Position numbers and translations under genes: made by a program. 64,000 nucleotides of DNA. Origin: Cellulomonas chitinilytica. Lineage in GTDB: Bacteria; Actinomycetota; Actinomycetes; Actinomycetales; Cellulomonadaceae. The notes beneath the pieces are model-generated. The model saw only the letters and a program-made list of their open reading frames with translations. It ran no database searches and was not told where the DNA came from. Location: contig NZ_BONK01000007.1 of assembly GCF_016862675.1 (NCBI RefSeq), positions 186,001 through 250,000 of the forward strand, written 5' to 3'. How positions within the stretch are numbered: position 1 is the first letter of the stretch; each line of letters begins with the position of its first letter. Positions 1-64,000 of the stretch are shown here, piece after piece.

Positions 1-73
1 GCTCGAAGTTCGCCTGCGCGGACTGCGAGGACGCGATGTCGAAGTCGTTGCGGTCGATCTGGTTGCTCGTCAT
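1..73 (-). CDS. Partial small ESX-type protein (N-terminus only)
   Basis: Only the first 24 residues lie in the window (begins MTSNQIDRNDF, then an Asp/Ser/Gln-rich stretch); the rest runs off the left edge. The ATG at 71-73 follows a GGGGG ribosome binding site. It lies 14 bases downstream of a WXG100-type gene on the same strand, so the two are probably co-transcribed and may be a heterodimeric EsxA/EsxB-like secreted pair; that pairing is inferred from position and size, since the diagnostic WXG turn is not visible in the part seen. Confidence 0.6.
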   Translation of the reverse strand, partial: MTSNQIDRNDFDIASSQSAQANFE

Positions 74-87
74 CTGTGTCAGCCCCC

Positions 88-429
88 TCAGCGCGGCGCG
101 AACTTGGTGGTGTCGGCGCCCGCGAAGTCCGCGGCACCCTCGGCCGAGCTGTGCGCGTCGGCGCCCTCGTCGGCGGCCGTGACGAACGCGAGGTTCTGCC
201 CCGCGATCGACTCGGTGATCCCGACCAGCGCGTTGCTCAACGTCGCGGCGACCTCGTCGGTGCGGGACTTGAACGAGTTGAACGCCGCCTTCGCGGTCCC
301 GTTGAACGTGCCCTCCAGCGGCTCGGCGGCCTCGACCAGGTTGCGCACCAGCTGCGCCAGGTCGTCGGACTCGGTCGACGTCTTGCGGCCGAGCACCTGC
401 AGCGCGTCGGCCTCCATCGCGAACTTCAT
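88..429 (-). CDS. WXG100-type ESX secreted protein
   Basis: 113 residues, the usual length for the family, with no signal peptide and a predicted helix-turn-helix hairpin. The turn carries F-N-G at about residues 42-44 in place of the canonical W-x-G, followed by a second amphipathic helix. WXG100 proteins are exported as folded helical dimers by type VII machines; this gene lies back-to-back with a complete EccC/EccD operon, which supports that role. Start ATG at 427-429. The substrate role and a partnership with the downstream truncated gene are inferred. Confidence 0.8.
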   Translation of the reverse strand: MKFAMEADALQVLGRKTSTESDDLAQLVRNLVEAAEPLEGTFNGTAKAAFNSFKSRTDEVAATLSNALVGITESIAGQNLAFVTAADEGADAHSSAEGAADFAGADTTKFAPR

Positions 430-738
430 GGGTCCCCCTACGTCTGCGGCGTGGCCGATCGGGGACGGCCACGGTCGATTCGTCCCGATGCTAGGGGCCG
501 CCGGACGAGGTCGCCAGGGCGTTCTCACGGTTCGCCCCGGGCCCGTCGCGGCCCGACGCCTACGGATTCCGCACCTCATCAGGAGTGACGCAGGCCACAG
601 GTGGGCGGGCAGATTCACCCGCTTCGACCGCATCGCGTCGCCGGGACGCGACGAAATCCGCAGACCGGCCCACGGCGGGGTCCGTGTCGGCCTCTCGCGG
701 TAGCGTCGTGCCGTCCCACGGGGGTCGACGGAGGGCAG
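430..738. promoter_or_regulatory. Divergent intergenic region of the type VII locus
   Basis: About 310 bases without a supported gene separate the minus-strand WXG100 pair from the plus-strand secretion operon, so promoters for both must lie here. I see a GGAGGG ribosome binding site just before position 739 but no convincing -35/-10 pair or clear operator palindrome. Longer reading frames crossing this stretch have no family-like content and I treat them as shadows. Confidence 0.4.
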
Positions 739-1290
739 ATGCCGACGTTCACGCAGTTCACGACAGTGGCGCCGATCGCGGACGAGACGATCCAGCGGTA
801 CGCGGGCCGCGTGCCGGATCCGGTCCTCGCGGCCTGGCGCGAGCACGGGGCCGGGCTCGCCGGCGACGGCTACGTCCGTCTGCTGGACCCGGACCACGCC
901 CGCGAGATGCTCGACGGCGTCCTCGGCATGCCCGAGGCCGCCGTCCCGGTGTTCGCGACGGCGCTGGCGGACCTCGTGCTGTGGATCGAGCCGCTGTTCC
1001 ACGTGGTCCGGTTCCGGTGGGGGATCGTCGAGACCCTGCACTTCGACGCCGCGCTGCTGCTCGCGGACCTGCAGAAGGACGAGGTGCTCGACGGCGTCCT
1101 CGAGCGCGGGCCGTACACGCAGGCCGTCGGCCGGCTCGGCGTGCCGGGCATCGACGAGTGCTTCGGGTACGTCCCGCTGCTCGCGCTCGGCGGCACCACC
1201 GATGCCGCGCGCCTCGACCGTGGCGGGCTCTGGGAGCACCTCGCGGTGATCATGCAGCTCGCCGGACCGCCGAGGCCCCGGCCGGCATGA
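739..1290 (+). CDS. GAD-like / DUF1851 (Tdi1-type) protein
   Basis: 183 residues. The N-terminal half resembles the GAD-like domain (I-x-x-Y-x-G-x-x-P-D motif, then a W-R-E-x-G segment and a D-G-Y-x-R-L-L-x-P stretch). The C-terminal half resembles the DUF1851/Tdi1 domain (PVFATALADLVLW, then an RFRWG strand). These domains are known from proteins linked to secretion systems, including the type VI immunity protein Tdi1. Here it is the first gene of a type VII operon, overlapping the next gene by ATGA. The start ATG follows GGAGGG. An immunity or accessory role is inferred from family and position only. Confidence 0.75.
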   Translation: MPTFTQFTTVAPIADETIQRYAGRVPDPVLAAWREHGAGLAGDGYVRLLDPDHAREMLDGVLGMPEAAVPVFATALADLVLWIEPLFHVVRFRWGIVETLHFDAALLLADLQKDEVLDGVLERGPYTQAVGRLGVPGIDECFGYVPLLALGGTTDAARLDRGGLWEHLAVIMQLAGPPRPRPA

Positions 1291-2111
1291 CGGCACCCCA
1301 GGGGGCGTTCGCCGCGGTGGACGAGGCACCCGACCTCGCGCGCAGGTCGGGTGGTACGCGGGCGCCCGTGCCCGTCGACCTCGGCGCCTTCGCCCCCGCG
1401 GGCGGCGCGGGGCGGGCCTGGCCGCTGCTCGACGCGGTGCTCCTCGTCGTCGTGCCCGTCGCGCTGGGCCTGACGACCGTCCTCTGGCTCGGTGCGGCGG
1501 CCCTGGTCGTCGCGGTGCCCGCCGGCGGCGCGGGACTGCTGCGGACCGGCCGGACACCCGCCCAGCGGCTGCTCGGCCTGCGGACCGTGGCCCGCGCGAC
1601 GGCGCTCCCGCCGACCGTCCGGTCCCTGCTCGCCGCCGACGTCGTCACCGTCGACGTGCGCCACGGCGGCGACCCGCTCCGGTTCGAGCCCCGCCCGACG
1701 GCCGTCCCGCCCGCACCGCCGCCGGCCCTGTCCGTCGACCCGTGGGCCGCGACCGGCGAGCACGCCGGGCACGTCGTCCTCCTGCTCGACGACGGCGCGG
1801 TCGTGCCCGTGCCCGCCCCGACCGTGCTCGGCCGCAACCCCGCGCCGTCGCGCCCCGACGGGCTCGCCGTCCGGGTCACCGACCTCAGCCGCACGCTGTC
1901 CCGCAGCCACGTCGAGGTCGCGCCGCACCCGGCCGGGCTGCAGGTCACCGACCTGGGGTCCGCCAACGGGACGGCCGTCGCCCTGCCGGGCGGCGCGTTC
2001 GAGGTGCTCGTCCCGGGCGCCACCGCCGTGGTCCCCGTGGGCGGACGGCTCGCGATCGGGGACCGCACGATCGTGGTCGCGGACCGGTCCGCCGTCGAGG
2101 TGGCGCCGTGA
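1287..2111 (+). CDS. FHA-domain membrane protein of the type VII locus
   Basis: 274 residues. Two hydrophobic segments lie at about residues 45-85, with an RDD-like R-T-P-A-Q-R-L-L-G-L motif after them. After a proline-rich linker there is a C-terminal forkhead-associated domain at about 165-265, with the LGRNP start, the S-R-x-H turn and the D-x-G-S-x-N-G-T end. FHA domains bind phosphothreonine, so this protein could tie secretion to Ser/Thr kinase signalling. The start ATG overlaps the preceding stop and its own stop overlaps the next GTG, so it is translationally coupled on both sides. Confidence 0.85.
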   Translation: MTAPQGAFAAVDEAPDLARRSGGTRAPVPVDLGAFAPAGGAGRAWPLLDAVLLVVVPVALGLTTVLWLGAAALVVAVPAGGAGLLRTGRTPAQRLLGLRTVARATALPPTVRSLLAADVVTVDVRHGGDPLRFEPRPTAVPPAPPPALSVDPWAATGEHAGHVVLLLDDGAVVPVPAPTVLGRNPAPSRPDGLAVRVTDLSRTLSRSHVEVAPHPAGLQVTDLGSANGTAVALPGGAFEVLVPGATAVVPVGGRLAIGDRTIVVADRSAVEVAP

Positions 2112-2617
2112 TCGACCGCGACCAGGTCCTGCTCGAGTCGACGGCGACCCACCGGGAACGCGTCGCCGCCGCCCTGCTGTTCGGCCCGCTCGACGAGCGC
2201 CGCAAGGCGCCGACGAACGTCAAGCGGTTCGTCGTGTCGGTCGTGCTCGCGGCCGTCGCGTGCGTCGGCTGCCTGGGCTTCTCGTTCGTCGTGGGCCTGC
2301 TCGACGACCGTCGCCAGGAGCAGGCCGTCGCGTCGCTCACGGCCGCCATGGCGGCGAACCCGCTGCCCGAGACCGAGAGCCTCGTCACCGACCCCGGGAC
2401 CGGCTTCCTGCGCGACACCGGGACCGGCGAGCTCGTGGACCCCCGGACCGGGTTCCCCGTCGACGAGGACACCGGGTACGTCCGGACGCCCGACGGCCGC
2501 TGGCAGGACCCGAGGACCGGCTGGTTCGTCGACCCCGCCACCGGGTACCTCACCGACCCTGCCAGCGGCGTGACCGTCGACCCCGAGACGATGACCGTGG
2601 TGAAGGAGGACCAGTGA
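2108..2617 (+). CDS. One-TM protein with D-P-x-T-G repeats
   Basis: 169 residues, unrecognised as a family. A cytoplasmic N-terminus of about 40 residues is followed by one membrane helix (about 42-66). The outside part is built from short degenerate repeats, DPGTG, DTGTG, DPRTG, DEDTG, DPRTG, DPATG and DPASG, spaced by roughly 8-12 residues. Such D-P-x-T-G-x units recall plectin-type repeats, but the similarity is by eye only. It sits between the FHA protein and EccD with overlapping start and stop codons (GTGA), so it is probably a structural or accessory part of the secretion channel, possibly filling the place of EccB or EccE. Confidence 0.75.
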   Translation: MIDRDQVLLESTATHRERVAAALLFGPLDERRKAPTNVKRFVVSVVLAAVACVGCLGFSFVVGLLDDRRQEQAVASLTAAMAANPLPETESLVTDPGTGFLRDTGTGELVDPRTGFPVDEDTGYVRTPDGRWQDPRTGWFVDPATGYLTDPASGVTVDPETMTVVKEDQ

Positions 2618-3927
2618 GCGGCGGCTACACGCGGTTGACGGTGCAGGGGGCGCACCGCAAGGCCGAGGTCGTGGTGCCCGACGACGAGGCGGTCGCCGCG
2701 CTGCTCCCGTCGATCCTCGAGCTCCTCGCGGAGGACCGGCTGGCCGGCGCGCGGCCCGTGACGCTCGTCGACGTGCTCGGCCGGCAGGTCGACGCGACAC
2801 GCAGCCTCGCCGAGCAGGAGGTCGGCCAGGGCTCGCTGCTGCGGGTCGTGCGGGTCGACCAGGCGCCCCCGCCGCCCGAGGTCGCCGACGTCACCGACGT
2901 CGTCGCCGGGGCGCAGGACGCCCGCGCCGACCGCTGGCGGCCCGTGTGGGGACGGGTCGTCGCCGCCGTCGTCGCGGGCGGTGCCGCCTGGACGGCGGCC
3001 GTGGTCGCGACGGCCGACCTCGGTGCGGGCGTCGGCGTCGTGGGCGGTGCCGCGGCCGTCGCCGTGCTGCTCGCGACGCTCGTGGCCCGGGCGGGTGCGA
3101 CCGGCCCCGCGGTGGTCCTCGGCACGTCGGCCGTCGGCGCGGGGGTGGGGCTCGCGCCCGAGATGGCCCGCGAGACGGTCGACCGGGCGCCGGGCAGCAC
3201 GGCGCTGCTCATGTGGGCGGCCCTGTGCCTCGCGGTGGCGCTGATCGCCGGCGTGGGGCTGCGCCGCACGGCCGCCGCGGTCGGGGCGCTCACGGGCGTC
3301 GTCCTCGTGGTCGTCGCCCTGGTGCTGGTGCCGCCGGCCGGTCCCGCGGGCGCGGCCGGTGTCGTGGCCGTCCTGGGCACGCTCGTCCTCGGCCTGCTGC
3401 CCGGTGTCGCGATGACCCTCAGCGGGCTCAACGGGCTCGACGACCGGGTCGTCGCCGGCCGCCGGCCCACCCGGGAGCGCGTCGCGGGTGCGGTCGACGA
3501 GACGTACCGGGCGCTCACCTGGTCGACCGTCGCGACGGCCGGCGTCGTCGCCGTGACCGGCTGGGTGCTCGCCGTCGACCGCGGCACGTGGTCGTCGTGG
3601 CTGGCCGTCGCGGTCGTGCTGCTCGTCGTCCTGCGCGCCCGCGTCCTGCCGCTCGTGCCGCAGCGCCTGGCCTTGTGGGCGGCTGCCGGAGTGATCGGGC
3701 TCGGGTGGGTGGTCGCCCGGGCCGCGGACCAGCCCGAGGCGGTCGTCGTCGGCGCGGTCGTCCTGGTGGCCGTCGCCGCCCTGGTCGCCGGGGTCGTCCC
3801 CGCGCCGCCGCTCGCCGCCCGGCTGCGTCGTGGCGCGTCCGTCGTCGAGCTCGTGGCCGTCCTCGCCACCGTCCCGCTCCTGCTGGCGATGGTCGGCGTG
3901 TTCGACGACCTGCTGGGGACGTTCTGA
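2614..3927 (+). CDS. eccD: Type VII secretion integral membrane protein EccD
   Basis: 437 residues. The N-terminal ~85 residues have a ubiquitin-like YukD fold pattern (YTRLTVQG strand, the D-V-L-G-R-Q turn, then a G-x-L-L-R-V-V strand). A linker leads to about eleven hydrophobic membrane helices from residue ~110 to the end, with the loop G-R-R-P-T-R-E-R in the middle. This is the EccD layout; EccD forms the lipid-filled vestibule of the ESX membrane complex. GTG start overlapping the previous stop; stop overlaps the next ATG. Confidence 0.9.
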   Translation: MSGGYTRLTVQGAHRKAEVVVPDDEAVAALLPSILELLAEDRLAGARPVTLVDVLGRQVDATRSLAEQEVGQGSLLRVVRVDQAPPPPEVADVTDVVAGAQDARADRWRPVWGRVVAAVVAGGAAWTAAVVATADLGAGVGVVGGAAAVAVLLATLVARAGATGPAVVLGTSAVGAGVGLAPEMARETVDRAPGSTALLMWAALCLAVALIAGVGLRRTAAAVGALTGVVLVVVALVLVPPAGPAGAAGVVAVLGTLVLGLLPGVAMTLSGLNGLDDRVVAGRRPTRERVAGAVDETYRALTWSTVATAGVVAVTGWVLAVDRGTWSSWLAVAVVLLVVLRARVLPLVPQRLALWAAAGVIGLGWVVARAADQPEAVVVGAVVLVAVAALVAGVVPAPPLAARLRRGASVVELVAVLATVPLLLAMVGVFDDLLGTF

Positions 3928-4772
3928 TGGCGTGGCCCGGATCCGCGGGGGTGCTCGACCACGTGCTCGCCTCGGCCGTGCCGGACCGCGCCCGTGAGCT
4001 CGTCGTGCTCGACCGCGCCGTGCGCGCACCGCTGCCGCTGAGCACCCGCGTCGGGGTCGTGGGCGTGTCCGCCGGGGTGGGCTGCTCGGTCGTCGCCGGC
4101 CTCGTCGCGTCGGCGCTCGCGGCGCGCCGGCCGCACCGGGTGCTCGCGGTCAACGCCTCGGCGGGCGGGCGGTCGCTGCTCTGGCACGCCGGGGCCACGA
4201 CGGTCGAGCCGGCCCTGCCGGCGGACGACGAGGCCCGGCGCGGGGCCCGGACGGGCGCGGAGGCCGTCGAGGGGCTCGCCCGGACGGGCGGCGGGCTGCA
4301 CTGCCTCGACCTCGCCGTCGACGGCGCTCCGGTGCCGGACGCGCGGTGGTGGGAGGCGCTCGGGCCGGCCGGCCGGTTCTTCGACGTGATCGTCACCGAC
4401 TGGGGTGCCCGCAGCGCCGCACGGTCCGGGGCGGTCGGGGCGTCCAGCTCGGTCGTGTGCGTCGTCGCGGAGGCCGAGCGCTCGTCGTGGCAGCACGGCA
4501 CGGACCTCGTGGGCCGGGTCGCCGCCGACGGGGTGCCCGCCGTGCTCGCCGTGAGCGCGGTCCGGGGGCGTCCGGCGGCGTGGTGCGCGGAGGCGGCCCG
4601 GCTCTCGCGCGTGCCGGTCGTCGTGGTGCCGCACGACCGGGCCCACGGCGCCGCGGCACCCGTGCCGGCCGCGCGGCTGCGCGCCGCGACCGGGGTCGCC
4701 GTGCTGCGGCTCGCCGCAGCGGTGGTGTCCGTGGCCGGCGCCGCCGTGGGTCCGGCCGGGGTGGCGTCATGA
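3927..4772 (+). CDS. P-loop (MinD/ParA-like) protein, degenerate, type VII locus
   Basis: 281 residues with a ParA/MinD-like fold pattern: the N-terminal strand-loop VGVVGVSAGVGCS stands where the Walker A loop should be, followed by a helix, an LAVNAS strand, a D-V-I-V-T-D-W strand and a final V-V-V-V-P-H-D strand. The loop keeps the glycines but has cysteine where the catalytic lysine is expected, so ATP hydrolysis may be lost. Overlapping start and stop codons tie it to eccD and eccC. A regulatory or scaffold role in the secretion machine is inferred. Confidence 0.7.
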   Translation: MAWPGSAGVLDHVLASAVPDRARELVVLDRAVRAPLPLSTRVGVVGVSAGVGCSVVAGLVASALAARRPHRVLAVNASAGGRSLLWHAGATTVEPALPADDEARRGARTGAEAVEGLARTGGGLHCLDLAVDGAPVPDARWWEALGPAGRFFDVIVTDWGARSAARSGAVGASSSVVCVVAEAERSSWQHGTDLVGRVAADGVPAVLAVSAVRGRPAAWCAEAARLSRVPVVVVPHDRAHGAAAPVPAARLRAATGVAVLRLAAAVVSVAGAAVGPAGVAS

Positions 4773-7700
4773 CCGTCACCGTGGTGCACCGCCCGACCCG
4801 CTCGACGGTCCCGCTCGCCCCGCCGCCGGACCGTACGCTCGCCCCGCCGCCGCCGCAGGAGGACGACCGCGGGTCCCGGACGCCGCTGCAGTTCCTGCTG
4901 CCCGTGGTGGGTGCGATGTCGTCCGTCGTGATGATGGTCGTGCTGCGCAACGGGCAGCCGCTGTTCCTCGTCGTCGCGGCGCTCGTGTTCGTCGTCGCGA
5001 TCATCGGCGGGGTCGGGTTCGCGCTCACGGCGCGGGGGCGGGCCGCGCGCGGGGCCCGGGAACGGCGGGAGGCGTACCTCGACTACCTGGAGCGGCTGCG
5101 GGCCGAGCTGGCCCGCGAGGCGACGCAGGCACGCACCCGCGCGACGACGCTGCACCCCGAGCCCGCGGTGCTCACCGACGTCGCCCGCGACCCGTCGCGG
5201 GTGTGGGAACGGCGGCGGCGCGACGGTGACTTCCTCGCGGTCCGGGTCGGCACGGGGGCCGTCCCGTGGTTCGACCTCACGGTCCCGCCGCCCGAGTCGC
5301 CCGTGCAGCCGCACGACCCGCTGATGGCCGCCGAGGTGGGGCTCGTCGTCGAGCAGTTCGCGCACGTCGACGCGATGCCCGTGACCGTCGACCTGCGCCG
5401 TGCGGGGGTCGTCGCCGTCGTCGGCGACCGCGCGCGGACGGTGCCGCTCGTACGGGCGCTCCTGCTGCAGCTCGCCGCCGCGCACAGCCCCGACGACGTG
5501 CTGCTGGCGGCCGCGTACCCGGCGGAGCGCGCTGCCGACTGGTCGGGGTTCGACCTGCTGCCGCACGTCGCCGACCTCGACGCGTTCGACGGGCCCGTAC
5601 CCGCCCGGCGGGTCGCCCCGGACCTGGCCGCCCTGTCGCGGGTGCTGTCCCGCACGCTCGCCGACCGGGCGCAGCAGGCGCGCGCGTCACGCCGCACCGG
5701 GGGCGAGGGGACGCCCGCGTCGCGGCTCGTCGTCGTCGACGACGCGCACGGCCGCCGCGCGCAGCGGCTGCCCGTCCCCGCCGCGGACGCGCGAGCCCTC
5801 GGCGTGAGCGTCGTGCACCTGCTCGACGACCGGCTCGACGAGCCCGACGACGTCGACGTGCGCATCGTGCTGGACGACGACGGCGCCCTGCTCGTGCAGG
5901 CGCCGGGCACGCCCGCCACGACCGAGATGCGCCTCGACCCGGACGGCGTGCCGGGGCCGGTGTTCACGGCCGTCGCCCGCGTGCTCGCGGCGCTGCGGAC
6001 CGCGCAGGTCACCGCGCCCGACGAGGAGGACGACCGCACCCCGTCGGTGCACGACCTGCTCGGCATCGAGGGGCCGCAGACGCTCGACCCGGGCACGCTG
6101 TGGGCGCCGCGCGACGAGGCCGACTTCCTGCGGGTGCCGTTCGCGTGGGACGACAGCGGCGCCCCGGTGCACCTCGACCTCAAGGAGTCCGCGCAGCTCG
6201 GCATGGGGCCGCACGGCATCTGCGTCGGCGCGACCGGGTCCGGCAAGTCGGAGATGCTCCGGACGCTGCTGCTCGCGCTCGCCCTCACCCACCCGCCCGA
6301 GGACCTCGCGATGATCCTCGTCGACTACAAGGGCGGGGCCGCGTTCGCGCCGCTCGCGCCGCTGCCGCACCTCGCGGGCCTCATGGACAACCTCGCGGAC
6401 GACCCGCAGCTCACGACGCGCGCCCGGGCGTCGATCACCGGCGAGGTCGTCCGGCGGCAGCGGCAGCTCAAGGACGCCGGCTCGCTGCCGTCCATCACGG
6501 CGTACCGGCGGCTGCGCGCCACGGAGCGGCCCGACCTGCCGCCGCTGCCGCACCTGTTCGTCGTCATCGACGAGTTCGGCGAGCTGCTCACCGCGGAGCC
6601 CGAGTTCGTCGACCTGTTCCTGCAGATCGGCCGCATCGGCCGGTCCATCGGCGTGCACCTGCTGCTGTCCAGCCAGCGGGTCGAGGCCGGCAAGCTCCGC
6701 GGGCTCGACACGTACCTGTCGTACCGGCTCGGGCTGCGCACGTTCAGCGAGGCGGAGTCGCAGGTGGTGCTCAGCACCGCCGACGCCTACCACCTGCCGT
6801 CGCTGCCCGGGTACGGGTACCTCAAGGTCGACACCAGCGTGTACACGCGGTTCCGCGCCGGGTACGTGTCGGGTCCCGCGGGCCGTGCCGAGGCGCCGCC
6901 GGTGGGGCCGGGGGGCAAGGTGCTCGTGCTCCCGACGTTCAACGGGATGCGGGGCAGGCGGGTCGCGGACGACCGCCCCTCGTCGCCCGACGAGGGCCCG
7001 TCGCTCGTCACCGAGGTGGTCCGCCGGCTGCGCACCCCCGAGCGGGCCGTCGCACCGGTGTGGCTGCCGCCGCTGCCGGACCGGGTGGGGCTCGGGGCGG
7101 TCGTCGACCAGGCGCAGCGGTCCGCGGGCGGGCTGTCCGTCGTCATGGGCCTGCTCGACGACCCGGCGCGGCAGTCGCAGGAGGCGTGGCGGCTCGACCT
7201 CACGCGGGCCGGTGGTCACGTCGCCGTCATCGGCGCGCCGCAGTCGGGTCGCACAACGGTGCTCCGCACGCTGGCCGTGTCGCTCGCGCTCACGGCGACG
7301 CCCCGGCAGGTCGCGATCTACGGCATGGACCTCACCGGTGGCGGGCTGGCGCGCATCGAGGGCCTCCCGCACGTCGGCGGTGTCGCGACCCGCTCGCACC
7401 GGGAGCGGCTCGTCCGGCTCGTCGAGGAGCTCACCGGGATGCTCGCCGCCCGCGAGCACGCGTTCCGCACGCACGGCATCGACTCCGTCGCGCAGCTGCG
7501 CGCCCGGCACGCCGAGGGCCGGGTGCCCGAGCTCGCGGCGGCGGACGTCGTGGTGCTCGTCGACGGGTACGGGCAGCTCCGCACCGACTTCCCCGAGCTG
7601 GAGGACGCGTTCGTCGCCGTCATGCAGCGCGCCGCGACGTTCGGCATCCACCTGGTGCTCGGCCTGACCCGGTGGAGCGACCTGCGGATGGCCCACCAGT

Positions 7701-8680
7701 CGCTCGTCGGCACCCGGGTCGAGCTGCGGCTCAACGACCCCGCGGAGTCGAGCGTCGACCGCAAGCTCTCGGCGACGATCTCGCCCGACACACCGGGCCG
7801 GGTGCTGCTCGACGACAAGCGGTTCGCGCACGTCGCGCTTCCGGTGCTCGACGTCGTGCCCGACGACGAGGTCGGCGAGGAGCTCGAACGGCTCGCCGAG
7901 CGCACGGCCGCGTCGTGGTCCGGCCCGGGCGCGGCGCCGATCCGCCTGCTGCCCGGCGTGGTGCACCCGGGCGACCTGCCGGACCGGTTCGACGAGCCCG
8001 ACACCGTCCCCATCGGCCTGCGTCAGGACACCATGGACGCCGCGCTGTGGGAGCTGCTCGCCGACGACCAGCACCTGCTCGTGCTGGGCGACGCCCGGTC
8101 CGGCAAGTCGACGCTCCTGCGCACGATCGCGGCCGGGCTGCAGGACCGGTTCACGTCCGACGAGGTGACGATCGCCGTCGTCGACGTGCGTGGGCACGTC
8201 CCGGCGGTCGTCGGGGACGAGTACCTCGCCGCCCACGCCCGCACCGCGCAGCACGCCCGTGGGCTCGCGACGTCGATCGCCGCCGAGCTCGACAAGCGGC
8301 CGGGCCGCGACCCGGCGACCCGCGCGAAGGAGCCGCGCATCGTCCTGCTCGTCGACGACCACGACGTGGTCGCGGCGGGCGGCGCCGACCCGCTCGAGCC
8401 GCTGCTGCCGTACCTGCCGAGCGCGCGCGACCTCAAGCTGCACCTCGTCGTGACCCGCCCGGTCGCCGGGGCCGGGCGCGCGCTCTACACCCGGTCGCTG
8501 CAGGTCACCCGCGACACCGGCGGGTCGACGCTGGTGCTGTCCGGGGAACGGTCGGAGGGGCCGCTCGTCGGCCGGGTGCACGCCGAGCGGTTCCCGCCCG
8601 GCCGGGGCCGCTTCGTCCGGCGCGGCACCAACCCGTTCATCGTCCAGGTCGCGCAGACGCCCCTGCCGGAGGACGGATGA
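4769..8680 (+). CDS. eccC: Type VII secretion FtsK/SpoIIIE ATPase EccC (three ATPase domains)
   Basis: 1303 residues, the size of a fused EccCa-EccCb. Two membrane helices at about 40-92 are followed by a stalk domain and three FtsK/SpoIIIE-type ATPase domains. Walker A loops are GATGSGKSE (about 487), GAPQSGRTT (about 822) and GDARSGKST (about 1107). Walker B-like strands are LFVVIDEFGEL, VVVLVDGYGQL and IVLLVDDHD. The first domain has the usual GVHLLLSSQR and Y-L-S-Y-R-L-G-L-R-T segments. The second loop has Arg in place of the catalytic Lys. EccC is the motor that recognises WXG100 substrates at the membrane. ATG start overlaps the previous stop, and the following gene starts within its stop. 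Confidence 0.95.
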   Translation: MTVTVVHRPTRSTVPLAPPPDRTLAPPPPQEDDRGSRTPLQFLLPVVGAMSSVVMMVVLRNGQPLFLVVAALVFVVAIIGGVGFALTARGRAARGARERREAYLDYLERLRAELAREATQARTRATTLHPEPAVLTDVARDPSRVWERRRRDGDFLAVRVGTGAVPWFDLTVPPPESPVQPHDPLMAAEVGLVVEQFAHVDAMPVTVDLRRAGVVAVVGDRARTVPLVRALLLQLAAAHSPDDVLLAAAYPAERAADWSGFDLLPHVADLDAFDGPVPARRVAPDLAALSRVLSRTLADRAQQARASRRTGGEGTPASRLVVVDDAHGRRAQRLPVPAADARALGVSVVHLLDDRLDEPDDVDVRIVLDDDGALLVQAPGTPATTEMRLDPDGVPGPVFTAVARVLAALRTAQVTAPDEEDDRTPSVHDLLGIEGPQTLDPGTLWAPRDEADFLRVPFAWDDSGAPVHLDLKESAQLGMGPHGICVGATGSGKSEMLRTLLLALALTHPPEDLAMILVDYKGGAAFAPLAPLPHLAGLMDNLADDPQLTTRARASITGEVVRRQRQLKDAGSLPSITAYRRLRATERPDLPPLPHLFVVIDEFGELLTAEPEFVDLFLQIGRIGRSIGVHLLLSSQRVEAGKLRGLDTYLSYRLGLRTFSEAESQVVLSTADAYHLPSLPGYGYLKVDTSVYTRFRAGYVSGPAGRAEAPPVGPGGKVLVLPTFNGMRGRRVADDRPSSPDEGPSLVTEVVRRLRTPERAVAPVWLPPLPDRVGLGAVVDQAQRSAGGLSVVMGLLDDPARQSQEAWRLDLTRAGGHVAVIGAPQSGRTTVLRTLAVSLALTATPRQVAIYGMDLTGGGLARIEGLPHVGGVATRSHRERLVRLVEELTGMLAAREHAFRTHGIDSVAQLRARHAEGRVPELAAADVVVLVDGYGQLRTDFPELEDAFVAVMQRAATFGIHLVLGLTRWSDLRMAHQSLVGTRVELRLNDPAESSVDRKLSATISPDTPGRVLLDDKRFAHVALPVLDVVPDDEVGEELERLAERTAASWSGPGAAPIRLLPGVVHPGDLPDRFDEPDTVPIGLRQDTMDAALWELLADDQHLLVLGDARSGKSTLLRTIAAGLQDRFTSDEVTIAVVDVRGHVPAVVGDEYLAAHARTAQHARGLATSIAAELDKRPGRDPATRAKEPRIVLLVDDHDVVAAGGADPLEPLLPYLPSARDLKLHLVVTRPVAGAGRALYTRSLQVTRDTGGSTLVLSGERSEGPLVGRVHAERFPPGRGRFVRRGTNPFIVQVAQTPLPEDG

Positions 8681-9225
8681 GGACCGTCGTCGTCGCCGGG
8701 ACGGCCGGCGGGGTCGGCGCCACCACGCTCGTCGCCCTCGCCCACACCGGGCTGCGGGGCACGGCGGCGGGGGCGCCGTGGGTGCTCGGCCCCGACGGCG
8801 GGGACACGGGTGCCCGGTCGCGGTGCGTCGAGACGACGGCCCTGGACACGGGTGCGGCGATCTGGGACGCGGGCGTGCTGCGGGCCGACGCCACGCTCGC
8901 CCAGCTCGTCACGCCCGATCTCGCCGTCGCGGTCGTCGCGCCGTCCACGCCGCGCGGCATCGCGGACGCCGGGACCGTGCTGGAGGCGCTGGGCGAGGCC
9001 GACCCGGCGCTGGCCGCCCGGTCGTGCCTCGTCCTCACCGAGGTCCACGGCCGCCCCCTGCGCGTGCCGCCCGCCCCGCACGAGCACGTCCTGCGCGTGC
9101 CGTTCGACCCCGCGCTCGCCGCTCCCGGTCCGCTCGCCGACGACGCTGCGCTGCGGTCCGCGACGCGGCGAGGCGTCGAGGTGTGGCGGGCGTGGGTCGC
9201 GGACGCGGTGGGCCGACGGGCCTGA
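8677..9225 (+). CDS. MinD/CpaE-like P-loop protein, type VII locus
   Basis: 182 residues. The N-terminal TVVVAGTAGGVGATT matches the deviant P-loop of the MinD/CpaE branch (G-G-V-G-A-T-T, lysine absent). Further strands read I-W-D-A-G, V-A-V-V-A-P-S-T-P and C-L-V-L-T-E-V. It is short for a full MinD protein. The start overlaps the eccC stop, so it is the last coupled gene of the operon. With the protein before eccC, the motor gene is bracketed by two proteins of the same fold. Function within the secretion system is unknown. Confidence 0.75.
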   Translation: MRTVVVAGTAGGVGATTLVALAHTGLRGTAAGAPWVLGPDGGDTGARSRCVETTALDTGAAIWDAGVLRADATLAQLVTPDLAVAVVAPSTPRGIADAGTVLEALGEADPALAARSCLVLTEVHGRPLRVPPAPHEHVLRVPFDPALAAPGPLADDAALRSATRRGVEVWRAWVADAVGRRA

Positions 9226-9314
9226 CGTCCCGTCGGACGCGTCGCGGTCTTCGGTAGCGTCGTCACGACCACCACCCGCCCACCACCACCCGCCCGGACG
9301 ACAGGACTCCCGAC

Positions 9315-9680
9315 GTGCGTTCGCCGCAGCTCCGCCGGTCCGCGCCGACGCTCGCGTGGGCCCTGGTGCTGCTCGTCGGCGGGGTGGTGGTGTGGGGTGC
9401 CGCCCGGGAGGCGAACCTGCGCAGCGCGGTGCTCGACCCGTCGTTCGGCGGTGAGCCCGGCACCCCGTGGCTGGTGATCGGGGGAGTCGTGGTGCTGGTC
9501 GGGCTCGCCCTGCTGGTGGTCGGGCTGGTGCGCCTGTTCGCGCCCGTGGACGCCGCATCCGTGGCCTCCGACGTCGCCCCCGAGCTGGCCCCCGACGCGG
9601 CCCCCGACCTGGCCCCCGACCTCGCCCCCGACGCGGCCCCCGACGCGGCCCCCGACCGTGAGGCGCAGCGCAGCCGGTGA
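9315..9680 (+). CDS. Small two-TM protein with Ala-Pro-Asp repeat tail
   Basis: 121 residues, no recognised family. Two membrane helices at about 14-30 and 50-75 are joined by a short loop. The C-terminal ~40 residues are almost only Ala, Pro and Asp (E-L-A-P-D-A-A-P-D-L-A-P-D repeats). GTG start at 9315; about 90 bases separate it from the secretion operon, so it may be independently expressed. Repeat length may vary between strains because the underlying DNA is a 12-base tandem repeat. Confidence 0.65.
   Translation: MRSPQLRRSAPTLAWALVLLVGGVVVWGAAREANLRSAVLDPSFGGEPGTPWLVIGGVVVLVGLALLVVGLVRLFAPVDAASVASDVAPELAPDAAPDLAPDLAPDAAPDAAPDREAQRSR
9577..9658 (+). repeat. 12-base coding tandem repeat (GCCCCCGAC plus a variable codon)
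   Basis: About six imperfect copies of a 12-base unit (GCCCCCGAC followed by GCG, CTG or CTC) encode the A-P-D-x tail of the two-TM protein. Copy number in such repeats commonly changes by slippage. Confidence 0.75.
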
Positions 9681-9711
9681 GCGTGTCGGTGCGCCGTCCT
9701 ACGCTCCACGC

Positions 9712-10647
9712 ATGGACGTCACCGCCTGGCTCCTGGACTCCGACCCGGCGATCCGCTGGCAGGTCCTGCGGGACGTGCTCGACGCGCCGCCCGACGAGGT
9801 CGCGGCGGAACGGTCCCGCGTCGCGACCGAGGGCTGGGGCGCGCGTCTCCTCGCCGAGCAGGCCGACGACGGGCTGTGGGACGGCGGTACGTACCGGCCC
9901 GGCTGGGCCGACGAGCGCCGTCCGTTCTTCGACGCCTGGACCGCGACGCACTTCTCCCTCCAGCAGCTCACCGAGCTGGGCCTCGACCCGTCCGCACCGC
10001 AGGCGCGGCGCGCGGTCGACCTGGTCCGCGCGCACGTCCGCTGGGAGCACGCGGGTGAGCCCTACTTCGACGGCGAGACCGAGCCGTGCATCAACGGGGT
10101 GGCGCTCGCCGTGGCGGCGTACTTCGGCCAGCGCGGCGACCGCATCGCCGACACCCTCGTGGGCAGCCGGCTGCACGACGGCGGCTGGAACTGCTGGGCC
10201 GAGTCGGGCGCGGCGGTCTCGTCGTTCCACTCGACCGTCTGCACGGTCGAGGGTCTGCTCGCCTGGGAGCACGCGGGCGGCTCGTCCGACGCGGTCGCGG
10301 ACGCCCGCCGCACGGGGGAGGAGTACCTGCTCGAGCGGGGGCTGTACCGGCGGCTGTCCGACGGCACCGTCGCCGACCCCCGGATGACGATGCTCTCGTT
10401 CCCGGTCCGCTGGTTCCACGACGTGCTGCGCGGCCTCGACCACTTCCGCGTCGCCGACCGGCGTGACCCGCGCCTGGCCGACGCCGTCGCGCTGGTGCGG
10501 TCCAAGGCCGACGCGGACGGCCGGTGGCCGCTCGAGAACGTGCACGAGGGACCGACCCTGTTCGGCTTCGGCGACACCGAGGGGGAGCCGAGCCGCTGGC
10601 TGACCCTGCGGGCCCTGCGCGTGCTGCGCTGGTGGGACGCGGCCTGA
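9712..10647 (+). CDS. Terpenoid cyclase/prenyltransferase-fold (squalene cyclase-like) protein
   Basis: 311 residues of alpha-alpha barrel type repeats: L-A-E-Q-A-D-D-G-L-W, L-V-G-S-R-L-H-D-G-G-W-N-C-W and K-A-D-A-D-G-R-W-P-L-E resemble the QW-type turns of squalene-hopene cyclases and related proteins. It lacks an obvious D-x-D-D catalytic motif and is about half the length of a true squalene-hopene cyclase, so it is probably not one; actinobacteria carry many such stand-alone proteins of unknown role. ATG start just after a short gap. Confidence 0.75.
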   Translation: MDVTAWLLDSDPAIRWQVLRDVLDAPPDEVAAERSRVATEGWGARLLAEQADDGLWDGGTYRPGWADERRPFFDAWTATHFSLQQLTELGLDPSAPQARRAVDLVRAHVRWEHAGEPYFDGETEPCINGVALAVAAYFGQRGDRIADTLVGSRLHDGGWNCWAESGAAVSSFHSTVCTVEGLLAWEHAGGSSDAVADARRTGEEYLLERGLYRRLSDGTVADPRMTMLSFPVRWFHDVLRGLDHFRVADRRDPRLADAVALVRSKADADGRWPLENVHEGPTLFGFGDTEGEPSRWLTLRALRVLRWWDAA

Positions 10648-10729
10648 GCGTCGGCGAGCGTGGGCGAGCGCCGGTGAGCACGGACGGCATCCCTTGCCGG
10701 ACCGCGCGCCGGACGCCAGAGTCAGGGGC

Positions 10730-12052
10730 ATGCCCGTGGCCGGAGCACTGCCTGCCAGGTTCGACGGCGACGTCCTCGTGGCCGGCTCGCCCGGGTACGA
10801 CGAGGCCCGCACCGTCTGGAACGGGACGGTCGACCGCCGCCCCCGGTACGTGGTGCGGTGCGCGGGCCCGCAGGACGTGCGCATGGCGGTGCGGGTGGCT
10901 CAGGAGGTCGGGCTCCCGCTGGGCGTGCGGTGCGGGGGTCACAGCGCTGCGGGTCATGCGGTGCCCGACGACGGGCTGATGATCGACCTCTCGCTGATGC
11001 GCAGCGTGGTCGTGGATCCCGGGGCCCGCACCGCGCACGTGGAGGGCGGGGCGCTGCTCGGTGCGCTCGACGCCGCCACGCAGCCGTACGGGCTCGCGAC
11101 GACGGCGGGCATCGTGTCGCACACCGGCATCGGGGGTCTGGCGCTCGGCGGCGGCGTCGGCTGGCTGGCCCGGCACGTCGGCCTGACCTGCGACAACGCG
11201 CTCGGGTTCGACGTCGTGACGGCCCACGGCGACCTCGTGCGCGCGTCGGCCGAGGAACACCCGGACCTGTTCTGGGCGCTGCGGGGCGGTGGCGGCAACT
11301 TCGGTGTCGTCACCCGGTTCGACCTGGCGCTGCACGACGTCGGCACGCAGGCGCTCTCCGCCGAGGTGGACCTCGACCCGGCGACCGGCCTGCGTGCCCT
11401 GCGCGCCTGGCTCGCCGCGGCGCACGACCTGCCGACCCGTGCGACCGCGCACGCGACGGTCTGGGCCGGGGGGCCGCTCACCCTTGGGTTCGTCTGGGTC
11501 GGTCCGCCCGACGAGGCCGCCCCGCTGGTCCGGGCGCTGGAGGACCTCGGCCGGCCGGCGGACCCCCGCGTCGAGGCGATGACGTACGTCGACCTGCAAC
11601 GACGTTCCGACGACGCCTCGGGGCACGGGTTCCGCCGCTACGGCAAGAACCACTACGTGTCCGACCTGCCCGACGCCGGCCTCGAGGCGTTCCTCGCCCA
11701 CGCCGGAGCCGAGGCCGGCGTCGTGACCCTCACGACGTACGGCGGTGCCATCGCGCGGGTCGACCCGGCCGCGACCGCCTTCCCGCACCGCAGCACCCGG
11801 TTCGAGCTCGACGTCGGGGCACGGTGGGAGGACCCCGCGGACGATGAGCGCCTCGTCGCGGCCTGCCGGCGGACCGCCGCGGCGTTCGAGCCGTGGAGCA
11901 TCGGCGCCTACGTCAACGCGACCGCCGAGGAGGGTCCTGCCGGGGTGCGCAAGGCGTACGGCGACGCCACCTACGCCCGGCTCCGGGAGGTCAAGCGGAC
12001 CTGGGACCCGGACAACGTCTTCCGGCTGAACCAGAACGTCCCTCCGGCCTGA
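10730..12052 (+). CDS. FAD-binding oxidoreductase (BBE type)
   Basis: 440 residues. N-terminal FAD_binding_4 (PCMH) domain with R-C-G-G-H-S, where the His is the usual site of covalent FAD attachment, then GLALGGGVGWL and the G-G-G-G-N-F-G-V-V-T signature. The C-terminal berberine-bridge-like segment ends Y-A-R-L-R-E-V-K-R-T-W-D-P-D-N-V-F-R-L-N-Q-N, typical of the family. Such enzymes oxidise alcohols, sugars or secondary metabolites; the substrate cannot be read here. The ATG at 10730 leaves only one base after an AGGGG ribosome site, so an upstream TTG at 10694 is possible but starts with non-conserved residues. Confidence 0.9.
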   Translation: MPVAGALPARFDGDVLVAGSPGYDEARTVWNGTVDRRPRYVVRCAGPQDVRMAVRVAQEVGLPLGVRCGGHSAAGHAVPDDGLMIDLSLMRSVVVDPGARTAHVEGGALLGALDAATQPYGLATTAGIVSHTGIGGLALGGGVGWLARHVGLTCDNALGFDVVTAHGDLVRASAEEHPDLFWALRGGGGNFGVVTRFDLALHDVGTQALSAEVDLDPATGLRALRAWLAAAHDLPTRATAHATVWAGGPLTLGFVWVGPPDEAAPLVRALEDLGRPADPRVEAMTYVDLQRRSDDASGHGFRRYGKNHYVSDLPDAGLEAFLAHAGAEAGVVTLTTYGGAIARVDPAATAFPHRSTRFELDVGARWEDPADDERLVAACRRTAAAFEPWSIGAYVNATAEEGPAGVRKAYGDATYARLREVKRTWDPDNVFRLNQNVPPA

Positions 12053-12083
12053 CGTCGTCGCGCCGCGCGAGCGCCGGAGCCGG

Positions 12084-12431
12084 TCAGGCGGGGATCGCGA
12101 GCAGGACGCCCCCGAAGCACAGCACCACCGCCGCGACGGCGCGGACGACACCGAAGCCGACGCGTCGTCCGCGGCCGCCCGGGACGGCGGGTGCGTCGCT
12201 GCTCGGCCACGCGCACACGCCCGCGACCGCGAACGCGGCGGCGGACGCCACGGACCGCGGGCCGCCCGACGTCACCGCGACGACGAGCTCGGTGACGGCG
12301 AGCAGCCCGAGCACCAGGACCGCGCCGCGCACCCGGACGGTCACCCACGAGGCGGGGCGGGGCGTGGTGAACGGTGCCGGTGCCCCCGGGAGGGGGTCGG
12401 TCCCCGGCCGGGTGAGGTCGTCGTGGCTCAT
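12084..12431 (-). CDS. Small membrane protein, last gene of the NAD operon
   Basis: 115 residues with no recognised family. A polar Pro-rich N-terminus of ~30 residues is followed by three hydrophobic segments (about 34-52, 58-74 and 92-112). Its ATG overlaps the nadE stop, so it is read as the last gene of the pncB-nadE operon. Nothing in the sequence ties it to NAD metabolism beyond position. Confidence 0.7.
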   Translation of the reverse strand: MSHDDLTRPGTDPLPGAPAPFTTPRPASWVTVRVRGAVLVLGLLAVTELVVAVTSGGPRSVASAAAFAVAGVCAWPSSDAPAVPGGRGRRVGFGVVRAVAAVVLCFGGVLLAIPA

Positions 12432-14338
12432 CGGGCCACCGTGCCGGACGACGGGGCGTGCGCGGACGAGCCCGCGAGGGCGGCGAGTGGTGCGGGTGCG
12501 GACGCCGTCGCGTGCGACCAGTGGCTCGCGACCGGCATCCGGCGGTCGCGGCCGAACGCGAGCCGGGACACCTTCACGCGCATCGGCACCTGGCGGCGCT
12601 TGAACTCGCTGCGGTCCACCAGGCCGAGCACCCGGTTCACGGTCGCGGCCGCCACCGTGGGGTCCCAGCCCTGCTCGACGAGCCCGGCGGCGAGCTCGTC
12701 GGCGGTCGCGTGCTCCTCGAGGAACGTCACGAGCAGCGCGTCGAGGACCTCGTACGGGGGCAGCGAGTCGCTGTCCTGCTGGCCGGGTGCGAGCTCCGCC
12801 GAGGCCGGCTTCGTCAGGGTCGACACCGGGATGGGCGGGACCTGGCCCGCCGCCGTCGCCTGCGCGTTGCGCCACCGGGCCAGCCCGTAGACGCCCGGCA
12901 GGACGGTGCCGTCGCGCAGCGTGACGGTCGTCTTGAGCAGGTCGCCGAGCGGGTTCGGGGTGGTGCCGCACGAGTCCCCGTAGAGCGTGAAGTAGCCGAC
13001 CGCCGACTCGGAGCGGTTGCCCGTCGTGCACACCAGGGCGCCGGTGGCGTTCGCGAGGGTCATGAGCGTCGTGCCGCGCAGGCGCGCCTGCAGGTTCTCC
13101 CAGGCGACGGGGTGGCCGGTGCCGCCGACGGCGTCGGCGAGCAGCGCCCCGAGGGTCGCCTCCCGTTCGACGTACGGCGCCCCGATGGGGACGACGTCGA
13201 ACCGGATCCCCAGGTGGGCCGCGAGCTCGGCGGCGTCCGTCACCGAGCCGTCCGAGCTGTACGGGCCGGGCATCCCGACGCCCCACACGGCGTCCGGGCC
13301 GAGGGCGTCGACGGCGACCACGGCGGCCAGCGCCGAGTCGATGCCGCCCGACAGGCCGAGCACGACCTTCGGCATCCCGACGCGACGGCAGTAGTCGCCG
13401 AACCCGGTGACCAGCGCGCGGTACACCTCGGCGTCTGCGTCCATCGGCTCGGCGACGGCCGGCGCGGCGACCGTGGTGCGCCACGGGTGCGTCGGGCCGA
13501 GGTCGACGAGGTCGCGCGTCACCGGTCGGGCGGGCGCGACGGGGACGTCGACGACGAGCTCGTCCGCCACGAACGCGGCGGCGCGCGCGAGCACCGTCCC
13601 GTCGGCGTCCACGACGAGCGAACCGCCGTCGTACACGAGGTCGTCCTGGCCGCCGACGGCGTTCACGTAGCCGAGGGGCACCCCTGCGGCGGCCGCGGCG
13701 GCACGCAGCTGCGCCAGGCGGAGCGCGGGCTTGCCGACGGTGTACGGCGAGGCGTTGAGCACGACGACGACCTGCGCGCCGGCGGCGGCGACCTCGGTCA
13801 CCAGGTCGGTGTCCCACGCGTCCTCGCAGACGAGGACGCCGAGCACGACCGGGCCGTCCGGGGTCTCCAGGCGGTAGAGGGCCTGGTCCCGGACGCCGGC
13901 GCCGAAGTGGCGGGCGTCGTCGAACACGCTGTACGTGGGCAGCAGGTGCTTGGCGTGCGCGGCGGCGACGCGCCCGTCGTGCAGGAGCACGGCCGCGTTG
14001 CGCAGCGGTCGGGGGGTGGCGTCCGTCGTCCACGCCTGCGCGCGGGCGCCGCCCGCGGCGGGCAGGGCGGCGGCGGTCCACGGCGTGCCCACGAGGGAGA
14101 CGGTCCGCGCGGCGTGGTCGGCGAGCGTGAGCGTGGCGGACTCGGCGGCGGCCACGAACGCCGGCTCGGCCAGCAGGTCCTCGCAGGGGTAGCCGGTGAC
14201 GGTCATCTCGGGGGTCACGAGGACGTCGACGGTGGCCCGCTCCGCACGGCCCATCGCCTCCCGGACGGCCGCCGCGTTGCCGTCGAGGTCACCGACCCGC
14301 ACCGGGAGCTGGGCGAGCAGGATGCGCAGGCGGGTCAT
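12428..14338 (-). CDS. nadE: Glutamine-dependent NAD+ synthetase
   Basis: 636 residues, typical for the two-domain form. The N-terminal nitrilase-like glutaminase carries Glu44 (T-P-E-M), Lys130 (A-K-H-L-L-P) and Cys171 (V-C-E-D-A-W-D), which release ammonia from glutamine. The C-terminal synthetase has the P-loop SGGIDS at about 330-335 and T-T-G-N-R-S-E-S. It converts nicotinate adenine dinucleotide to NAD+, the last step of the pathway that pncA and pncB feed. The start overlaps the stop of the Nudix regulator gene. The Ala/Ser-rich C-terminal tail is not conserved in the family. Confidence 0.96.
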
Positions 14339-15180
14339 CGGTTCTCCTCGTCGGGGCGCAGCGCGCCGGGTTCGTGGCGCGGGGCGCGGGGGTCGTGGCG
14401 CAGGGCGCGGGCGTCGTCGGGACGCATCAGCGGCGGGGTGAGGGTGCCCGGCCCGTCCTCGTCGGCCGTGTACAGCGCCGCGGGGCGGCCCGCACCGGCG
14501 GTGCGGCGTCGTGCGGTCCCCGACGTGGGGCGCACGAACCCGGTGGTGTCCTTGACCCAGCGGCGGAAGTTCGAGCGGTCCAGCCGGGTGCCCCACACGG
14601 CCTCGTACACGTGCTGGAGCTCGCCGAGCGTGAAGTGGTCCGCGACGAACGAGGTCGCCAGCGGGGTGTACTCGAACTTCGAGGCGACCCGGTCGACGGC
14701 GTCCGCGAGGATCCGCGCGTGGTCGAACGCGAGGGTGATCTCGGCGTCGGCGTGGCTGCCGCGCAGCCCGGGCAGGTCCAGGTCGTCGACGTCGCACCAG
14801 CGGGCGTTGCGCGCGTCGGAGCCGGGCGTGGGGTCGGGCAGGTTCGGCGCGAACGCGACGTGCGCGACGGACACGACGCGCATGCGGGGGTCGCGCCCGG
14901 GCGTGCCGTACGTGCCGAGCTGCTCGAGGTGCCCGGCGAACTGCTCCAGGCCGGTCTCCTCGTGCAGCTCGCGCCACGCGGCGTCGGGGATGTCCTCGTC
15001 GATGTCGACGAACCCGCCCGGCAGAGCCCACGCCCCGGCGTACGGGTCGTCGACGCGTTCGATGAGCAGCGCCTTGAGCGCGCCGTCGCGGACGGTGAAC
15101 ACCGCCAGGTCGACGGTCACCGCGAACGGCGGGTACGCGTGCGGGTCGTAGCCCTCGGGCGCCTGCGGGCCGGTCGTCAT
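14335..15180 (-). CDS. nrtR: NrtR-like Nudix regulator of NAD metabolism
   Basis: 281 residues. The N-terminal Nudix domain has a complete Nudix box (G-x5-E-x7-R-E-L-x-E-E-x-G-L at about 55-77). The C-terminal part is a winged-helix segment ([19 protein letters not shown], then [10 protein letters not shown]) as in NrtR/Nudix-related transcriptional regulators, which repress NAD genes and sense ADP-ribose. NrtR proteins often have degraded Nudix boxes; this one looks catalytically intact, so it could act as an ADP-ribose pyrophosphatase as well. The palindromes upstream of pncB are the obvious candidate operators. It overlaps pncA and nadE. Confidence 0.88.
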
Positions 15181-15779
15181 CGTGACTCCTCGAGGTGGAT
15201 CCTGTGCTGGGCGAGCTGCGTCAGCGCCCGCACGGCGGTCGGGGCGGACACCGCGGCGGTCAGGTCCGTCAGGACGGACACCAGGGTGGCGCCCTTGCGA
15301 CGGGCGTCCGTCGCGGTCGCGGCGACGCAGAAGTCGGTCGCCAGGCCGACGACGTCGACGTGCGCGACGTTGCGGGCCACGAGCAGCCGGCCCAGCGTCG
15401 CCTGCCCCGGCGGCGCGTCGACGACGCGCCCCTGGAAGCCCGAGTAGTCCTGCCGCGACTCGCCCTTGACGACGTGCACGGTCCGCTCGGGCAGCACGAG
15501 GTCGGGGTGGTACTCGGCACCGGCCGTGCCGGCGACGCAGTGCACCGGCCAGGTGGTCACGTAGTCGGGGCTGGTGCCGTCGGCGGCGAAGTGGCCGGCG
15601 TTGGTGTCGGGTAGCGGGGCGTGCCAGTCGCGGGTCGCGACGATCGTGTCGTACTGGTCGCCGCGCCGACGGAGGTAGTCGCTGATCCGGGCGGCGACGT
15701 CCGCTCCGCCGGCCACGGCCAGCGCGCCGCCCTCGCAGAAGTCGTTCTGCACGTCGACGACGATCAGTGCGCTCTTCAT
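15177..15779 (-). CDS. pncA: Nicotinamidase
   Basis: 200 residues of the isochorismatase-like fold. The catalytic triad is visible as Asp9 (V-V-D-V-Q-N-D-F), Lys105 (V-V-K-G-E) and Cys151 (A-T-D-F-C-V). Metal ligands probably come from D-W-H (51-53) and a downstream His. It hydrolyses nicotinamide to nicotinate, the substrate of PncB encoded two genes upstream in the same operon. ATG at 15777-15779 overlaps the stop of the HAD gene. Confidence 0.95.
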
Positions 15780-16360
15780 GCTGCTGCCCTCCCGAGGAGC
15801 GGTGTCAGGGTCTCGCGCCAGCCGGCCCACCCGGTGAGCCGGAACGGCGAGGGTGCGCCCTGGTTGTACGGGGCGTCGAACACGACGTGCCGCCAGGTCG
15901 GCGTCCAGTCGCCGTCGACGACCGGCTTGTCGTCGATGAGGATGTCGCCGCGCACGAGCGTCTTGTCCTTCGCGATGACGACCCGGCGCCCCCAGCCGTC
16001 GCCGAGCACGCGGTCGGCCCAGGCGATCTTGTCGGACGCGCAGGTGGGGTTCGTCAGGAGCGGGGCGGTGCAGATGCGCACGTCCCAGCCCTCGTCGAGC
16101 ATCGCGTTCATCGCCTCCACCGCGCCGTCGAGCGGGTCGAGCGTGGCGAAGAAGCCCGGTGTCGTGGTGACGGCGTGGACGGCCTCGGTCCACTCGGCGT
16201 CGAGCTGGGTGTCGAGCCAGAACCGGGACGTGTCCGCGTCGGCCCGGGTGGGTCCGTGCGGGTAGCGGCGCTCGAACTCGGCCCAGAAGGCGGCCGTCAG
16301 GTCGGCCTGGACGCCGTCCATGTCGACGAGGACCAGCGGTGGGGTTCCCGTGAGGTTCAT
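15776..16360 (-). CDS. HAD phosphatase, 5'(3')-deoxyribonucleotidase-like
   Basis: 194 residues. The HAD nucleophile motif D-M-D-G-V (Asp13, Asp15) is near the N-terminus. Later come I-C-T-A-P (motif II position), I-A-K-D-K-T (motif III lysine) and L-I-D-D-K-P (motif IV). The layout resembles the NT5C/deoxyribonucleotidase group. It sits between pncB and pncA with both ends overlapping, which suggests a nucleotide of the NAD cycle (NMN or NaMN) as substrate; that substrate is inferred from context alone. Confidence 0.82.
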
Positions 16361-17691
16361 GCGGTGGCTCCGATCAGGTGGCTGAGGGGGGTGGGGTCGG
16401 CGACGAGGCGTGGGGCGCCGGGGGCGAGCGACAGGTCGAGGGCGGTGAGCTCGGCCTTCGCGCCGCGGTGGTGGGCGCGGATCTCGTCGAGGGTCGGCTC
16501 GTGCACGACGTGCCCGCCGCGGACCACGGCCACCTGCAGCGCGCGTCCGAGGCCGGCTTCCGGGGCGCCGGGCAGGTGGCGCACGACGACGACCTCCTGC
16601 GTCGCGTACCCGTCGTGGTCCAGCGCGCGGTACGCGACCTTGCGGCCGCCGACGCTGCCCTTGCTCGCGGCCTTCTTCGCGACGGGGCGCAGCGGGGCGA
16701 GCGGGCCGGCCTCGTCGGCGACGGCGACGAGCTTGTAGACCATGCCGGCGGTCGGGTGGCCGGAACCGCCGACGAGCCGGGTGCCCGCGCCGTAGGTGTC
16801 GACCGGCGCGTCGGCCAGCTCCGCGATGCTGTGCTCGTCGAGGTCGGAGGTGACGGCGATCCTCGTCGTGGTCGCACCGAGCTCGTCGAGCAGGGCGCGC
16901 GCCCGCCTCGCCTCGTCGGCCAGGTCGCCCGAGTCGATGCGGACGGCTCCGAGCTCGGGTCCGGCCGCGGCGACGGCGTGGCGGATGCCCTGCGCGGTGT
17001 CGTACGTGTCGACGAGGAGGGTGGTGCCGGTGCCGAGGGCGGCCACCTGCGAGGCGAACGCCGCCGGCTCGTCGGTGTGGCCGAGGGTGAACGCGTGCGC
17101 GGCGGTGCCGCGGGTCGGCACGCCGTACCGGAACCCGGCCTGCAGGTTGCTCGTCGCGTCGAAGCCGACGAGGTAGGCGGCCCGCGCGGCGGCGACGGCG
17201 GCCTGCTCGTGGGTGCGGCGGCTGCCCATCTCCAGCAGGGTCCGGCCGCGGGCGGCGCTGACCATGCGGGCGGCGGCCGAGGCGATCGCGGTGTCGTGGT
17301 TGAGGATCGACAGGATCAGGGTCTCCAGGACGACGCACTCGGCGAACGTGCCCGAGACGGTGAGCACGGGGCTGTGGGGGAAGTAGATCTCGCCCTCGCG
17401 GTAGGCGTCGATGCTCCCGGTGAACCGGTACCCGGCGAGGAAGTCGGCGGTGCGCCGGTCGACGACGCCGGTGTCGAGCAGCCAGGCCACCTGCTCGGCG
17501 TCGAACCGGAGGTCGCGGATCGCCTCGACGACGCGGCCGAGTCCGGCGACGACGCCGTAGCGGCGTCCGTCGGGCAGCCGGCGGGCGAACGCCTCGAAGA
17601 CGGCCTGGTGGTGGGCCGTGCCGTCGGCGAGCGCCGCGCGGAGCATCGTGAGCTCGTAGTGGTCCGTGAGCAGCGCCGTCGTTGTGGTCAT
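16357..17691 (-). CDS. pncB: Nicotinate phosphoribosyltransferase
   Basis: 444 residues. The N-terminus T-A-L-L-T-D-H-Y-E-L-T-M-L is characteristic of the enzyme. Further signatures are T-F-A-E-C-V-V-L-E-T-L-I-L-S-I-L-N-H, L-E-M-G-S-R-R-T-H, L-V-D-T-Y-D-T, A-V-R-I-D-S-G-D-L and a P-R-binding loop near Y-G-A-G-T-R-L-V-G-G-S. It makes nicotinate mononucleotide from nicotinate and PRPP. I take the ATG at 17689-17691; a second ATG nine bases upstream (17700) is possible. No clear ribosome binding site precedes either, and one operator palindrome covers both start codons. Confidence 0.93.
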   Translation of the reverse strand: MTTTTALLTDHYELTMLRAALADGTAHHQAVFEAFARRLPDGRRYGVVAGLGRVVEAIRDLRFDAEQVAWLLDTGVVDRRTADFLAGYRFTGSIDAYREGEIYFPHSPVLTVSGTFAECVVLETLILSILNHDTAIASAAARMVSAARGRTLLEMGSRRTHEQAAVAAARAAYLVGFDATSNLQAGFRYGVPTRGTAAHAFTLGHTDEPAAFASQVAALGTGTTLLVDTYDTAQGIRHAVAAAGPELGAVRIDSGDLADEARRARALLDELGATTTRIAVTSDLDEHSIAELADAPVDTYGAGTRLVGGSGHPTAGMVYKLVAVADEAGPLAPLRPVAKKAASKGSVGGRKVAYRALDHDGYATQEVVVVRHLPGAPEAGLGRALQVAVVRGGHVVHEPTLDEIRAHHRGAKAELTALDLSLAPGAPRLVADPTPLSHLIGATA

Positions 17692-17699
17692 GTTGACCA
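17685..17699. promoter_or_regulatory. Probable NrtR operator, site 1 (over the pncB start)
   Basis: Perfect inverted repeat TGGTCA-TGT-TGACCA overlapping the pncB start codon. Same sequence and spacing as the site 50 bases upstream. Assigned to the NrtR-like protein because it heads that operon; binding is inferred. Confidence 0.7.
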
Positions 17700-17734
17700 T
17701 AATGCACGCCCGCGAGGATCGGCGCAGCAGTTTC

Positions 17735-17749
17735 TGGTCAGACTGACCA
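17735..17749. promoter_or_regulatory. Probable NrtR operator, site 2
   Basis: Perfect inverted repeat TGGTCA-GAC-TGACCA. Its centre is 50 bases from site 1, close to five helical turns, so both sites face the same side of the DNA. A TATTAAT stretch next to it on the minus strand could be a -10 element, so occupancy would block the promoter. Confidence 0.7.
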
Positions 17750-17758
17750 TTAATACGA

Positions 17759-17774
17759 AGTGACCTGCGTCACA
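17759..17774. promoter_or_regulatory. CRP-like site upstream of pncB
   Basis: AGTGA-CCTGCG-TCACA differs by one base from the classic TGTGA-N6-TCACA consensus bound by CRP-family regulators, including those of actinobacteria. It lies just upstream of the NrtR-type palindromes, where an activator could sit. It is only one short match, so it could be chance. Confidence 0.35.
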
Positions 17775-17800
17775 CCGGTGCCGGCGGCGGAGGGCCCGGG

Positions 17801-18586
17801 TCAGACGACGGCGAGGGTCGCGACCGTCACGGCGACCGTGGCGACGAGCTCGCCGATCCCGATCGCCTTCGCGCTCGGCCACGGTCGCAGCCGCGGCACC
17901 AGCAGCGCACGGGCGAGCAGCGCGATCGCCACGACCACGAGCACGACCGACCCGCCCGTCACGGCGGCCGCACCGGCACCGGCGACGAGCGCGAGGTGGT
18001 AGCCCGACGACACGGCCAGGACCGGCCGGCTGCCCCGGTCGCGGATCAGCGACTTCACGTACGGGACGGTGCCCAGGAAGTAGGCGGCGAGCAGCCCGCC
18101 CGCGAGCCACGCGCGCGTGGTCGGCGGTGTCCACGACGGGCCGAGGCCGGCCGCGACCGGCGTCATCAGCGACGCCGCCACGACGGTCACGACGTCGTTG
18201 AGCCATGACCTGTCGGCGCGCCGGGCGGAGCAGACCAGGCTCACCGTGAGCAGTGCGAGGAACACCGGGGCCCAGGCGAGCAGCGACGGGCTGGTGAGCA
18301 CGAGCCCGACCCCGAGGAGGGCGGTGGCCGGCACGTACGCGCGGACCGGCGGCCACCACCGGCGGCGTCGGGAGGCCTTGAGCCAGAGCCCGGCGGCATG
18401 GAACGCGAGGTACGCCACGAGCCACGTGACGAGCAGGAGCGCGTGCCGCCACGTCGGGCCTGCGAGCACCGCGCCCACCGCGACGGGCACGACGAGCATC
18501 GCCCACGCGCCGTGCTGGTGCGGGACCCACCCGGGCCCACGGCGGGTGCGCCGTCTCGTCGTCGTCGTCGCTGCGGTGACCGCCAC
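17801..18586 (-). CDS. YwiC-like membrane protein
   Basis: 261 residues, mostly membrane helices (about seven or eight). The N-terminal motif W-V-P-H-Q-H-G-A-W-A-M-L is the hallmark of the YwiC-like family, found in many Gram-positive bacteria, often near nitrate or denitrification genes; function unknown. I chose the GTG at 18586, which has a GGCGGG ribosome site, over a TTG 42 bases upstream. No operon partner on either side. Confidence 0.8.
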   Translation of the reverse strand: MAVTAATTTTRRRTRRGPGWVPHQHGAWAMLVVPVAVGAVLAGPTWRHALLLVTWLVAYLAFHAAGLWLKASRRRRWWPPVRAYVPATALLGVGLVLTSPSLLAWAPVFLALLTVSLVCSARRADRSWLNDVVTVVAASLMTPVAAGLGPSWTPPTTRAWLAGGLLAAYFLGTVPYVKSLIRDRGSRPVLAVSSGYHLALVAGAGAAAVTGGSVVLVVVAIALLARALLVPRLRPWPSAKAIGIGELVATVAVTVATLAVV

Positions 18587-18771
18587 GGCGCGAGCATCCC
18601 GCCGCGGTCCCGGACCGGCTGGGACCAAGGTCCCTGGCCTGCGTCACCCCGAGGGAGGACCGCGGGGTCCGGGATCCACCCGTCTGCGCGCCGATGTCCC
18701 CCGCACGGCGGCTCACGGGCGGGATCGCGCGACTGGGACGATCCGCGTGGATCACGAGCGAGGAGGGTCGG

Positions 18772-19116
18772 GTGCGAGGACGGGGTGCCGTCGCCGGTGC
18801 GGTCGGTGTGCTGTCCGTCGCCGGCTGCGGCCTGGTCGGGGGCGGCGGGTCGCACGCGGGGTTCGAGAACTACACGGACGAGCAGGTCACCGTGAGCATC
18901 CAGGGCACGGACCACGTGCTCGTGCTGCCGCCGGCCTCGAACGCAGAGCTCTCCGAGGGGGCGTGCGTCGGGACCGGGATCGTGGTGACCCGCGTCGACG
19001 GGACCGTGCTCGCGTCGTTCGACGGGAAGACCTGCCCGGCGACCCACCTGATGGTCCGTGCCGACTGGAACGTGTACGTCACCGACGACCTCACGACGAG
19101 CTCGCCGGGGACCTGA
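18772..19116 (+). CDS. Small lipoprotein, first of a tandem paralogous pair
   Basis: 114 residues. Signal peptide with lipobox L-S-V-A-G-C-G (cleavage before Cys). The mature domain has two cysteines (G-A-C-V-G and K-T-C-P) and repeats the pattern N-Y-T-x-E-x-V-T-V-S-I-x-G-T-D of its downstream copy. The GTG at 18772 follows GAGGAGGG. Family unknown; probably a surface-anchored beta-sandwich. Confidence 0.8.
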   Translation: MRGRGAVAGAVGVLSVAGCGLVGGGGSHAGFENYTDEQVTVSIQGTDHVLVLPPASNAELSEGACVGTGIVVTRVDGTVLASFDGKTCPATHLMVRADWNVYVTDDLTTSSPGT

Positions 19117-19323
19117 CGCGCTGCCGGGCCTGCCGAATCGTTTCGCGGAGGACGTACCGACCGGTACCGGTGACAGCCGGTTCGCCCGGTTGGGAGGATC
19201 CGCCTGCCAGCACCTCGACCTGACCCTCCGGGCCCCCGCCCGCGGCCGGTCGGCGCCGTCGACCGCTCCGGTCCGGCCGGTGCAGGGGCTGGCACCCGGT
19301 CCCGGCAGTGAGGCAGGTCGAAG

Positions 19324-19662
19324 GTGCGCGCGCGTTTCGTGGTCGTCGGTGCGGTGGTCGGTGCGGTCGTGATGGTGACGGCCGGCTGCGGCGGGGGCGG
19401 GCCGGGTGCGGAGTTCTCGAACTACACGGGCGAGCGCGTCACCGTGAGCATCGAGGGCACCGACAAGGTGCTCGTCGTGGAACCGAGCTCCGACGCCACC
19501 CTGGGCGAGTCCGGGTGCATCGGCACCGGGATCGTCGTGACCCGCGGCGACGGGAGCGTCGCGGCCGCGTTCGACGGGGCGACGTGCCCGGAGACGGCCG
19601 TCGCGATCCGTGGGGACTGGAGCGTCCTGGTCTCGGGCGACCTGGCGACGCGCGCCCCCTGA
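19324..19662 (+). CDS. Small lipoprotein, second of a tandem paralogous pair
   Basis: 112 residues. Lipobox V-T-A-G-C-G, then the same fold as the gene before it: N-Y-T-G-E-R-V-T-V-S-I-E-G-T-D, G-T-G-I-V-V-T-R, F-D-G-A-T-C-P and D-W-S-V-L-V align along the whole mature length. GTG start. The sequence upstream of each gene also shares a C-T-G-G-G-A-x-G-A-T-C-C-G-C-x-T-G-like stretch, so the duplication seems to include leader DNA. Function unknown. Confidence 0.8.
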   Translation: MRARFVVVGAVVGAVVMVTAGCGGGGPGAEFSNYTGERVTVSIEGTDKVLVVEPSSDATLGESGCIGTGIVVTRGDGSVAAAFDGATCPETAVAIRGDWSVLVSGDLATRAP

Positions 19663-19666
19663 GCGG

Positions 19667-20338
19667 CTACGCGGTGGAGGCGGCGCCGGCGTCGGCGGTG
19701 GTGGGGGTGCTCGTGTCGGCGCTCGTGTCGACGACCAGCGGCAGGATCACCGAGTCGATCATCCGGACGACGAACTCCTCGTCCACGTACCCGCCCTCGA
19801 TGACCTTGCGGTAGCTGATCATCGCCGGCGGGACGGTCGCCACCATGTCGAGGTCGACGTCCGCGCGCAGCTCGCCGCGCAGCCGTGCGCGCTCGAGGAG
19901 GGCGCGCATGAGGACCACGCGGGTGCGGACGAACTGCTCGTGGAAGACCGTGGCGAGCTGCGGGTCGCCCTTGATGACGGGCATCAGGCCGGACATCAGC
20001 GCGTTGTCGTCGTCCCGGCGGCGCCCGAAGCGCACGGCGAGCAGGTCGCCGCGCAGGGTGCCGGTGTCGGGCACGTCGTCGATCGTCATCCGTGCGCCGG
20101 GGCCGCAGACGATCGCGTCGACGGTGAGCAGGACCTTGGACGGCCAGCGGCGGTAGAGCGTCGCCTTGCCGGCGCCGGCGCGCTCCGCAACGGCGTCCAT
20201 CGTCATGCCGTCGAACCCGCGCTCCGCGAGCAGCTCGCGCGCGGCCTCGAGGATCGCGTCGTCCTTCGTGTCGTCCCGACGGCGTCCCGGGCGGCGGGCG
20301 GGCACGTCGGCGAGTGCGGTCGCGCTGGCGTCGTCCAC
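19667..20338 (-). CDS. TetR-family repressor, divergent from an MFS pump
   Basis: 223 residues. The N-terminal helix-turn-helix reads I-L-E-A-A-R-E-L-L-A-E-R-G-F-D-G-M-T-M-D, then G-K-A-T-L-Y-R-R-W-P-S-K; the C-terminal part is a helical ligand domain of the AcrR type. The GTG at 20338 has an AGGGA ribosome site seven bases upstream. It is divergent from a drug-efflux gene, and three abutting palindromes fill the space between, the usual layout for a pump and its repressor. Confidence 0.9.
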   Translation of the reverse strand: MDDASATALADVPARRPGRRRDDTKDDAILEAARELLAERGFDGMTMDAVAERAGAGKATLYRRWPSKVLLTVDAIVCGPGARMTIDDVPDTGTLRGDLLAVRFGRRRDDDNALMSGLMPVIKGDPQLATVFHEQFVRTRVVLMRALLERARLRGELRADVDLDMVATVPPAMISYRKVIEGGYVDEEFVVRMIDSVILPLVVDTSADTSTPTTADAGAASTA

Positions 20339-20401
20339 CGCTCGTCCCTGCCTCTCGTCCGCCGTGACCCGAGTGCCACGGTACCGCGCCCTGCCCCATA
20401 T

Positions 20402-20449
20402 GGAACTCGCACGTTCCGGAACTCGGGGGTTCCGGAACTCGCCGGTTCT
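20402..20449. promoter_or_regulatory. Three abutting TetR operator palindromes
   Basis: Three 16-base copies of GGAAC-N6-GTTCC lie end to end at 20402-20417, 20418-20433 and 20434-20449 (last arm GTTCT). An extended -10 element (TGTAATAG) for the MFS gene begins at the end of the third copy. Binding by the divergent TetR protein is inferred from position. Confidence 0.75.
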
Positions 20450-20495
20450 GTAATAGTGTCGCACCACCGCACCCGACATCTCCAGGAGCGTCCCC

Positions 20496-22031
20496 ATGTC
20501 CTCCACCACGTCCGCGCCACCCGCAGCGTCCGCGCCACCCGCGGGGCCCGCGAGCCGGAACCGCTGGCTCGTCCTCGCCACCGTCGCGCTCGCCCAGCTC
20601 ATGGTCGTGCTCGACGCGACCATCGTGAACATCGCCCTGCCGTCCGCCCAGGCGGACCTCGGCTTCAGCGACAACGACCGCCAGTGGGTCGTCACCGCCT
20701 ACGCGCTCGCCTTCGGCAGCCTGCTGCTGCTCGGCGGACGGCTCGCCGACATGTTCGGCCGCCGGCGCATGTTCCTCGTCGGGCTCGTCGGCTTCGCCGC
20801 CGCGTCCGCGCTCGGCGGCGCCGCCCAGAGCTTCGAGCTGCTCGTCGGCGCCCGTGCGCTGCAGGGCGTGTTCGCCGCCGTGCTCGCGCCCGCCGCGCTG
20901 TCCGTGCTCACCACCACGTTCACCGTCCCGAAGGAGCGCGCCCGCGCGTTCGGCGTGTTCGGGGCCATCGCCGGGATGGGCGGCGCCATCGGCCTGCTCC
21001 TCGGCGGCTACCTCACCGAGCACCTCAACTGGCGGTGGAACCTCTACGTCAACGTGCTCATCGCCGTGATCGCGTTCGTCGCCGGGTCCGTCCTGCTGTC
21101 CCGCACCGACGAGCGGCACCAGACCCGGCTCGACGTGCCCGGGATGCTGCTCGCGTCGACCGGCCTGTTCGCGCTCGTGTTCGGCTTCTCGCAGGCCGAG
21201 CCGCAGGGCTGGGACGCACCGGTCGTGTGGGGCTCGCTCGCCGCCAGCGTCGTCCTGCTCGTCGCGTTCGTCGCCCGGCAGCGCACCGCGCGGTACCCGC
21301 TGCTGCCGCTCGACATCGTCCTCGACCGGGACCGCGGCGCCGGCTTCCTCGCGATCCTCGTCGCCGGCTCGGGCATGTTCGGCGTGTTCCTGTTCCTCAC
21401 GTACTACCTGCAGCTGACGCTCGGGTACACGCCCATGCAGACCGGGACGGCGTTCCTGCCGATGGTCGTGTTCATCGTCATCACCGCGCAGGTCCAGTCG
21501 AACATCCTCGTGCCCCGGTTCGGGCCGAAGCTGCTCGTGCCCACCGGCATGGTCACCGCGGCGCTCGCGATGCTCTGGTTCCGCACGCTCGAGCTCGACA
21601 GCGGGTACGGGCGCGTGCTCGTCGGCCTCGTGCTCATGGGCATCGCGATGGGCTCGATCATGCCCGCGTCGTTCCAGATCGCGACCCTCGGCGTCGCACC
21701 CCGGCAGGCCGGCGCCGCGTCCGCGATGGTGTCCACCAGCCAGCAGGTCGGCGGGGCCATCGGCACGGCCGTCCTGAACACGCTCGCCGCCACCGCGGCG
21801 TCCGCGTACCTCGCCGACCACGCGCCCGTGACCTCGCAGGTCGCGGCCGACGGGGCGCTGCACTCCTTCGCGGTGGCCTACGGCTGGTCCGCCGGGATCT
21901 TCCTGCTCGGCGCGGTGCTCACGGCGACGCTCTTCCGGACCCGGGCGGACCGGGCGCAGCGCGCCGCCGACGCGGCGCTCGTCGTCGGCGACCCGTCGCC
22001 CGCGCAGGACGCACCCGCGCTCGCGCACTGA
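20496..22031 (+). CDS. MFS drug transporter, DHA2 (EmrB/QacA) type
   Basis: 511 residues, about 14 membrane helices. Motif signatures are L-D-A-T-I-V-N-I-A-L-P in helix 1, the G-G-R-L-A-D-M-F-G-R-R-R loop (motif A) and the G-x3-G-P-x2-G-like G-G-A-I-G-L-L-L-G-G motif C. These proton antiporters expel drugs or dyes. ATG follows CAGGAG. Expression is probably set by the triple operator just upstream and the divergent TetR. Confidence 0.94.
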   Translation: MSSTTSAPPAASAPPAGPASRNRWLVLATVALAQLMVVLDATIVNIALPSAQADLGFSDNDRQWVVTAYALAFGSLLLLGGRLADMFGRRRMFLVGLVGFAAASALGGAAQSFELLVGARALQGVFAAVLAPAALSVLTTTFTVPKERARAFGVFGAIAGMGGAIGLLLGGYLTEHLNWRWNLYVNVLIAVIAFVAGSVLLSRTDERHQTRLDVPGMLLASTGLFALVFGFSQAEPQGWDAPVVWGSLAASVVLLVAFVARQRTARYPLLPLDIVLDRDRGAGFLAILVAGSGMFGVFLFLTYYLQLTLGYTPMQTGTAFLPMVVFIVITAQVQSNILVPRFGPKLLVPTGMVTAALAMLWFRTLELDSGYGRVLVGLVLMGIAMGSIMPASFQIATLGVAPRQAGAASAMVSTSQQVGGAIGTAVLNTLAATAASAYLADHAPVTSQVAADGALHSFAVAYGWSAGIFLLGAVLTATLFRTRADRAQRAADAALVVGDPSPAQDAPALAH

Positions 22032-22065
22032 CGAGCTCGCGCACCGGCGAGCCCGACCGTCCGAC

Positions 22066-22100
22066 GCAGCAGCACCGGCCCGCGCGGCCGGTGCTGCTGC
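22066..22100. terminator. Hairpin between convergent MFS and YqgE genes
   Basis: A 15-base stem (GCAGCAGCACCGGCC with its complement) and a five-base loop, between convergent genes. There is no T-tract on either side, as is common in high-GC actinobacteria, so it probably acts in both directions. Confidence 0.65.
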
Positions 22101-22160
22101 CGTTCCGGGGCACGGTCCGTCCCGGGGGAGCGCCGGTCGGGGAGGTCGGTCCGGCGTGGC

Positions 22161-22724
22161 TCAGTTGAGGCTGGCGTCGTCCGCGTACGTCGAGACGATG
22201 GCCAGGTCGCCGCCCTGACGACGCAGCACCCGCCGCCACAGCTGCGACGGCGTGGGCGTCAGCACGTCGTCGGGCAGGGCGTCCACCACGAACCACGCGC
22301 GGTCGGCGAGCTCGTCCTCGAGCTGGCCCTCACCCCACCCGGCGTAGCCCGCGAACACGCGCACGCCGTCGACGTGCGCGACGACCTGGTCCGGGTCCGC
22401 GTCGAGGTCGACGAGGCCGAACGGGCCGGTCATGCGGTCCACCCCGGTCGACGGCGCGACGCCCGGCAGGAGCGTGGCGACGCCCATCGCCCCGTCGAGG
22501 CCGACCGGGCCGCCCTGGAAGAGCTGGGGCGGCGAGCTCACGTGGGCGTGCCACGCCGGGAGGACCTCGCCGACGTCGACGGCCGAGGGCCGGTTCAGCA
22601 CGACGCCGACCGCACCGTGCTCGCCGTGGTCCAGGAGCAGGATGACCGTCCGGTAGAACGCGTCCTCCTGCAGGCGCGGCGTCGCGACGAGCAAGCGGCC
22701 CTGCAGCGCCGTGCCGTCGGTCAT
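22161..22724 (-). CDS. YqgE/AlgH family protein
   Basis: 187 residues. Signatures include L-L-V-A-T-P-R-L, F-Y-R-T-V-I-L-L-L-D-H, A-V-G-V-V-L-N-R-P and F-A-G-Y-A-G-W-G-E-G-Q-L-E-x-E, all typical of the UPF0301 YqgE/AlgH family. Its biochemical role is not settled. ATG at 22722-22724; single gene. Confidence 0.92.
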   Translation of the reverse strand: MTDGTALQGRLLVATPRLQEDAFYRTVILLLDHGEHGAVGVVLNRPSAVDVGEVLPAWHAHVSSPPQLFQGGPVGLDGAMGVATLLPGVAPSTGVDRMTGPFGLVDLDADPDQVVAHVDGVRVFAGYAGWGEGQLEDELADRAWFVVDALPDDVLTPTPSQLWRRVLRRQGGDLAIVSTYADDASLN

Positions 22725-22919
22725 CGCCCCATCATCGCCGACGTCGTGGGAGACGCGCCGGTCGGCTGCGACGTCCGTCCACGACGGGCTGCCCCGGCGT
22801 TCGTCCCGGCGCTCGTCCCGACGGTTCGCCCCGGCGTATCACGACGGTCCTGCCCGCCTCCGACCTCGTGAGCGTCCGCCGTCCGGGGGCGCTCGGCGTG
22901 ACGCGAGGCGGTGGTCCCC

Positions 22920-23510
22920 ATGCCAGGAGAGCAGGGTCCGTCCCGGGGCGGCTTCTTCATGACGGCCCCCGGTGTGCTGACGGCGGTCGCCGCCTTGATC
23001 ACGGCGGTCGGCGGCGTGTACGGCGTGTACGTCAGCCAGCACCGTGACGTGTCGCCCTCGCCCACCACGACCGTGGTGAGCGACCCGGACGGCGTCGTCG
23101 TCCCGGCGCCGCTCGCACCGGTGGACCCGGCGACCGACGAGCCGCCCGCCGTGCCCGCGACCGATCCGCTCACCGACCCCGCGGGCACCGACGTCGTCGA
23201 CGGGCTCGCGGTCCTGCACGACGGCACCGCACCCGTGGACGAGGGGCCGACGGGGACCGACCCGTTCGCCGTCTGGTACGCCGCCGCCGACCTCGACGGC
23301 CGGATCGCGGCCGACGACTGCGGCCTCGGTGACCTCGACGCCTGCGGCGTGCTGGAGGGGATCCTCGTCAGCGACTGCCAGGTGACCTTCGACGCGGCGT
23401 GCGACCTGCTCTACCTCGCGGAACCCGCGGGGTCGGAGCTCGAGGACCTGGGCGCGACGTGCGGCGACCTGTTCTCCGACTGGACCTCCGCGGGGGCGTG
23501 CACGACGTGA
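22920..23510 (+). CDS. Single-TM secreted protein with cysteine-rich C-terminus
   Basis: About 196 residues. A membrane anchor at ~18-38 is followed by a Pro/Thr/Asp-rich stalk and a C-terminal domain of ~85 residues with six cysteines (D-D-C-G, D-A-C-G-V, S-D-C-Q, A-A-C-D, A-T-C-G-D, G-A-C-T). Function unknown. The start is uncertain between a GTG at 22911 and the ATG at 22920. Its stop overlaps the start of the next gene by GTGA, so the two are coupled. Confidence 0.7.
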   Translation: MPGEQGPSRGGFFMTAPGVLTAVAALITAVGGVYGVYVSQHRDVSPSPTTTVVSDPDGVVVPAPLAPVDPATDEPPAVPATDPLTDPAGTDVVDGLAVLHDGTAPVDEGPTGTDPFAVWYAAADLDGRIAADDCGLGDLDACGVLEGILVSDCQVTFDAACDLLYLAEPAGSELEDLGATCGDLFSDWTSAGACTT

Positions 23511-23713
23511 GCGCGTCGCCGACCTTCTGGCTCACCGTCGCGGCGGTCTTCGCGCTCAACGGGATGCTGTCGTGGGCGTGGGGCGAGCCCGTCCTCGCGG
23601 TGGCGCAGGCCGCGACGGGCGGGCTGGCGCTGGTCGCGGCCGGGGCGGCGTGGCGCCGGATGGTCGCGCACGGGCAGCCGGACGCCGCCCCGACCGGCCC
23701 TGGCGACCGCTGA
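23507..23713 (+). CDS. Small two-TM membrane protein
   Basis: 68 residues with two hydrophobic segments (about 6-22 and 26-47) and a basic, then Pro-rich C-terminus. Starts with GTG inside the stop codon of the preceding gene, which supports it as a real coupled gene. No family recognised. Confidence 0.6.
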   Translation: MSASPTFWLTVAAVFALNGMLSWAWGEPVLAVAQAATGGLALVAAGAAWRRMVAHGQPDAAPTGPGDR

Positions 23714-23726
23714 GCCTGCCTGACGC

Positions 23727-23805
23727 GGCTCAGCTCGACTCGGCGCGGCTCGACTCAGCTCGGCTCGGCTCGGCGCGTCTCGGCTCAACCCCGCTCAGCT
23801 CGGCG
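23727..23805. repeat. Low-complexity GCTCG-type repeat between convergent genes
   Basis: Imperfect pentanucleotide repeat built from GGCTC, AGCTC, GACTC and GGCGC units that runs past the end of the small membrane gene into the last codons of the convergent VOC gene. It encodes no supported product. Confidence 0.6.
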
Positions 23806-24640
23806 GCGTGAACTGGCTCGCGGTGAACACGGCGCCCTGCGGGTCGCGGACGGTCGCCGTCCGGGCCCACACGGACTCGTCCCGGGCCAGGACCTGCCCG
23901 CCGTGCTCGGTCGCGAGGTCGGCGGCCCGGTCCCGGTCGGCGACCGAGAACGACACGTGCCAGTGCGGTGACTCGCCTGCGCGCAGCGGCGCGACCCAGC
24001 CGATCGCGTCCGCGAACCCCGGCGGGGCGTGCACGCCCGACTGGCGTTCGTGGATGCCGGGGTCGACCGTCGCGGCCAGGTGGTCGCCGTAGCCCGGGAC
24101 GCGGATCATGGTCGCCCATCCCAGGTCGGCCGTCTCCCAGCCGAACGCCCGCTCGTAGAGGTCGCGGGCGGCACCCACGTCGCTGGTGTGCAGGTCGCTG
24201 AAGTTCCAGGCGCCGGGTGAGTTCACGACCTGCGCGCCGAGCCGCCGCTTCGCCTGCCAGAGCCGCAAGGTGGCGCCCTGCGGGTCGGCGAGCTCGGCCC
24301 ACGTGCCGCCCTCGCCCGCCACGGTGGGGCCGGCCGTCACGGTCGCGCCCGCGGCGGCGACACGGTCGAGGGCCGCCGCGATGTCGTCGACCGCGACGTA
24401 CGTGTGCCAGCCCGGGTCGCCCGGCGCGGGGCCGGTCGGGTCCGCGGGGCCGCCGATGCCGGCGGCGTCGCGGCCGTCGACCTGCGCGATGACGTACCTC
24501 GACGGCAGGCCCGGCGGTGTCGCGTCGTGGAACGTCCACCCGAGCACCGGGCCGTAGAACGCCTTGGCGCGCTCCACGTCCTGCTGCTCGATGTCGACCC
24601 AGGACGTCACGCCGTCCGGGTAGGTGCGCTGGTCCGCCAT
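23795..24640 (-). CDS. VOC (glyoxalase/bleomycin resistance-like) protein, two-domain
   Basis: 281 residues made of two tandem VOC domains (about 10-130 and 140-275). Each opens with a beta strand and helix (S-W-V-D-I-E...F-Y-G-P-V-L-G-W and F-S-D-L-H-T...Y-E-R-A-F-G-W) and closes with D-P-Q-G-A. Such double-domain proteins are metal-dependent lyases, dioxygenases or binding proteins; the reaction cannot be read. ATG preceded by GAGGAGGAACC. Confidence 0.88.
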   Translation of the reverse strand: MADQRTYPDGVTSWVDIEQQDVERAKAFYGPVLGWTFHDATPPGLPSRYVIAQVDGRDAAGIGGPADPTGPAPGDPGWHTYVAVDDIAAALDRVAAAGATVTAGPTVAGEGGTWAELADPQGATLRLWQAKRRLGAQVVNSPGAWNFSDLHTSDVGAARDLYERAFGWETADLGWATMIRVPGYGDHLAATVDPGIHERQSGVHAPPGFADAIGWVAPLRAGESPHWHVSFSVADRDRAADLATEHGGQVLARDESVWARTATVRDPQGAVFTASQFTPPS

Positions 24641-24687
24641 GGTTCCTCCTCGCGTCGGGTGCCGCTGCGGCCACGCTACGGGGCGGG

Positions 24688-25434
24688 TCAGGCCGCCGCG
24701 CCCAGCCACTGCGCGAGCGTCGTCACCCCGAGGCGGGTGCCCGGTCCGGCGGTCAGGGACGTGTCGTCGATCAGGGCCCCGAAGTAGCCCGCCGCGGGGT
24801 CGGCGACGACCGTGCGGCGGTCACCGGCGGCGGCGAGCACGTGCCCGACGAGCACGTCGAGGCCCAGCGCCTGCGGCCCGGCGAGCTCGACGACGCCGTC
24901 CCGGGGCGGTGCGACCGCGAGGTCCGCGAGCAGCGCGACGACCTCGTCGGCGGCGACGGGCTGCAGGGCCGCCGACGTGACCCGGACCTCGTCGCCCGTC
25001 GTGGAGCCGTCGGCGATGGCGCGCAGGAACTCGAAGAACTGGGTGGCGCGCAGGATCGTGTACCGGACGCCCGACGCGACGACGAGCTCCTCCTGCGCGA
25101 CCTTGGCCCGGCGGTAGCCCTCCTGCGGCGACCGGTCGATCCCGACGATCGAGAGCGTGACGTGGTGGCCGACGCCCGCCGCCCGCTCGGCGGCGAGCAG
25201 CGTGGTCGTCGCCGTCGTGAAGAAGTCGTAGGCCGCCTGCGGCTCGAACGACGGGGTGTCCGTGGCGTCGACGACCACGTCGGCACCCGCGAGCGCGCCG
25301 GCCAGGCCGGTGCCCGTGACGACGTCGACGCCGGTGCGCCGGGAGGCCGGGACGGCGTCGTGCCCCCGGGCGCGCAGCTCGGCCGTGAGCCGCGCGCCGA
25401 TGAGTCCTGATCCGCCGATGACCACGAGCTTCAT
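24688..25434 (-). CDS. NAD(P)-binding Rossmann protein (NmrA/atypical SDR type)
   Basis: 248 residues. The N-terminal nucleotide-binding loop is V-V-I-G-G-S-G-L-I-G. Later segments (D-V-V-V-D-A-T, Y-R-R-A-K-V-A-Q-E, T-I-L-R-A-T-Q-F-F-E-F) resemble YwnB/NmrA-type redox-sensing or quinone-reducing proteins. It is divergent from an Rrf2 regulator, and two identical palindromes lie between them, so it is probably that regulator's target. Confidence 0.87.
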   Translation of the reverse strand: MKLVVIGGSGLIGARLTAELRARGHDAVPASRRTGVDVVTGTGLAGALAGADVVVDATDTPSFEPQAAYDFFTTATTTLLAAERAAGVGHHVTLSIVGIDRSPQEGYRRAKVAQEELVVASGVRYTILRATQFFEFLRAIADGSTTGDEVRVTSAALQPVAADEVVALLADLAVAPPRDGVVELAGPQALGLDVLVGHVLAAAGDRRTVVADPAAGYFGALIDDTSLTAGPGTRLGVTTLAQWLGAAA

Positions 25435-25468
25435 GCCGTCCACCTTCGTGTCGGGGTGCCCGTCAATG

Positions 25469-25485
25469 CGGACACCGGATGTCCG
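25469..25485. promoter_or_regulatory. Probable Rrf2 operator, site 1
   Basis: Perfect palindrome CGGACA-N5-TGTCCG in the divergent promoter of the Rrf2 gene and the Rossmann-fold gene. Confidence 0.7.
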
Positions 25486-25495
25486 AGATGCTATT

Positions 25496-25512
25496 CGGAC
25501 AATCCGTGTCCG
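25496..25512. promoter_or_regulatory. Probable Rrf2 operator, site 2
   Basis: Second perfect copy of CGGACA-N5-TGTCCG, centred 27 bases from site 1. The AT-rich GATGCTATT between the two sites may hold a -10 element. Confidence 0.7.
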
Positions 25513-25535
25513 AGTCAAGGGGTAGGGTGCCGGGC

Positions 25536-26015
25536 GTGAGGATGTCCGGCGGGGTCGAGTGGGCGCTGCACTGCGTCGTCGTGCTCACCACCGCGCCCGG
25601 ACCCGTCCCCGCGGCCCGGCTCGCCGAGCTGCACGACGTCTCGCCCACCTACCTGGCCAAGCACCTCCAGGCGCTGTCCCGCGCCGGGCTCGTCCGCTCC
25701 ACCCAGGGGTCTGCCGGCGGGTACACGCTCACCCGGCCCGCCGCGCAGATCACCGTCCTCGACGTGGTCGCGGCCGTCGAGGGGTCGACACCCGCGTTCG
25801 TCTGCACCGAGATCCGGCAGCGAGGGCCGTGCGCCGCGCCGCCCGAGGCCTGCGCCGCGCCGTGCGTGATCGCCCGCACCATGCGCTCGGCGGAGCTCGC
25901 GTGGGAGCGGTCGCTGCGGTCGGTCACCGTCGCCGACCTCGCCACCCAGGTGGACGAGGGAGCCCCCGAGGCGTTGGCCCAGGTCGGGGCCTGGCTGGCG
26001 GGCGCCGACGCCTGA
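25536..26015 (+). CDS. Rrf2-family transcriptional regulator
   Basis: 159 residues. The N-terminus M-S-G-G-V-E-W-A-L-H-C and the winged helix (S-P-T-Y-L-A-K-H-L-Q-A-L, then S-A-G-G-Y-T-L-T-R-P) are typical of Rrf2. The cysteine group F-V-C-T-E...G-P-C-A-A...E-A-C-A-A-P-C holds enough thiols for an iron-sulfur cluster or a disulfide switch. I use the GTG at 25536, eight bases after GGTAGGG; an ATG six bases later is possible. It probably autoregulates through the two palindromes upstream. Confidence 0.9.
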   Translation: MRMSGGVEWALHCVVVLTTAPGPVPAARLAELHDVSPTYLAKHLQALSRAGLVRSTQGSAGGYTLTRPAAQITVLDVVAAVEGSTPAFVCTEIRQRGPCAAPPEACAAPCVIARTMRSAELAWERSLRSVTVADLATQVDEGAPEALAQVGAWLAGADA

Positions 26016-26033
26016 CGTCGACGGCCGGGCCGC

Positions 26034-27296
26034 TCAGGCGAGCAGCCCCGGACCGATCTCGTCGATCGAGCGCACCCCGCACAGGGCCATCGTGAGGTCG
26101 AGCTCGGCCCACACGTGCTCCATGACGGCGCGGGCGCCGTCGGCCCCGGCGAGCGCGAGCCCGTACACCCACGGCCGCCCGACGAGCACCGCGCGTGCGC
26201 CCAGCGCGAGCGCCTTCACGACGTCCGCCCCGCCGCGCACACCGCTGTCGACCAGCACGGGGACCCGCCCGTCGACCCGCTCGACGACCCCCGGCAGCGC
26301 GTCGAGCGACGCGACCGCGCCGTCGACCTGGCGACCGCCGTGGTTCGACACCACGAGGCCGTCGACGCCGTGGTCGAGCGCGAGGGCGGCGTCCCGGGGG
26401 TCCTGCACACCCTTGAGCACGATCGGCAGCGACGTCCGCGACCGCAGCCGCGCGAGGTCGTCCCAGGTCAGCGTCGACCGCGAGAACACGTCGAGGAACG
26501 TCTCGACCGCGGCACGCGGCAGCGGCGAGCGCAGGTTGTCGCGCAGCCGCCCCGGGTGGTGGCGGGCGATCGAGACGAGCGCGCGGACCGCCGCCGGCGT
26601 CGGGCGCGGCGCGGGCCCGCCGGACCGCGGGGTGGCCGCGCGGCGCTCGACGAGCCGCCGGAACGCCGGGTCGCTCGTGTACTGGGCGATGCCCAGGCCG
26701 CGCGCGAACGGCAGGTAGCCGAGGTCCAGGTCCCGGGTGCGCCAGCCCAGCACGTGGGTGTCGAGCGTGACGACGACGGCCTCCGCGCCGGTCGCGACGG
26801 CCCGCTCGACGAACGAGTCGACGACGTCGTCGTCCTTGCTCCAGTAGAGCTGGAACCAGTGCGGCGACCCGCCGAGCTCGGCGGCGGTCCGCTCCATCGG
26901 GACCGACCCCTGCGACGAGACGACGAACGGCAGCCCGAGGGTGCGGGCCGCCCGGGCCGCGGCCACGTCGGCCTCCCGGTGGACCGTCTCCAGGACGCCG
27001 ACGGGCGCGAACAGCAGGGGTGCGGGGATCCGGCGGCCGAACAGCTCGACGGAGGTGTCCCGCTCCTCGACGTCGACCAGCACCCGCGGCACGAGCCGGT
27101 GCCGGTCGAACGCGTCGACGTTGGCCTGGGCGGTGCGCTGCCGGCCGGCGCTCCCGGCGACGTACGCCCACGCGGTCCGGCTCATCCGGCGGTGCGCGGC
27201 CGCCTCGAGCGCCTCAGGCTCGACCGGGACGTCCGGCCGGTGGCCGAGCACGCCCGCGCGGTAGATCCGTGACTGGACCTCGCGACCTCGGCTCAC
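26034..27296 (-). CDS. FMN-dependent alpha-hydroxy acid oxidase (lactate oxidase/monooxygenase type)
   Basis: 420 residues. FMN-enzyme signatures: [41 protein letters not shown], the catalytic [11 protein letters not shown] and [24 protein letters not shown]. The extended length suits lactate 2-monooxygenase or a related oxidase rather than a plain lactate dehydrogenase. GTG start. It is divergent from an MCP gene; whether the two are linked is unknown. Confidence 0.92.
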
Positions 27297-27330
27297 GGCG
27301 GCAGTCTCGCACGGTGTCCGCCAGCCGGGA

Positions 27331-27358
27331 CGGCCACCCGTCCGCCCGGACGGGTGGC
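27331..27358. other. Perfect hairpin in the divergent oxidase/MCP region
   Basis: Inverted repeat of GGCCACCCGTCC with a four-base loop. It lies between divergent starts, so it is not a terminator for either gene; it may be an operator or a 5'-leader structure of the oxidase transcript. Confidence 0.45.
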
Positions 27359-27454
27359 CGGCACAGACGAGGTATCGAAACTTCTCACGGCTGCCTCGGA
27401 ACGGCCGATGAGCGGGGCGGATGCCACCGCGCCCACGTGCCCAAGGAGGAACTC

Positions 27455-29167
27455 GTGTCGCTGATCCGCGACGGTCTCGGCCGCTTGTCCCGTCTCGGCC
27501 TGGGGCTCGGGCGCGGGCTCGGGCACGGGCTCGGTCGAGGTCTGGGCCGCGTCGTGCCGGCCGTCGGCCGGTTCCTGGCGCCGTCGATCGGCCGCCGCAT
27601 GGCACTCGGCTTCGGTGCGTCGATCGTGTGCATGCTCGCGATCGCGCTGCTGGGCACGTTGCGGGTGGCGCAGGTCGAGGACCGCCTGAGCACGATCAAC
27701 GACGTCAACGGCGTGAAGCAGAGCTACGCCATCGACATGCGCAGCTCGGTGAACGCCCAGGCCGTCTCGATCCGCGACGTGGTCCTGATCCTGCCGCGCG
27801 ACCAGCACCTGCTGGACAAGGAGGTCGCCCACCTCGACGAGGAGGCGGACGCCTACGCGGAGGCGCGCGCGAAGATGGCGGACCTCGTCGCCGGTCGCTC
27901 GACGGGCTCCGAGACCGAGCGCGCGGCCCTCGCGACCATCGACGACGTCGAGTCGCGCACACTGCCGGTGATCGCCCGGGTCGTGCAGATGCGTCAGGAC
28001 CAGGACCCGCAGATGACCCGCGTCATCGCCGAGGCGGCGAAGCCCGTGCTCGACGAGTGGCTCACGGCCCTCGACGACCTCATCCGGCTCGAGGACCACA
28101 TGAACGCGGCCCAGACCAGCCAGGCGCGGGCGATCGCGGGCGGCTTCCGTGCCATGAGCCTCGGTGCGGCCGGGGTCGGGGTGGTCCTCTCCGTCCTGAT
28201 CGCGCTCAGCGTCACCCGCGGCGTCACCCGCCCGCTCGCCCGCGCGGTCGACGTGCTCGAGTCGGCCGCTGCGGGCGACCTCACGGGTCGCATCGGCGGG
28301 ACGTCGCAGGACGAGGTGGGCCGGATGTCCCGGTCGCTCGACGAGGCGCTGACGGCGTTCGGCGGCGTCCTGTCGACGTTCGCCGACCGCGCCGACGGGC
28401 TGCGCGGCACCAGCGAGCGGGTCGCGGCGCTGTCCGAGCAGGTGGCCGACGGCGCGTCCCGGTCGTCCGAGCAGGCCGAGTCGGTCGCGGCCGCGTCGCG
28501 GCAGGTGTCCGACACCGTGCAGGCCGTCGCGGCCGGCACCGAGCAGATGGGCTCGTCGATCCGCGCGATCGCGCAGAGCGCCACCGACGCGTCGGCGGTC
28601 GCGGACCGTGCCGTCACGACGGTCACCAGCGCGAGCACGACCATCGAGCGGCTCGGCGAGTCGAGCAAGGCGATCGGTGACGTCGTGCACGTGATCTCCT
28701 CGATCGCCGCGCAGACGAGCCTGCTCGCGCTCAACGCCACGATCGAGGCGGCGCGCGCGGGCGAGGCCGGCAAGGGGTTCGCGGTCGTCGCGTCCGAGGT
28801 GCGTGAGCTCGCGGGCCAGACGGCTCGCGCGACCGACGACATCACGGCGCGCATCACCGCGATCCAGGAGGACAGCGCGGGTGCGGTCGGGGCGATCAGC
28901 GCCGTGGCCGGCGTCATCACGCAGATGAACGCGCACCAGCAGACGATCGCGTCCGCCGTGGAGGAGCAGACGGCGACGACCGCCGAGATGGACCGTGGGG
29001 TCGCCGACGCCGCGGCGGGCTCCGCCCGGATCGCGGAGAGCATCGAGGGTGTCGTCGACGTCGCCCGCGCCACCTCGGAGTCCGTCGCGGACTCGCGCGG
29101 TGCCGCCGACGAGCTCGCCCACGTCTCCGCGGAGCTCACCGAGCTCGTCACGCAGTTCCGGTACTGA
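27455..29167 (+). CDS. Methyl-accepting chemotaxis protein
   Basis: 570 residues. Basic, Gly/Leu-rich N-terminus, TM1 (about 50-70), a periplasmic-type four-helix sensor domain of ~160 residues, TM2 (about 232-252), HAMP ([11 protein letters not shown]), then the signalling helical hairpin with the conserved tip [33 protein letters not shown] start with an excellent AAGGAGGA site. The last residues V-T-Q-F-R-Y end the coiled coil; there is no CheR-binding pentapeptide. It implies motility genes elsewhere in the genome. Confidence 0.95.
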
Positions 29168-29185
29168 GCCGGCCGCCGAGCGGGG

Positions 29186-30160
29186 TCAGACGGTGAGCAC
29201 GACCTTCGCGCGGGCGTGCTCGTCCTCGAGGTAGCGCATCGCCTCGGCCGTGCCGGCGAGCGGGTAGGTCCGGTCGACGACGGGCCGCACGGCGCCGGAC
29301 TCGACGAGCTCGCGCAGCGTGTCGAGCCTGCCCGTGGAGGGTGCGGAGCCGGGGATCCGGACCCGCTGCCGGACGAACGGCTTCGCGAGCTGCCCCCGGA
29401 CGAACAGGCCCATCGGGCCGAACATGCTGCCGCCCTCGGAGGTGCCACCGCCGGACAGCAGCAGCACACCGGTCGGCGCGAGGGCGCGTCGCAGGTCCGT
29501 GAGCGAACGGTTGCCGACGAGGTCGTAGACGACGTCGTAGCGGGTCCCGTCGCGCGCGAAGTCGTGCGCGCGGTAGTCGACGACGTGCTCCGCGCCGAGC
29601 GACGCGGCCAGGTCGGCGTTGCGGGCGCTGCACACGGCCGTCACGCGGGCGCCCGAGGCGTGTGCGAGCTGCACCGCGAACGTGCCGACCCCGCCGGACG
29701 CGCCGTTGACGAGCACGTGCTGCCCGGGCTGCACGTCCGCGACGTCGCGCAGGGCGGTCAGGGCCGTGTTGGCGGCGAGCGGGACGGCGGCGGACTCCTC
29801 GAAGGTCGTCCCGGCCGGCCGCCGGGCCACGACGTCCTCGGGCGCGCGGACGTACTCGGCGAACGCCCCGGGGTGCTCGCCGAACACCTCGTCGCCGGGC
29901 CTCAGCCGCGTGACGAGCGACCCGACCGCCTCGACCGTGCCCGCGAAGTCGGTGCCGAGGACCGGCTGCCGGGGCCGGCGCAGGCCGAACGTCGGGCGCA
30001 TCACGTACGGGTCGCCGCGCAGCAGGTGCCAGTCGCGGGCGTTGAGGGAGGCGGCCCGGACGCGGACCAGCACGTCGTGGTCGCCGGGCTCGGGCAGCTC
30101 GACCTCGGCCAGGCGCAGCACGTCGGGGGAGCCGTACCGGTCGTGCGTGATCGCTCTCAT
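29186..30160 (-). CDS. Zinc-independent quinone oxidoreductase / MDR-family dehydrogenase
   Basis: 324 residues. GroES-like N-terminal half (V-L-V-R-V-R-A-A-S-L-N-A-R-D-W, G-T-D-F-A-G-T-V-E-A-V-G), then the Rossmann half with V-N-G-A-S-G-G-V-G-T-F-A-V-Q-L-A and Y-D-V-V-Y-D-L-V-G. It lacks the catalytic zinc cysteine and histidine, as in QOR-type enzymes that reduce quinones or enones with NADPH. ATG follows GAGGAGGTCC. Divergent from a TetR gene with paired GTGTAC palindromes between them. Confidence 0.92.
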   Translation of the reverse strand: MRAITHDRYGSPDVLRLAEVELPEPGDHDVLVRVRAASLNARDWHLLRGDPYVMRPTFGLRRPRQPVLGTDFAGTVEAVGSLVTRLRPGDEVFGEHPGAFAEYVRAPEDVVARRPAGTTFEESAAVPLAANTALTALRDVADVQPGQHVLVNGASGGVGTFAVQLAHASGARVTAVCSARNADLAASLGAEHVVDYRAHDFARDGTRYDVVYDLVGNRSLTDLRRALAPTGVLLLSGGGTSEGGSMFGPMGLFVRGQLAKPFVRQRVRIPGSAPSTGRLDTLRELVESGAVRPVVDRTYPLAGTAEAMRYLEDEHARAKVVLTV

Positions 30161-30220
30161 CGGACCTCCTCGGGCGAGTTGGCGCGGGCGTCTACGGTGG
30201 GCGGAGCCGCCCTGCGGCGT

Positions 30221-30237
30221 GGTGTACGGCGTACACC
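30221..30237. promoter_or_regulatory. Probable TetR operator, site 1
   Basis: Perfect palindrome GGTGTAC-GGC-GTACACC in the divergent promoter region. Confidence 0.75.
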
Positions 30238-30255
30238 TGCTGGGACGAGACACTA

Positions 30256-30272
30256 GGTGTACGCCGTACACT
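30256..30272. promoter_or_regulatory. Probable TetR operator, site 2
   Basis: GGTGTAC-GCC-GTACACT, one base off a perfect palindrome and 35 bases centre to centre from site 1. Confidence 0.75.
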
Positions 30273-30301
30273 CAGTCAAGGGGTCGGCAGAAGGAGGTCC
30301 G

Positions 30302-31009
30302 GTGACCGCGCAGCAGACGGACGTACCACGCCGCACGCCCCTGTCCCGCGAGCGCGTCCTGCGGGCCGCCGTGGCGCTCGCGGACGAGGGCGGCATCGAG
30401 ACGCTCAGCATGCGCAGGCTCGCCCAGGAGCTCGACGTGGTCCCGATGGCGCTCTACAAGCACGTCGCGCACAAGGACGAGCTGCTCGACGGCGTCGTCG
30501 ACCTGGTCGTCGGCGAGATCCCCGCGCCCGCGCCGGGCGACGTCGAGCAGGACTGGCAGGGTGCCGTCCGCCGGCGCGTGCTCGGTGCGCGGCACGCGAT
30601 GCTCAGCCACCCCTGGGCCGCCCAGGTCATCGAGTCCCGCGGTGCCCCGACCCCCGCGGTGATGACCTACCTGAACTCCGTCGTCGGCATGTTCCGCGCC
30701 GGCGGCTTCTCCGTCGACCTCACCCACCACGTGATGCACACGATGGGCAGCCGGATCCTCGGCTTCAGCCAGGAGCTCTTCGACGACTCCGCCGAGATCG
30801 ACCCCGAGGTGCGGGCCGCCGGCGCCCGCGCGATGGCCCCGGCCTTCCCGCACCTCGCCGAGATCGCCCTCGCGGTCGCGCACGACGACGCGTCCGTCGT
30901 CGGGTCGGGGTGCGACGACCAGGCCGAGTTCGAGTTCGCGCTCGACCTGCTCCTCGACGGGTTCGAACGGCTGCGCCGGCGCGCGGCGGGCGAGTCCGCC
31001 CCCGCCTGA
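30302..31009 (+). CDS. TetR-family regulator (tetracycline-repressor C-terminal type)
   Basis: 235 residues. The helix-turn-helix reads L-S-M-R-R-L-A-Q-E-L-D-V-V-P-M-A-L-Y-K-H-V, the pattern of the TetR subgroup with a tetracycline-repressor-like C-terminal domain. GTG start after AAGGAGGT. Probable repressor of the divergent quinone oxidoreductase and of itself through the two GTGTAC sites. Ligand unknown, perhaps a quinone or electrophile given the target. Confidence 0.92.
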   Translation: MTAQQTDVPRRTPLSRERVLRAAVALADEGGIETLSMRRLAQELDVVPMALYKHVAHKDELLDGVVDLVVGEIPAPAPGDVEQDWQGAVRRRVLGARHAMLSHPWAAQVIESRGAPTPAVMTYLNSVVGMFRAGGFSVDLTHHVMHTMGSRILGFSQELFDDSAEIDPEVRAAGARAMAPAFPHLAEIALAVAHDDASVVGSGCDDQAEFEFALDLLLDGFERLRRRAAGESAPA

Positions 31010-31146
31010 CCTGGGCCCTCCGACCCTCCTGACCTGCGGGTTCGCCCATCCGTCATCCCGTCGAGGCGCCCGCGTCACCCGATCGGGGTACCGTGCGCGA
31101 CGCGCCGCAACCCGGCGCACAACCGACAGCACGGGAGGACTCAGGC

Positions 31147-33030
31147 ATGAGGATCACCAACCTGCAGCGTCGCAGGGTGCGAGGGGGAGCCGTGGCGGCA
31201 GCCACCCTGCTCCTCGTCGGGCTCGCCTCGCCGGCGATGGCCGGTGGCGGGCACGGTGGGGGGCCCGGTGGAGGGCACGGCGGCGGGCCCGGCGGCCCCG
31301 GAGGGGGGCACGTCGACGGCTACCACCTCACCGTCATGGGCACGACGGACCTGCACGGCAACGCCGTGAACTGGGACTACTACAAGAACGCCGAGTACGA
31401 CGACAGCGCCCACAACGACGTGGGCCTCGCGAAGGTCTCCACGCTGGTCAACCAGGTCCGCGCCGACCGCGGGGCGCGCAACACGCTCCTCATCGACGCC
31501 GGCGACACCATCCAGGGCACCTCGCTCGCGTACTACTTCGCCAAGGTCGAGCCGATCTCGTCGACGGTCCAGCACCCCATGGCCCTCGCGATGAACGCGA
31601 TCGGCTACGACGCCGCCGCCGTCGGCAACCACGAGTTCAACTACGGCATCCCGTACCTGCGGACCTTCGAGAAGCAGCTCCGGTTCCCGCTCCTCGCCGC
31701 GAACGCGCTCGACGACGGCACCGGCCGGCCGGCGTTCGCGCCGTACACCATCAAGACCGTTACCGGGCACCACGGAAGAGCCGTCCGTGTCGGGATCCTC
31801 GGCCTGACGAACCCCGGCATCGCGATCTGGGACAAGGCGAACGTCGAGGGCAAGATGCACTTCGACGGGCTCGTCGAGCAGGCGTCGAGGTACGTGCCCG
31901 AGATGCGCCGCAAGGGCGCGGACGTCGTGGTCGTCGCCGCGCACTCCGGCGCCGACACGTCGTCGTCGTACGGCGACGCCCTGCCGTTCCCGGAGAACGC
32001 CGCGACGCTCGTCGCCCAGCAGGTGCCCGGCATCGACGCGATCCTCGTGGGTCACGCGCACCAGGAGATCGCCGAGCGCGTCGTCACCAACACCGCCACC
32101 GGCAAGCCGGTCGTGCTGTCCGAGCCTCTCAAGTGGGGCGAGCGGCTGTCCGTGTTCGACATCGACCTGTCGTTCGCGCGGGGCCGCTGGACCGTGCAGT
32201 CCGTCGACGCGCAGGTGCTCAACTCGAACACCGTGCCCGAGGACCCGAAGATCGTGCGCCTGCTGCAGGCCGACCACCAGAAGGCCGTCGACTACGTCAA
32301 CAGCGTGATCGGCACGGCCACCGAGCCCATGTCGGCCGCGACCGCCCGGTACGAGGACACCTCGGCGCTCGACTTCATCAACCACGTCCAGGCCGAGACC
32401 GTGAAGGCCGACCTCACGGGCGCCGACGCCGACCTGCCCGTGCTGTCCATCGCGGCACCGTTCAACAAGGACGCCGCGATCCCGCAGGGCGACGTCACCG
32501 TCGGGGACATCGCCGGGCTGTACATCTACGACAACACGCTCCTGGGCATCAAGCTCACGGGCGCGCAGGTCAAGGCGTACCTGGAGAAGTCCGCCGAGTA
32601 CTTCAAGCCCGCACCGACGCCCGGCACCTACGCGGCCGCCGACCTCACCAACGCGGTGACGCCGACCGCCCCGAACGGCACCCCGGACTACAACTACGAC
32701 GTCATGGGCGGGCTCGACCAGCCGCTGACCTACGGCATCGACCTGGCGCAGCCCGTCGGCAGCCGCATCACCGGGCTCGCGTACGGCGGCGTCCCGGTGA
32801 CCGACGACCAGCAGTTCGTGGTCGCCATCAACAACTACCGGCAGTCCGGCGGCGGGAACTTCCCCGGCGTCGTGGGCGCGCCCGTCGTGCACAACCGGCA
32901 GCTCGAGATCCGGCAGCTGCTCATCGACTGGGTGACCGAGCACCAGGTCGTGGACCCGGCGCTGTTCTCCTCGTCGAACCCCGACTGGCAGCTCACGTCG
33001 GGCGGGACCCCGCTGACGGTCACACCGTGA
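31147..33030 (+). CDS. Secreted 5'-nucleotidase / cyclic phosphodiesterase (calcineurin-like)
   Basis: 627 residues. Signal peptide ending A-S-P-A-M-A, then a Gly/His-rich stretch of about 25 residues. The metallophosphatase motifs D-L-H-G-N, D-A-G-D-T-I-Q-G, G-N-H-E-F-N-Y-G, H-S-G-A-D and G-H-A-H-Q are complete, so the two-metal site is intact. The 5'-nucleotidase C-terminal substrate domain begins around 400 (F-N-K-D-A-A-I-P-Q-G-D-V-T-V). No LPxTG or membrane anchor at the end, so it is probably released. It would recover phosphate and nucleosides from outside nucleotides. ATG preceded by GGGAGGA. Confidence 0.95.
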   Translation: MRITNLQRRRVRGGAVAAATLLLVGLASPAMAGGGHGGGPGGGHGGGPGGPGGGHVDGYHLTVMGTTDLHGNAVNWDYYKNAEYDDSAHNDVGLAKVSTLVNQVRADRGARNTLLIDAGDTIQGTSLAYYFAKVEPISSTVQHPMALAMNAIGYDAAAVGNHEFNYGIPYLRTFEKQLRFPLLAANALDDGTGRPAFAPYTIKTVTGHHGRAVRVGILGLTNPGIAIWDKANVEGKMHFDGLVEQASRYVPEMRRKGADVVVVAAHSGADTSSSYGDALPFPENAATLVAQQVPGIDAILVGHAHQEIAERVVTNTATGKPVVLSEPLKWGERLSVFDIDLSFARGRWTVQSVDAQVLNSNTVPEDPKIVRLLQADHQKAVDYVNSVIGTATEPMSAATARYEDTSALDFINHVQAETVKADLTGADADLPVLSIAAPFNKDAAIPQGDVTVGDIAGLYIYDNTLLGIKLTGAQVKAYLEKSAEYFKPAPTPGTYAAADLTNAVTPTAPNGTPDYNYDVMGGLDQPLTYGIDLAQPVGSRITGLAYGGVPVTDDQQFVVAINNYRQSGGGNFPGVVGAPVVHNRQLEIRQLLIDWVTEHQVVDPALFSSSNPDWQLTSGGTPLTVTP

Positions 33031-33046
33031 CGGTCCCGCGCTGACC

Positions 33047-33089
33047 GGGTGCGGGTGCCCTCCTCCCCGCGAGGGCGGCACCCGCACCC
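33047..33089. terminator. Bidirectional terminator with nested stems
   Basis: Outer 13-base stem GGGTGCGGGTGCC with its complement, and an inner CCCTC/GAGGG stem, between two convergent genes. No T-tract. Confidence 0.7.
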
Positions 33090-33090
33090 G

Positions 33091-34203
33091 TCAGGGTTCC
33101 CGGACGAGGTCCAGCTCCAGCCAGCGGGCCAGGTCGGCGATCTCGTCGTCCACGGCCGCCCGCGTCGCCGCCGTCCAGTCGCCGTCCTCGTGCACCGCGT
33201 GCACGCGCAGCGCCCCGGCGCGGGTGTCGGCCGTCGCGTCGAGCTTGCCGACCAGCCGGTCCCCGTGCAGCACGGGCAGCGCGTAGTAGCCCCACCGGCG
33301 GACCCGGGCCGGCTTGAACATCTCCAGGGCGTACTCGAACTCGAAGATCTCGGTCATCCGCTTGCGGTCGTGCAGCAGCCGGTCGAACGGTGACAGCAGC
33401 GCCGCCCGCCCGTCGAACGCCCCGGAGCGCACGGCGTCCAGGTGCGCCGGGTCGACACGCCAGCGCCCGCGGACGCCCTCGACGACCGCGGGCTCGCCCG
33501 CCTCGCCCACGTCGAGCGGCTCGACCGGGCACTCGGGCCCGCGCGAGCGGGCGATGCCGAGCGCCCCCAGACGCCGCGCGTCGCGCAGCCGCAGCGACTC
33601 CTCCAGCGGCGGCACCGGCCCGCCCGGGTAGACCCGCTCGGCGAGGTCCCACAGCCGGTCCTTGCCCGTGCCGCCCGCGGCGGCGACCTCGCCGGTGCGG
33701 ACCATGACGTGCAGCATCATCGTGACGTTGCGGTTGTCGTTCCAGCCCGACGACTTCCACGGCTCGACGCACAGGTCCGGCAGCTCGCTGATCGGCAGCG
33801 GACCGTCGGCGCGGAGCCGGTCGAGGATGTCCAGGCGGCACGCCTGGTTCGTCCGCAGCCACTCGACGTTGGCGCGCTGCCACCCGGTGAGCTCGCCGGC
33901 CGCCCACACCGCCATCTCGGCGCGGTACAGCGCCAGGTCCTCGGCGGGACGCAGCGTGCCGCGGTACTCCAGGAGCGTCTGCTCGTCGAGCGCGTCCGCG
34001 AGCTCGTGCGGCTCGTACGCCGACCCGATCCGGCTCCACAGCACCAGGTCGGCGCTCGGTGCGACGGCGCTCGTCGGGTTGAGCTGCAGCAGCGAGAGCT
34101 GTTGGACCGTCTCGTGCACGTCGGTGAGGCGGTCGGCCGTGAGCCGTTGCGCGCGGACGGCGACCCGCCGCGCGTCGGTCCGGGTGAGCTCGTGGACGGT
34201 CAC
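33091..34203 (-). CDS. AlkZ/YcaQ-type winged-helix DNA glycosylase-like protein
   Basis: 370 residues of the HTH_42 (AlkZ/YcaQ) family. The N-terminal segment Q-Q-L-S-L-L-Q-L-N-P-T-S-A-V-A-P-S-A-D-L-V-L-W-S-R corresponds to the region carrying the catalytic Gln-x-Gln-type motif. Further family blocks are W-G-Y-Y-A-L-P-V-L-H-G-D-R-L-V-G-K-L-D and S-P-F-D-R-L-L-H-D-R. Known members remove alkylated bases or unhook interstrand crosslinks. GTG start at 34201-34203. Catalysis is not certain: the second glutamine position should be checked against AlkZ. Confidence 0.88.
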   Translation of the reverse strand: MTVHELTRTDARRVAVRAQRLTADRLTDVHETVQQLSLLQLNPTSAVAPSADLVLWSRIGSAYEPHELADALDEQTLLEYRGTLRPAEDLALYRAEMAVWAAGELTGWQRANVEWLRTNQACRLDILDRLRADGPLPISELPDLCVEPWKSSGWNDNRNVTMMLHVMVRTGEVAAAGGTGKDRLWDLAERVYPGGPVPPLEESLRLRDARRLGALGIARSRGPECPVEPLDVGEAGEPAVVEGVRGRWRVDPAHLDAVRSGAFDGRAALLSPFDRLLHDRKRMTEIFEFEYALEMFKPARVRRWGYYALPVLHGDRLVGKLDATADTRAGALRVHAVHEDGDWTAATRAAVDDEIADLARWLELDLVREP

Positions 34204-34236
34204 GCCGCAGGAGCCTACGACCGGCCGCCGACACCG

Positions 34237-34251
34237 GCACCCGCCGGGTGC
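34237..34251 (-). terminator. Short hairpin after the DUF4190 gene
   Basis: GCACCC-GCC-GGGTGC, a six-base stem between the stop of the DUF4190 gene and the start of the AlkZ-like gene, both on the minus strand. A weak terminator at best. Confidence 0.35.
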
Positions 34252-34263
34252 GGGCCCAGGACG

Positions 34264-34740
34264 CTAGAGCGCAGCCGCGATGATCGCGACCGAGACGAGG
34301 ACGCCCACGCCCGACAGCACGAGCGCCCACACCGACTTGGTGCGCCCGAAGGCCGGATGGCCGGCGGCGGCGTACGCGCCGGCGCGGGACAGGCCCTGCA
34401 CGCCGAGCACGATCCCGAGGATCGCCCCGATCCAGAAGCCGAACACCGACAGGATCCCGAGCACGAGCGCCGCGGTGGCGCGGGGGTTGCGTCCGCTCGC
34501 CAGGTCGGTGGGGACGTCGCTGAGCCTCTGCGCGTGGTCGGCCGACCAGGTGAGTGGGGCGGGGGCGAGGTTCGTGCAGACCGGAGGTGCCGTCGGCATC
34601 GCGGCGACAGCGGTCGCGGCCGGGGCAGCGGCAGGGGCACCCGCCGGGCTCGGGCGGACGTGGGCGGTGAACGACTGCCCACCCCACCACCGCTCCTGCC
34701 CGGGGACGGACGGGTCGGGGTACCAGCCGGGCACGTGCAT
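34264..34740 (-). CDS. DUF2510-DUF4190 membrane protein
   Basis: 158 residues. The N-terminal G-W-Y-P-D-P-x-x-P-G-x-E-R-W-W-G-G is the short DUF2510 tryptophan motif. A Pro/Ala-rich linker leads to a DUF4190-type module with two membrane helices (A-L-V-L-G-I-L-S-V-F-G-F-W-I-G and S-V-W-A-L-V-L-S-G-V-G). Common in actinobacteria, function unknown. A broken paralogue of its C-terminal half lies at 36970-37161. Confidence 0.85.
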   Translation of the reverse strand: MHVPGWYPDPSVPGQERWWGGQSFTAHVRPSPAGAPAAAPAATAVAAMPTAPPVCTNLAPAPLTWSADHAQRLSDVPTDLASGRNPRATAALVLGILSVFGFWIGAILGIVLGVQGLSRAGAYAAAGHPAFGRTKSVWALVLSGVGVLVSVAIIAAAL

Positions 34741-34806
34741 CGTGACCTCCGAGGCGGTGACGCGAGCACCGGGAGCCCGGTGCGGTCGACAGGCGGGACT
34801 GGACCG

Positions 34807-34831
34807 CCGTCACCGGGATCGCCGGTGACGG
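34807..34831 (-). terminator. Strong hairpin downstream of the CAP-like gene
   Basis: Ten-base stem CCGTCACCGG with its complement around a five-base loop, 32 bases past the stop of the CAP-like gene. Good candidate for its terminator. Confidence 0.65.
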
Positions 34832-34862
34832 TGCAGGTCAGCGGCGATCCGGGGCGAACCTA

Positions 34863-35939
34863 TCAGCGGAACAGGACCGCGCCATAGAGGATCCCGTCGG
34901 CCGTGGTGGCTCCGACGAGCATCCGGGTCACGTCGGTGCGGCGCATCTGGGCGTCGTGCCCGGGGGAGCGGGACCAGGCGACGACCATCTGCGTCGCGCT
35001 CGCCGGGCGGAGGCAGGCGACGATGCTGTCGCCGCCGCTGTGCCAGATCTGCCCCCAGGCCGCCATGTCCTGCGCGTGGGCGACGAGCGCGCCGGAGCCG
35101 GCGACGGCGAGCCTGCTGAGGCCGAGGCCGGCGCGGTAGTCGTTGATCGCGGCGCCGATGTCGCCGCCGTCGACGACCGTGCTCGACGCGCTGCCGCCCG
35201 CCTGGCAGGTGAGGGTCTTCCCCTGGGGGCCGCTCGACGCGGGGGCCGTCGACGCGGGTGCCGTCGGGGCGGCGGCCGGTGCGGTCGCGGGAGAGGTCGC
35301 GGGTCGGGCGGCCTTCGCGGCCGCGGCGCGGTCGGCCGCCTGGGCGGACCGTTCCGCCTCAGCCGCCTCAGCCGCCTGTGCCGCCTGAGCCGCCGCCTCT
35401 GCGACGCGTGCGGCCTCGGCGGCCTGCCACTGCTGCTCGGCCTGCGCGACGGCCTGCTGCGCGGGGTCGAGCGCGTCGAGCGCGCGGTGCACGTCGGTGG
35501 TGCTGGCACCGGAGCCGAGCGTCGCTGCCGAGGTGGCGACCGCGTCGCGGGCGGCGACCAGCGCGGCGCGGGCGGCGTCGTCGGCGTGCGGGGCCGCGGA
35601 GAGGGCGGCGTCGGCCGAGGCGACGGCGGCGCCGGCCCGGGCGGCAGCCTGCGAGCGGAGCGTCGTGCTCGCCGCGGACCGTGCCGCGGCGAGCGTCCCG
35701 GCGGTGAGCCGAGCGTCCGCGGCGGCGGCGTCGACGACGAGCTGCACGCGGGCGGCGGTGCGGGCGTGCTCGGCCTCGGTCGCGCGAGTGTGGGCCTCGG
35801 CGGCGGTCGCTCCGAGCGCCGACCCGGTGGCCAGGACCGTCGTGAGCACGGCGACGGTGGCGACGCGGGCGGGGTGGCCGGTCCGGGCCGAGCGGGTCGG
35901 GTTCGTCGTGCGGGTCGGGCTCGTCGTCCGGTGGAGCAT
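34863..35939 (-). CDS. Secreted coiled-coil protein with C-terminal CAP/SCP-like domain
   Basis: 358 residues. Signal peptide (about 27-50, ending A-T-A-A-E-A), a long Ala-rich helical region (~60-250, coiled-coil-like, with many A-x-x-A-A-E repeats), a Pro/Ala/Thr spacer, and a C-terminal ~100 residues resembling a compact CAP domain (I-N-D-Y-R-A-G-L-G-L, A-H-A-Q-D-M-A, W-H-S-G-G-D and W-x-x-S-P-G-H). CAP domains often bind or act on cell-wall or lipid ligands. ATG preceded by GAGGTGACGTG. Divergent from the GntR gene. Confidence 0.82.
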   Translation of the reverse strand: MLHRTTSPTRTTNPTRSARTGHPARVATVAVLTTVLATGSALGATAAEAHTRATEAEHARTAARVQLVVDAAAADARLTAGTLAAARSAASTTLRSQAAARAGAAVASADAALSAAPHADDAARAALVAARDAVATSAATLGSGASTTDVHRALDALDPAQQAVAQAEQQWQAAEAARVAEAAAQAAQAAEAAEAERSAQAADRAAAAKAARPATSPATAPAAAPTAPASTAPASSGPQGKTLTCQAGGSASSTVVDGGDIGAAINDYRAGLGLSRLAVAGSGALVAHAQDMAAWGQIWHSGGDSIVACLRPASATQMVVAWSRSPGHDAQMRRTDVTRMLVGATTADGILYGAVLFR

Positions 35940-36049
35940 CACGTCACCTCGTCGTGCGGGCGGTGCGACCCGGTGGTCCGCACCTGGGGGGGCGGCTGTT
36001 CGTCCCCTGGTAGGTTCAGGGTAGGCATTTGTTCGCACATCAAACTAAT

Positions 36050-36085
36050 TGCATACCGGATCCCGGGCATCGGATCCCGTATGCA
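36050..36085. promoter_or_regulatory. Operator-like inverted repeat upstream of the GntR gene
   Basis: TGCATACCGGATCC and GGATCCCGTATGCA form a 14-base dyad with one mismatch and an eight-base spacer. A direct repeat CGGATCCCG is embedded twice. It lies in an AT-richer stretch between the divergent CAP and GntR genes and is the best candidate binding site for the GntR protein. Confidence 0.6.
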
Positions 36086-36236
36086 GGTCACGGGCGGTGA
36101 GACCGCTCCCACGACGCCGTGTGACGGCGAGGCTCGGGGACCTTGGTCGCGTCCCGCTCCACGACGCCCGACCTACCGTGGAAGGACGGCGACACCGCGA
36201 CCGTCCCCACCGGTGCCGACCGGATGGGAGGTCACG

Positions 36237-36977
36237 ATGCCTGTGCCGCTGATCCCGAGCCGTGCCGGCCCGCTGCGCCTGACGCTCGTCGACGTCGCCG
36301 TGCGCGAGCTCCAGGAGCTCGTCGTCACCGGCAGGCTCGAACCCGGCGAGCAGCTCCGCGAGGACGAGCTCGCGACCTGGCTCGGCATCTCCCGCACCCC
36401 CGTGCGCGACGCCCTCGCCCGGCTCGAGGACCTCGGGCTGGTCGAGAGCGAGCCGCACCGCGGCTCCCGGGTCGCGCCGATGGACGTCGAGATGCTCGAC
36501 CACACCGCGCAGGCCCTCGCCGGGGTGCTCGGCACCGTCGCCCGGCTCACCTGGCCCACGCTGTCCGCCGACGTGCGTGCGCAGGTCCGTGCGGCCGTCC
36601 GCGCCGCCGCGTCCGCCCCGGCCCCGGCCGACAACCGGTCCCGCCGCAACGCGCTGCGCGCAGCCCTCGACCCGATGGTCGACGCCTGCACCAACCCCGT
36701 CCTCGTGCAGATCGAGGCGGACCTGCGGCCGTCGATGACGCGGCTGCTCTACCTCGCACCCGCCGCCGACGTGTCGCAGGCGCAGGTCGCCGCCCTGTGC
36801 CGGCTGCTCGACGAGGCCTTCGAGTCGGACCGCCCGTTCCGGGTCGGTCACGCCGTCGAGCACGCCTACCTGACGGTCACCGGGTGGACGATCCGCGCGC
36901 TGCGGAACGCCGAGTGCCGGCTCGACGAGCGCGGTGTGCCGGCGCTCGCGGGCGCTACGACCCGCTCCGTCAGGTGA
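36237..36977 (+). CDS. GntR-family regulator (FadR/FCD type)
   Basis: 246 residues. The N-terminal winged helix reads L-E-P-G-E-Q-L-R-E-D-E-L-A-T-W-L-G-I-S-R-T-P-V-R-D-A-L-A-R-L, the GntR signature. The rest is helical, in line with an FCD ligand domain though its metal-binding histidines are not obvious. ATG follows GGGAGGT. Regulated genes are unknown; the divergent CAP-like gene or the downstream GH15 gene are the nearest options. Confidence 0.9.
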   Translation: MPVPLIPSRAGPLRLTLVDVAVRELQELVVTGRLEPGEQLREDELATWLGISRTPVRDALARLEDLGLVESEPHRGSRVAPMDVEMLDHTAQALAGVLGTVARLTWPTLSADVRAQVRAAVRAAASAPAPADNRSRRNALRAALDPMVDACTNPVLVQIEADLRPSMTRLLYLAPAADVSQAQVAALCRLLDEAFESDRPFRVGHAVEHAYLTVTGWTIRALRNAECRLDERGVPALAGATTRSVR

Positions 36978-37161
36978 GGACCCCGGAGCCGTCCTGCACC
37001 GCGACGCCGACGGCCGAGAGCACGATCGCCCAGACCGACCTCGTCCGCCCGACGGCCGGGTAGCCGACGGCCGCGAACCTGCGCGCCCGCTGCAGGCCGA
37101 GGATGCCGACGACGAACCCGAGGACCCACCCGAGCCCGAGGCCGAGCCGGCGACCTGCGGG
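36970..37161 (-). pseudogene. Broken paralogue of the DUF4190 membrane protein
   Basis: Read on the minus strand, this stretch encodes G-W-V-L-G-F-V-V-G-I-L-G-L-Q-R-A-R-R-F-A, then A-V-G-Y-P-A-V-G-R-T-R-S-V-W-A-I-V-L-S-A-V-G-V, which aligns with the second half of the DUF4190 gene at 34264 (A-A-G-H-P-A-F-G-R-T-K-S-V-W-A-L-V-L-S-G-V-G-V). An in-frame TGA at 37162-37164 cuts it off and no start codon with a ribosome site is present; the DUF2510 half is missing. Its end overlaps the end of the GntR gene. I read it as a decaying duplicate. Confidence 0.65.
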
Positions 37162-37250
37162 TCACGCCGCCCGTCGGGACCTGTGCCGGTCGACGCGCAG
37201 AATTTACGTGCACGAGCAGACAAGTCCGTCACCAGGAGTCACGCTGGACC

Positions 37251-39182
37251 ATGGCCCCGCTCGTGACCGACCGCCGGCCGGACCCGACCCACCGGTCGTC
37301 GTTCCCGCCGATCGCGAACTACGCGTTCCTGTCCGACTGCGAGTCGAACTGCCTGATCGCCCCGAGCGGTGCGGTCGAGTGGATGTGCGTCCCCCGCCCG
37401 GACTCCCCGAGCATCTTCACCGCGCTGCTCGACCGGGCGGCCGGCTCGTTCCGCGTCGGACCGCACGGGATCCGGGTCCCCTCGGCCCGCCGCTACCTGC
37501 CCGGCACGCTCGTGCTGGAGACCACCTGGCAGACGCCCACGGGCTGGCTCGTGGTCCGGGACGCGATGGTGATGGGACCGTGGCACAACACCGACGAACG
37601 CTCCGCGACCCACCGCCGCACGCCGACGGACAACGACGCGGAGCACATCCTGCTGCGCACCGTCACGTGCGTGAGCGGCACCGTGGACCTCGAGGTGGAG
37701 TGCGCACCGGCGCCGGACTACGCGCGGCAGGAGCCGCGGTGGGAGTACTCCGAGTCCGGCTACAACGAGCTCGTCGCGACACCTCCGGAGGGCGTCACGG
37801 GCCCGACCCTGCGCCTCACGTCGAGCCTGCGCCTCGGCGTCGACGGCCGCACCGCGTCGGCCCGCACCCGCATGGTGAACGGCGACAAGGCGTTCGTCGC
37901 CCTCGCATGGTCGCCGCTGCCGAACCCGCGCACGTGGGACCAGGCCGCCGACCAGCTGTGGCGCACGCAGGAGTACTGGCGCGAGTGGATCACCCAGGGC
38001 GTGTTCCCGGACCACCCGTGGCGCACGTACCTGCAGCGCAGCGCGCTCACGCTCAAGGGCCTGACGTACGCGCCGACGGGTGCGCTGCTGGCCGCCGCGA
38101 CGACGAGCCTGCCCGAGACGCCCGGCGGCGAGCGGAACTGGGACTACCGGTACGCGTGGATCCGCGACTCGACGTTCGCCCTGTGGGGCCTGTACACGCT
38201 CGGGCTGGACCGCGAGGCGAACGACTTCTTCGCGTTCATCCACGACGTGTGCCGGGACAACAAGGACCTGCAGATCATGTACGGCGTCGGCGGCGAGGAG
38301 CAGCTCGACGAGACCGAGCTCGACCACCTGTCCGGGTACGAGGGTGCCCGGCCCGTCCGGGTCGGCAACGCCGCGTACTCCCAGCGCCAGCATGATGTCT
38401 GGGGCGCCGTCCTCGACTCCGTCTACCTGCACACCCGCTCGCGCGAGCAGCTGCCCGAGGCCCTGTGGCCCGTCCTGAAGCGGCAGGTCGAGGCCGCCAT
38501 CAAGCACTGGCACGAGCCCGACCGCGGCATCTGGGAGGTGCGCGGCGACTCGCAGCACTTCACGTCGAGCAAGCTCATGTGCTGGGTCGCGCTCGACCGC
38601 GGCGCCCGGCTCGCGCGCATGCACGACGAGCACGACTTCGCCACCGAGTGGGGCAAGCTCGCCGCCGAGATCCACGCCGACATCTGCGCGCACGGCGTCG
38701 ACGAGCGCGGCGTGTTCGTCCAGCGGTACGGGTCGGACGCGCTCGACGCGTCGCTGCTGCTCGTCCCGCTGCTGCGGTTCCTTCCCGCCGACGACGAGCG
38801 GGTCCGCGCGACCGTGCTCGCGATCGCCGACGAGCTCACCGACAACGGCCTGGTGCTGCGCTACCGGGTCGACGAGACGGACGACGGGCTCGAGGGGGAG
38901 GAGGGCACGTTCACGATCTGCTCGTTCTGGCTGGTCAGCGCGCTCGTCGAGATCGGTGAGCTGGAACGCGGCCGTGCCCTGTGCGAGCGGCTCCTGGCGT
39001 TCGCGTCGACCCTCAACCTGTACGCCGAGGAGATCGACACCCGGTCCGGGCGGCACCTCGGCAACTTCCCGCAGGCGTTCACGCACCTCGCCCTCATCAA
39101 CGCGGTCATGCACGTGATCCGCGCCGAGGCGCACGCCGGGCACGACGGCGTGCACTTCGAGCCCCCGAACCGCGGCGGCTGA
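37251..39182 (+). CDS. Glycoside hydrolase family 15 (glucoamylase/trehalase-like)
   Basis: 643 residues, cytoplasmic (no signal peptide), as for actinobacterial GH15 trehalases. An N-terminal beta-sandwich (I-A-N-Y-A-F-L-S-D-C-E...W-M-C-V-P-R-P-D-S-P-S-I-F) precedes an (alpha/alpha)6 barrel with G-G-E-R-N-W-D-Y-R-Y-A-W-I-R-D-S. The C-terminal Y-A-E-E-I-D at about 591-596 holds the catalytic base, followed by L-G-N-F-P-Q-A-F-T-H-L-A-L. It may cleave trehalose or maltodextrins. ATG at 37251. Confidence 0.93.
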   Translation: MAPLVTDRRPDPTHRSSFPPIANYAFLSDCESNCLIAPSGAVEWMCVPRPDSPSIFTALLDRAAGSFRVGPHGIRVPSARRYLPGTLVLETTWQTPTGWLVVRDAMVMGPWHNTDERSATHRRTPTDNDAEHILLRTVTCVSGTVDLEVECAPAPDYARQEPRWEYSESGYNELVATPPEGVTGPTLRLTSSLRLGVDGRTASARTRMVNGDKAFVALAWSPLPNPRTWDQAADQLWRTQEYWREWITQGVFPDHPWRTYLQRSALTLKGLTYAPTGALLAAATTSLPETPGGERNWDYRYAWIRDSTFALWGLYTLGLDREANDFFAFIHDVCRDNKDLQIMYGVGGEEQLDETELDHLSGYEGARPVRVGNAAYSQRQHDVWGAVLDSVYLHTRSREQLPEALWPVLKRQVEAAIKHWHEPDRGIWEVRGDSQHFTSSKLMCWVALDRGARLARMHDEHDFATEWGKLAAEIHADICAHGVDERGVFVQRYGSDALDASLLLVPLLRFLPADDERVRATVLAIADELTDNGLVLRYRVDETDDGLEGEEGTFTICSFWLVSALVEIGELERGRALCERLLAFASTLNLYAEEIDTRSGRHLGNFPQAFTHLALINAVMHVIRAEAHAGHDGVHFEPPNRGG

Positions 39183-39204
39183 CGGCCGCGCGGCCGGACG
39201 TGTG

Positions 39205-39222
39205 CCCGGGCGCGCGCCCGGG
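39205..39222. terminator. Palindrome between convergent genes
   Basis: CCCGGGCGC followed directly by its reverse complement; no spacer. Lies between the GH15 stop and the stop of the convergent membrane protein. Confidence 0.45.
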
Positions 39223-40008
39223 TCAGGTCGCGTCGGGTGCCCAGCCGGGGGAGGCCGGGCCGCCGTGCGTCGGGTCGGCCGAGATCCACCGCCAGGTCGC
39301 GAGGACGCCGTCCGCGGCCTCGACGGCGCGCGCGTGCCACGAGGAGGACAGGACGCCGATCACGAACGCCCACCCGGCATGGTCGACGTGCGTGTCCGTC
39401 ACGGCCGCGTCGTGGAACGTGGAGGTCGTCCGCCACCCCGCGCCCGCCGCCGTGTCGACGCGGTCGACCGGGCCGAGCGCCATCCGTGGTGCCTGGTACG
39501 ACGCGTGCTGCCGGTGCGCCCGCTGCTCCGCCGGCAGCGGATCGTCGCCGTCCCGGAGGCTCACCCGCCCGAGGCAGACGACGAGCAGGTGGGTCCGGGG
39601 GGCCATCACGACGCGCACGTCCTGGCGGGAGCCGTCGGGGCCGAGGTCGCCCGTCGTGACGTTGGGTCCGGGCGCGCGGAAGGACTCGCCGGGCCGGCCG
39701 TCGCCGAGCGGGGCGACGACGACCTCGTGCGTCAGCGCGTACGGGTCGGACGGTGGTGCGGCCGGCCGGACGAGCAGCCTGCGCACCGGCACGGACCGGA
39801 CGGCCCGACGGATCTCGGCCGCCCTCGCGGGGTCCTCCTTCGTCGCCGTGCGCACGACCAGCGCCCGCAGCCACAGGACTTGCAGCACCCGCAGGCCGAG
39901 GGCGACCGCCGCCGAGGCGCCCACGTACATCAGCAGGTGGAGCAGCGGCAGCACAGGGTCGGTGAGGACGGTGCCCTGGGGGAGGCCGCCGTGCGGAGCG
40001 AGTGCCAC
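39223..40008 (-). CDS. Membrane-anchored protein of unknown function
   Basis: 261 residues, no recognised family. A single hydrophobic segment near the N-terminus (L-L-H-L-L-M-Y-V-G-A-S-A-A-V-A-L-G) anchors a cytoplasmic or outside domain of ~220 residues with mixed strands (V-V-V-A-P-L-G-D-G, T-H-L-L-V-V-C-L-G-R-V). The start is uncertain; I use the GTG at 40008 so that the membrane segment is included. Reverse-strand coding is supported by the regular GC pattern in third positions. Confidence 0.6.
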   Translation of the reverse strand: MALAPHGGLPQGTVLTDPVLPLLHLLMYVGASAAVALGLRVLQVLWLRALVVRTATKEDPARAAEIRRAVRSVPVRRLLVRPAAPPSDPYALTHEVVVAPLGDGRPGESFRAPGPNVTTGDLGPDGSRQDVRVVMAPRTHLLVVCLGRVSLRDGDDPLPAEQRAHRQHASYQAPRMALGPVDRVDTAAGAGWRTTSTFHDAAVTDTHVDHAGWAFVIGVLSSSWHARAVEAADGVLATWRWISADPTHGGPASPGWAPDAT

Positions 40009-40132
40009 GTCAGGACATCGGCGCCGCAGCGCGCACGCTTGACCCGACGAGCCGCACCGGTCGTCGCCGACGCGCGCGCGCCGGTGACCGAGGTCTCGGA
40101 ACACCGGCCCGGCGACGGCCGTTGACCCCGGC

Positions 40133-40780
40133 ATGACGACACTCGGGCTCATCGGCAGCGGCAACATCGGCGGCACCCTCGCGCGGCTGGCGGTGGCGGC
40201 CGGGTACGACGTCGTCGTCTCCAACTCGCGCGGGCCGGAGACGCTCGTCGACCTCGTCGCGGAGCTCGGCGACCGGGCACGCGCCGGCACCGCGCAGGAG
40301 GCGGCCGAGGCGGGCGACCTCGTCGTCGTGTCCGTCCCGCTCAAGGCCGTCGACCAGGTCCCCGTCGAGCCGCTGCAGGGCAAGCTCGTCATCGACACCA
40401 ACAACTACTACTGGCAGCGCGACGGCCACGTCGCCGAGCTCGACGCGCAGCAGATCACCAGCGCCGGGCTGCTGGCCCGGCACCTGGGCGACGCGCACGT
40501 CGTGAAGGCGTTCAACCACATCACGGCCGCCGACCTCGGCTCGCAGGGCACGCCTGCGGGCACCCCGGACCGGCGGGCGCTCGCGATCTTCGGCGACGAC
40601 CACGACGCGAAGGTCGGTGCGGCCGCGTTCATCGACACCGTCGGGTTCGACGCCGTCGACGGCGGCCCGCTCGACGAGAGCTGGCGCATCGAGCCCGGCA
40701 CCCCCGGCTACGGGCCGCGGTTCGACGCCGCGGGCCTGCGTGGGGCGCTCGACGCCGCAGTCCGTCCGCACGGCGCCTGA
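40133..40780 (+). CDS. NADPH-dependent F420 reductase-like (NAD(P)-binding) protein
   Basis: 215 residues. N-terminal Rossmann motif L-G-L-I-G-S-G-N-I-G-G-T-L-A-R-L with S-N-S-R-G-P-E-T (a 2'-phosphate binding S-x-S-R pattern, pointing to NADPH). Further family segments are V-V-V-S-V-P-L-K, V-I-D-T-N-N-Y-Y and V-K-A-F-N-H-I. Family members pass hydride between NADPH and F420 or act on related substrates; F420 use cannot be shown here. Confidence 0.9.
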   Translation: MTTLGLIGSGNIGGTLARLAVAAGYDVVVSNSRGPETLVDLVAELGDRARAGTAQEAAEAGDLVVVSVPLKAVDQVPVEPLQGKLVIDTNNYYWQRDGHVAELDAQQITSAGLLARHLGDAHVVKAFNHITAADLGSQGTPAGTPDRRALAIFGDDHDAKVGAAAFIDTVGFDAVDGGPLDESWRIEPGTPGYGPRFDAAGLRGALDAAVRPHGA

Positions 40781-40822
40781 CCGCGGGGCTCCGCCGGTTC
40801 CCGACCCGCGACCACGTACGAC

Positions 40823-40873
40823 GAGGACCTCCGGACAGCGAGGACGAGATGTCCGCACCGCCCGGAGGTCCTC
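40823..40873. terminator. Bidirectional terminator with nested stems
   Basis: Outer 12-base stem GAGGACCTCCGG with its complement, and an inner GGACA/TGTCC pair. It lies between the stop of the F420-type reductase gene and the stop of the convergent M15 gene. Confidence 0.7.
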
Positions 40874-40909
40874 CGCTCGCATCATGACCTCACGGCGAGG
40901 TCGGTGCTG

Positions 40910-42577
40910 CTAGAGCGCGACCCACCCGCTGAAGGGGCCGCCGGGGCCGGTCTGGCAGCTGCCCACGACGGTGCCGTTGGTGTCAGCCCCGTACACGCAG
41001 TTGACGCCGCCCGACGTCCGGATGCCCGTGAGCGCCGTCGCCAGCGCTGCGCCCGACCCGATCTGCGCCCATCCGCCCCGCGCGGGTGCGGTGCTGCTGA
41101 CGGACGTTCCCCACACGTTGCGGTCGCTGCCCAGCACGTACGCCGAGTAGAGACCGGGCGACGCGATCACGGCGGGGGTGGTGTCTCCGGCCGCGACAGG
41201 GCCGGACCCGAGGTTGATCCACGCACCGAACGGAGCGCCCGCCGTCGGCTGGGTGACGGTCGCCACCGTCGAGCCGGCCCCCGCGAAGACCGTGACACGG
41301 TCGCCGGTGATCGTCGCCGTGGGTTCGGTCGTGATCCCGCCGCCGCCCGTTCCGAGCTCGGTCCACGCGGAGAACGCCGATCCCGCAACCGGCTGTGCGG
41401 TCTGGGCGACGTGCCCGTCCGCCGTCCAGGCGAAGAGGCCGATGCGGTCGCCCGAGTAGCGCACGAGAGCGGGTCGCCCGACGAGCGCCCGGGTGGAGCT
41501 CCCGATGTTGGTCCATGTGCCGAACGCGCCGCCTGCGGCGGACTGTGACGTGCCGGCGACGCGCCCGTCGACGGTCGTCGCGTACACGGCGATCACCCCC
41601 GAGGCCAGCTGGGTCGCCACCGGGTCGCTCGCGATGCCGTTGCCCGCCGCGCCGATCGTCGTCCAGGCACTGAAGGATCCGCCGACGGCGGTCTGGTTGG
41701 TGCCGACGATGGTGCCGACGGACGTCCGCGCGTAGACCGCGATGATTCCCGAGCTGAGGCGCAGGACGGCAGGACGGCCGACGACCCCGGCGTCTCGCGA
41801 GCCGATGATCTGCCACGCGCCCAGGCCCGCTCCTGCGGCTGCCTGGCTGGCGCCCCAGAGGTTGCCGTCGGTCCGGGTGGCGTAGAGCGAGATCCGGTCT
41901 GCCGCGTCGATGATGGACGTCGGCGCGCTCAGTGAGAGAGGAACGGGCTCCGGCTCGGCGACGCTGGTCACCCCCGAACCGCCGCCCCAGTACTCCCAGT
42001 GCCACGGTTCCGGCTTCGAGCCGCCCGGTTCGGCCCACGCGGGGTGGAGCCATCCGTAGGCGGGCGCGTTGGCGCGCATCCAGTTGAACTGAGCCGTCCC
42101 GAAGTCCTGGATCCCACCACTGAGATCCAGTGCTCGCGCCCAGCCGTGGTTCGAGCAGCCCGGTGTCGCTGCGAGGTTCCCCTTCGCTGCCTTCGTCCTG
42201 ACCTGCGCGTCGTAGGAGCGGTACGAGTCGGTGATGGCGAGGTTCACACCGAACCGCGCTCGATATGCGGTGTTCAAGCTCTCCAGGTTCGCTGCGGCGG
42301 CCGGCTGGACCCATTGCCCCGGCGCCCAGGAGATCGGGCTCAGCTCGCTGAGCGGGATCTGGCCGTTCTCGTGAGTGCCCCACCGCAGCGGCTGGCTGCA
42401 CGTCGCGGCCTGGGAGGGCGCGCTCGGCACCACCGTCAGGACGGCTGCTGAGACGAGCAGGAGGGCGCCTGCCTTGATCTTGTCGGCGAGACGGGCCCGA
42501 CGAACGGGCGGGACGGCCGGACCGGTCCTCTCTGTGAACGCTGGTTCGAGCCTGCTACCTGGGCTGTTGGTGTTCAT
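40910..42577 (-). CDS. Secreted M15 (VanY-type) peptidase with propeller tail
   Basis: 555 residues. Signal peptide (about 35-58, ending P-S-Q-A-A). The VanY/M15 domain at ~60-200 carries S-Y-R-S-Y-D-A-Q, S-N-H-G-W-A-R-A-L-D-L and E-P-W-H-W-E-Y, i.e. His/Asp/His zinc ligands and the catalytic Glu. From ~215 to the end there are six to seven repeats of ~49 residues, each with an A-W-x-x-I-G core and an I-x-V-Y-A-T strand, as in PLL/fucolectin-like beta-propellers that bind sugars. The enzyme probably trims peptidoglycan stem peptides while the propeller holds it on glycans. GTG/ATG starts are adjacent; I use the ATG. Confidence 0.88.
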   Translation of the reverse strand: MNTNSPGSRLEPAFTERTGPAVPPVRRARLADKIKAGALLLVSAAVLTVVPSAPSQAATCSQPLRWGTHENGQIPLSELSPISWAPGQWVQPAAAANLESLNTAYRARFGVNLAITDSYRSYDAQVRTKAAKGNLAATPGCSNHGWARALDLSGGIQDFGTAQFNWMRANAPAYGWLHPAWAEPGGSKPEPWHWEYWGGGSGVTSVAEPEPVPLSLSAPTSIIDAADRISLYATRTDGNLWGASQAAAGAGLGAWQIIGSRDAGVVGRPAVLRLSSGIIAVYARTSVGTIVGTNQTAVGGSFSAWTTIGAAGNGIASDPVATQLASGVIAVYATTVDGRVAGTSQSAAGGAFGTWTNIGSSTRALVGRPALVRYSGDRIGLFAWTADGHVAQTAQPVAGSAFSAWTELGTGGGGITTEPTATITGDRVTVFAGAGSTVATVTQPTAGAPFGAWINLGSGPVAAGDTTPAVIASPGLYSAYVLGSDRNVWGTSVSSTAPARGGWAQIGSGAALATALTGIRTSGGVNCVYGADTNGTVVGSCQTGPGGPFSGWVAL

Positions 42578-42650
42578 CACAGTCGGGAACGTAGCCAGGG
42601 GGAACGGGCGCAGAACGGGGTTTCACCGCCTCGCCACTAGTTCGTGACAA

Positions 42651-42671
42651 AAGGTGCATAAGGGGCACCTT
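42651..42671 (-). terminator. Rho-independent type terminator behind the DUF2249 fragment
   Basis: Read on the minus strand, stem AAGGTGC/GCACCTT with a seven-base loop runs into CCTTTTGT, one of few places in the window with a T-run after a hairpin. It follows the truncated DUF2249 copy, so it may be the original end of the nitrate operon. Confidence 0.6.
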
Positions 42672-42681
42672 CGCGGCCTGC

Positions 42682-42984
42682 TCAGCCCAGGCGCGTCAGG
42701 CGCACGTGCCACGCCTCGGGGCCGTCGACGAGGACCTCGACGTCGAGCTCGACGCGCTCGCGCAGCTGGGCGATGAGCGGCCGGGGCAGGTGCGGCGCGA
42801 CGAGGACCAGCGAGCCGCCCGGCGGGATCGCGTCGAACGCGCCGAACACGGTCGCGTGCCGGATGGCGTGCGGGATGGGGCGGACGTCGAGCACGGGGTC
42901 GGCCTCGTCGTGGCCGCCGCAGCCGCACGCGTGGCCTGCGGGCTCCGGAACCGGCGTGCTGGTGAGGATCTCGACCCCCTCCGG
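42682..42984 (-). pseudogene. Truncated copy of the DUF2249 gene
   Basis: The last ~80 codons are nearly identical to the intact DUF2249 gene at 43933-44241 (A-C-G-C-G-G-H-D-E-A-D-P, then L-D-V-R-P-I-P-H-A-I-R-H-A). The 5' end is different: homology fades at V-E-I-L-T and a TGA codon stands immediately upstream, with no usable start in frame except an internal TTG/GTG giving a ~70-residue peptide starting L-D-V-R-P. I read it as a displaced 3' end. If translated from the internal start it would lack the Cys/His-rich N-terminus. Confidence 0.7.
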
Positions 42985-42987
42985 TTC

Positions 42988-43254
42988 TCAGGAGTCTGGA
43001 TCGCCGATGAAGCCCGTCGATGGGTCGACCTGTGCGAGGAACGAGCGTGCATGGCGCTCGAGGTCGGACGTGGACATTGCTGCGCCGTCGGAGCGCGCCA
43101 CGGTGAAGCCGTAGGAGTCACGTGGTCCGCTGTCCCACGTGAAGTCGTAGGACGCCCCGTCATCGCGCTGCGTCACAGTGAACAACTCGCCATCGATCGT
43201 CAGTTGCACGTAGATCCCATCAGGCTCTGAGCGAGGAACTGCCCGCGCGGCCAT
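42988..43254 (-). CDS. Hypothetical protein, 88 residues, in the DUF2249-flanked insert
   Basis: 88 residues, no family recognised. Mixed strand and helix character (I-Y-V-Q-L-T-I-D-G-E-L-F-T-V-T-Q-R, Y-D-F-T-W-D-S, H-A-R-S-F-L-A-Q-V-D-P-S-T). ATG start. Codon use is less GC-biased than neighbouring nar genes, in line with transfer. Confidence 0.55.
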   Translation of the reverse strand: MAARAVPRSEPDGIYVQLTIDGELFTVTQRDDGASYDFTWDSGPRDSYGFTVARSDGAAMSTSDLERHARSFLAQVDPSTGFIGDPDS

Positions 43255-43292
43255 TACGAAAGGACTCTGTCATCGGTAAGTGTATCTGCGTG

Positions 43293-43865
43293 ATGACCTC
43301 TATGACTAACCGAAGGCTCGGCGTCCGAAGCGCGATGGCTGGCGTTGGGTCGCTCGCGGCACTCGTCCTGTTGCTTGCTGCCCCTGCTCACGCAGATACG
43401 ACTGAACCCGTTGACGACATCCCTACCTTTCATCATCACCTGACCGTCGAGGTCGGGGCGCCATCCAGTCCCTCCGTGCCAGCGAAGACAGGGAGCGGGA
43501 CGACGCAAGGCCTGGGTCTGTGCGCATTCGAGCAATACGGAGACTATCTGCACCTGTCGAGCACTCCGCCGGCAGCCACGTCGGGCCACGGATGGTGGGT
43601 GAACGTCAACTGCTCCGCCACGACAGCAGTAGTGACGATCACCCTCCAGTCAAGGAAGGTGGGCGGAGTCTGGACTCCCCGAGCCACGGGTCAGAAGGTC
43701 GTCTACTCCGGCGGGGGTTCTGCCAATCGGGCAGCCGCCCGAGCTGTCTGCGCAAATCTGGTGGAGAAGGTCGAGTGGCGATCGATGATCGATGTGGACC
43801 TCGTCGGGTACGACGACGCGCCGACGAAGACCTACAGCCCGGTCGCATCGCTGTATTGCGGGTGA
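43293..43865 (+). CDS. Hypothetical secreted protein in the DUF2249-flanked insert
   Basis: 190 residues. Clear signal peptide (V-L-L-L-A-A-P-A-H-A cleavage region), then a mature domain with H-H-H, four cysteines (G-L-C-A-F, N-C-S-A, A-V-C-A-N, L-Y-C-G) and strand-rich sequence. No family recognised. GTG/ATG starts at 43290, 43293 and 43302 are all possible. Many A/T-ending codons set it apart from the surrounding genes, so horizontal transfer is likely. Confidence 0.7.
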   Translation: MTSMTNRRLGVRSAMAGVGSLAALVLLLAAPAHADTTEPVDDIPTFHHHLTVEVGAPSSPSVPAKTGSGTTQGLGLCAFEQYGDYLHLSSTPPAATSGHGWWVNVNCSATTAVVTITLQSRKVGGVWTPRATGQKVVYSGGGSANRAAARAVCANLVEKVEWRSMIDVDLVGYDDAPTKTYSPVASLYCG

Positions 43866-43901
43866 TGCTCGGCGGCGGAGAGCGCGTGGGCTCACACTCG
43901 T

Positions 43902-43924
43902 GGGGCCGTCACGGCGACGGCCCC
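43902..43924 (-). terminator. Hairpin after the intact DUF2249 gene
   Basis: Nine-base stem GGGGCCGTC/GACGGCCCC with a five-base loop, nine bases beyond the stop of the intact DUF2249 gene; no T-run. Confidence 0.6.
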
Positions 43925-43932
43925 GCGAATGT

Positions 43933-44241
43933 CTAGCCCAGGCGCGTCAGGCGCACGTGCCACGCCTCGGGGCCGTCGACGAGGACCTCGACGTCGAGCT
44001 CGGCGCGCTCGCGGAGCTGGGCGATGAGCGGCCGGGGCAGGTGGGGCGCGACGAGGATCAGCGAGCCGCCCGGGGGGATCGCGTCGAACGCGCCGAACAC
44101 GGTCGCGTGCCGGATGGCGTGCGGGATGGGGCGGACGTCGAGGACCGGGTCGGCCTCGTCGTGGCCGCCGCAGCCGCACGCGTGGCCGGCGGGCCCGGCC
44201 GCCGGGGCGGTCGGGAGGATCTCGATGTTCTCGGCGGTCAT
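43933..44241 (-). CDS. DUF2249 protein, end of the nitrate reductase operon
   Basis: 102 residues. A G-H-A-C-G-C-G-G-H-D metal-ligand-like stretch is followed by the DUF2249 domain (L-D-V-R-P-I-P-H-A-x-R-H, V-F-x-A-F-D-A-I-P-P-G-G-S-L). DUF2249 proteins occur next to nar and nor genes and are thought to serve NO or Fe-S related chemistry, but none is settled. The gene follows narI after a ~38-base gap on the same strand; ATG with an AGGAG-type site. The C-terminal part is duplicated at 42682. Confidence 0.88.
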   Translation of the reverse strand: MTAENIEILPTAPAAGPAGHACGCGGHDEADPVLDVRPIPHAIRHATVFGAFDAIPPGGSLILVAPHLPRPLIAQLRERAELDVEVLVDGPEAWHVRLTRLG

Positions 44242-44279
44242 GGGTCTCTCCTTGTGTCGGTGCGGAACAGCGGGTGGGG

Positions 44280-45029
44280 TCAGCGGCGGGAACCGGGGCG
44301 CTCGACGCGCTCCCAGCCGGGGCGGGGCACGCGGTTGCCCAGGTGGGTGTCGTCCTTGGTGCGGTAGACGATGTACGGCCGGGTCAGGTACCCGAGCGGC
44401 GCGGAGAACACGTGCACGAGCCGCGTGAACGGCCACAGGGCGAACAGCGACATCGCGCACAGCACGTGCAGCTGGAACGCGAGGGGCACATCGGCCATCA
44501 GCGACGCGTCGGGCTGGAACGTGAGCAGGCCACGGATCCACGGCGAGATCGAGCCGCGGTAGTCGTAGGCGTCGCCGAGGAGCTGGAACATCACGGTCGC
44601 GGTCGTGCCGAACGCGAGGGTCGCGCCGAGGACGACGTACATGAGCTTGTCCATGCGGGTCGTGGCGAGGAACACGGGCCCGACGGTCCGCCGCCGGTAG
44701 ACGAGGATCGCCAGCCCGGCGAGCGTGAGCACGGCCGCCAGCGTTCCCGCCCACGTCGCGACCAGGTGGTACGCGTGCTCGGTGACGCCGACGGCCTCCA
44801 GCCAGGTGCGCGGCACGAGCAGCCCGACGACGTGCCCGCCGATCACCATGAGGATCCCGACGTGGAACATCGGCGACCCGGCACGCAGCAGCCGCGACTC
44901 GTAGACCTGCGACGAGCGGGTCGTCCACCCGAAGCGGTCGTAGCGGTACCGCCACAGGTGCCCGACGACGAACACCGCGCCCGCGACGTAGGGCACGACG
45001 ACCCACAGGAGCACGTCACGCGTGGTCAT
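44280..45029 (-). CDS. narI: Respiratory nitrate reductase gamma subunit
   Basis: 249 residues with five membrane helices. Conserved blocks are Y-D-R-F-G-W-T-T-R-S-S-Q, P-M-F-H-V-G-I-L-M-V-I-G-G-H-V-V-G and Q-L-H-V-L-C-A-M-S-L-F-A-L-W-P-F-T-R-L-V-H, holding the four histidines that bind two b-type hemes. It takes electrons from menaquinol and passes them to NarH. Its ATG overlaps the narJ stop. Confidence 0.97.
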   Translation of the reverse strand: MTTRDVLLWVVVPYVAGAVFVVGHLWRYRYDRFGWTTRSSQVYESRLLRAGSPMFHVGILMVIGGHVVGLLVPRTWLEAVGVTEHAYHLVATWAGTLAAVLTLAGLAILVYRRRTVGPVFLATTRMDKLMYVVLGATLAFGTTATVMFQLLGDAYDYRGSISPWIRGLLTFQPDASLMADVPLAFQLHVLCAMSLFALWPFTRLVHVFSAPLGYLTRPYIVYRTKDDTHLGNRVPRPGWERVERPGSRR

Positions 45030-45730
45030 GCCGGGACCTCCGAACGGTCGGACGGGCGCATGGTCGGGAACGGGAGCAGGGGGGCGGACAGGCCGACGGT
45101 CTCGCTCGGCGGCCCGGCCGAGACCAGGTCGGCGAACCGGGCGGCCGTCGCCTCGTCGACCGCGGGGAGCGTGAGGCAGACGGCGTCGACGACGTGCGCG
45201 TACGGGCTGCCGACGTGGTGCAGGGCGGAGCGGAGCAGCTCGATCCCGGCGCGGTGCGAGCCGAGCAGCGCGTCCGCGACGGGCCCGGGGTCGCGGGCCG
45301 AGAGCTCCAGCACGGTCGGCAGGTGGTCGGGCAGCTCGTCCTCCCGCGGCTCCCAGCCGCACGCGCGGTACGCCTCGACGAACGTCACGAGGGCCATCCC
45401 GCGCCGTCGGGTGTCGCCCGCGGCGTAGTAGCTCAGGTAGAGCGCGCAGCGGCGGCGCTGGTCGAACGTCTCGACGTAGTGGACCTGCTGGGTGTCGAGG
45501 TCGAGCGCGTCGGCCGCGTCGAGGAACGCCGTGAACGCCGTCGCGACCGGGGCGGACAGGATCGCGGTCGAGTCGCGGATCAGCCCGTGCCGCTCGCGCA
45601 GCTCGGAGGTCGGGTAGTCGAGCAGCAAGGAGGCGGCCATGTGCGCGACGACCCGTTCGCTCGGGTGCGCGACGACGGGCTCGAGGAACGGCAGGGACGG
45701 CGGGCGGCCGGTGCCGGCGCGGCGGCTCAT
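45026..45730 (-). CDS. narJ: Nitrate reductase assembly chaperone
   Basis: 234 residues, all helical. Y-V-E-T-F-D-Q-R-R-R-C-A-L-Y-L-S-Y-Y-A-A-G-D-T-R-R-R-G is the NarJ/TorD family block. It guides insertion of the molybdenum cofactor and Fe-S clusters into NarG. Overlaps narH and narI. Confidence 0.96.
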   Translation of the reverse strand: MSRRAGTGRPPSLPFLEPVVAHPSERVVAHMAASLLLDYPTSELRERHGLIRDSTAILSAPVATAFTAFLDAADALDLDTQQVHYVETFDQRRRCALYLSYYAAGDTRRRGMALVTFVEAYRACGWEPREDELPDHLPTVLELSARDPGPVADALLGSHRAGIELLRSALHHVGSPYAHVVDAVCLTLPAVDEATAARFADLVSAGPPSETVGLSAPLLPFPTMRPSDRSEVPA

Positions 45731-47409
45731 GCGTGGGCCTCCGGTCCGTCGCCGTAGCCGGGCTGGCCCTTCTCCGGCGGGAACATCCCGGGCGGTGCGC
45801 CGTTGCCGTCCCAGTTGAGCAGGTTGACGCGCGTCGGCGTCGCTCCTGCGGGGGTGTCCGCGGTCTGCCGGTTGCGCAGCGCGTGGAACGTCTCGACCGC
45901 GGCACGCACCGGGCGGCCCGACGACGACCCGAAGCGGCCGCCGCCGCCCATGCCGGGCCCGCCGTCGACGTCGAGCGAGCAGCCCGACGCCGTCTCCTCC
46001 AGCGCCCGGGCGCTCTCGGCGTGCGCTGCCGGGATCACATATCGATCCTCATATTTCGCGATCGCGAGCAGCCGGTACATGGCCTCGATCTCCTCGGCCG
46101 TCATGCCGACCGCCTGCGCGATGCGGGGGTCCTGCTCGGCGCCGAGGTTGACGTTGCGCATGTGCGCCCGCATCGCCGCGAGCCGTTGCAGCACGGCCGT
46201 CACGGGTGCGGTCTCGCCCGCGGTGAACAGGCCGGCGAGGTACTCGACGGGGATGCGCAGCCGGTCGATCGCCGCGAACAGCGTGCGGGCGTCCTCCCCG
46301 TCGTTGCCCGACCCGGTGACCACGTCGACCACCGGCGAGAGCGGCGGGATGTACCAGACCATCGGCATCGTCCGGTACTCGGGGTGCAGCGGGAGGGCCA
46401 CCTGGTACGTCGAGATGAGCGCCCAGATCGGGGAGCGCTGCGCGGCGAGGACCCAGTCGTGCGGGATGCCCTCGGCCTCCGCCGCGGCGACGACCGCCGG
46501 GTCGTGCGGGTCGAGCAGCACGGACCGCTGCGCGTCGAGCAGCTCGGCCGGGTCCTCGACGGACGCGGCCTCCAGCACCCGGTCGGCGTCGTACAGCACG
46601 AGCCCGAGGTAGCGCAGCCGGCCGACGCACGTCTCCGAGCACACCGTCGGCAGCCCGACCTCGAGGCGCGGGTAGCACATCGTGCACTTCTCGGCCTTGC
46701 CGGTCTTGTGGTTGAAGTAGACCTTCTTGTACGGGCAGCCCGACACGCACATGCGCCAGCCGCGGCACTGGTCCTGGTCGACGAGCACGATCCCGTCCTC
46801 GGCCCGCTTGTACATCGCGCCCGACGGGCACGACGCGACGCACGACGGGTTGAGGCAGTGCTCGCAGATGCGCGGCAGGTAGAACATGAACGCCTGCTCG
46901 AGCTCGGCGGTGACCTGCTCGCTCATCTGCTTGAGGATCGGGTCCTGCGCCATCGTCTCGGTCGAGCCGCCGAGGTTGTCGTCCCAGTTCGCCGACCAGT
47001 GGATCTGCATGGCCTTGCCCGTGAGCAGGGACATCGGGCGAGCGACGGGCGTGTGCTCGCCCTGCGGGGCGGACAGCAGGGTGTCGTACTCGTACGTCCA
47101 CGGCTCGTAGTAGTCGCGGATCTCCGGGAGCTTCGGGTTCGAGAAGATGTGCGACAGCTTGGTGAACCGCCCGCCGGACCGGAGCTTCAGGCGTCCTCGC
47201 TTGGTGCGGACCCAGCCGCCGCCCCACTTCTCCTGGTCCTCGTACGTGCGCGGGTAGCCGACGCCCGGCCGCGTCTCGACGTTGTTGAACCAGACGTACT
47301 CGACGCCCGTGCGGTTCGTCCACGCCTGCTTGCACGTGACCGAGCAGGTGTGGCAGCCGATGCACTTGTCGAGGTTCATCACCATCGCCATCTGCGCCAT
47401 GACCTTCAT
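45727..47409 (-). CDS. narH: Respiratory nitrate reductase beta subunit
   Basis: 560 residues. Ferredoxin-type cysteine groups C-I-G-C-H-T-C-S-V-T-C, C-E-H-C-L-N-P-S-C-V-A-S-C-P, C-R-G-W-R-M-C-V-S-G-C-P (Trp in place of one Cys, giving the normal 3Fe-4S cluster) and C-T-M-C...C-S-E-T-C-V-G-R. It carries electrons from NarI to NarG. Its C-terminal region has a Gly/Ser-rich stretch and a P-P-E-K-G-Q-P-G tail longer than in E. coli. An AT-rich codon patch lies at 46036-46056. ATG start. Confidence 0.97.
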   Translation of the reverse strand: MKVMAQMAMVMNLDKCIGCHTCSVTCKQAWTNRTGVEYVWFNNVETRPGVGYPRTYEDQEKWGGGWVRTKRGRLKLRSGGRFTKLSHIFSNPKLPEIRDYYEPWTYEYDTLLSAPQGEHTPVARPMSLLTGKAMQIHWSANWDDNLGGSTETMAQDPILKQMSEQVTAELEQAFMFYLPRICEHCLNPSCVASCPSGAMYKRAEDGIVLVDQDQCRGWRMCVSGCPYKKVYFNHKTGKAEKCTMCYPRLEVGLPTVCSETCVGRLRYLGLVLYDADRVLEAASVEDPAELLDAQRSVLLDPHDPAVVAAAEAEGIPHDWVLAAQRSPIWALISTYQVALPLHPEYRTMPMVWYIPPLSPVVDVVTGSGNDGEDARTLFAAIDRLRIPVEYLAGLFTAGETAPVTAVLQRLAAMRAHMRNVNLGAEQDPRIAQAVGMTAEEIEAMYRLLAIAKYEDRYVIPAAHAESARALEETASGCSLDVDGGPGMGGGGRFGSSSGRPVRAAVETFHALRNRQTADTPAGATPTRVNLLNWDGNGAPPGMFPPEKGQPGYGDGPEAHA

Positions 47410-47426
47410 GCGACTCTCCCTGCCCG

Positions 47427-50400
47427 TCAGTACGTGACGTCTTGCGACCGACGTCGGATGGTCGTGACCTCGTCGCGCTGGTTGCCCGTCGGGCCGAGGT
47501 AGTTGAACGCGAACGAGAGCTGCGCGTACCCGCCGACCAGGTGCGACGGCTTGAGCAGCACGCGGGTCAGCGAGTTGTGGATGCCGCCGCGCAGGCCCGA
47601 CGTCTCCGAGCGCGGGACGTCCACCGTGCGGTCCTTCGCGTGGTACATGAAGACGGTCCCGGCGGGCATCCGGTGGCTGACGATCGCGCGGGCGACGACG
47701 ACGCCGTTGCGGTTGTAGGCCTCGATCCACTCGTTGTCCCGGACGCCGATCGCGGTGGCGTCCTGCGGGGACATCCAGATCGTCGGGCCGCCGCGCGAGA
47801 GCGACAGCATGAACAGGTTGTCCTGGTACTCGGAGTGGATGGACCACTTGGAGTGCGGCGTCAGGTACCGGACGGTGACCTCGGCGTGGCCCTCGGACCC
47901 GGGTGTGCCCGACGGGCCGGTCGCGCCGGGCGTGCGGTCGCCGAACAGGCGGCCCAGGTCGAGCGGCGGCCGGTACACGGGCAGGTTCTCGCCGAGCTCG
48001 CTCATCCAGTCGTGGTCGAGGAAGAAGTGCTGCCGGCCGGTGAGCGTGTGCCACGGCTTGAGCTGCTCGACGTTGATCGCGAACGCGGTGTACCGGCGGC
48101 CGCCGTGCTCCGACCCCGACCACTCGGGCGACGTGACGACCGGGACGGGCCGGGCCTGCACGTCGGGGAACGTGATGCGCTTGCCCTCGTGCTCGCGCGC
48201 CAGCCAGGCGAGCTCCGTGCCGGTCTGGGCCTCGACGTTCTCGAAGCCCTGCACCGCCAGCCGGCCGTTCGTGGTGCCGGACAGGGCGAGGATCGTCTCG
48301 CAGACGTGCTGCGCGGTCGCGAGGCGGGGCCGCCCGGCGGCCGGACCGTCGGGGACCGTGCCGTTGAGCCGTCCGAGCTCGGCGACCTCCAGGTCGGGCA
48401 TGAACTTCACGCCCTTGGTCACCATGCCGGCCGTCGCGGTGAGCGGGCCGAGGGACGTGAACCGGTCGGCGAGCGCGGTGTAGTCCCGCTCGACGACGAC
48501 GAGCTTCGGCATCGTCACGCCCGGGACCAGGTCGTCGACCTCGGTCACGGTGCCGTGCGGGGTCGCCATCTCGTCCGGCGTGTCGTGCATCAGGGGCACC
48601 GCGACGAGGTCCTCGCGCTTCCCGAGGTGCCCCTCGGACAGCCGGGACACGGCCCGCGCGAGCGTGACGAAGATGTCGAAGTCCGTGCGGGTCTGCCACG
48701 GCGGCGCGATGGCCGGGTTGAACGAGTGCACGAACGGGTGCATGTCCGTGGTCGACAGGTCGTGCTTCTCGTACCAGGTCGCCGCGGGCAGGACGACGTC
48801 GGAGAACAGCGTCGTCGACGTCATCCGGAAGTCGCTCGTGACGAGCAGGTCGAGCTTGCCGCGGGGTGCCTCGTCGTGCCACGTCATGCTCGCCGGGCGC
48901 CGGTCCGGGCCGGACTCCTCGGCCATCACGGCCGCGTCCGTGCCGAGCAGGTGGCGCAGGAAGTACTCGTTGCCCTTGCCCGACGAGCCGAGCAGGTTGG
49001 CCCGCCAGATCGTCAGCACGCGCGGGAAGTTCGCCGGGTCGTCCGGGTCCTCGCACGCGAAGCCGAGCCGGCCCGCCTTGAGCTCGTCGACGACGTACGC
49101 CGACGGCTCGACGCCCGCGGCCCGCGCCTCGTCGACGAGGTCGAGCGGGTTGCGGTCGAACGTCGGGTACGACGGCATCCACCCGCGCCTGGCCGACTCG
49201 ACCAGGCAGTCGGCCGTCGTCCGGCCCGCGAACTTCCCCTCGGCCAGCGGGGACGCGAGCGCGTCGGCGGGGAGCCCGTCGTAGCGCCACTGGTCGGTGG
49301 CGAGGTACCAGAACGCGGTGCCGATCATCTGCCGCGGCGGCCGCACCCAGTCGAGGCCGAACGCGTACTGCGCCCAGCCAGTCACCGGGCGGCACTTCTC
49401 CTGGCCGACGTAGTGCGCCCAGCCGCCGCCGTTGACGCCCTGGCAGCCCGTCATCGTCACGAGCGCGAGGAACGTGCGGTAGATCGTGTCCGAGTGGAAC
49501 CAGTGGTTGGTCCCGGCGCCCATGAGGATCATCGAGCGGCCGTTCGAGTCCTCGGCGTTCTGCGCGAACTCCCGGCCGATCCGCTCGGCGGCGGCGGCGG
49601 GGACGCCGGTGATCTCCTCCTGCCACGCGGGCGTGCCGGGGGTGCTCGGGTCGTCGTAGCCCGTCGGCCAGGTGCCGGGCAGGCCGTCGCGGCCGACGCC
49701 GTACTGGGCGAGCAGCAGGTCGAAGACCGTGGTGACGACGGCGTCGCCGAGACGGGTGACCGGGACGCCGCGGCGGACCACGCCCGCGCCGCCGGTGTGC
49801 TGGGCGTCGGCGTCGCCGTCGCCGCCCGCGCCCGCCGTCACGTCGAACCGCGGCAGGTCCACCGCGACCGCGTCGCCGTCGTGCGTCGCGAGGTCCGCCA
49901 CCGACATGACGGGCTCGATCGAGCCCAGGTCGAGGTTCCACGACCCCGCCTGCGCGGGGTCGAACCGGTGGCCCAGCGTCCCGTTCGGCACGCGCGGAGA
50001 GCCGTCGGCGTCGAGCACCACCGTCATGAACGCGGCGTCGCGCCCGTGCGTGTCGCGCGGGGCACCGTCGGGACCGGCGACCGGCCCGTCGAGCTGGTCC
50101 GCCGTGAGGAACTTGTCCGGCACCCACGCGTCGCCGCGCTGCTTGAGCGTGATGAGGTGCGGCGCGTCCGTGTACCGGTTCAGGTAGTCGACGAACCGGG
50201 CCGTGCGCCGCTCGACGAGGAACTCCCGCAGCACCACGTGGCCCATCGCGGTGGCGAGCGCGCCGTCCGTGCCGGGGTGCGGGGCGAGCCACTCGTCGGC
50301 GAACTTCGTGTTGTCCGCGTAGTCGGGGGAGACGGTGACGACCTTCTGGCCGCGGTACCGGGCCTCCGTCATGAAGTGCGCGTCGGGCGTGCGCGTCACC

Positions 50401-51206
50401 GGCACGTTCGAGCCCCACATCATCAGGTAGCTCGCGTTCCACCAGTCCGCCGACTCCGGGACGTCCGTCTGGTCGCCGAACACCTGCGGGGAGGCGACCG
50501 GCAGGTCCGCGTACCAGTCGTAGAACGACAGCATCGTGCCGCCGAGCATCGTGACGAACCGTGCCCCCGACCCGTGCGACACCATCGACATCGCCGGGAT
50601 CGGCGAGAAGCCGGCGACCCGGTCCGGGCCGTACGTCTTGATCGTGTGCACGTGCGCGGCGGCGACGATCTCCGCCGCCTCGTCCCACGACGCCCGGACC
50701 AGCCCGCCCTTGCCGCGCGCCGACTTGTACGACCGCGCCGTCTCCGGGTCGCCCGTGACCTGCGCCCACGCGAGCACCGGGTCGCCCGTGCGTTCCTTCG
50801 CCGCCCGGTACGCCCGCAGCAGCGCGCCGCGCACGTACGGGTACCGCACCCGCGTCGGCGAGTACGTGTACCAGGAGAACGCCGCCCCGCGCGGGCACCC
50901 CCGGGGCTCGTACTCGGGGGAGTCCGGGCCGACCGACGGGTAGTCGGTCTGCTGCGTCTCCCACGTGATGATGCCGTCCTTGACGTACACCTTCCACGAG
51001 CAGGAGCCCGTGCAGTTCACGCCGTGCGTCGAGCGGACCACCTTGTCGTGCGACCAGCGGTCCCGGTAGAACGCGTCGCCCTGCCGGCCGCCCTCGAGGA
51101 ACAGCGCACGCTTGTCGGCGGACATCGTGCCGGGCCGCAGGTGCGAGCCGAGGCTCAGGAGCGCGTCGATCGCGGCGTTGTCGGTGCCGGCGGGGGACGG
51201 GTTCAC
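47427..51206 (-). CDS. narG: Respiratory nitrate reductase alpha subunit
   Basis: 1259 residues. The N-terminal H-G-V-N-C-T-G-S-C-S-W and E-P-R-G-C-P-R-G hold the FS0 cluster ligands. S-A-D-W-W-N-A-S-Y supplies the molybdenum Asp ligand, and later segments are those of the bis-MGD domains (M-G-A-G-T-N-H-W-F-H-S-D, T-S-D-F-R-M-T-S-T-T). It reduces nitrate to nitrite on the cytoplasmic side; no twin-arginine leader is seen. GTG start with AAGGAGG. Downstream of narK. Confidence 0.98.
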   Translation of the reverse strand: MNPSPAGTDNAAIDALLSLGSHLRPGTMSADKRALFLEGGRQGDAFYRDRWSHDKVVRSTHGVNCTGSCSWKVYVKDGIITWETQQTDYPSVGPDSPEYEPRGCPRGAAFSWYTYSPTRVRYPYVRGALLRAYRAAKERTGDPVLAWAQVTGDPETARSYKSARGKGGLVRASWDEAAEIVAAAHVHTIKTYGPDRVAGFSPIPAMSMVSHGSGARFVTMLGGTMLSFYDWYADLPVASPQVFGDQTDVPESADWWNASYLMMWGSNVPVTRTPDAHFMTEARYRGQKVVTVSPDYADNTKFADEWLAPHPGTDGALATAMGHVVLREFLVERRTARFVDYLNRYTDAPHLITLKQRGDAWVPDKFLTADQLDGPVAGPDGAPRDTHGRDAAFMTVVLDADGSPRVPNGTLGHRFDPAQAGSWNLDLGSIEPVMSVADLATHDGDAVAVDLPRFDVTAGAGGDGDADAQHTGGAGVVRRGVPVTRLGDAVVTTVFDLLLAQYGVGRDGLPGTWPTGYDDPSTPGTPAWQEEITGVPAAAAERIGREFAQNAEDSNGRSMILMGAGTNHWFHSDTIYRTFLALVTMTGCQGVNGGGWAHYVGQEKCRPVTGWAQYAFGLDWVRPPRQMIGTAFWYLATDQWRYDGLPADALASPLAEGKFAGRTTADCLVESARRGWMPSYPTFDRNPLDLVDEARAAGVEPSAYVVDELKAGRLGFACEDPDDPANFPRVLTIWRANLLGSSGKGNEYFLRHLLGTDAAVMAEESGPDRRPASMTWHDEAPRGKLDLLVTSDFRMTSTTLFSDVVLPAATWYEKHDLSTTDMHPFVHSFNPAIAPPWQTRTDFDIFVTLARAVSRLSEGHLGKREDLVAVPLMHDTPDEMATPHGTVTEVDDLVPGVTMPKLVVVERDYTALADRFTSLGPLTATAGMVTKGVKFMPDLEVAELGRLNGTVPDGPAAGRPRLATAQHVCETILALSGTTNGRLAVQGFENVEAQTGTELAWLAREHEGKRITFPDVQARPVPVVTSPEWSGSEHGGRRYTAFAINVEQLKPWHTLTGRQHFFLDHDWMSELGENLPVYRPPLDLGRLFGDRTPGATGPSGTPGSEGHAEVTVRYLTPHSKWSIHSEYQDNLFMLSLSRGGPTIWMSPQDATAIGVRDNEWIEAYNRNGVVVARAIVSHRMPAGTVFMYHAKDRTVDVPRSETSGLRGGIHNSLTRVLLKPSHLVGGYAQLSFAFNYLGPTGNQRDEVTTIRRRSQDVTY

Positions 51207-51241
51207 GGCTGCCTCCTTCGAGGGTGGTCGTCGAGCGGGCG

Positions 51242-52552
51242 TCAGCTGGGGCGCGGTGCGCCCGGGCGGGCGTACTGGCGCCAGACGAGCGCCGTGCAGA
51301 GGGCGAAGTAGACGGCCGCGCCGACGAAGAACGCCTGCGGGGCGACGAGCGACAGGCCGATGCCGACGAGGAACGGCCCGAACGCCGCGATGGCCGAGGT
51401 GAACCCGATGACGCCACCGGCCCGGCGGCGGTCGAAGATCATCGGCATCTGCTTGAACGTGCCCGCGTTGCCGATGCCGGCGAACGTGAAGATCGCGAGC
51501 ATCCCGCCGAGGAACAGGCCGAACGTGCTGGTGTCGCTCGGGTCGAGGAAGAAGACCGTGAACACCGTCGCGGCCGTCATGCCGATCCCCGAGACCAGGG
51601 TCCAGACCGCGCCGCCGAACCGGTCGCACAGCGGGCCCCACGCGGCGCGGGTGATCGAGCCGAGCAGCGGGCCCAGGAAGACGTACTTCAGCGGGTCGGG
51701 CGCGCCCTCCATGCCGTCGTACATGTTCTTGATGAGCAGGCCCATCTGGGCGGCGAAGCCGGAGAACGCCCCGAACGTCATGACGTAGACGGCCGTCATG
51801 TACCAGGTGTGCTTCTCGCCGAAGATGTCGAGCTGCTCGCGGAAGTTCGCCTTGAGCGGGATCCGCCGCAGCCCGACCGCCGCGAGGATCGCGCCGAGCA
51901 CGACCCACGGGATGAGCACGAGGCCCGCGTTGTGCAGGTAGATCTCCGAGCCGTCGGCCTTGACCTGCGGCGACAGCGCCGCCGTACCGAGCAGGCCGAA
52001 CCCGACGACCCAGGGCACCAGGAACTGGATGAGGCTCACGCCGAAGTTGCCCAGGCCCGCCTGCAGGCCGAGCGCGGTGCCCGCCATCCGCTTGGGGAAG
52101 AAGTAGCTCGTCGACGGCATGAACCCGGCGAACGCGCCGCCGCCGATGCCGCCCGCCGCCGCGAGGAGCAGCAGCATCGAGTACGGGGTGGACGGGTCAC
52201 GGACCGCGAGCACCCAGCCCGCCATCGGCAGCACCATGAGCGTCGCCGTGCCGCCGACGAGCGTGCGGGTGCCGACGATCGGCGGCAGGAACATGTAGAT
52301 CAGCCGGCCGATGCCGCCCGCGAGGCCCGGGATCGCCGCGAGCCAGTAGAGCTGGCCCTTCGACAGGTCGTACCCGATGTCGTTGAGCCGGGGCGCGATC
52401 GCGCTCACCAGGTACCAGACGCAGAACGCGAGCGTGAGGTTGTACGTGGTGATCGCGAGCGTCCGCCACGCGAGGCGCTTGTCCCACGTGGCCTCGTTCT
52501 CCGGGTCCCAGCCCGTCAGAGGGGGCCGGCGCAGCAGGGTGAGGGTCGACAT
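51242..52552 (-). CDS. narK: Nitrate/nitrite transporter
   Basis: 436 residues, about 12 helices of the MFS nitrate-nitrite porter family. Signature blocks are F-M-P-S-T-S-Y-F-F-P-K-R and A-G-I-G-N-A-G-T-F-K-Q-M-P. Brings in nitrate and/or expels nitrite. It is the first gene of the nar operon, 35 bases ahead of narG. ATG directly after a CGGGAGGTCCCG palindrome-like ribosome site. Confidence 0.96.
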   Translation of the reverse strand: MSTLTLLRRPPLTGWDPENEATWDKRLAWRTLAITTYNLTLAFCVWYLVSAIAPRLNDIGYDLSKGQLYWLAAIPGLAGGIGRLIYMFLPPIVGTRTLVGGTATLMVLPMAGWVLAVRDPSTPYSMLLLLAAAGGIGGGAFAGFMPSTSYFFPKRMAGTALGLQAGLGNFGVSLIQFLVPWVVGFGLLGTAALSPQVKADGSEIYLHNAGLVLIPWVVLGAILAAVGLRRIPLKANFREQLDIFGEKHTWYMTAVYVMTFGAFSGFAAQMGLLIKNMYDGMEGAPDPLKYVFLGPLLGSITRAAWGPLCDRFGGAVWTLVSGIGMTAATVFTVFFLDPSDTSTFGLFLGGMLAIFTFAGIGNAGTFKQMPMIFDRRRAGGVIGFTSAIAAFGPFLVGIGLSLVAPQAFFVGAAVYFALCTALVWRQYARPGAPRPS

Positions 52553-52580
52553 CGGGACCTCCCGCGATCATCCGTTCCGT

Positions 52581-52598
52581 GAGCCCGTCTTCGGGCTC
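52581..52598 (-). terminator. Short hairpin between regulator and narK
   Basis: GAGCCCG-TCTT-CGGGCTC. It may end the regulator transcript or shape the narK leader; no T-run. Confidence 0.45.
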
Positions 52599-52663
52599 AG
52601 GGCGAGGATGTCCGCGGGGTCAGGGGCGGTGCGCGCGAAAGGACCGTGGAAAACCCGGACGGG

Positions 52664-53392
52664 TCACAGGGGCCCGGCGGCGGGCCCCCGGTCGGCGCTC
52701 ACGAGCTGCAGCACGCAGTGCTCCGGCCCGACGAACGGCAGGAGCTTGTGGGCCGCGACCGGTCCCGGGACGGCGTCGAGCACGCCCTGCGCGAGCCCCA
52801 GGTGCACGTTGCAGACGACCTCCGGCCGGGCCTGCGCCAGGTCCAGGAACGGGCAGCGGTACAGGTGGAAGGCCATCTCGTCCCGGTCGAGCTCCGGGTC
52901 GAAACCGAGCCGCTCCAGGTGCCCCTCGAGCGCGTCGAGCTGACGGTCCACGACCGGGGTGCCCTCGGCCGGCGTCGGGACGGCGTGCAGGTCGGGGTCG
53001 GCGACCATGGCCCGTCCGGCGGCCTGCGCGGCGTCGGGCGCCGAGCGGACCTCGCGCCCGTAGCCCTCCAGGAGGACGCGGGTGAGCGCGACGCGCGCGA
53101 TCGACTCCTCGAGCCGGCGCCGCGCGTGCGGGTCGGCGCGCACGTCGTCCGCCGACACCGCCCGGTACACCATCCGCGGCCGCCCCCGGACGGTGCGCCG
53201 CTCCGGCGTGCGCTGCGCGAACCCGTCCGCGACGAGCCGCTGCAGGTGCTCCCGCGTCGTGTTCTCGTGCAGGCCGGTCGCCGTCGCGAGCTCGCCGATG
53301 GTGTGCTCGCCGCCGTCCTGCAGCAGGTGCAGCAGGTCCACGCGGCTGCCGGACGCGAGGGTGCGTGCGGCCTGGGTGCGGCGGACGGACAT
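52664..53392 (-). CDS. SufR-like helix-turn-helix regulator with three cysteines
   Basis: 242 residues. The N-terminal winged helix (T-I-G-E-L-A-T-A-T-G-L-H-E-N-T-T-R-E-H-L-Q-R-L) is of the ArsR/DeoR type. The C-terminal domain has Cys180 (Y-R-C-P-F-L), Cys194 (V-V-C-N-V-H) and Cys226 (E-H-C-V-L), the pattern of SufR-type proteins that hold a Fe-S cluster. It lies between narK and the nitrite reductase genes, so I infer that it reports nitric oxide, oxygen or cluster state to these operons. ATG start. Confidence 0.85.
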   Translation of the reverse strand: MSVRRTQAARTLASGSRVDLLHLLQDGGEHTIGELATATGLHENTTREHLQRLVADGFAQRTPERRTVRGRPRMVYRAVSADDVRADPHARRRLEESIARVALTRVLLEGYGREVRSAPDAAQAAGRAMVADPDLHAVPTPAEGTPVVDRQLDALEGHLERLGFDPELDRDEMAFHLYRCPFLDLAQARPEVVCNVHLGLAQGVLDAVPGPVAAHKLLPFVGPEHCVLQLVSADRGPAAGPL

Positions 53393-53433
53393 ACGAGCAG
53401 TATCGGTCGACGGACCGGGGGCGGTGCGTGGGA

Positions 53434-53460
53434 CGGAGGTCCCGAGCACCGGGACCTCCG
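53434..53460. promoter_or_regulatory. Operator-like inverted repeat, nitrite reductase promoter
   Basis: Perfect 11-base dyad CGGAGGTCCCG with a five-base spacer, in the divergent region of the three-Cys regulator and the NirK operon. Likely binding site for the regulator, though GGAGGTCCCG also turns up as ribosome sites nearby. Confidence 0.55.
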
Positions 53461-53501
53461 ACCCAGGCCGACGGGCACCGTGGATAACTAGCGTCAGGCC
53501 C

Positions 53502-54617
53502 GTGGAAAACCTTCGCGGCGGGACCCGGCCGCCCCTGCGCGTGCTGCTCCTGGCGCCCGCCGGGCTGGCCCTGCTGGCGGGGCTCGACGGAGCGCTCGTG
53601 CTGCTGGGCGTCCCCGCGCCCGTGCGCCTCGACCGGCTCGCGGACGTGCACGGCCAGCTCATGGTGCTCGGCGTCGTCGGCACGCTCGTCGCGCTCGAGC
53701 GGGCCGTCGCCGTGCGCACGCCGCTCGCGTTCGCGTCCCCGATGCTGCTCGCCGCCGGCTCTCTCGCCCTGCTGAGCGCGGCACCCCCAGCCGTCGGCCG
53801 GGGCCTGCACCTCGCCGGCACCCTCGCGCTCGTCGGGATCTACCTGCTCGTCTGGCAGCGCCAGCCGGCGTCCGCGGTCGCCGTGCAGGGAGCCGGAGCG
53901 CTCGCGGCCGCCGGGTCGGCGCTGCTCCTCGTCGCCGGCGTGCCCGTGCCCGTCGTCACGCCGTGGTTCGTCGCGTTCCTCGTCCTGACGGTCGTCGGCG
54001 AGCGCCTCGAGCTCATGCGGTTCGCCCCGCCGCCCGTCGCCGTCCGTGCCGCGGTCGTGGTGGCCGCGCTGCTGCTGGTCGCGGGCGCGGCCGTCGCGCT
54101 GCTGCAGCCACGCGCCGGGGGTGCGGTGCTCGGCGGCGCGCTCGTCGGCCTCGCGGTGCTCCTCACCCGCCACGACGTCGCCCGCCGGACGGTCCGCAGC
54201 ACCGGTCTGCCGCGGTTCATGGCGCTCGCGATGCTGACCGGCTTCGCGTGGCTCGCGGTGGCTGGCGGGACCTGGCTCGTCGCGGGTGCCGCGACCGAGG
54301 GGCCGGGGTACGACGCCGTGCTGCACGCCGTGTTCCTCGGGTTCGTCATGTCGATGGTCTTCGCCCACGCGCCCGTGATCCTGCCCGCCGTGCTCCGCAG
54401 GCCGCTGCCGTACCGGCCCGTGATGCTCGTGCCGCTCGCGCTGCTGCACGTCTCGCTCGCGTTCCGGCTGCTCGCCGGGGACGCGTGGGGGAGCGTCACG
54501 GCAGTGCGGGTCGGTGGCGTCGCGAACGTCGTGGCCGTCCTGGCGTTCCTCGGGGTGGCGGCGTGGAGCGTCGCGTCCGCGCCGGCACCGGCGAGCCTCG
54601 CCGTGGTCGCGCCATGA
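53502..54617 (+). CDS. Polytopic membrane protein upstream of nirK
   Basis: 371 residues, about 11 hydrophobic helices. Conserved-looking polar patches are V-H-G-Q-L-M-V-L-G, V-A-L-E-R-A-V-A, V-G-E-R-L-E-L-M-R-F and F-A-H-A-P-V-I-L-P-A-V-L. The histidines and acidic residues inside helices recall NnrS-type heme-copper proteins of the NO response, but I cannot assign it firmly. GTG start; stop overlaps the NirK start by ATGA, so the two are made together. Confidence 0.75.
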   Translation: MENLRGGTRPPLRVLLLAPAGLALLAGLDGALVLLGVPAPVRLDRLADVHGQLMVLGVVGTLVALERAVAVRTPLAFASPMLLAAGSLALLSAAPPAVGRGLHLAGTLALVGIYLLVWQRQPASAVAVQGAGALAAAGSALLLVAGVPVPVVTPWFVAFLVLTVVGERLELMRFAPPPVAVRAAVVVAALLLVAGAAVALLQPRAGGAVLGGALVGLAVLLTRHDVARRTVRSTGLPRFMALAMLTGFAWLAVAGGTWLVAGAATEGPGYDAVLHAVFLGFVMSMVFAHAPVILPAVLRRPLPYRPVMLVPLALLHVSLAFRLLAGDAWGSVTAVRVGGVANVVAVLAFLGVAAWSVASAPAPASLAVVAP

Positions 54618-57358
54618 GCCGGGCGTCCTGGCACCTGCGGGCGAACGCGCTCGTGGGTGCGTGGCTCGTCGCCGCGACGCTGCTGGCGCTCGGGCACCGG
54701 GCGGTCCCCGCCGCGACGTGGCTGATGGTCCACCTGCTGCTGCTCGGCGCGGTCAGCACCGCGATCCTCGTGTGGAGCCAGCACTTCGCGGACACGCTGC
54801 TGCGGCACCCCGCCCCCGGCGGGCGGGCCGGTCTCACGGCGCGGCTCGCGGCGCACACCGTGGGTGCGGTGGCGGTGCTCGTGGGGATCGCGGCGTCCCG
54901 CACGTGGCCCGTCGTCGTCGGGGGCGTGCTTGTCGCGGCCGCCGCGCTCGCGCAGGTCGTCACGATCGCCGTGCAGTCGAGGTCCGCGCTGCCGTCCCGG
55001 TTCGGGCACGCGGCCCGGTACTACGTGGCCGCGGGGCTGGTGCTGCCGGTCGCCGTGGCGTGCGGCGTCGCGATGGCGCGCGGCCACGTCCCGGACGACG
55101 CGCACGCCCGGCTGTACGTCGCGCACGTCGCGCTCGCGCTGCTCGGCTGGGTCGGCCTCACGGTGCTCGGGACGCTCGTCGTGCTGTGGCCGACGGTCCT
55201 GCACGCCAGGATCGAGCCGGAGCACGAGCGGGCGAGCCGCCGGGCGCTGCCCGTGGTGGTCGGCGGCCTGCTGCTCGTCGCGGTCGGCGCCGGGACCGGC
55301 TGGCGCCCGCTCGTCGGCCTCGGCGCGCTGGTCGTCGTCGCCGGCATCGCGCTCGGCGCCGTCGTCATGGTCGCGCAGGCGCGCACCGCGGCGCCGCGGA
55401 CCTACGCGGCGTGGAGCCTCGCGGCGGCCGTCGGGTGGCTGGCGACGTGCACGGTCGGCTTCGGCGCGGTCGTCGTCGCCGCCCCGGACTGGGTCGCCGC
55501 CGCCGAACGGCTGCGCGTGCTCGTCGCACCGTTCGCCGTCGGGTTCGCCGCGCAGGTGCTCGTCGGCTCGCTGTCCTACCTGCTGCCCGTGGTGCTCGGC
55601 GGCGGCCCGTCCGCGGCCCGGCGCACCTCCGGCGAGCTCGACCGCGGGGCGCTCGTGCGGGTGATCCTCGTGAACGGCGGGCTCGTGCTGTTCGCCGCAC
55701 CCGTGCCCAGCGCGGTCCGGGTGCTGTCGTCGATGGTCGTGCTGGGGGCGCTCGTCGCGTTCCTCGTGCTCGCCGGTCGTGCCGTGCACGCGGCCCTGCG
55801 TCCCGCTGCGGCAACCGGGCCTGCAGCGGCAACCGGGCCGGCTGCGGCAACCGGGCCTGCCGTGGCACCCGGGCCCGCGGGGACGACGGCGACCACCGCC
55901 TCGCGCAGCGGCGCCGCGGTCGTCGCGACCGGGGTGCTCGCGATGGCCGTCGCGCTGGGCGTCGCGGTCGACCCCGCCGCCGCCGGCATCGGCGTGGGCG
56001 CACCTGCGGCGGGCGTCCTCGCGACGGGCCGCACCACGACCGTCGAGGTGCGCGCGCTCGACATGCGGTTCAGCCCGTCGACCGTCCGGGTCCCGGTCGG
56101 CGACCGGCTCGTCCTCGTCGTGACGAACGAGGACGACGACGTGCACGAGCTCGTCGTGGAGACCGGCGCGCGGACCGGGCGGCTCTCGCCCGGGGCGGAG
56201 GGCACGGTCGAGGTGGGGGTGGTCGGCGGCGACCTCGACGGGTGGTGCCCGATCGCCGGTCACCGGCAGATGGGCATGGTCCTGTCGATCGAGGCCGAAG
56301 GCGGTCCGGGTGCCGCCCGCGCCGACGCCGTGACCGACTCCGTGACCGACGCCATGACCGACTCCGTGACCGACGCCGCCACGGACGCCACGGCCGAGCC
56401 GCCGGCCGGCCACGCGGGGCACGACATGTCGGGTGCCGCGTCCGCCGACGGATCCGCGCGAACCGGCTCCGCCGCGGACGACCTCGACCTCATGGCCACC
56501 CCGGGCCCGTCGTTCCGCCCGCGCGACGCGACCCTCGCGCCCGCCGGCCCGACGACCCACCGCGTGACGCTCGAGGTCCAGGAGGTCGTCCGCGAGGTGG
56601 CGCCGGGCGTCACGCAGCGGCTCTGGACGTTCGGCGGCCAGGCGCCCGGCCCGGTGCTGCACGGCCGGGTCGGCGACCGGTTCGAGGTCATGCTCGTCAA
56701 CGACGGCACGATCGGTCACTCCGTCGACTTCCACGCCGGGGCGCTCGCCCCCGACGACGTCATGCGCACCATCGGGCCGGGGGAGTCGCTGACGTACGCG
56801 TTCACGGCGACGCGGTCCGGGATCTGGATGTACCACTGCTCGACGATGCCGATGTCGATGCACATCGCGAACGGGATGTTCGGTGCGGTCGTCGTCGACC
56901 CGCCGGGCCTGCCCGCCGTCGACCGCGAGTACGTCGTCGTGCAGTCCGAGCTGTACCTGGGCCCGCAGGGGGACGTCGCCGACGCGGCCAGGATCGCATC
57001 CCGCACCCCCGACCTCGTGGTGTTCAACGGGTACGCGAACCAGTACCGCGACCGGCCGCTGACGGCCGTGGCGGGGGAGCGGGTGCGGTTCTGGGTGCTC
57101 GACGCCGGGCCGAACCTGTCGAGCGCGTTCCACGTGGTCGGCGGCCAGTTCGACACCGTCTACCGCGAGGGCGACTGGGTGCTCCGCGACGGCGGGTCGA
57201 CCGGCACGGGCGGCGCGCAGGTGCTCGACCTCGCGCCCGCGCAGGGCGGCTTCGTCGAGCTCACGTTCCCCGAGGCGGGCACGTACGCGTTCGTGTCCCA
57301 CGCGATGAGCGACGCCGAGCGTGGTGCCGTCGGGCGCGTGCGGGTCACCGACCGCTGA
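54614..57358 (+). CDS. nirK: Membrane-anchored copper nitrite reductase (fusion with TM and cupredoxin domains)
   Basis: 914 residues, about 2.5 times the usual NirK. Residues 1-395 form about 12 membrane helices. A repeat linker (~398-420) and a further hydrophobic helix (~430-450) lead to a cupredoxin with type 1 ligands His511, Cys545, His550 and Met553/555. A H-A-G-H-D linker follows, then the two-domain reductase. Its type 1 ligands are His702, Cys742, His750 and Met755; its type 2 ligands are His707, His741 and about His840, with Asp705 nearby. The Cys-x7-His spacing matches AniA-type (class II) enzymes. It reduces nitrite to NO outside the membrane, probably taking electrons through the cupredoxin. 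ATG overlaps the previous stop. Confidence 0.92.
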   Translation: MSRASWHLRANALVGAWLVAATLLALGHRAVPAATWLMVHLLLLGAVSTAILVWSQHFADTLLRHPAPGGRAGLTARLAAHTVGAVAVLVGIAASRTWPVVVGGVLVAAAALAQVVTIAVQSRSALPSRFGHAARYYVAAGLVLPVAVACGVAMARGHVPDDAHARLYVAHVALALLGWVGLTVLGTLVVLWPTVLHARIEPEHERASRRALPVVVGGLLLVAVGAGTGWRPLVGLGALVVVAGIALGAVVMVAQARTAAPRTYAAWSLAAAVGWLATCTVGFGAVVVAAPDWVAAAERLRVLVAPFAVGFAAQVLVGSLSYLLPVVLGGGPSAARRTSGELDRGALVRVILVNGGLVLFAAPVPSAVRVLSSMVVLGALVAFLVLAGRAVHAALRPAAATGPAAATGPAAATGPAVAPGPAGTTATTASRSGAAVVATGVLAMAVALGVAVDPAAAGIGVGAPAAGVLATGRTTTVEVRALDMRFSPSTVRVPVGDRLVLVVTNEDDDVHELVVETGARTGRLSPGAEGTVEVGVVGGDLDGWCPIAGHRQMGMVLSIEAEGGPGAARADAVTDSVTDAMTDSVTDAATDATAEPPAGHAGHDMSGAASADGSARTGSAADDLDLMATPGPSFRPRDATLAPAGPTTHRVTLEVQEVVREVAPGVTQRLWTFGGQAPGPVLHGRVGDRFEVMLVNDGTIGHSVDFHAGALAPDDVMRTIGPGESLTYAFTATRSGIWMYHCSTMPMSMHIANGMFGAVVVDPPGLPAVDREYVVVQSELYLGPQGDVADAARIASRTPDLVVFNGYANQYRDRPLTAVAGERVRFWVLDAGPNLSSAFHVVGGQFDTVYREGDWVLRDGGSTGTGGAQVLDLAPAQGGFVELTFPEAGTYAFVSHAMSDAERGAVGRVRVTDR
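55803..55870 (+). repeat. 18-base tandem repeat in the NirK linker
   Basis: Three copies of GCTGCGGCAACCGGGCCT-like units plus a degenerate fourth encode an A-A-A-T-G-P linker between the membrane part and the cupredoxin part. Confidence 0.65.
56328..56385 (+). repeat. 12-base tandem repeat in the NirK linker
   Basis: Copies of GTGACCGACTCC/GTGACCGACGCC encode V-T-D-S/V-T-D-A repeats between the cupredoxin and the reductase domain. Confidence 0.65.
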
Positions 57359-57394
57359 GCGTCACCGACCGCTGAGCGTCACCGACCACTGAGC
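57344..57394 (+). repeat. 17-base tandem repeat over the nirK stop codon
   Basis: Three copies of GTCACCGACCGCTGAGC (third with one change) and a partial fourth. The first copy holds the nirK stop, so the last codons and stop of nirK are duplicated in tandem. Confidence 0.75.
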
Positions 57395-57406
57395 GTCACG
57401 CACCTG

Positions 57407-58087
57407 TCACCCGTCGCGCCAGCGCCACTCCGGCGGCTCGGGCAGCGCCTCGTGCGTCGGGTGCGCGACGAGCGCGGCGCCACGGCCGTCGAGCACCCGC
57501 ACGAGCTCGGCGACGGTCCGCCTCGACGGCCCGGGTGGCTCGTCGACCGTCACCTGCGCGTCCGGCTCGGCGAGCGTGCCGCGCGCGCCCCGCACGGTGG
57601 TGCCGCCCCAGGTCGACCCGTCGACGGACACGAGGTGCAGGTCGGCCTCCGTGAGGTCGGCGCCCCGCAGGTCCGCCCCGGTCAGGTCGGAGCGGAGCAG
57701 CTGGGTGCGCGAGAGGTCGGCGCCGGTCAGGTCGGCGCCCGACAGGTCGGTGCGCAGCAGGTCGACGCGCCGCAGCCGGGCACCCCGGGCGCGGACCCCG
57801 GACAGGTCGGCCTTGCCGAGGAGGGCACCCGTGAGGTCCGCGCCCGTGAGGTCGGCACCGACGAGGACGGCGCGGAACAGGTCCGCGCCGCGCAGGTCCG
57901 CGCCTGCCAGGTCGGCGTCCACGAGGACCGCCTCGCACAGGTCCGCGCCGGCGAGCGCGAACCCCGCCAGCCGCCGACCGCTCAGGTCGAGGCGGACGCC
58001 CTCGGTCCCGACGGTCCGCAGCCACCGGTCGTGGTCCGCCAGGGCGTCGCGCAGGTCGTCGGCCTCGGGTCCGTCCGGGTCGGGCAC
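57407..58087 (-). CDS. Pentapeptide-repeat protein
   Basis: 226 residues. About 20 pentapeptides of the A-(D/N)-L-x-x type (residues ~30-155, e.g. A-G-A-D-L, R-G-A-D-L, T-G-A-D-L, S-R-T-Q-L) should build a right-handed square helix. Some relatives mimic DNA and protect DNA gyrase, but most are uncharacterised. I use the GTG at 58087, six bases after GAGGA; a GTG six bases further up is possible. Confidence 0.88.
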   Translation of the reverse strand: MPDPDGPEADDLRDALADHDRWLRTVGTEGVRLDLSGRRLAGFALAGADLCEAVLVDADLAGADLRGADLFRAVLVGADLTGADLTGALLGKADLSGVRARGARLRRVDLLRTDLSGADLTGADLSRTQLLRSDLTGADLRGADLTEADLHLVSVDGSTWGGTTVRGARGTLAEPDAQVTVDEPPGPSRRTVAELVRVLDGRGAALVAHPTHEALPEPPEWRWRDG

Positions 58088-58205
58088 GGGCACTCCTCGG
58101 GTCGGTCGCGGTTCGGGTGCGGCGTGAGGTCCACGGTCGGCAGGTCAGCCTGCCGGGGGTACACGGTGGGAGGCAAGGCCGCGCACCGCGAGGGCCGCGG
58201 CGGCG

Positions 58206-58688
58206 TCAGCGGGCTGAGCCGGGCACCCCGAGCATCTCCACGAGCCGGTCGACGAGCTCCGCCTGCGCCCGGACCACCACGCGGCGCGCGTCGTCGGGCG
58301 CGAACCAGGCGGCACGGTCGACCTCCGGCACCTGCAGCCGACGTCCCGACCGGGGCGGCCACTCGACCTCGACGAGGTTGCTCCGCACGCCGTCGACGTC
58401 GAGGTCGCCCTCCCGGGCCCAGGCGACGACGGTCTTGCCGCCGCTCTGCCGCACCTGCCCGAGCTCGAGGTCGTCGACGGACGCGGGCGGCGGCGGGCTG
58501 CCGAGCTCCTCGGTGAACTCACGGACGGCCGTGTCGTGCCACGGCTCGTCCGGTGCGGGCTCGCCCTTGGGGATCGACCAGGCGCCCTCGTCCTTGCGGG
58601 CCCAGAACGGCCCGCCCATGTGGCCGAGCAGCACCTCGATGCCGTCGGGCACCCGGCGGTAGAGCAGCAGCCCGGCGCTGGTCGGCAC
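58206..58688 (-). CDS. Nudix hydrolase
   Basis: 160 residues. The Nudix box G-x5-E-x7-R-E-F-x-E-E-L-G is complete (P-K-G-E-P-A-P-D-E...T-A-V-R-E-F-T-E-E-L-G). The N-terminal S-A-G-L-L-L-Y-R-R and G-P-F-W-A-R-K-D-E-G-A-W-S-I-P-K-G belong to a common actinobacterial subgroup. The GTG at 58688, six bases after GAGAGG, is preferred to upstream starts. Confidence 0.9.
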   Translation of the reverse strand: MPTSAGLLLYRRVPDGIEVLLGHMGGPFWARKDEGAWSIPKGEPAPDEPWHDTAVREFTEELGSPPPPASVDDLELGQVRQSGGKTVVAWAREGDLDVDGVRSNLVEVEWPPRSGRRLQVPEVDRAAWFAPDDARRVVVRAQAELVDRLVEMLGVPGSAR

Positions 58689-58804
58689 GTGCACCCTCTC
58701 GTCCGGCGTCCCGGCACGGCCGCTGCCGCACCCTGCGTCCAGCATGCGCGCGACGTCCCCGGGGCGCCCGCCTGCCGCTGCGGAGCCGACGCGATACTGG
58801 CCCG

Positions 58805-59575
58805 ATGGGACGCCCGGGCCGACCCGTCACCGCCACGGCCGCGTCGGCGGTGCTCGTGGTGCTCACGGCGCTCGCGGCGCTCACCGGCTGCGGTCCCGAG
58901 CCGCCGACGCACGGCGACGCGGCCCGACCGTCCACGACACCCGCGGTCGTCGCCCCGCCCGCCGCGGAGAAGTCGACGCCGCCGGCCCCGGCGACGCCCG
59001 TCCCGCCGACGTTCACGTCGACGGTCTCGGCCATCACGCCCGACCTGGCCGCCCGCATGTCGTCGTCCTGGCGCGAGGGCTGCCCGGTCCCGCTCGAGGA
59101 CCTGCGGTACGTGACCGTGACCCATCACGGGTTCGCGGGTGAGGTCGTGCAGGGCGAGCTGGTGGTGCACGCGGACGCCGCCGACGCCATGGTCACCGTG
59201 TTCCGGGCGCTGTGGGACGGGGGCTACCCGGTCCGGTCGATGCGGCTGGTCGACGACTTCGGCGGGAGCGACGACGCGTCGATGGCGGCCGACAACACGT
59301 CCGCCCTCAACTGCCGTGCCGTGACGGGCGGCACCCGCTGGTCCGAGCACGCGTACGGGCGGGCGATCGACGTGAACCCCGTCGAGAACCCGTACGTGCT
59401 GGGCGGCCACGTCGCACCGCCGGCCGGGCGTGACTTCGCCGACCGTCCCGACGTGCCCGGGGTGATCCACGACGACGACGCCGTGGTCCGGGCCTTCGCG
59501 TCGGTCGGCTGGACCTGGGGCGGGGACTGGTCCTCACCGGTCGACTACCAGCACTTCTCCGCGACGGGCCGCTGA
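58805..59575 (+). CDS. M15-type D-Ala-D-Ala carboxypeptidase-like lipoprotein
   Basis: 256 residues. Lipoprotein signal with L-T-G-C-G, a Pro/Thr-rich spacer, then the M15 domain with S-E-H-A-Y-G-R-A-I-D-V-N-P (zinc ligands) and D-Y-Q-H-F-S near the end. Trims peptidoglycan cross-link peptides on the outer face. ATG start; six bases separate its stop from the convergent gene. Confidence 0.9.
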   Translation: MGRPGRPVTATAASAVLVVLTALAALTGCGPEPPTHGDAARPSTTPAVVAPPAAEKSTPPAPATPVPPTFTSTVSAITPDLAARMSSSWREGCPVPLEDLRYVTVTHHGFAGEVVQGELVVHADAADAMVTVFRALWDGGYPVRSMRLVDDFGGSDDASMAADNTSALNCRAVTGGTRWSEHAYGRAIDVNPVENPYVLGGHVAPPAGRDFADRPDVPGVIHDDDAVVRAFASVGWTWGGDWSSPVDYQHFSATGR

Positions 59576-59581
59576 CCGCCG

Positions 59582-60364
59582 TCAGGCGTGGCCGAGCGCG
59601 TCGATCGCCGCCATCTCGGCGTCGTCCAGCGTGAACCCGAGCACGTCGAGGTTCTCCTTCAGCCGTTCGGGGCGGACGGACTTCGGGATGACGACGACGC
59701 CGTGCTGGACGTGCCAGCGCAGCACCACCTGCGCGGGCGTGACCCCGTGCGCCTCGGCGGCCCGGACGAGCGCGTCGGCGCCGAGGTCCACCCGCTTGAG
59801 CGGGCTGTACCCCTCGACGACGACGCCGCGCTCCCGGTGCGCGGCGAGCAGCGCGAGGTCGTGGTCCTTCGGGCCGTACGGGATCTGGTTGACGGCGGGC
59901 GCCTCACCGGTCACGGCGACGAGCTCGTCGATCTGCGCGATCGAGTAGTTCGACACCCCGATCGACCGGACGAGCCCTTCGTCGCGCGCCTCCCGGAACG
60001 CCTGCCACGTCTCGGGAGTCGCCCGGCGGTGCGGCGGCCAGTGCACGAGCCACAGGTCGAGGTGGTCGACGCCGAGCGCGGCCAGCGACTCGGTGAGCGT
60101 GCGGCGCTCGCGGCCGGCGTGGTCGGGCGGGAGCTTCGTCGTGAGGAACACGTCGTCCCGGCCGACGCCGGCCGTGGCGAGGGCGCGACCGACCTGCGCC
60201 TCGTTGCCGTACCCGGTGGCGGTGTCGATGTGCCGGTAGCCGAGCTCGATCGCCGCGACGACGGCCCGCTCGGCCTCGTCGCCCTCGGACTGCCAGGTCC
60301 CGAGGCCGACCACGGGGATGCGGCCGCCGGGCAGGGGGAGGGTGGGGATGCTGGTGATCGTCAT
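59582..60364 (-). CDS. Aldo/keto reductase
   Basis: 260 residues. The tetrad Asp47, Tyr52, Lys77 and His108 is complete, with L-G-Y-R-H-I-D-T-A-T-G-Y-G-N-E and the C-terminal V-V-I-P-K-S-V-R-P-E-R-L-K-E-N for NADPH binding. Substrate broad or unknown; related to 2,5-diketo-gluconate reductases. Confidence 0.94.
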   Translation of the reverse strand: MTITSIPTLPLPGGRIPVVGLGTWQSEGDEAERAVVAAIELGYRHIDTATGYGNEAQVGRALATAGVGRDDVFLTTKLPPDHAGRERRTLTESLAALGVDHLDLWLVHWPPHRRATPETWQAFREARDEGLVRSIGVSNYSIAQIDELVAVTGEAPAVNQIPYGPKDHDLALLAAHRERGVVVEGYSPLKRVDLGADALVRAAEAHGVTPAQVVLRWHVQHGVVVIPKSVRPERLKENLDVLGFTLDDAEMAAIDALGHA

Positions 60365-60403
60365 CGGGCCAGTCTCGCCCGGGGTGCCGTCGCGCGCGTC
60401 CCC

Positions 60404-61729
60404 TCAGGCGCCCGCCGGCTCCCGCTCGGTGTGCTCCGCCCGCCCGAACCGGGCCTGGTCGGGCCGGACGAGCCCGAGCTGTGCGGGCACGGGCCGGCTG
60501 GCGAGGTTGAGCGCCCAGTCGGCGGCGATCCGCGCGCGGTTCGCCATCGAGGGGACGGCGTACAGGTGGTAGACCTTCGCGACGACCTTCGCGGGCAGCC
60601 CGGTGAGCGGCACCCCCAAGGGCCGGGCGACCGCGGACCGGCGGCCGAGGTCGGCGACGAGCCCGAGGTCGTGGTGCCGGTACGGGCGCGGCTCGCCGTG
60701 ACCGAGGCTCGCGGCGATGTTCCGGCCGATCACGACGCCCTGGCGCTGGGCGTGCTGCGCGGTCGGCGGGTAGGCCTGGGCCTTCTCGCTGAACGGGTCG
60801 GGGGTGGACGCCGCGTCGCCGCCCGCCCAGACGGTGTCGCTGCCGGTCACCCGCAGCTGCGCGTCGACGACCACGCGGCCCCGCTCGACGTCCAGGCCGA
60901 GCTGCCCGACGAGCGGCGGGGGCGTGACGCCGGCCGTCCAGAGCACCGTGTGGCAGGGCACCACGGTGCCGTCGGAGAGCGTGAGCCGGTCCTCGAGGAT
61001 CTCCCGCACGGACGTCTCGAGCAGCACCCGCATGCCCCGCGCCCGGATCTCGTCGAGCGCGAACCGGCCGAGCCGCGGGCCGAGCTCGGGCAGTACCGCG
61101 GGGGCGACGTCGACGAGCATCCACGTGAGGTCCTCGGGCCGCAGGCGTGGGAAGCGGTCGAGCTGCGACTGCGTCATGACCTGCAGCTGCGCGGCCGTTT
61201 CCGTCCCGGCGTACCCGGCGCCGACCACCACGAACGTGAGGCGGGCACGCCGCTCGTCGAGGTCCTGCGTGGTGTCGGCGAGCTCGAGCTGTCGCAGCAC
61301 GTGGTCGCGGATGTAGACGGCCTGCACGAGCGTCTTGAGGCCGAGCGAGTGGTCGTCCATGCCGGGCGTCGGGAGCCGTCGTGTCACCGACCCCACCGTG
61401 AGGGCCAGCCGGTCGTACGGGACGACGACCGGGTCGGCGAGCCCGCACATGACGCTCAGCGTGCCCGCGGACACGTCGACCTCCTCGACGACGCCCTGCA
61501 GGATGCGCGCGCGACGCAGCGCGGAGTGCAGCGGGACGGCGATCCGCCGGGGGTCGAGCCGGCCGGCCGCGACCTCGGGAAGCAGCGGCGAGTAGCAGAG
61601 GTGGTCGGTGGCGCTGATGACGGTGAGGTCGGCGGCGCCGCGGGGCAGGACGCGTTCGAGCGTCCGTGCCGCGTAGAACCCGGCGAACCCGCCGCCGACG
61701 ACGACCACGTGCGGACGTGCTGCGCGCAT
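60404..61729 (-). CDS. ndh: Type II NADH dehydrogenase
   Basis: 441 residues. FAD loop V-V-V-G-G-G-F-A-G-F-Y-A-A near the N-terminus, NAD loop F-V-V-V-G-A-G-Y-A-G-T-E at ~165, and V-W-A-G-G-D-A-A for the flavin phosphate. It passes electrons from NADH to menaquinone without pumping protons and would feed the nitrate reductase chain. I take the ATG six bases after GGAGG rather than the adjacent GTG. Confidence 0.92.
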   Translation of the reverse strand: MRAARPHVVVVGGGFAGFYAARTLERVLPRGAADLTVISATDHLCYSPLLPEVAAGRLDPRRIAVPLHSALRRARILQGVVEEVDVSAGTLSVMCGLADPVVVPYDRLALTVGSVTRRLPTPGMDDHSLGLKTLVQAVYIRDHVLRQLELADTTQDLDERRARLTFVVVGAGYAGTETAAQLQVMTQSQLDRFPRLRPEDLTWMLVDVAPAVLPELGPRLGRFALDEIRARGMRVLLETSVREILEDRLTLSDGTVVPCHTVLWTAGVTPPPLVGQLGLDVERGRVVVDAQLRVTGSDTVWAGGDAASTPDPFSEKAQAYPPTAQHAQRQGVVIGRNIAASLGHGEPRPYRHHDLGLVADLGRRSAVARPLGVPLTGLPAKVVAKVYHLYAVPSMANRARIAADWALNLASRPVPAQLGLVRPDQARFGRAEHTEREPAGA

Positions 61730-61881
61730 GCGCACCTCCAGGGCCTGCGGGCCGTGCGGCCCGGTGCCGGCAGCCCGTCGGGCCGACGCTAGCCCTGCGG
61801 TGCGCGGCGCGCGACGAATCGGGCGGAACCGGGCGTGCCAGGCGCGTGACGTGCGGCATCGCCCGTCGCTACCCTCCGAGG

Positions 61882-63372
61882 GTGGCCGCCACCGAAGCCG
61901 CCCGACGCCCGTCAGCTTCTCTCGCAGCGCCGCCGGCCGTGGCCTGGGCCCCGATCCTCGCCGTCGCCGGTGCGCTGCTCGTCGTCCTGGTGACCTTCGC
62001 GGGACGGTACGGGCCGCACCGCGACGAGCTGTACTTCGTCGCCGCCGGCCGCCGGCTGGCGTGGGGCTACCCGGACCAGCCGCCGCTGACGCCGCTGATC
62101 GCCCGCGTGACCGACCTCGTCGCCCCCGGCTCGGTGACGGCGCTGCACCTGCCGAGCGCGGTCGCGGCGGCGGCGTTCGTGCTGCTCGCGGCCCTCACGG
62201 CCCGTGAGCTCGGGGGTGGGACCGCCGCGCAGGTGCTCACCGCGGTGACGGCCGCGACGGGTGCGGTGACGGTGATCCTCGGGCACATGCTGTCGACGGC
62301 GACGGTGGACCTGCTGTTCTGGACCGCGGTCGTCTACGCGACGGTCGTGGTGCTGCAGCGGGACCGCCCGCGCGGGTGGCTCGTGGTCGGGCTGCTCACC
62401 GGGCTCGGGCTGGAGGACAAGCACCTCGTCGCGTTCCTGCTCGGCGGCATCGTCGTCGGGGTCGCGCTGACGCCGGCCGTCCGGCACCACCTGCGGTCGC
62501 CGTGGGCGTGGGCCGGTGCGGGGGTCGCGCTCGCGCTGTGGGTGCCGAACCTCGTCTGGCAGGCGACGCACGGGTGGCCGCAGCTCGAGCTCGCAGGTGA
62601 CATCCGCGACGAGTACTCGACGCTCGAGGAGCGGATCAACTACGTCGTCCTGAGCCTGATCATCTTCAGCCCGGTCACGGCGGTGCTGTGGGTGTACGGG
62701 CTGGTGCGGCTGTTCCGCGCGCCTGCGCTGGTCCGGGCCCGGCCGCTCGCGTTCGCGTTCGTGCTGCTGTTCGTCGGCTTCTTCCTCGTCGGCGGCAAGC
62801 CGTACTACCTGACGGGCCTGGTCCCGGTGCTGTTCGCGGCGGGGGCGTGCGGGCTGGCGGAGCGGTGGAGCCGGCGCGGGCTGTGGGTCGCCGGGGCGGT
62901 GGTGGCGCTGAGCGGGCTGGTGGTGTGGCCGGCCGGGCTGCCGATCCTGTCCGAGCGGGACTTCGGGCGCTCGTTCCTCGCGGACCTCAACGAGGACCAG
63001 GCGGAGATGATCGGCTGGCCGCGCTTCGTCGAGACGGTCGACAAGGCGGTGTCGTCGGCGGGCGCGACGCTCGTCGTGACGCAGAACTACGGCGAGGCGG
63101 GTGCGCTCGAGTTCTACGGCTCGCCCGTCGCGGTGTTCAGCGGGCACAACGGCTACGGCGACTGGGGTCCGCCACCGGCCGACCAGGGGCCGGTGGTGCT
63201 CGTCGGGTTCGACGTGGCGCCCGGGTGGGCCGTGGGGTGCGAGCAGGTCGCGACGGTCGACAACGGGGTCGACGTCGACAACGAGGAGCAGGGCACGGCC
63301 GTCTGGGCCTGCGCCGGGCCGCGCGGGTCGTGGGCCGACGTGTGGGACGAGGTGCGGCACCTCGACGCGTGA
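61882..63372 (+). CDS. GT39/ArnT-like membrane glycosyltransferase
   Basis: 496 residues. Around 9-11 helices. The first outer loop holds G-P-H-R-D-E-L-Y-F, then W-G-Y-P-D-Q-P-P-L-T-P-L-I; L-G-L-E-D-K-H follows in a later loop. These are hallmarks of the PMT-type (GT-C) transferases that use polyprenyl-phosphate sugars to decorate cell-wall polymers or proteins. A C-terminal domain of ~100 residues follows the last helix. GTG start. Confidence 0.88.
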   Translation: MAATEAARRPSASLAAPPAVAWAPILAVAGALLVVLVTFAGRYGPHRDELYFVAAGRRLAWGYPDQPPLTPLIARVTDLVAPGSVTALHLPSAVAAAAFVLLAALTARELGGGTAAQVLTAVTAATGAVTVILGHMLSTATVDLLFWTAVVYATVVVLQRDRPRGWLVVGLLTGLGLEDKHLVAFLLGGIVVGVALTPAVRHHLRSPWAWAGAGVALALWVPNLVWQATHGWPQLELAGDIRDEYSTLEERINYVVLSLIIFSPVTAVLWVYGLVRLFRAPALVRARPLAFAFVLLFVGFFLVGGKPYYLTGLVPVLFAAGACGLAERWSRRGLWVAGAVVALSGLVVWPAGLPILSERDFGRSFLADLNEDQAEMIGWPRFVETVDKAVSSAGATLVVTQNYGEAGALEFYGSPVAVFSGHNGYGDWGPPPADQGPVVLVGFDVAPGWAVGCEQVATVDNGVDVDNEEQGTAVWACAGPRGSWADVWDEVRHLDA

Positions 63373-63406
63373 GCGACAACGTCCGCCGCTGCTTCGCCTT
63401 TGCGTG

Positions 63407-63426
63407 TTGCGCGTAAGTTCTTGCAA
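63407..63426. promoter_or_regulatory. LacI-type operator-like site
   Basis: TTGC-N12-GCAA, with core GTAAGTTCTTGCAA. Resembles the TTGCAAG-type half-sites seen at glucan-utilisation genes in actinobacteria. Upstream of the secreted carbohydrate protein. Confidence 0.45.
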
Positions 63427-63440
63427 TGTCTCGTTCGCTC

Positions 63441-63470
63441 TTGTCCTCCGGATTGTCCAGTCCCTACCGT
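63441..63470 (+). promoter_or_regulatory. Candidate housekeeping promoter
   Basis: TTGTCC and TACCGT separated by 18 bases, upstream of the secreted protein gene; a good fit to a SigA-type promoter for a high-GC genome. Confidence 0.5.
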
Positions 63471-63484
63471 GTGTCCCGATTGCT

Positions 63485-63507
63485 CGGCCCCGCGGACCGC
63501 GGGGCCG
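63485..63507 (+). other. Hairpin in the leader of the secreted gene
   Basis: Ten-base stem CGGCCCCGCG with a three-base loop, between the promoter and the ribosome site of the next gene. It may stabilise the mRNA or block the leader. Confidence 0.5.
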
Positions 63508-63533
63508 TCCCGGCTGCGCAAGGAGGCGCTCCC

Positions 63534-64000
63534 GTGAGGAACACCAGCACCCGCTCGCCCCGCCCGTCCCTCCCCGCACGACCGACCCGGGTGGCGACGA
63601 GGCCGCTCGCCGGCGTCGCCGCGCTCGCGCTCGTCGCCGGCCTCGCGGCCGCCACCGCCGGCCCGGCGTCGGCCACCGGCCGCCCCCCGGCCCCGGTGCC
63701 CACCCCCGTGACCCGCGCCGCGATCGACCCCGCCCTCGTCGCGGGCCGGGGCGCCGACCTCGGCTTCGTCGAGCAGGAGGCCGAGAACGGCGTCACGAAC
63801 GGCACGGTGATCGGCCCCGACCGCACCGCGTACACGCTCCCCGCCGAGGCGTCGGGCCGCACCGCGGTGAAGCTGACGCCCGGCCAGTACGTCGAGGTCC
63901 GGCTGCCGAAGGCCGCGAACGCGATCACCGTCCGCTACGCCCTGCCCGACGCGCCGGCAGGTGGCGGCCTCACGGCCCCGCTCGACGTCACCGTCGGCGG
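63534..64000 (+). CDS. Secreted carbohydrate-binding/active protein (5' part)
   Basis: First 155 residues only. Signal peptide of about 45 residues (A-L-A-L-V-A-G-L-A-A-A-T...A-S-A), then F-V-E-Q-E-A-E-N-G-V-T-N-G-T and Y-V-E-V-R-L-P-K-A-A-N-A-I-T-V-R-Y, which are typical of CBM6/35-like carbohydrate-binding modules. The catalytic part, if any, lies outside the window; a glucanase is plausible given the upstream site. GTG start after AAGGAGG. Confidence 0.8.
   Translation, partial: MRNTSTRSPRPSLPARPTRVATRPLAGVAALALVAGLAAATAGPASATGRPPAPVPTPVTRAAIDPALVAGRGADLGFVEQEAENGVTNGTVIGPDRTAYTLPAEASGRTAVKLTPGQYVEVRLPKAANAITVRYALPDAPAGGGLTAPLDVTVG

Follow-up and report, generated by a model that had tools for sequence, protein, structure and literature searches.

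A membrane-tethered copper nitrite reductase of Cellulomonas chitinilytica with a possible oxidase-fold electron-entry module

Introduction

The architecture that we consider here, a nitrite reductase (NirK) preceded in one chain by a cupredoxin and a transmembrane domain, is already in print. In the accessible part of that study, the transmembrane domain, of about 400 residues, is called "of unknown function", not all actinobacterial NirK proteins carry such a domain, and Neisseria AniA is given as outer-membrane bound (Helen 2016, PMC4770552). On the delivery of electrons, a menaquinol route was proposed for the NirK of Bacillus and left unclear, to go by the available portion of the text (PMC3475470), and a paper on an actinobacterial denitrifier, in the sections open to us, takes the bc1 complex to act upstream (PMC6349771). 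In the literature searched, with most subscription papers outside its reach, no paper was found that assigns the membrane domain.

We analysed a stretch of 64,000 nucleotides from Cellulomonas chitinilytica, hereafter the window. A sequence-only reading of it had remarked that fused NirK forms are known in some actinobacteria and that the role of the membrane part is unsettled, in agreement with the accessible part of Helen 2016 (PMC4770552); it was silent on the oxidase-like fold, the 13th helix and the gene that we call U. New with respect to Helen 2016 are the fold of the membrane domain (M), its free-standing relatives and the candidate partner U.

Results

The chain of 914 aa is a single intact frame, running from an ATG at 54614 to a stop at 57358 with no internal stops, and its order is 12 transmembrane helices, a connecting 13th helix, a cupredoxin and a class-II-like nitrite reductase (Table 1). 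Pfam places Cupredoxin_1 at residues 472-534 and Cu-oxidase_3 at 655-764. With the frame intact and the domains matched, the earlier claim of a membrane domain, a cupredoxin and a nitrite reductase in one chain holds, while its "about 12" membrane helices become 13, 12 of them in the model of residues 1-403 and one in a further hydrophobic segment. Homologues were taken as the best 80 of at least 442 confirmed relatives, ranked by match, and because of this ranking shorter NirK forms would fall lower in the list. Every one of these best 80 of at least 442 is a full-length fusion that includes the N-terminal membrane part, the matches spanning residue 1-13 to 907-914, and none of the 80 loci has an internal stop, which rules out a frameshift or a separate start of the soluble part.

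Table 1. Features of the nirK locus, in positions of the window
Feature	Position	Strand	Basis and remarks
Divergent helix-turn-helix regulator	52664..53476 (start approximate)	-	HTH_IclR/HTH_5 matches; weak NCBIfam HTH hits below the cut-off
Gene U, second 12-helix oxidase-fold protein	~53502..54617	+	GTG at 53502; stop overlaps nirK start (ATGA)
Membrane domain M, residues 1-403	54614..55822	+	12 transmembrane helices, heme-copper-oxidase subunit I fold (modelled); invariant H40, H171, Q314
13th transmembrane helix, ~residues 434-456	55913..55981	+	hydropathy, centre 439-454; ends estimated
Cupredoxin domain, ~residues 466-565	56009..56308	+	Cupredoxin_1 472-534, E 5.8e-10; type 1 site H511/C545/H550/M555
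Two-domain copper nitrite reductase, ~residues 626-914 + stop	56489..57358	+	TIGR02376, PDB 2dv6 and 1kbv, ligands

The copper nitrite reductase family TIGR02376 matches residues 639-912 (E 6.6e-51) with 173.6 bits, below its curated cut-off of 296.3 bits, which is a naming threshold and not a functional feature and is passed by 4 of the 149 genomes of a phylum sample. The best PDB match of the whole protein, 2dv6, spans both soluble parts, the cupredoxin part weakly; we take it to be the Hyphomicrobium-type NirK with an N-terminal cupredoxin. In a ligand alignment of 81 rows (the window and 80 loci, the best 80 of at least 442 relatives), H511, C545, H550 and M555 of the cupredoxin are invariant, and so are H702, C742 and H750 of the reductase, accompanied by Met755 in 79 rows and Leu in the other two. 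H707, H741, H896, D705 and H840 are likewise kept in all 81. On the familiar motif pattern of copper nitrite reductases (Cu-NIRs), Met555 and Met755 are presumably the axial type 1 ligands, His707, His741 and His896 the type 2 ligands, and Asp705 and His840 the catalytic pair. The sequence-only reading had named His511/Cys545/His550 and His702/Cys742/His750 and argued for a complete reductase with both type 1 sites; its six ligands are all present and unvarying, and Met555, Met755 and the presumed type 2 histidines now join them. In other Cu-NIRs one type 2 ligand is supplied by the neighbouring subunit, and by analogy a trimer would be expected here.

The model of M (residues 1-403; pLDDT 96.0, pTM 0.93) has 12 transmembrane helices with two shorter elements within, and on this model M almost certainly has the fold of heme-copper-oxidase (HCO) subunit I. 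A Foldseek search against the PDB returned catalytic subunits of HCO or NO reductase (NOR) in all 50 rows shown; its nine matches at E<=0.001 are without exception cbb3 oxidase or NOR, and the NOR structures 3o0r_B and 4xyd_A are among the matches. In sequence, the window M matches no Pfam family up to E 10, its profile finds nothing among PDB sequences up to E 10, the NCBIfam search gave nothing useful for the membrane domain of the window member, and hhalign against single FixN, NorB and NnrS sequences is not significant. Pfam COX1 is found in 3 of 56 M members (best E 8.7e-6), and in neither the window member nor the nine members rescanned. One local hhalign match pairs TM5-6 of M with TM9-10 of FixN, a pairing that may stem from the threefold internal repeat of this fold. 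An identity of M with NnrS (PF05940) was ruled out: of the 33 Pfam families for the 56 M members, the 25 listed do not include it; the own-genome search for NnrS, which detected nothing in any of 14 control genomes, is uninformative on absence.

Three membrane residues, H40 (TM2), H171 (TM6) and Q314 (TM10), are kept in all 81 fused sequences (the window and the best 80 of at least 442 fused relatives) and in all 17 free-standing ones. By helix order and by eye, H40 and H171 correspond to the TM2 histidine of HCO, a ligand of its low-spin heme, and to its TM6 histidine. The canonical TM10 HxH positions are L303 and A305 in M, with His there in none of 56 fused and none of 18 free-standing rows, and the GTG-HH of NorB TM7 reads, by eye, GTG-WR; having neither the TM7 HH nor the TM10 HxH, M hence has no classical NO-reducing site. 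The positive-inside charge pattern of M puts the soluble part outside, and on this pattern the 13th helix would take the chain across to the outer face, and the soluble domains with it.

Free-standing relatives of M, of about 400 aa, adjoin NirK genes in 4 of 17 genomes, and at locus L126 NirK, cupredoxin and M are three separate genes. Across 149 genomes, M is present in 16 of 20 with a strong NirK match and in 6 of the 129 without one (Fisher p 2.5e-13, kinship not corrected). Minus the five fused genomes, it is present in 11 of 15 strong-NirK genomes (p 1.5e-9, again uncorrected for kinship). Of the 16 genomes that have both, 7 carry NirK at a place away from M.

Gene U, whose start was chosen by comparison with loci L003 and L007, precedes nirK in 69 of 80 loci (best 80 of at least 442 relatives), and at locus L070 U and NirK share one frame. 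In a fold search with the U model (pLDDT 94.9), the top 13 matches are HCO or qNOR, none at E<=0.001, and H42 on TM2 and H267 on TM10 are invariant in the 42 rows of alignment A3. Close sequence relationship between U and M was ruled out (hhalign probability 3.0% and 5.9%), and so was an identity of U with NnrS, which has no match in the window U and one at E 0.84 in 1 of 42 U members. U is missing in 3 of the 5 fused genomes of the phylum sample, and of the 11 genomes with no U at the nirK locus, 4 have none elsewhere either; 3 of 7 genomes have U but no M, so that U, for one, has further functions. A homologue of the divergent regulator is found in 44 of 80 loci (best 80 of at least 442).

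Discussion

We suggest, giving it somewhat better than an even chance, that we are dealing with a copper nitrite reductase tethered to the membrane, in which M serves as an oxidase-fold electron-entry module. We infer a heme and a quinol role for M, which would probably be a heme-b module on a route from menaquinol through the cupredoxin to NirK. H40 and H171 would be the two ligands of a single low-spin heme b close to the outer face, a geometry taken from helix positions; menaquinol would reduce this heme, with the help of U where present, and the electron would pass to the cupredoxin copper and on through the type 1 to the type 2 copper, where nitrite would be converted to NO. The path proposed earlier, from a membrane carrier through the cupredoxin to the catalytic copper, gains support from the HCO fold, from the two invariant membrane histidines and from free-standing relatives beside NirK (4 of 17) and cupredoxin genes; the transfer itself we infer. 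Also in favour of the proposal are the COX1 matches of a few M members, the co-occurrence of M with NirK, the position of U upstream of nirK and in one frame with it at L070, and the outside location of the soluble part. A point against a relay, from the accessible part of Helen 2016 (PMC4770552), is that the homologous Hyphomicrobium cupredoxin is placed at too great a distance from the catalytic core and that its mutant was more active. The weak sequence kinship of M with HCO, the genomes in which NirK is away from M or has no strong match, and the loci and genomes that have no U likewise count against the proposal.

A bolder form of this proposal is tentative, and we would put it below even. 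M would then be an unnamed branch of the HCO fold without an oxygen or NO site, a pure quinol-to-copper wire, with the H40/H171 heme b in the TM2-TM6 pore, rotated by one third of a turn relative to the classical low-spin heme. The fused form would be a one-chain menaquinol:nitrite oxidoreductase bypassing the bc complex, and U, where present, a second heme b subunit with the classical site.

It is also possible, if unlikely, that M is a mere anchor, the relic of a degenerated oxidase whose sole task is to keep NirK at the membrane; the cupredoxin would then take its electrons straight from the bcc complex or another donor. M has indeed lost the canonical heme/copper ligands of TM7 and TM10, and some actinobacterial NirK proteins do without the transmembrane domain altogether (Helen 2016, PMC4770552, as far as accessible). 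In the available parts of two further papers, Bacillus NirK is only lipid-anchored (PMC3475470), and the bc1 complex is taken, in a study of an actinobacterial denitrifier, as needed upstream of the denitrification enzymes (PMC6349771). Yet an anchor needs no invariant His, and H40 and H171 are constant in fused and free-standing sequences alike (81/81 and 17/17); moreover, a free-standing M cannot hold NirK covalently. The unvarying H40, H171 and Q314 would be hard to account for in a mere anchor. More doubtful still is a role for M (and U) with a ligand or cofactor instead of electrons, be it copper or heme delivery to NirK and the cupredoxin or the binding or removal of NO: the fold is that of NO reductase (3o0r_B, 4xyd_A), the single COX1-family match of the own genome, read as an aa3 oxidase, leaves no NO reductase recognised, and U can occur without M, but the TM7 HH and TM10 HxH of a classical NO-reducing site are absent, NnrS, an NO-linked oxidase-like protein, is missing from the Pfam families listed for M and barely touches U, and the cupredoxin follows M and precedes NirK in the chain, as a relay would.

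If M is indeed an electron-entry module, an oxidase scaffold has found a second use as a wire, and nitrite reduction in these bacteria could dispense with the bc complex; a bacterium without soluble cytochrome c could then drive nitrite reduction from the membrane. The oxidase/NO-reductase fold and the three invariant membrane residues of M give the exact residues to test.

Known systems share parts of this design. The catalytic subunits of HCO (cbb3 CcoN, NorB) have the same 12-helix fold, and TM2 and TM6 each bear one His, as in M; M differs from them in the missing TM7 HH and TM10 HxH, in an identity of about 10% and in having no sequence-profile match in the PDB. A free-standing membrane protein of 452 aa near nirK on pSymA of Sinorhizobium meliloti (L083:33235-34590) has a His on TM2 and another on TM6, 20 and 22 residues ahead of the closing Pro, respectively, which is the pattern of M; its hhalign probability to M, 28.6%, is not significant and is the best of five single sequences tried. 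AniA, a class II NirK (PDB 1kbv), has reductase domains with all copper ligands, as here, and is, unlike the window fusion, a single two-domain reductase. The Hyphomicrobium type (PDB 2dv6) likewise joins cupredoxin and NirK in one chain, without a membrane domain. The Propionibacterium acnes-type actinobacterial NirK of about 900 aa has, like the window protein, an N-terminal transmembrane domain of about 400 aa, a cupredoxin and a NirK of clade II, and in the accessible part of its description we spotted no structural difference (PMC4770552). Finally, in the available part of the report on Chloroflexi NirK/NirS fusions (PMC8756737), a redox carrier is fused to the nitrite reductase, as in the window; there the chain carries cytochrome C1 and a cupredoxin, a c-type cytochrome in contrast to the oxidase-fold membrane domain of the Cellulomonas protein.

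The fused nitrite reductase

The window's nirK, in a genome of 4.9 Mb, encodes in order an N-terminal membrane domain (M, residues 1-403), an extra helix, a cupredoxin and a nitrite reductase. The six copper ligands named in the sequence-only reading (His511/Cys545/His550 and His702/Cys742/His750) are all found in the chain and are invariant in an alignment of 81 fused sequences, as are the remaining copper-site residues except Met755 (79/81). TIGR02376, the copper nitrite reductase model, aligns with residues 639-912 at E 6.6e-51 but scores below its curated cut-off, and the top PDB sequence matches of the whole protein are AniA-like 1kbv and 2dv6, the latter aligning over the reductase and only weakly over the cupredoxin.

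Features discussed in the text (nucleotide positions are those of the window unless a locus is named)
Feature	Position	Strand	Remark
Nitrate reductase-like and NarK-type frames	45727-52552	-	Beside the nirK region; subunits of respiratory nitrate reductase by eye, MFS transporter by MFS_1 match
Gene U	53502-54617 (about)	+	Open frame, GTG start, directly upstream of nirK; ATGA overlap with nirK start
Fused nirK	54614-57358	+	914 codons, stop-free
Cupredoxin_1	residues 472-534		Pfam
Cu-oxidase_3	residues 655-764		Pfam
Pentapeptide-repeat-like frame	57407-58093	-	Just 3' of nirK; many ADLxx units
452-aa multi-helix protein	L083:33235-34590	-	Sinorhizobium meliloti pSymA
nirK match	L083:28804-29709		tblastn of window protein; about 3.5 kb from the 452-aa protein gene
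U-M-cupredoxin-NirK frame	L070:4759-8685		Georgenia sp. SYP-B2076, one draft genome

A scan of genome contigs confirmed at least 442 relatives, and the best 80 were kept for analysis; the genera represented include Cellulomonas, Cryobacterium, Microbacterium, Georgenia, Nocardioides, Streptomyces, Mycolicibacterium and Rhodococcus. A frameshift, a start of its own for the soluble part, or homologues lacking the membrane part had been named as grounds for abandoning the idea of a single fused chain; among these best 80, internal stops occur at 0/80 loci, none lacks the membrane part, and alignments span nearly the full chain in 80/80. Because the 80 were selected by top score, they cannot show the absence of shorter forms, and Helen 2016 (PMC4770552) describes some actinobacterial NirK as missing the transmembrane domain. 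In a tree of M domains the window's nearest rows are Cellulomonas, and all 56 fused domains are grouped together by a branch of support 100/98 (under a program warning of long branches), a placement that would fit a single fusion event. One record (L073), titled 'Bacillus sp. AZ43' (UNVERIFIED_ORG), clusters among actinobacterial sequences and is probably mislabelled.

An oxidase fold with a proposed heme site

Modelled from residues 1-403 and 55 relatives, M forms 12 transmembrane helices (mean pLDDT 96.0, pTM 0.93). Foldseek against 350,542 PDB chains returned nine matches at E<=0.001, all of them catalytic subunits of cbb3 oxidases or NO reductases (NORs), and at E<=10 the best 50 of 332 matches are all heme-copper oxidase or NOR chains, with query TM-scores of 0.43-0.72 and identities of 8-15%. 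At the level of the predicted structure, the oxidase/NOR fold of M is well supported. Kinship with the heme-copper oxidases by sequence is weak: a COX1 match is seen in 3/56 M members (best E 8.7e-6), the window member having none, and the M profile matched no PDB sequence up to E 10. Lysine plus arginine averages 1.95-3.88 per loop in loops 2, 4, 6, 8 and 10 and 0.18-0.96 in the odd loops, a pattern by which the 12-helix domain begins, at the N-terminus, and ends on the inside; given that inside end and the extra helix near residues 439-454, the cupredoxin and reductase are placed outside.

H40 (TM2), H171 (TM6) and Q314 (TM10) are invariant in 81/81 fused sequences; position 57 is His in 79/81 (H57), and position 114 (TM4) is His in 72/81, with Gln in the window protein (Q114) and eight others. 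Counting backward from the helix-closing proline, FixN and NorB carry their TM10 ligands at -22 and -20, and FixN has its TM6 His at -20. The TM10 places hold L303 and A305 in M, and the GTG-HH of NorB TM7 reads GTG-WR in the window protein when aligned by eye; we therefore consider the classical active site lost in M. H171 lies at -22 on TM6, and H40 takes the -20 equivalent on TM2 if that helix is superposed, by eye, on TM2 of the pSymA 452-aa protein. In oxidases the -22 residue faces the pore common to the preceding inner helix and the -20 residue the pore common to the following one, so H40 and H171 would face the TM2-TM6 pore, an arrangement that would suit one bis-histidine heme b. The pSymA protein, whose TM2/TM6 His spacing is identical to that of M, may be a free-standing proteobacterial relative.

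The candidate upstream partner U

A U homologue stands immediately upstream at 69/80 loci (best 80 of at least 442), with the 4-base overlap in 32/69 as measured from the tblastn match start. U is modelled as a 12-helix protein (pLDDT 94.9) whose 13 top fold matches are oxidases or NORs, with 0/179 matches reaching E 0.001; H42 (TM2) and H267 (TM10, 20 before the closing proline), invariant in 42 aligned U sequences, occupy the classical low-spin heme places. The 1309-residue Georgenia frame is either a natural U-NirK fusion or the product of a lost stop. In Cryobacterium suzukii there are two genes for fused NirK (L037, L047); U lies upstream of one of them and not of the other.

For the 11 loci without U, a copy lies elsewhere in seven genomes and none was matched in four (three control genomes all matched); across the phylum sample of 149 genomes, U is missing from 3/5 fused genomes and M from 3/7 U genomes. 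We count these absences against a strict need for U.

Free-standing M and nitrite reductase

Of the 149 phylum-sample genomes, 23 match the M profile. Five of these matches are fused and 17 are free-standing, in stop-to-stop frames of 410-638 aa; the remaining one (G031) is weak and is excluded from the counts. H40, H171 and Q314 are invariant in the 17 free-standing sequences too. NirK (TIGR02376, 1.3e-87 or better) adjoins four of the 17 (L120, L121, L126, L129), and at L126 three separate adjacent genes encode NirK, the cupredoxin and M. Cupredoxin frames lie close to M at L115 and L123, and the cupredoxin-multicopper oxidase near M at L116 resembles copper-resistance oxidases more closely than NirK. 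At L125, U adjoins M in a genome (G023) with no strong NirK match, which suggests that the U-M pair may serve a different copper enzyme. The remaining nine loci, several close to contig ends (L119, L124, L127, L128), have no NirK, cupredoxin or U nearby.

Twenty of the 149 genomes contain a NirK match that is both strong (E 3.2e-43 or better) and full-length, and M accompanies it in 16/20 versus 6/129 of the others, as raw genome counts that ignore kinship. The 16 comprise five fused, four with NirK adjoining M and seven with NirK elsewhere; M is missing from four of the NirK genomes (G017, G089, G102, G122), and six genomes with M contain no strong NirK.

Proposed electron path and comparison with known systems

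We posit that electrons from menaquinol would enter M, pass to a heme b with H40 and H171 as its ligands, thence to the cupredoxin copper, and finally through the type 1 to the type 2 copper, where nitrite would be reduced to NO; all steps ahead of the reductase are what we infer. The window's own genome has one COX1-family match, which we read as an aa3 oxidase, and hence no NO reductase of the COX1 family is recognised in this nitrite reducer.

The remark that fused NirK forms are known in actinobacteria is borne out, the architecture appearing in Helen 2016 (PMC4770552). An Intrasporangium study assumes bc1 as the upstream step (PMC6349771), and a Bacillus study, whose NirK is a predicted lipoprotein, leaves the menaquinol route to NirK unresolved (PMC3475470). 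Our literature search found no publication assigning an oxidase fold to M or describing free-standing partners; what we describe is a known enzyme carrying a newly recognised oxidase-fold module.
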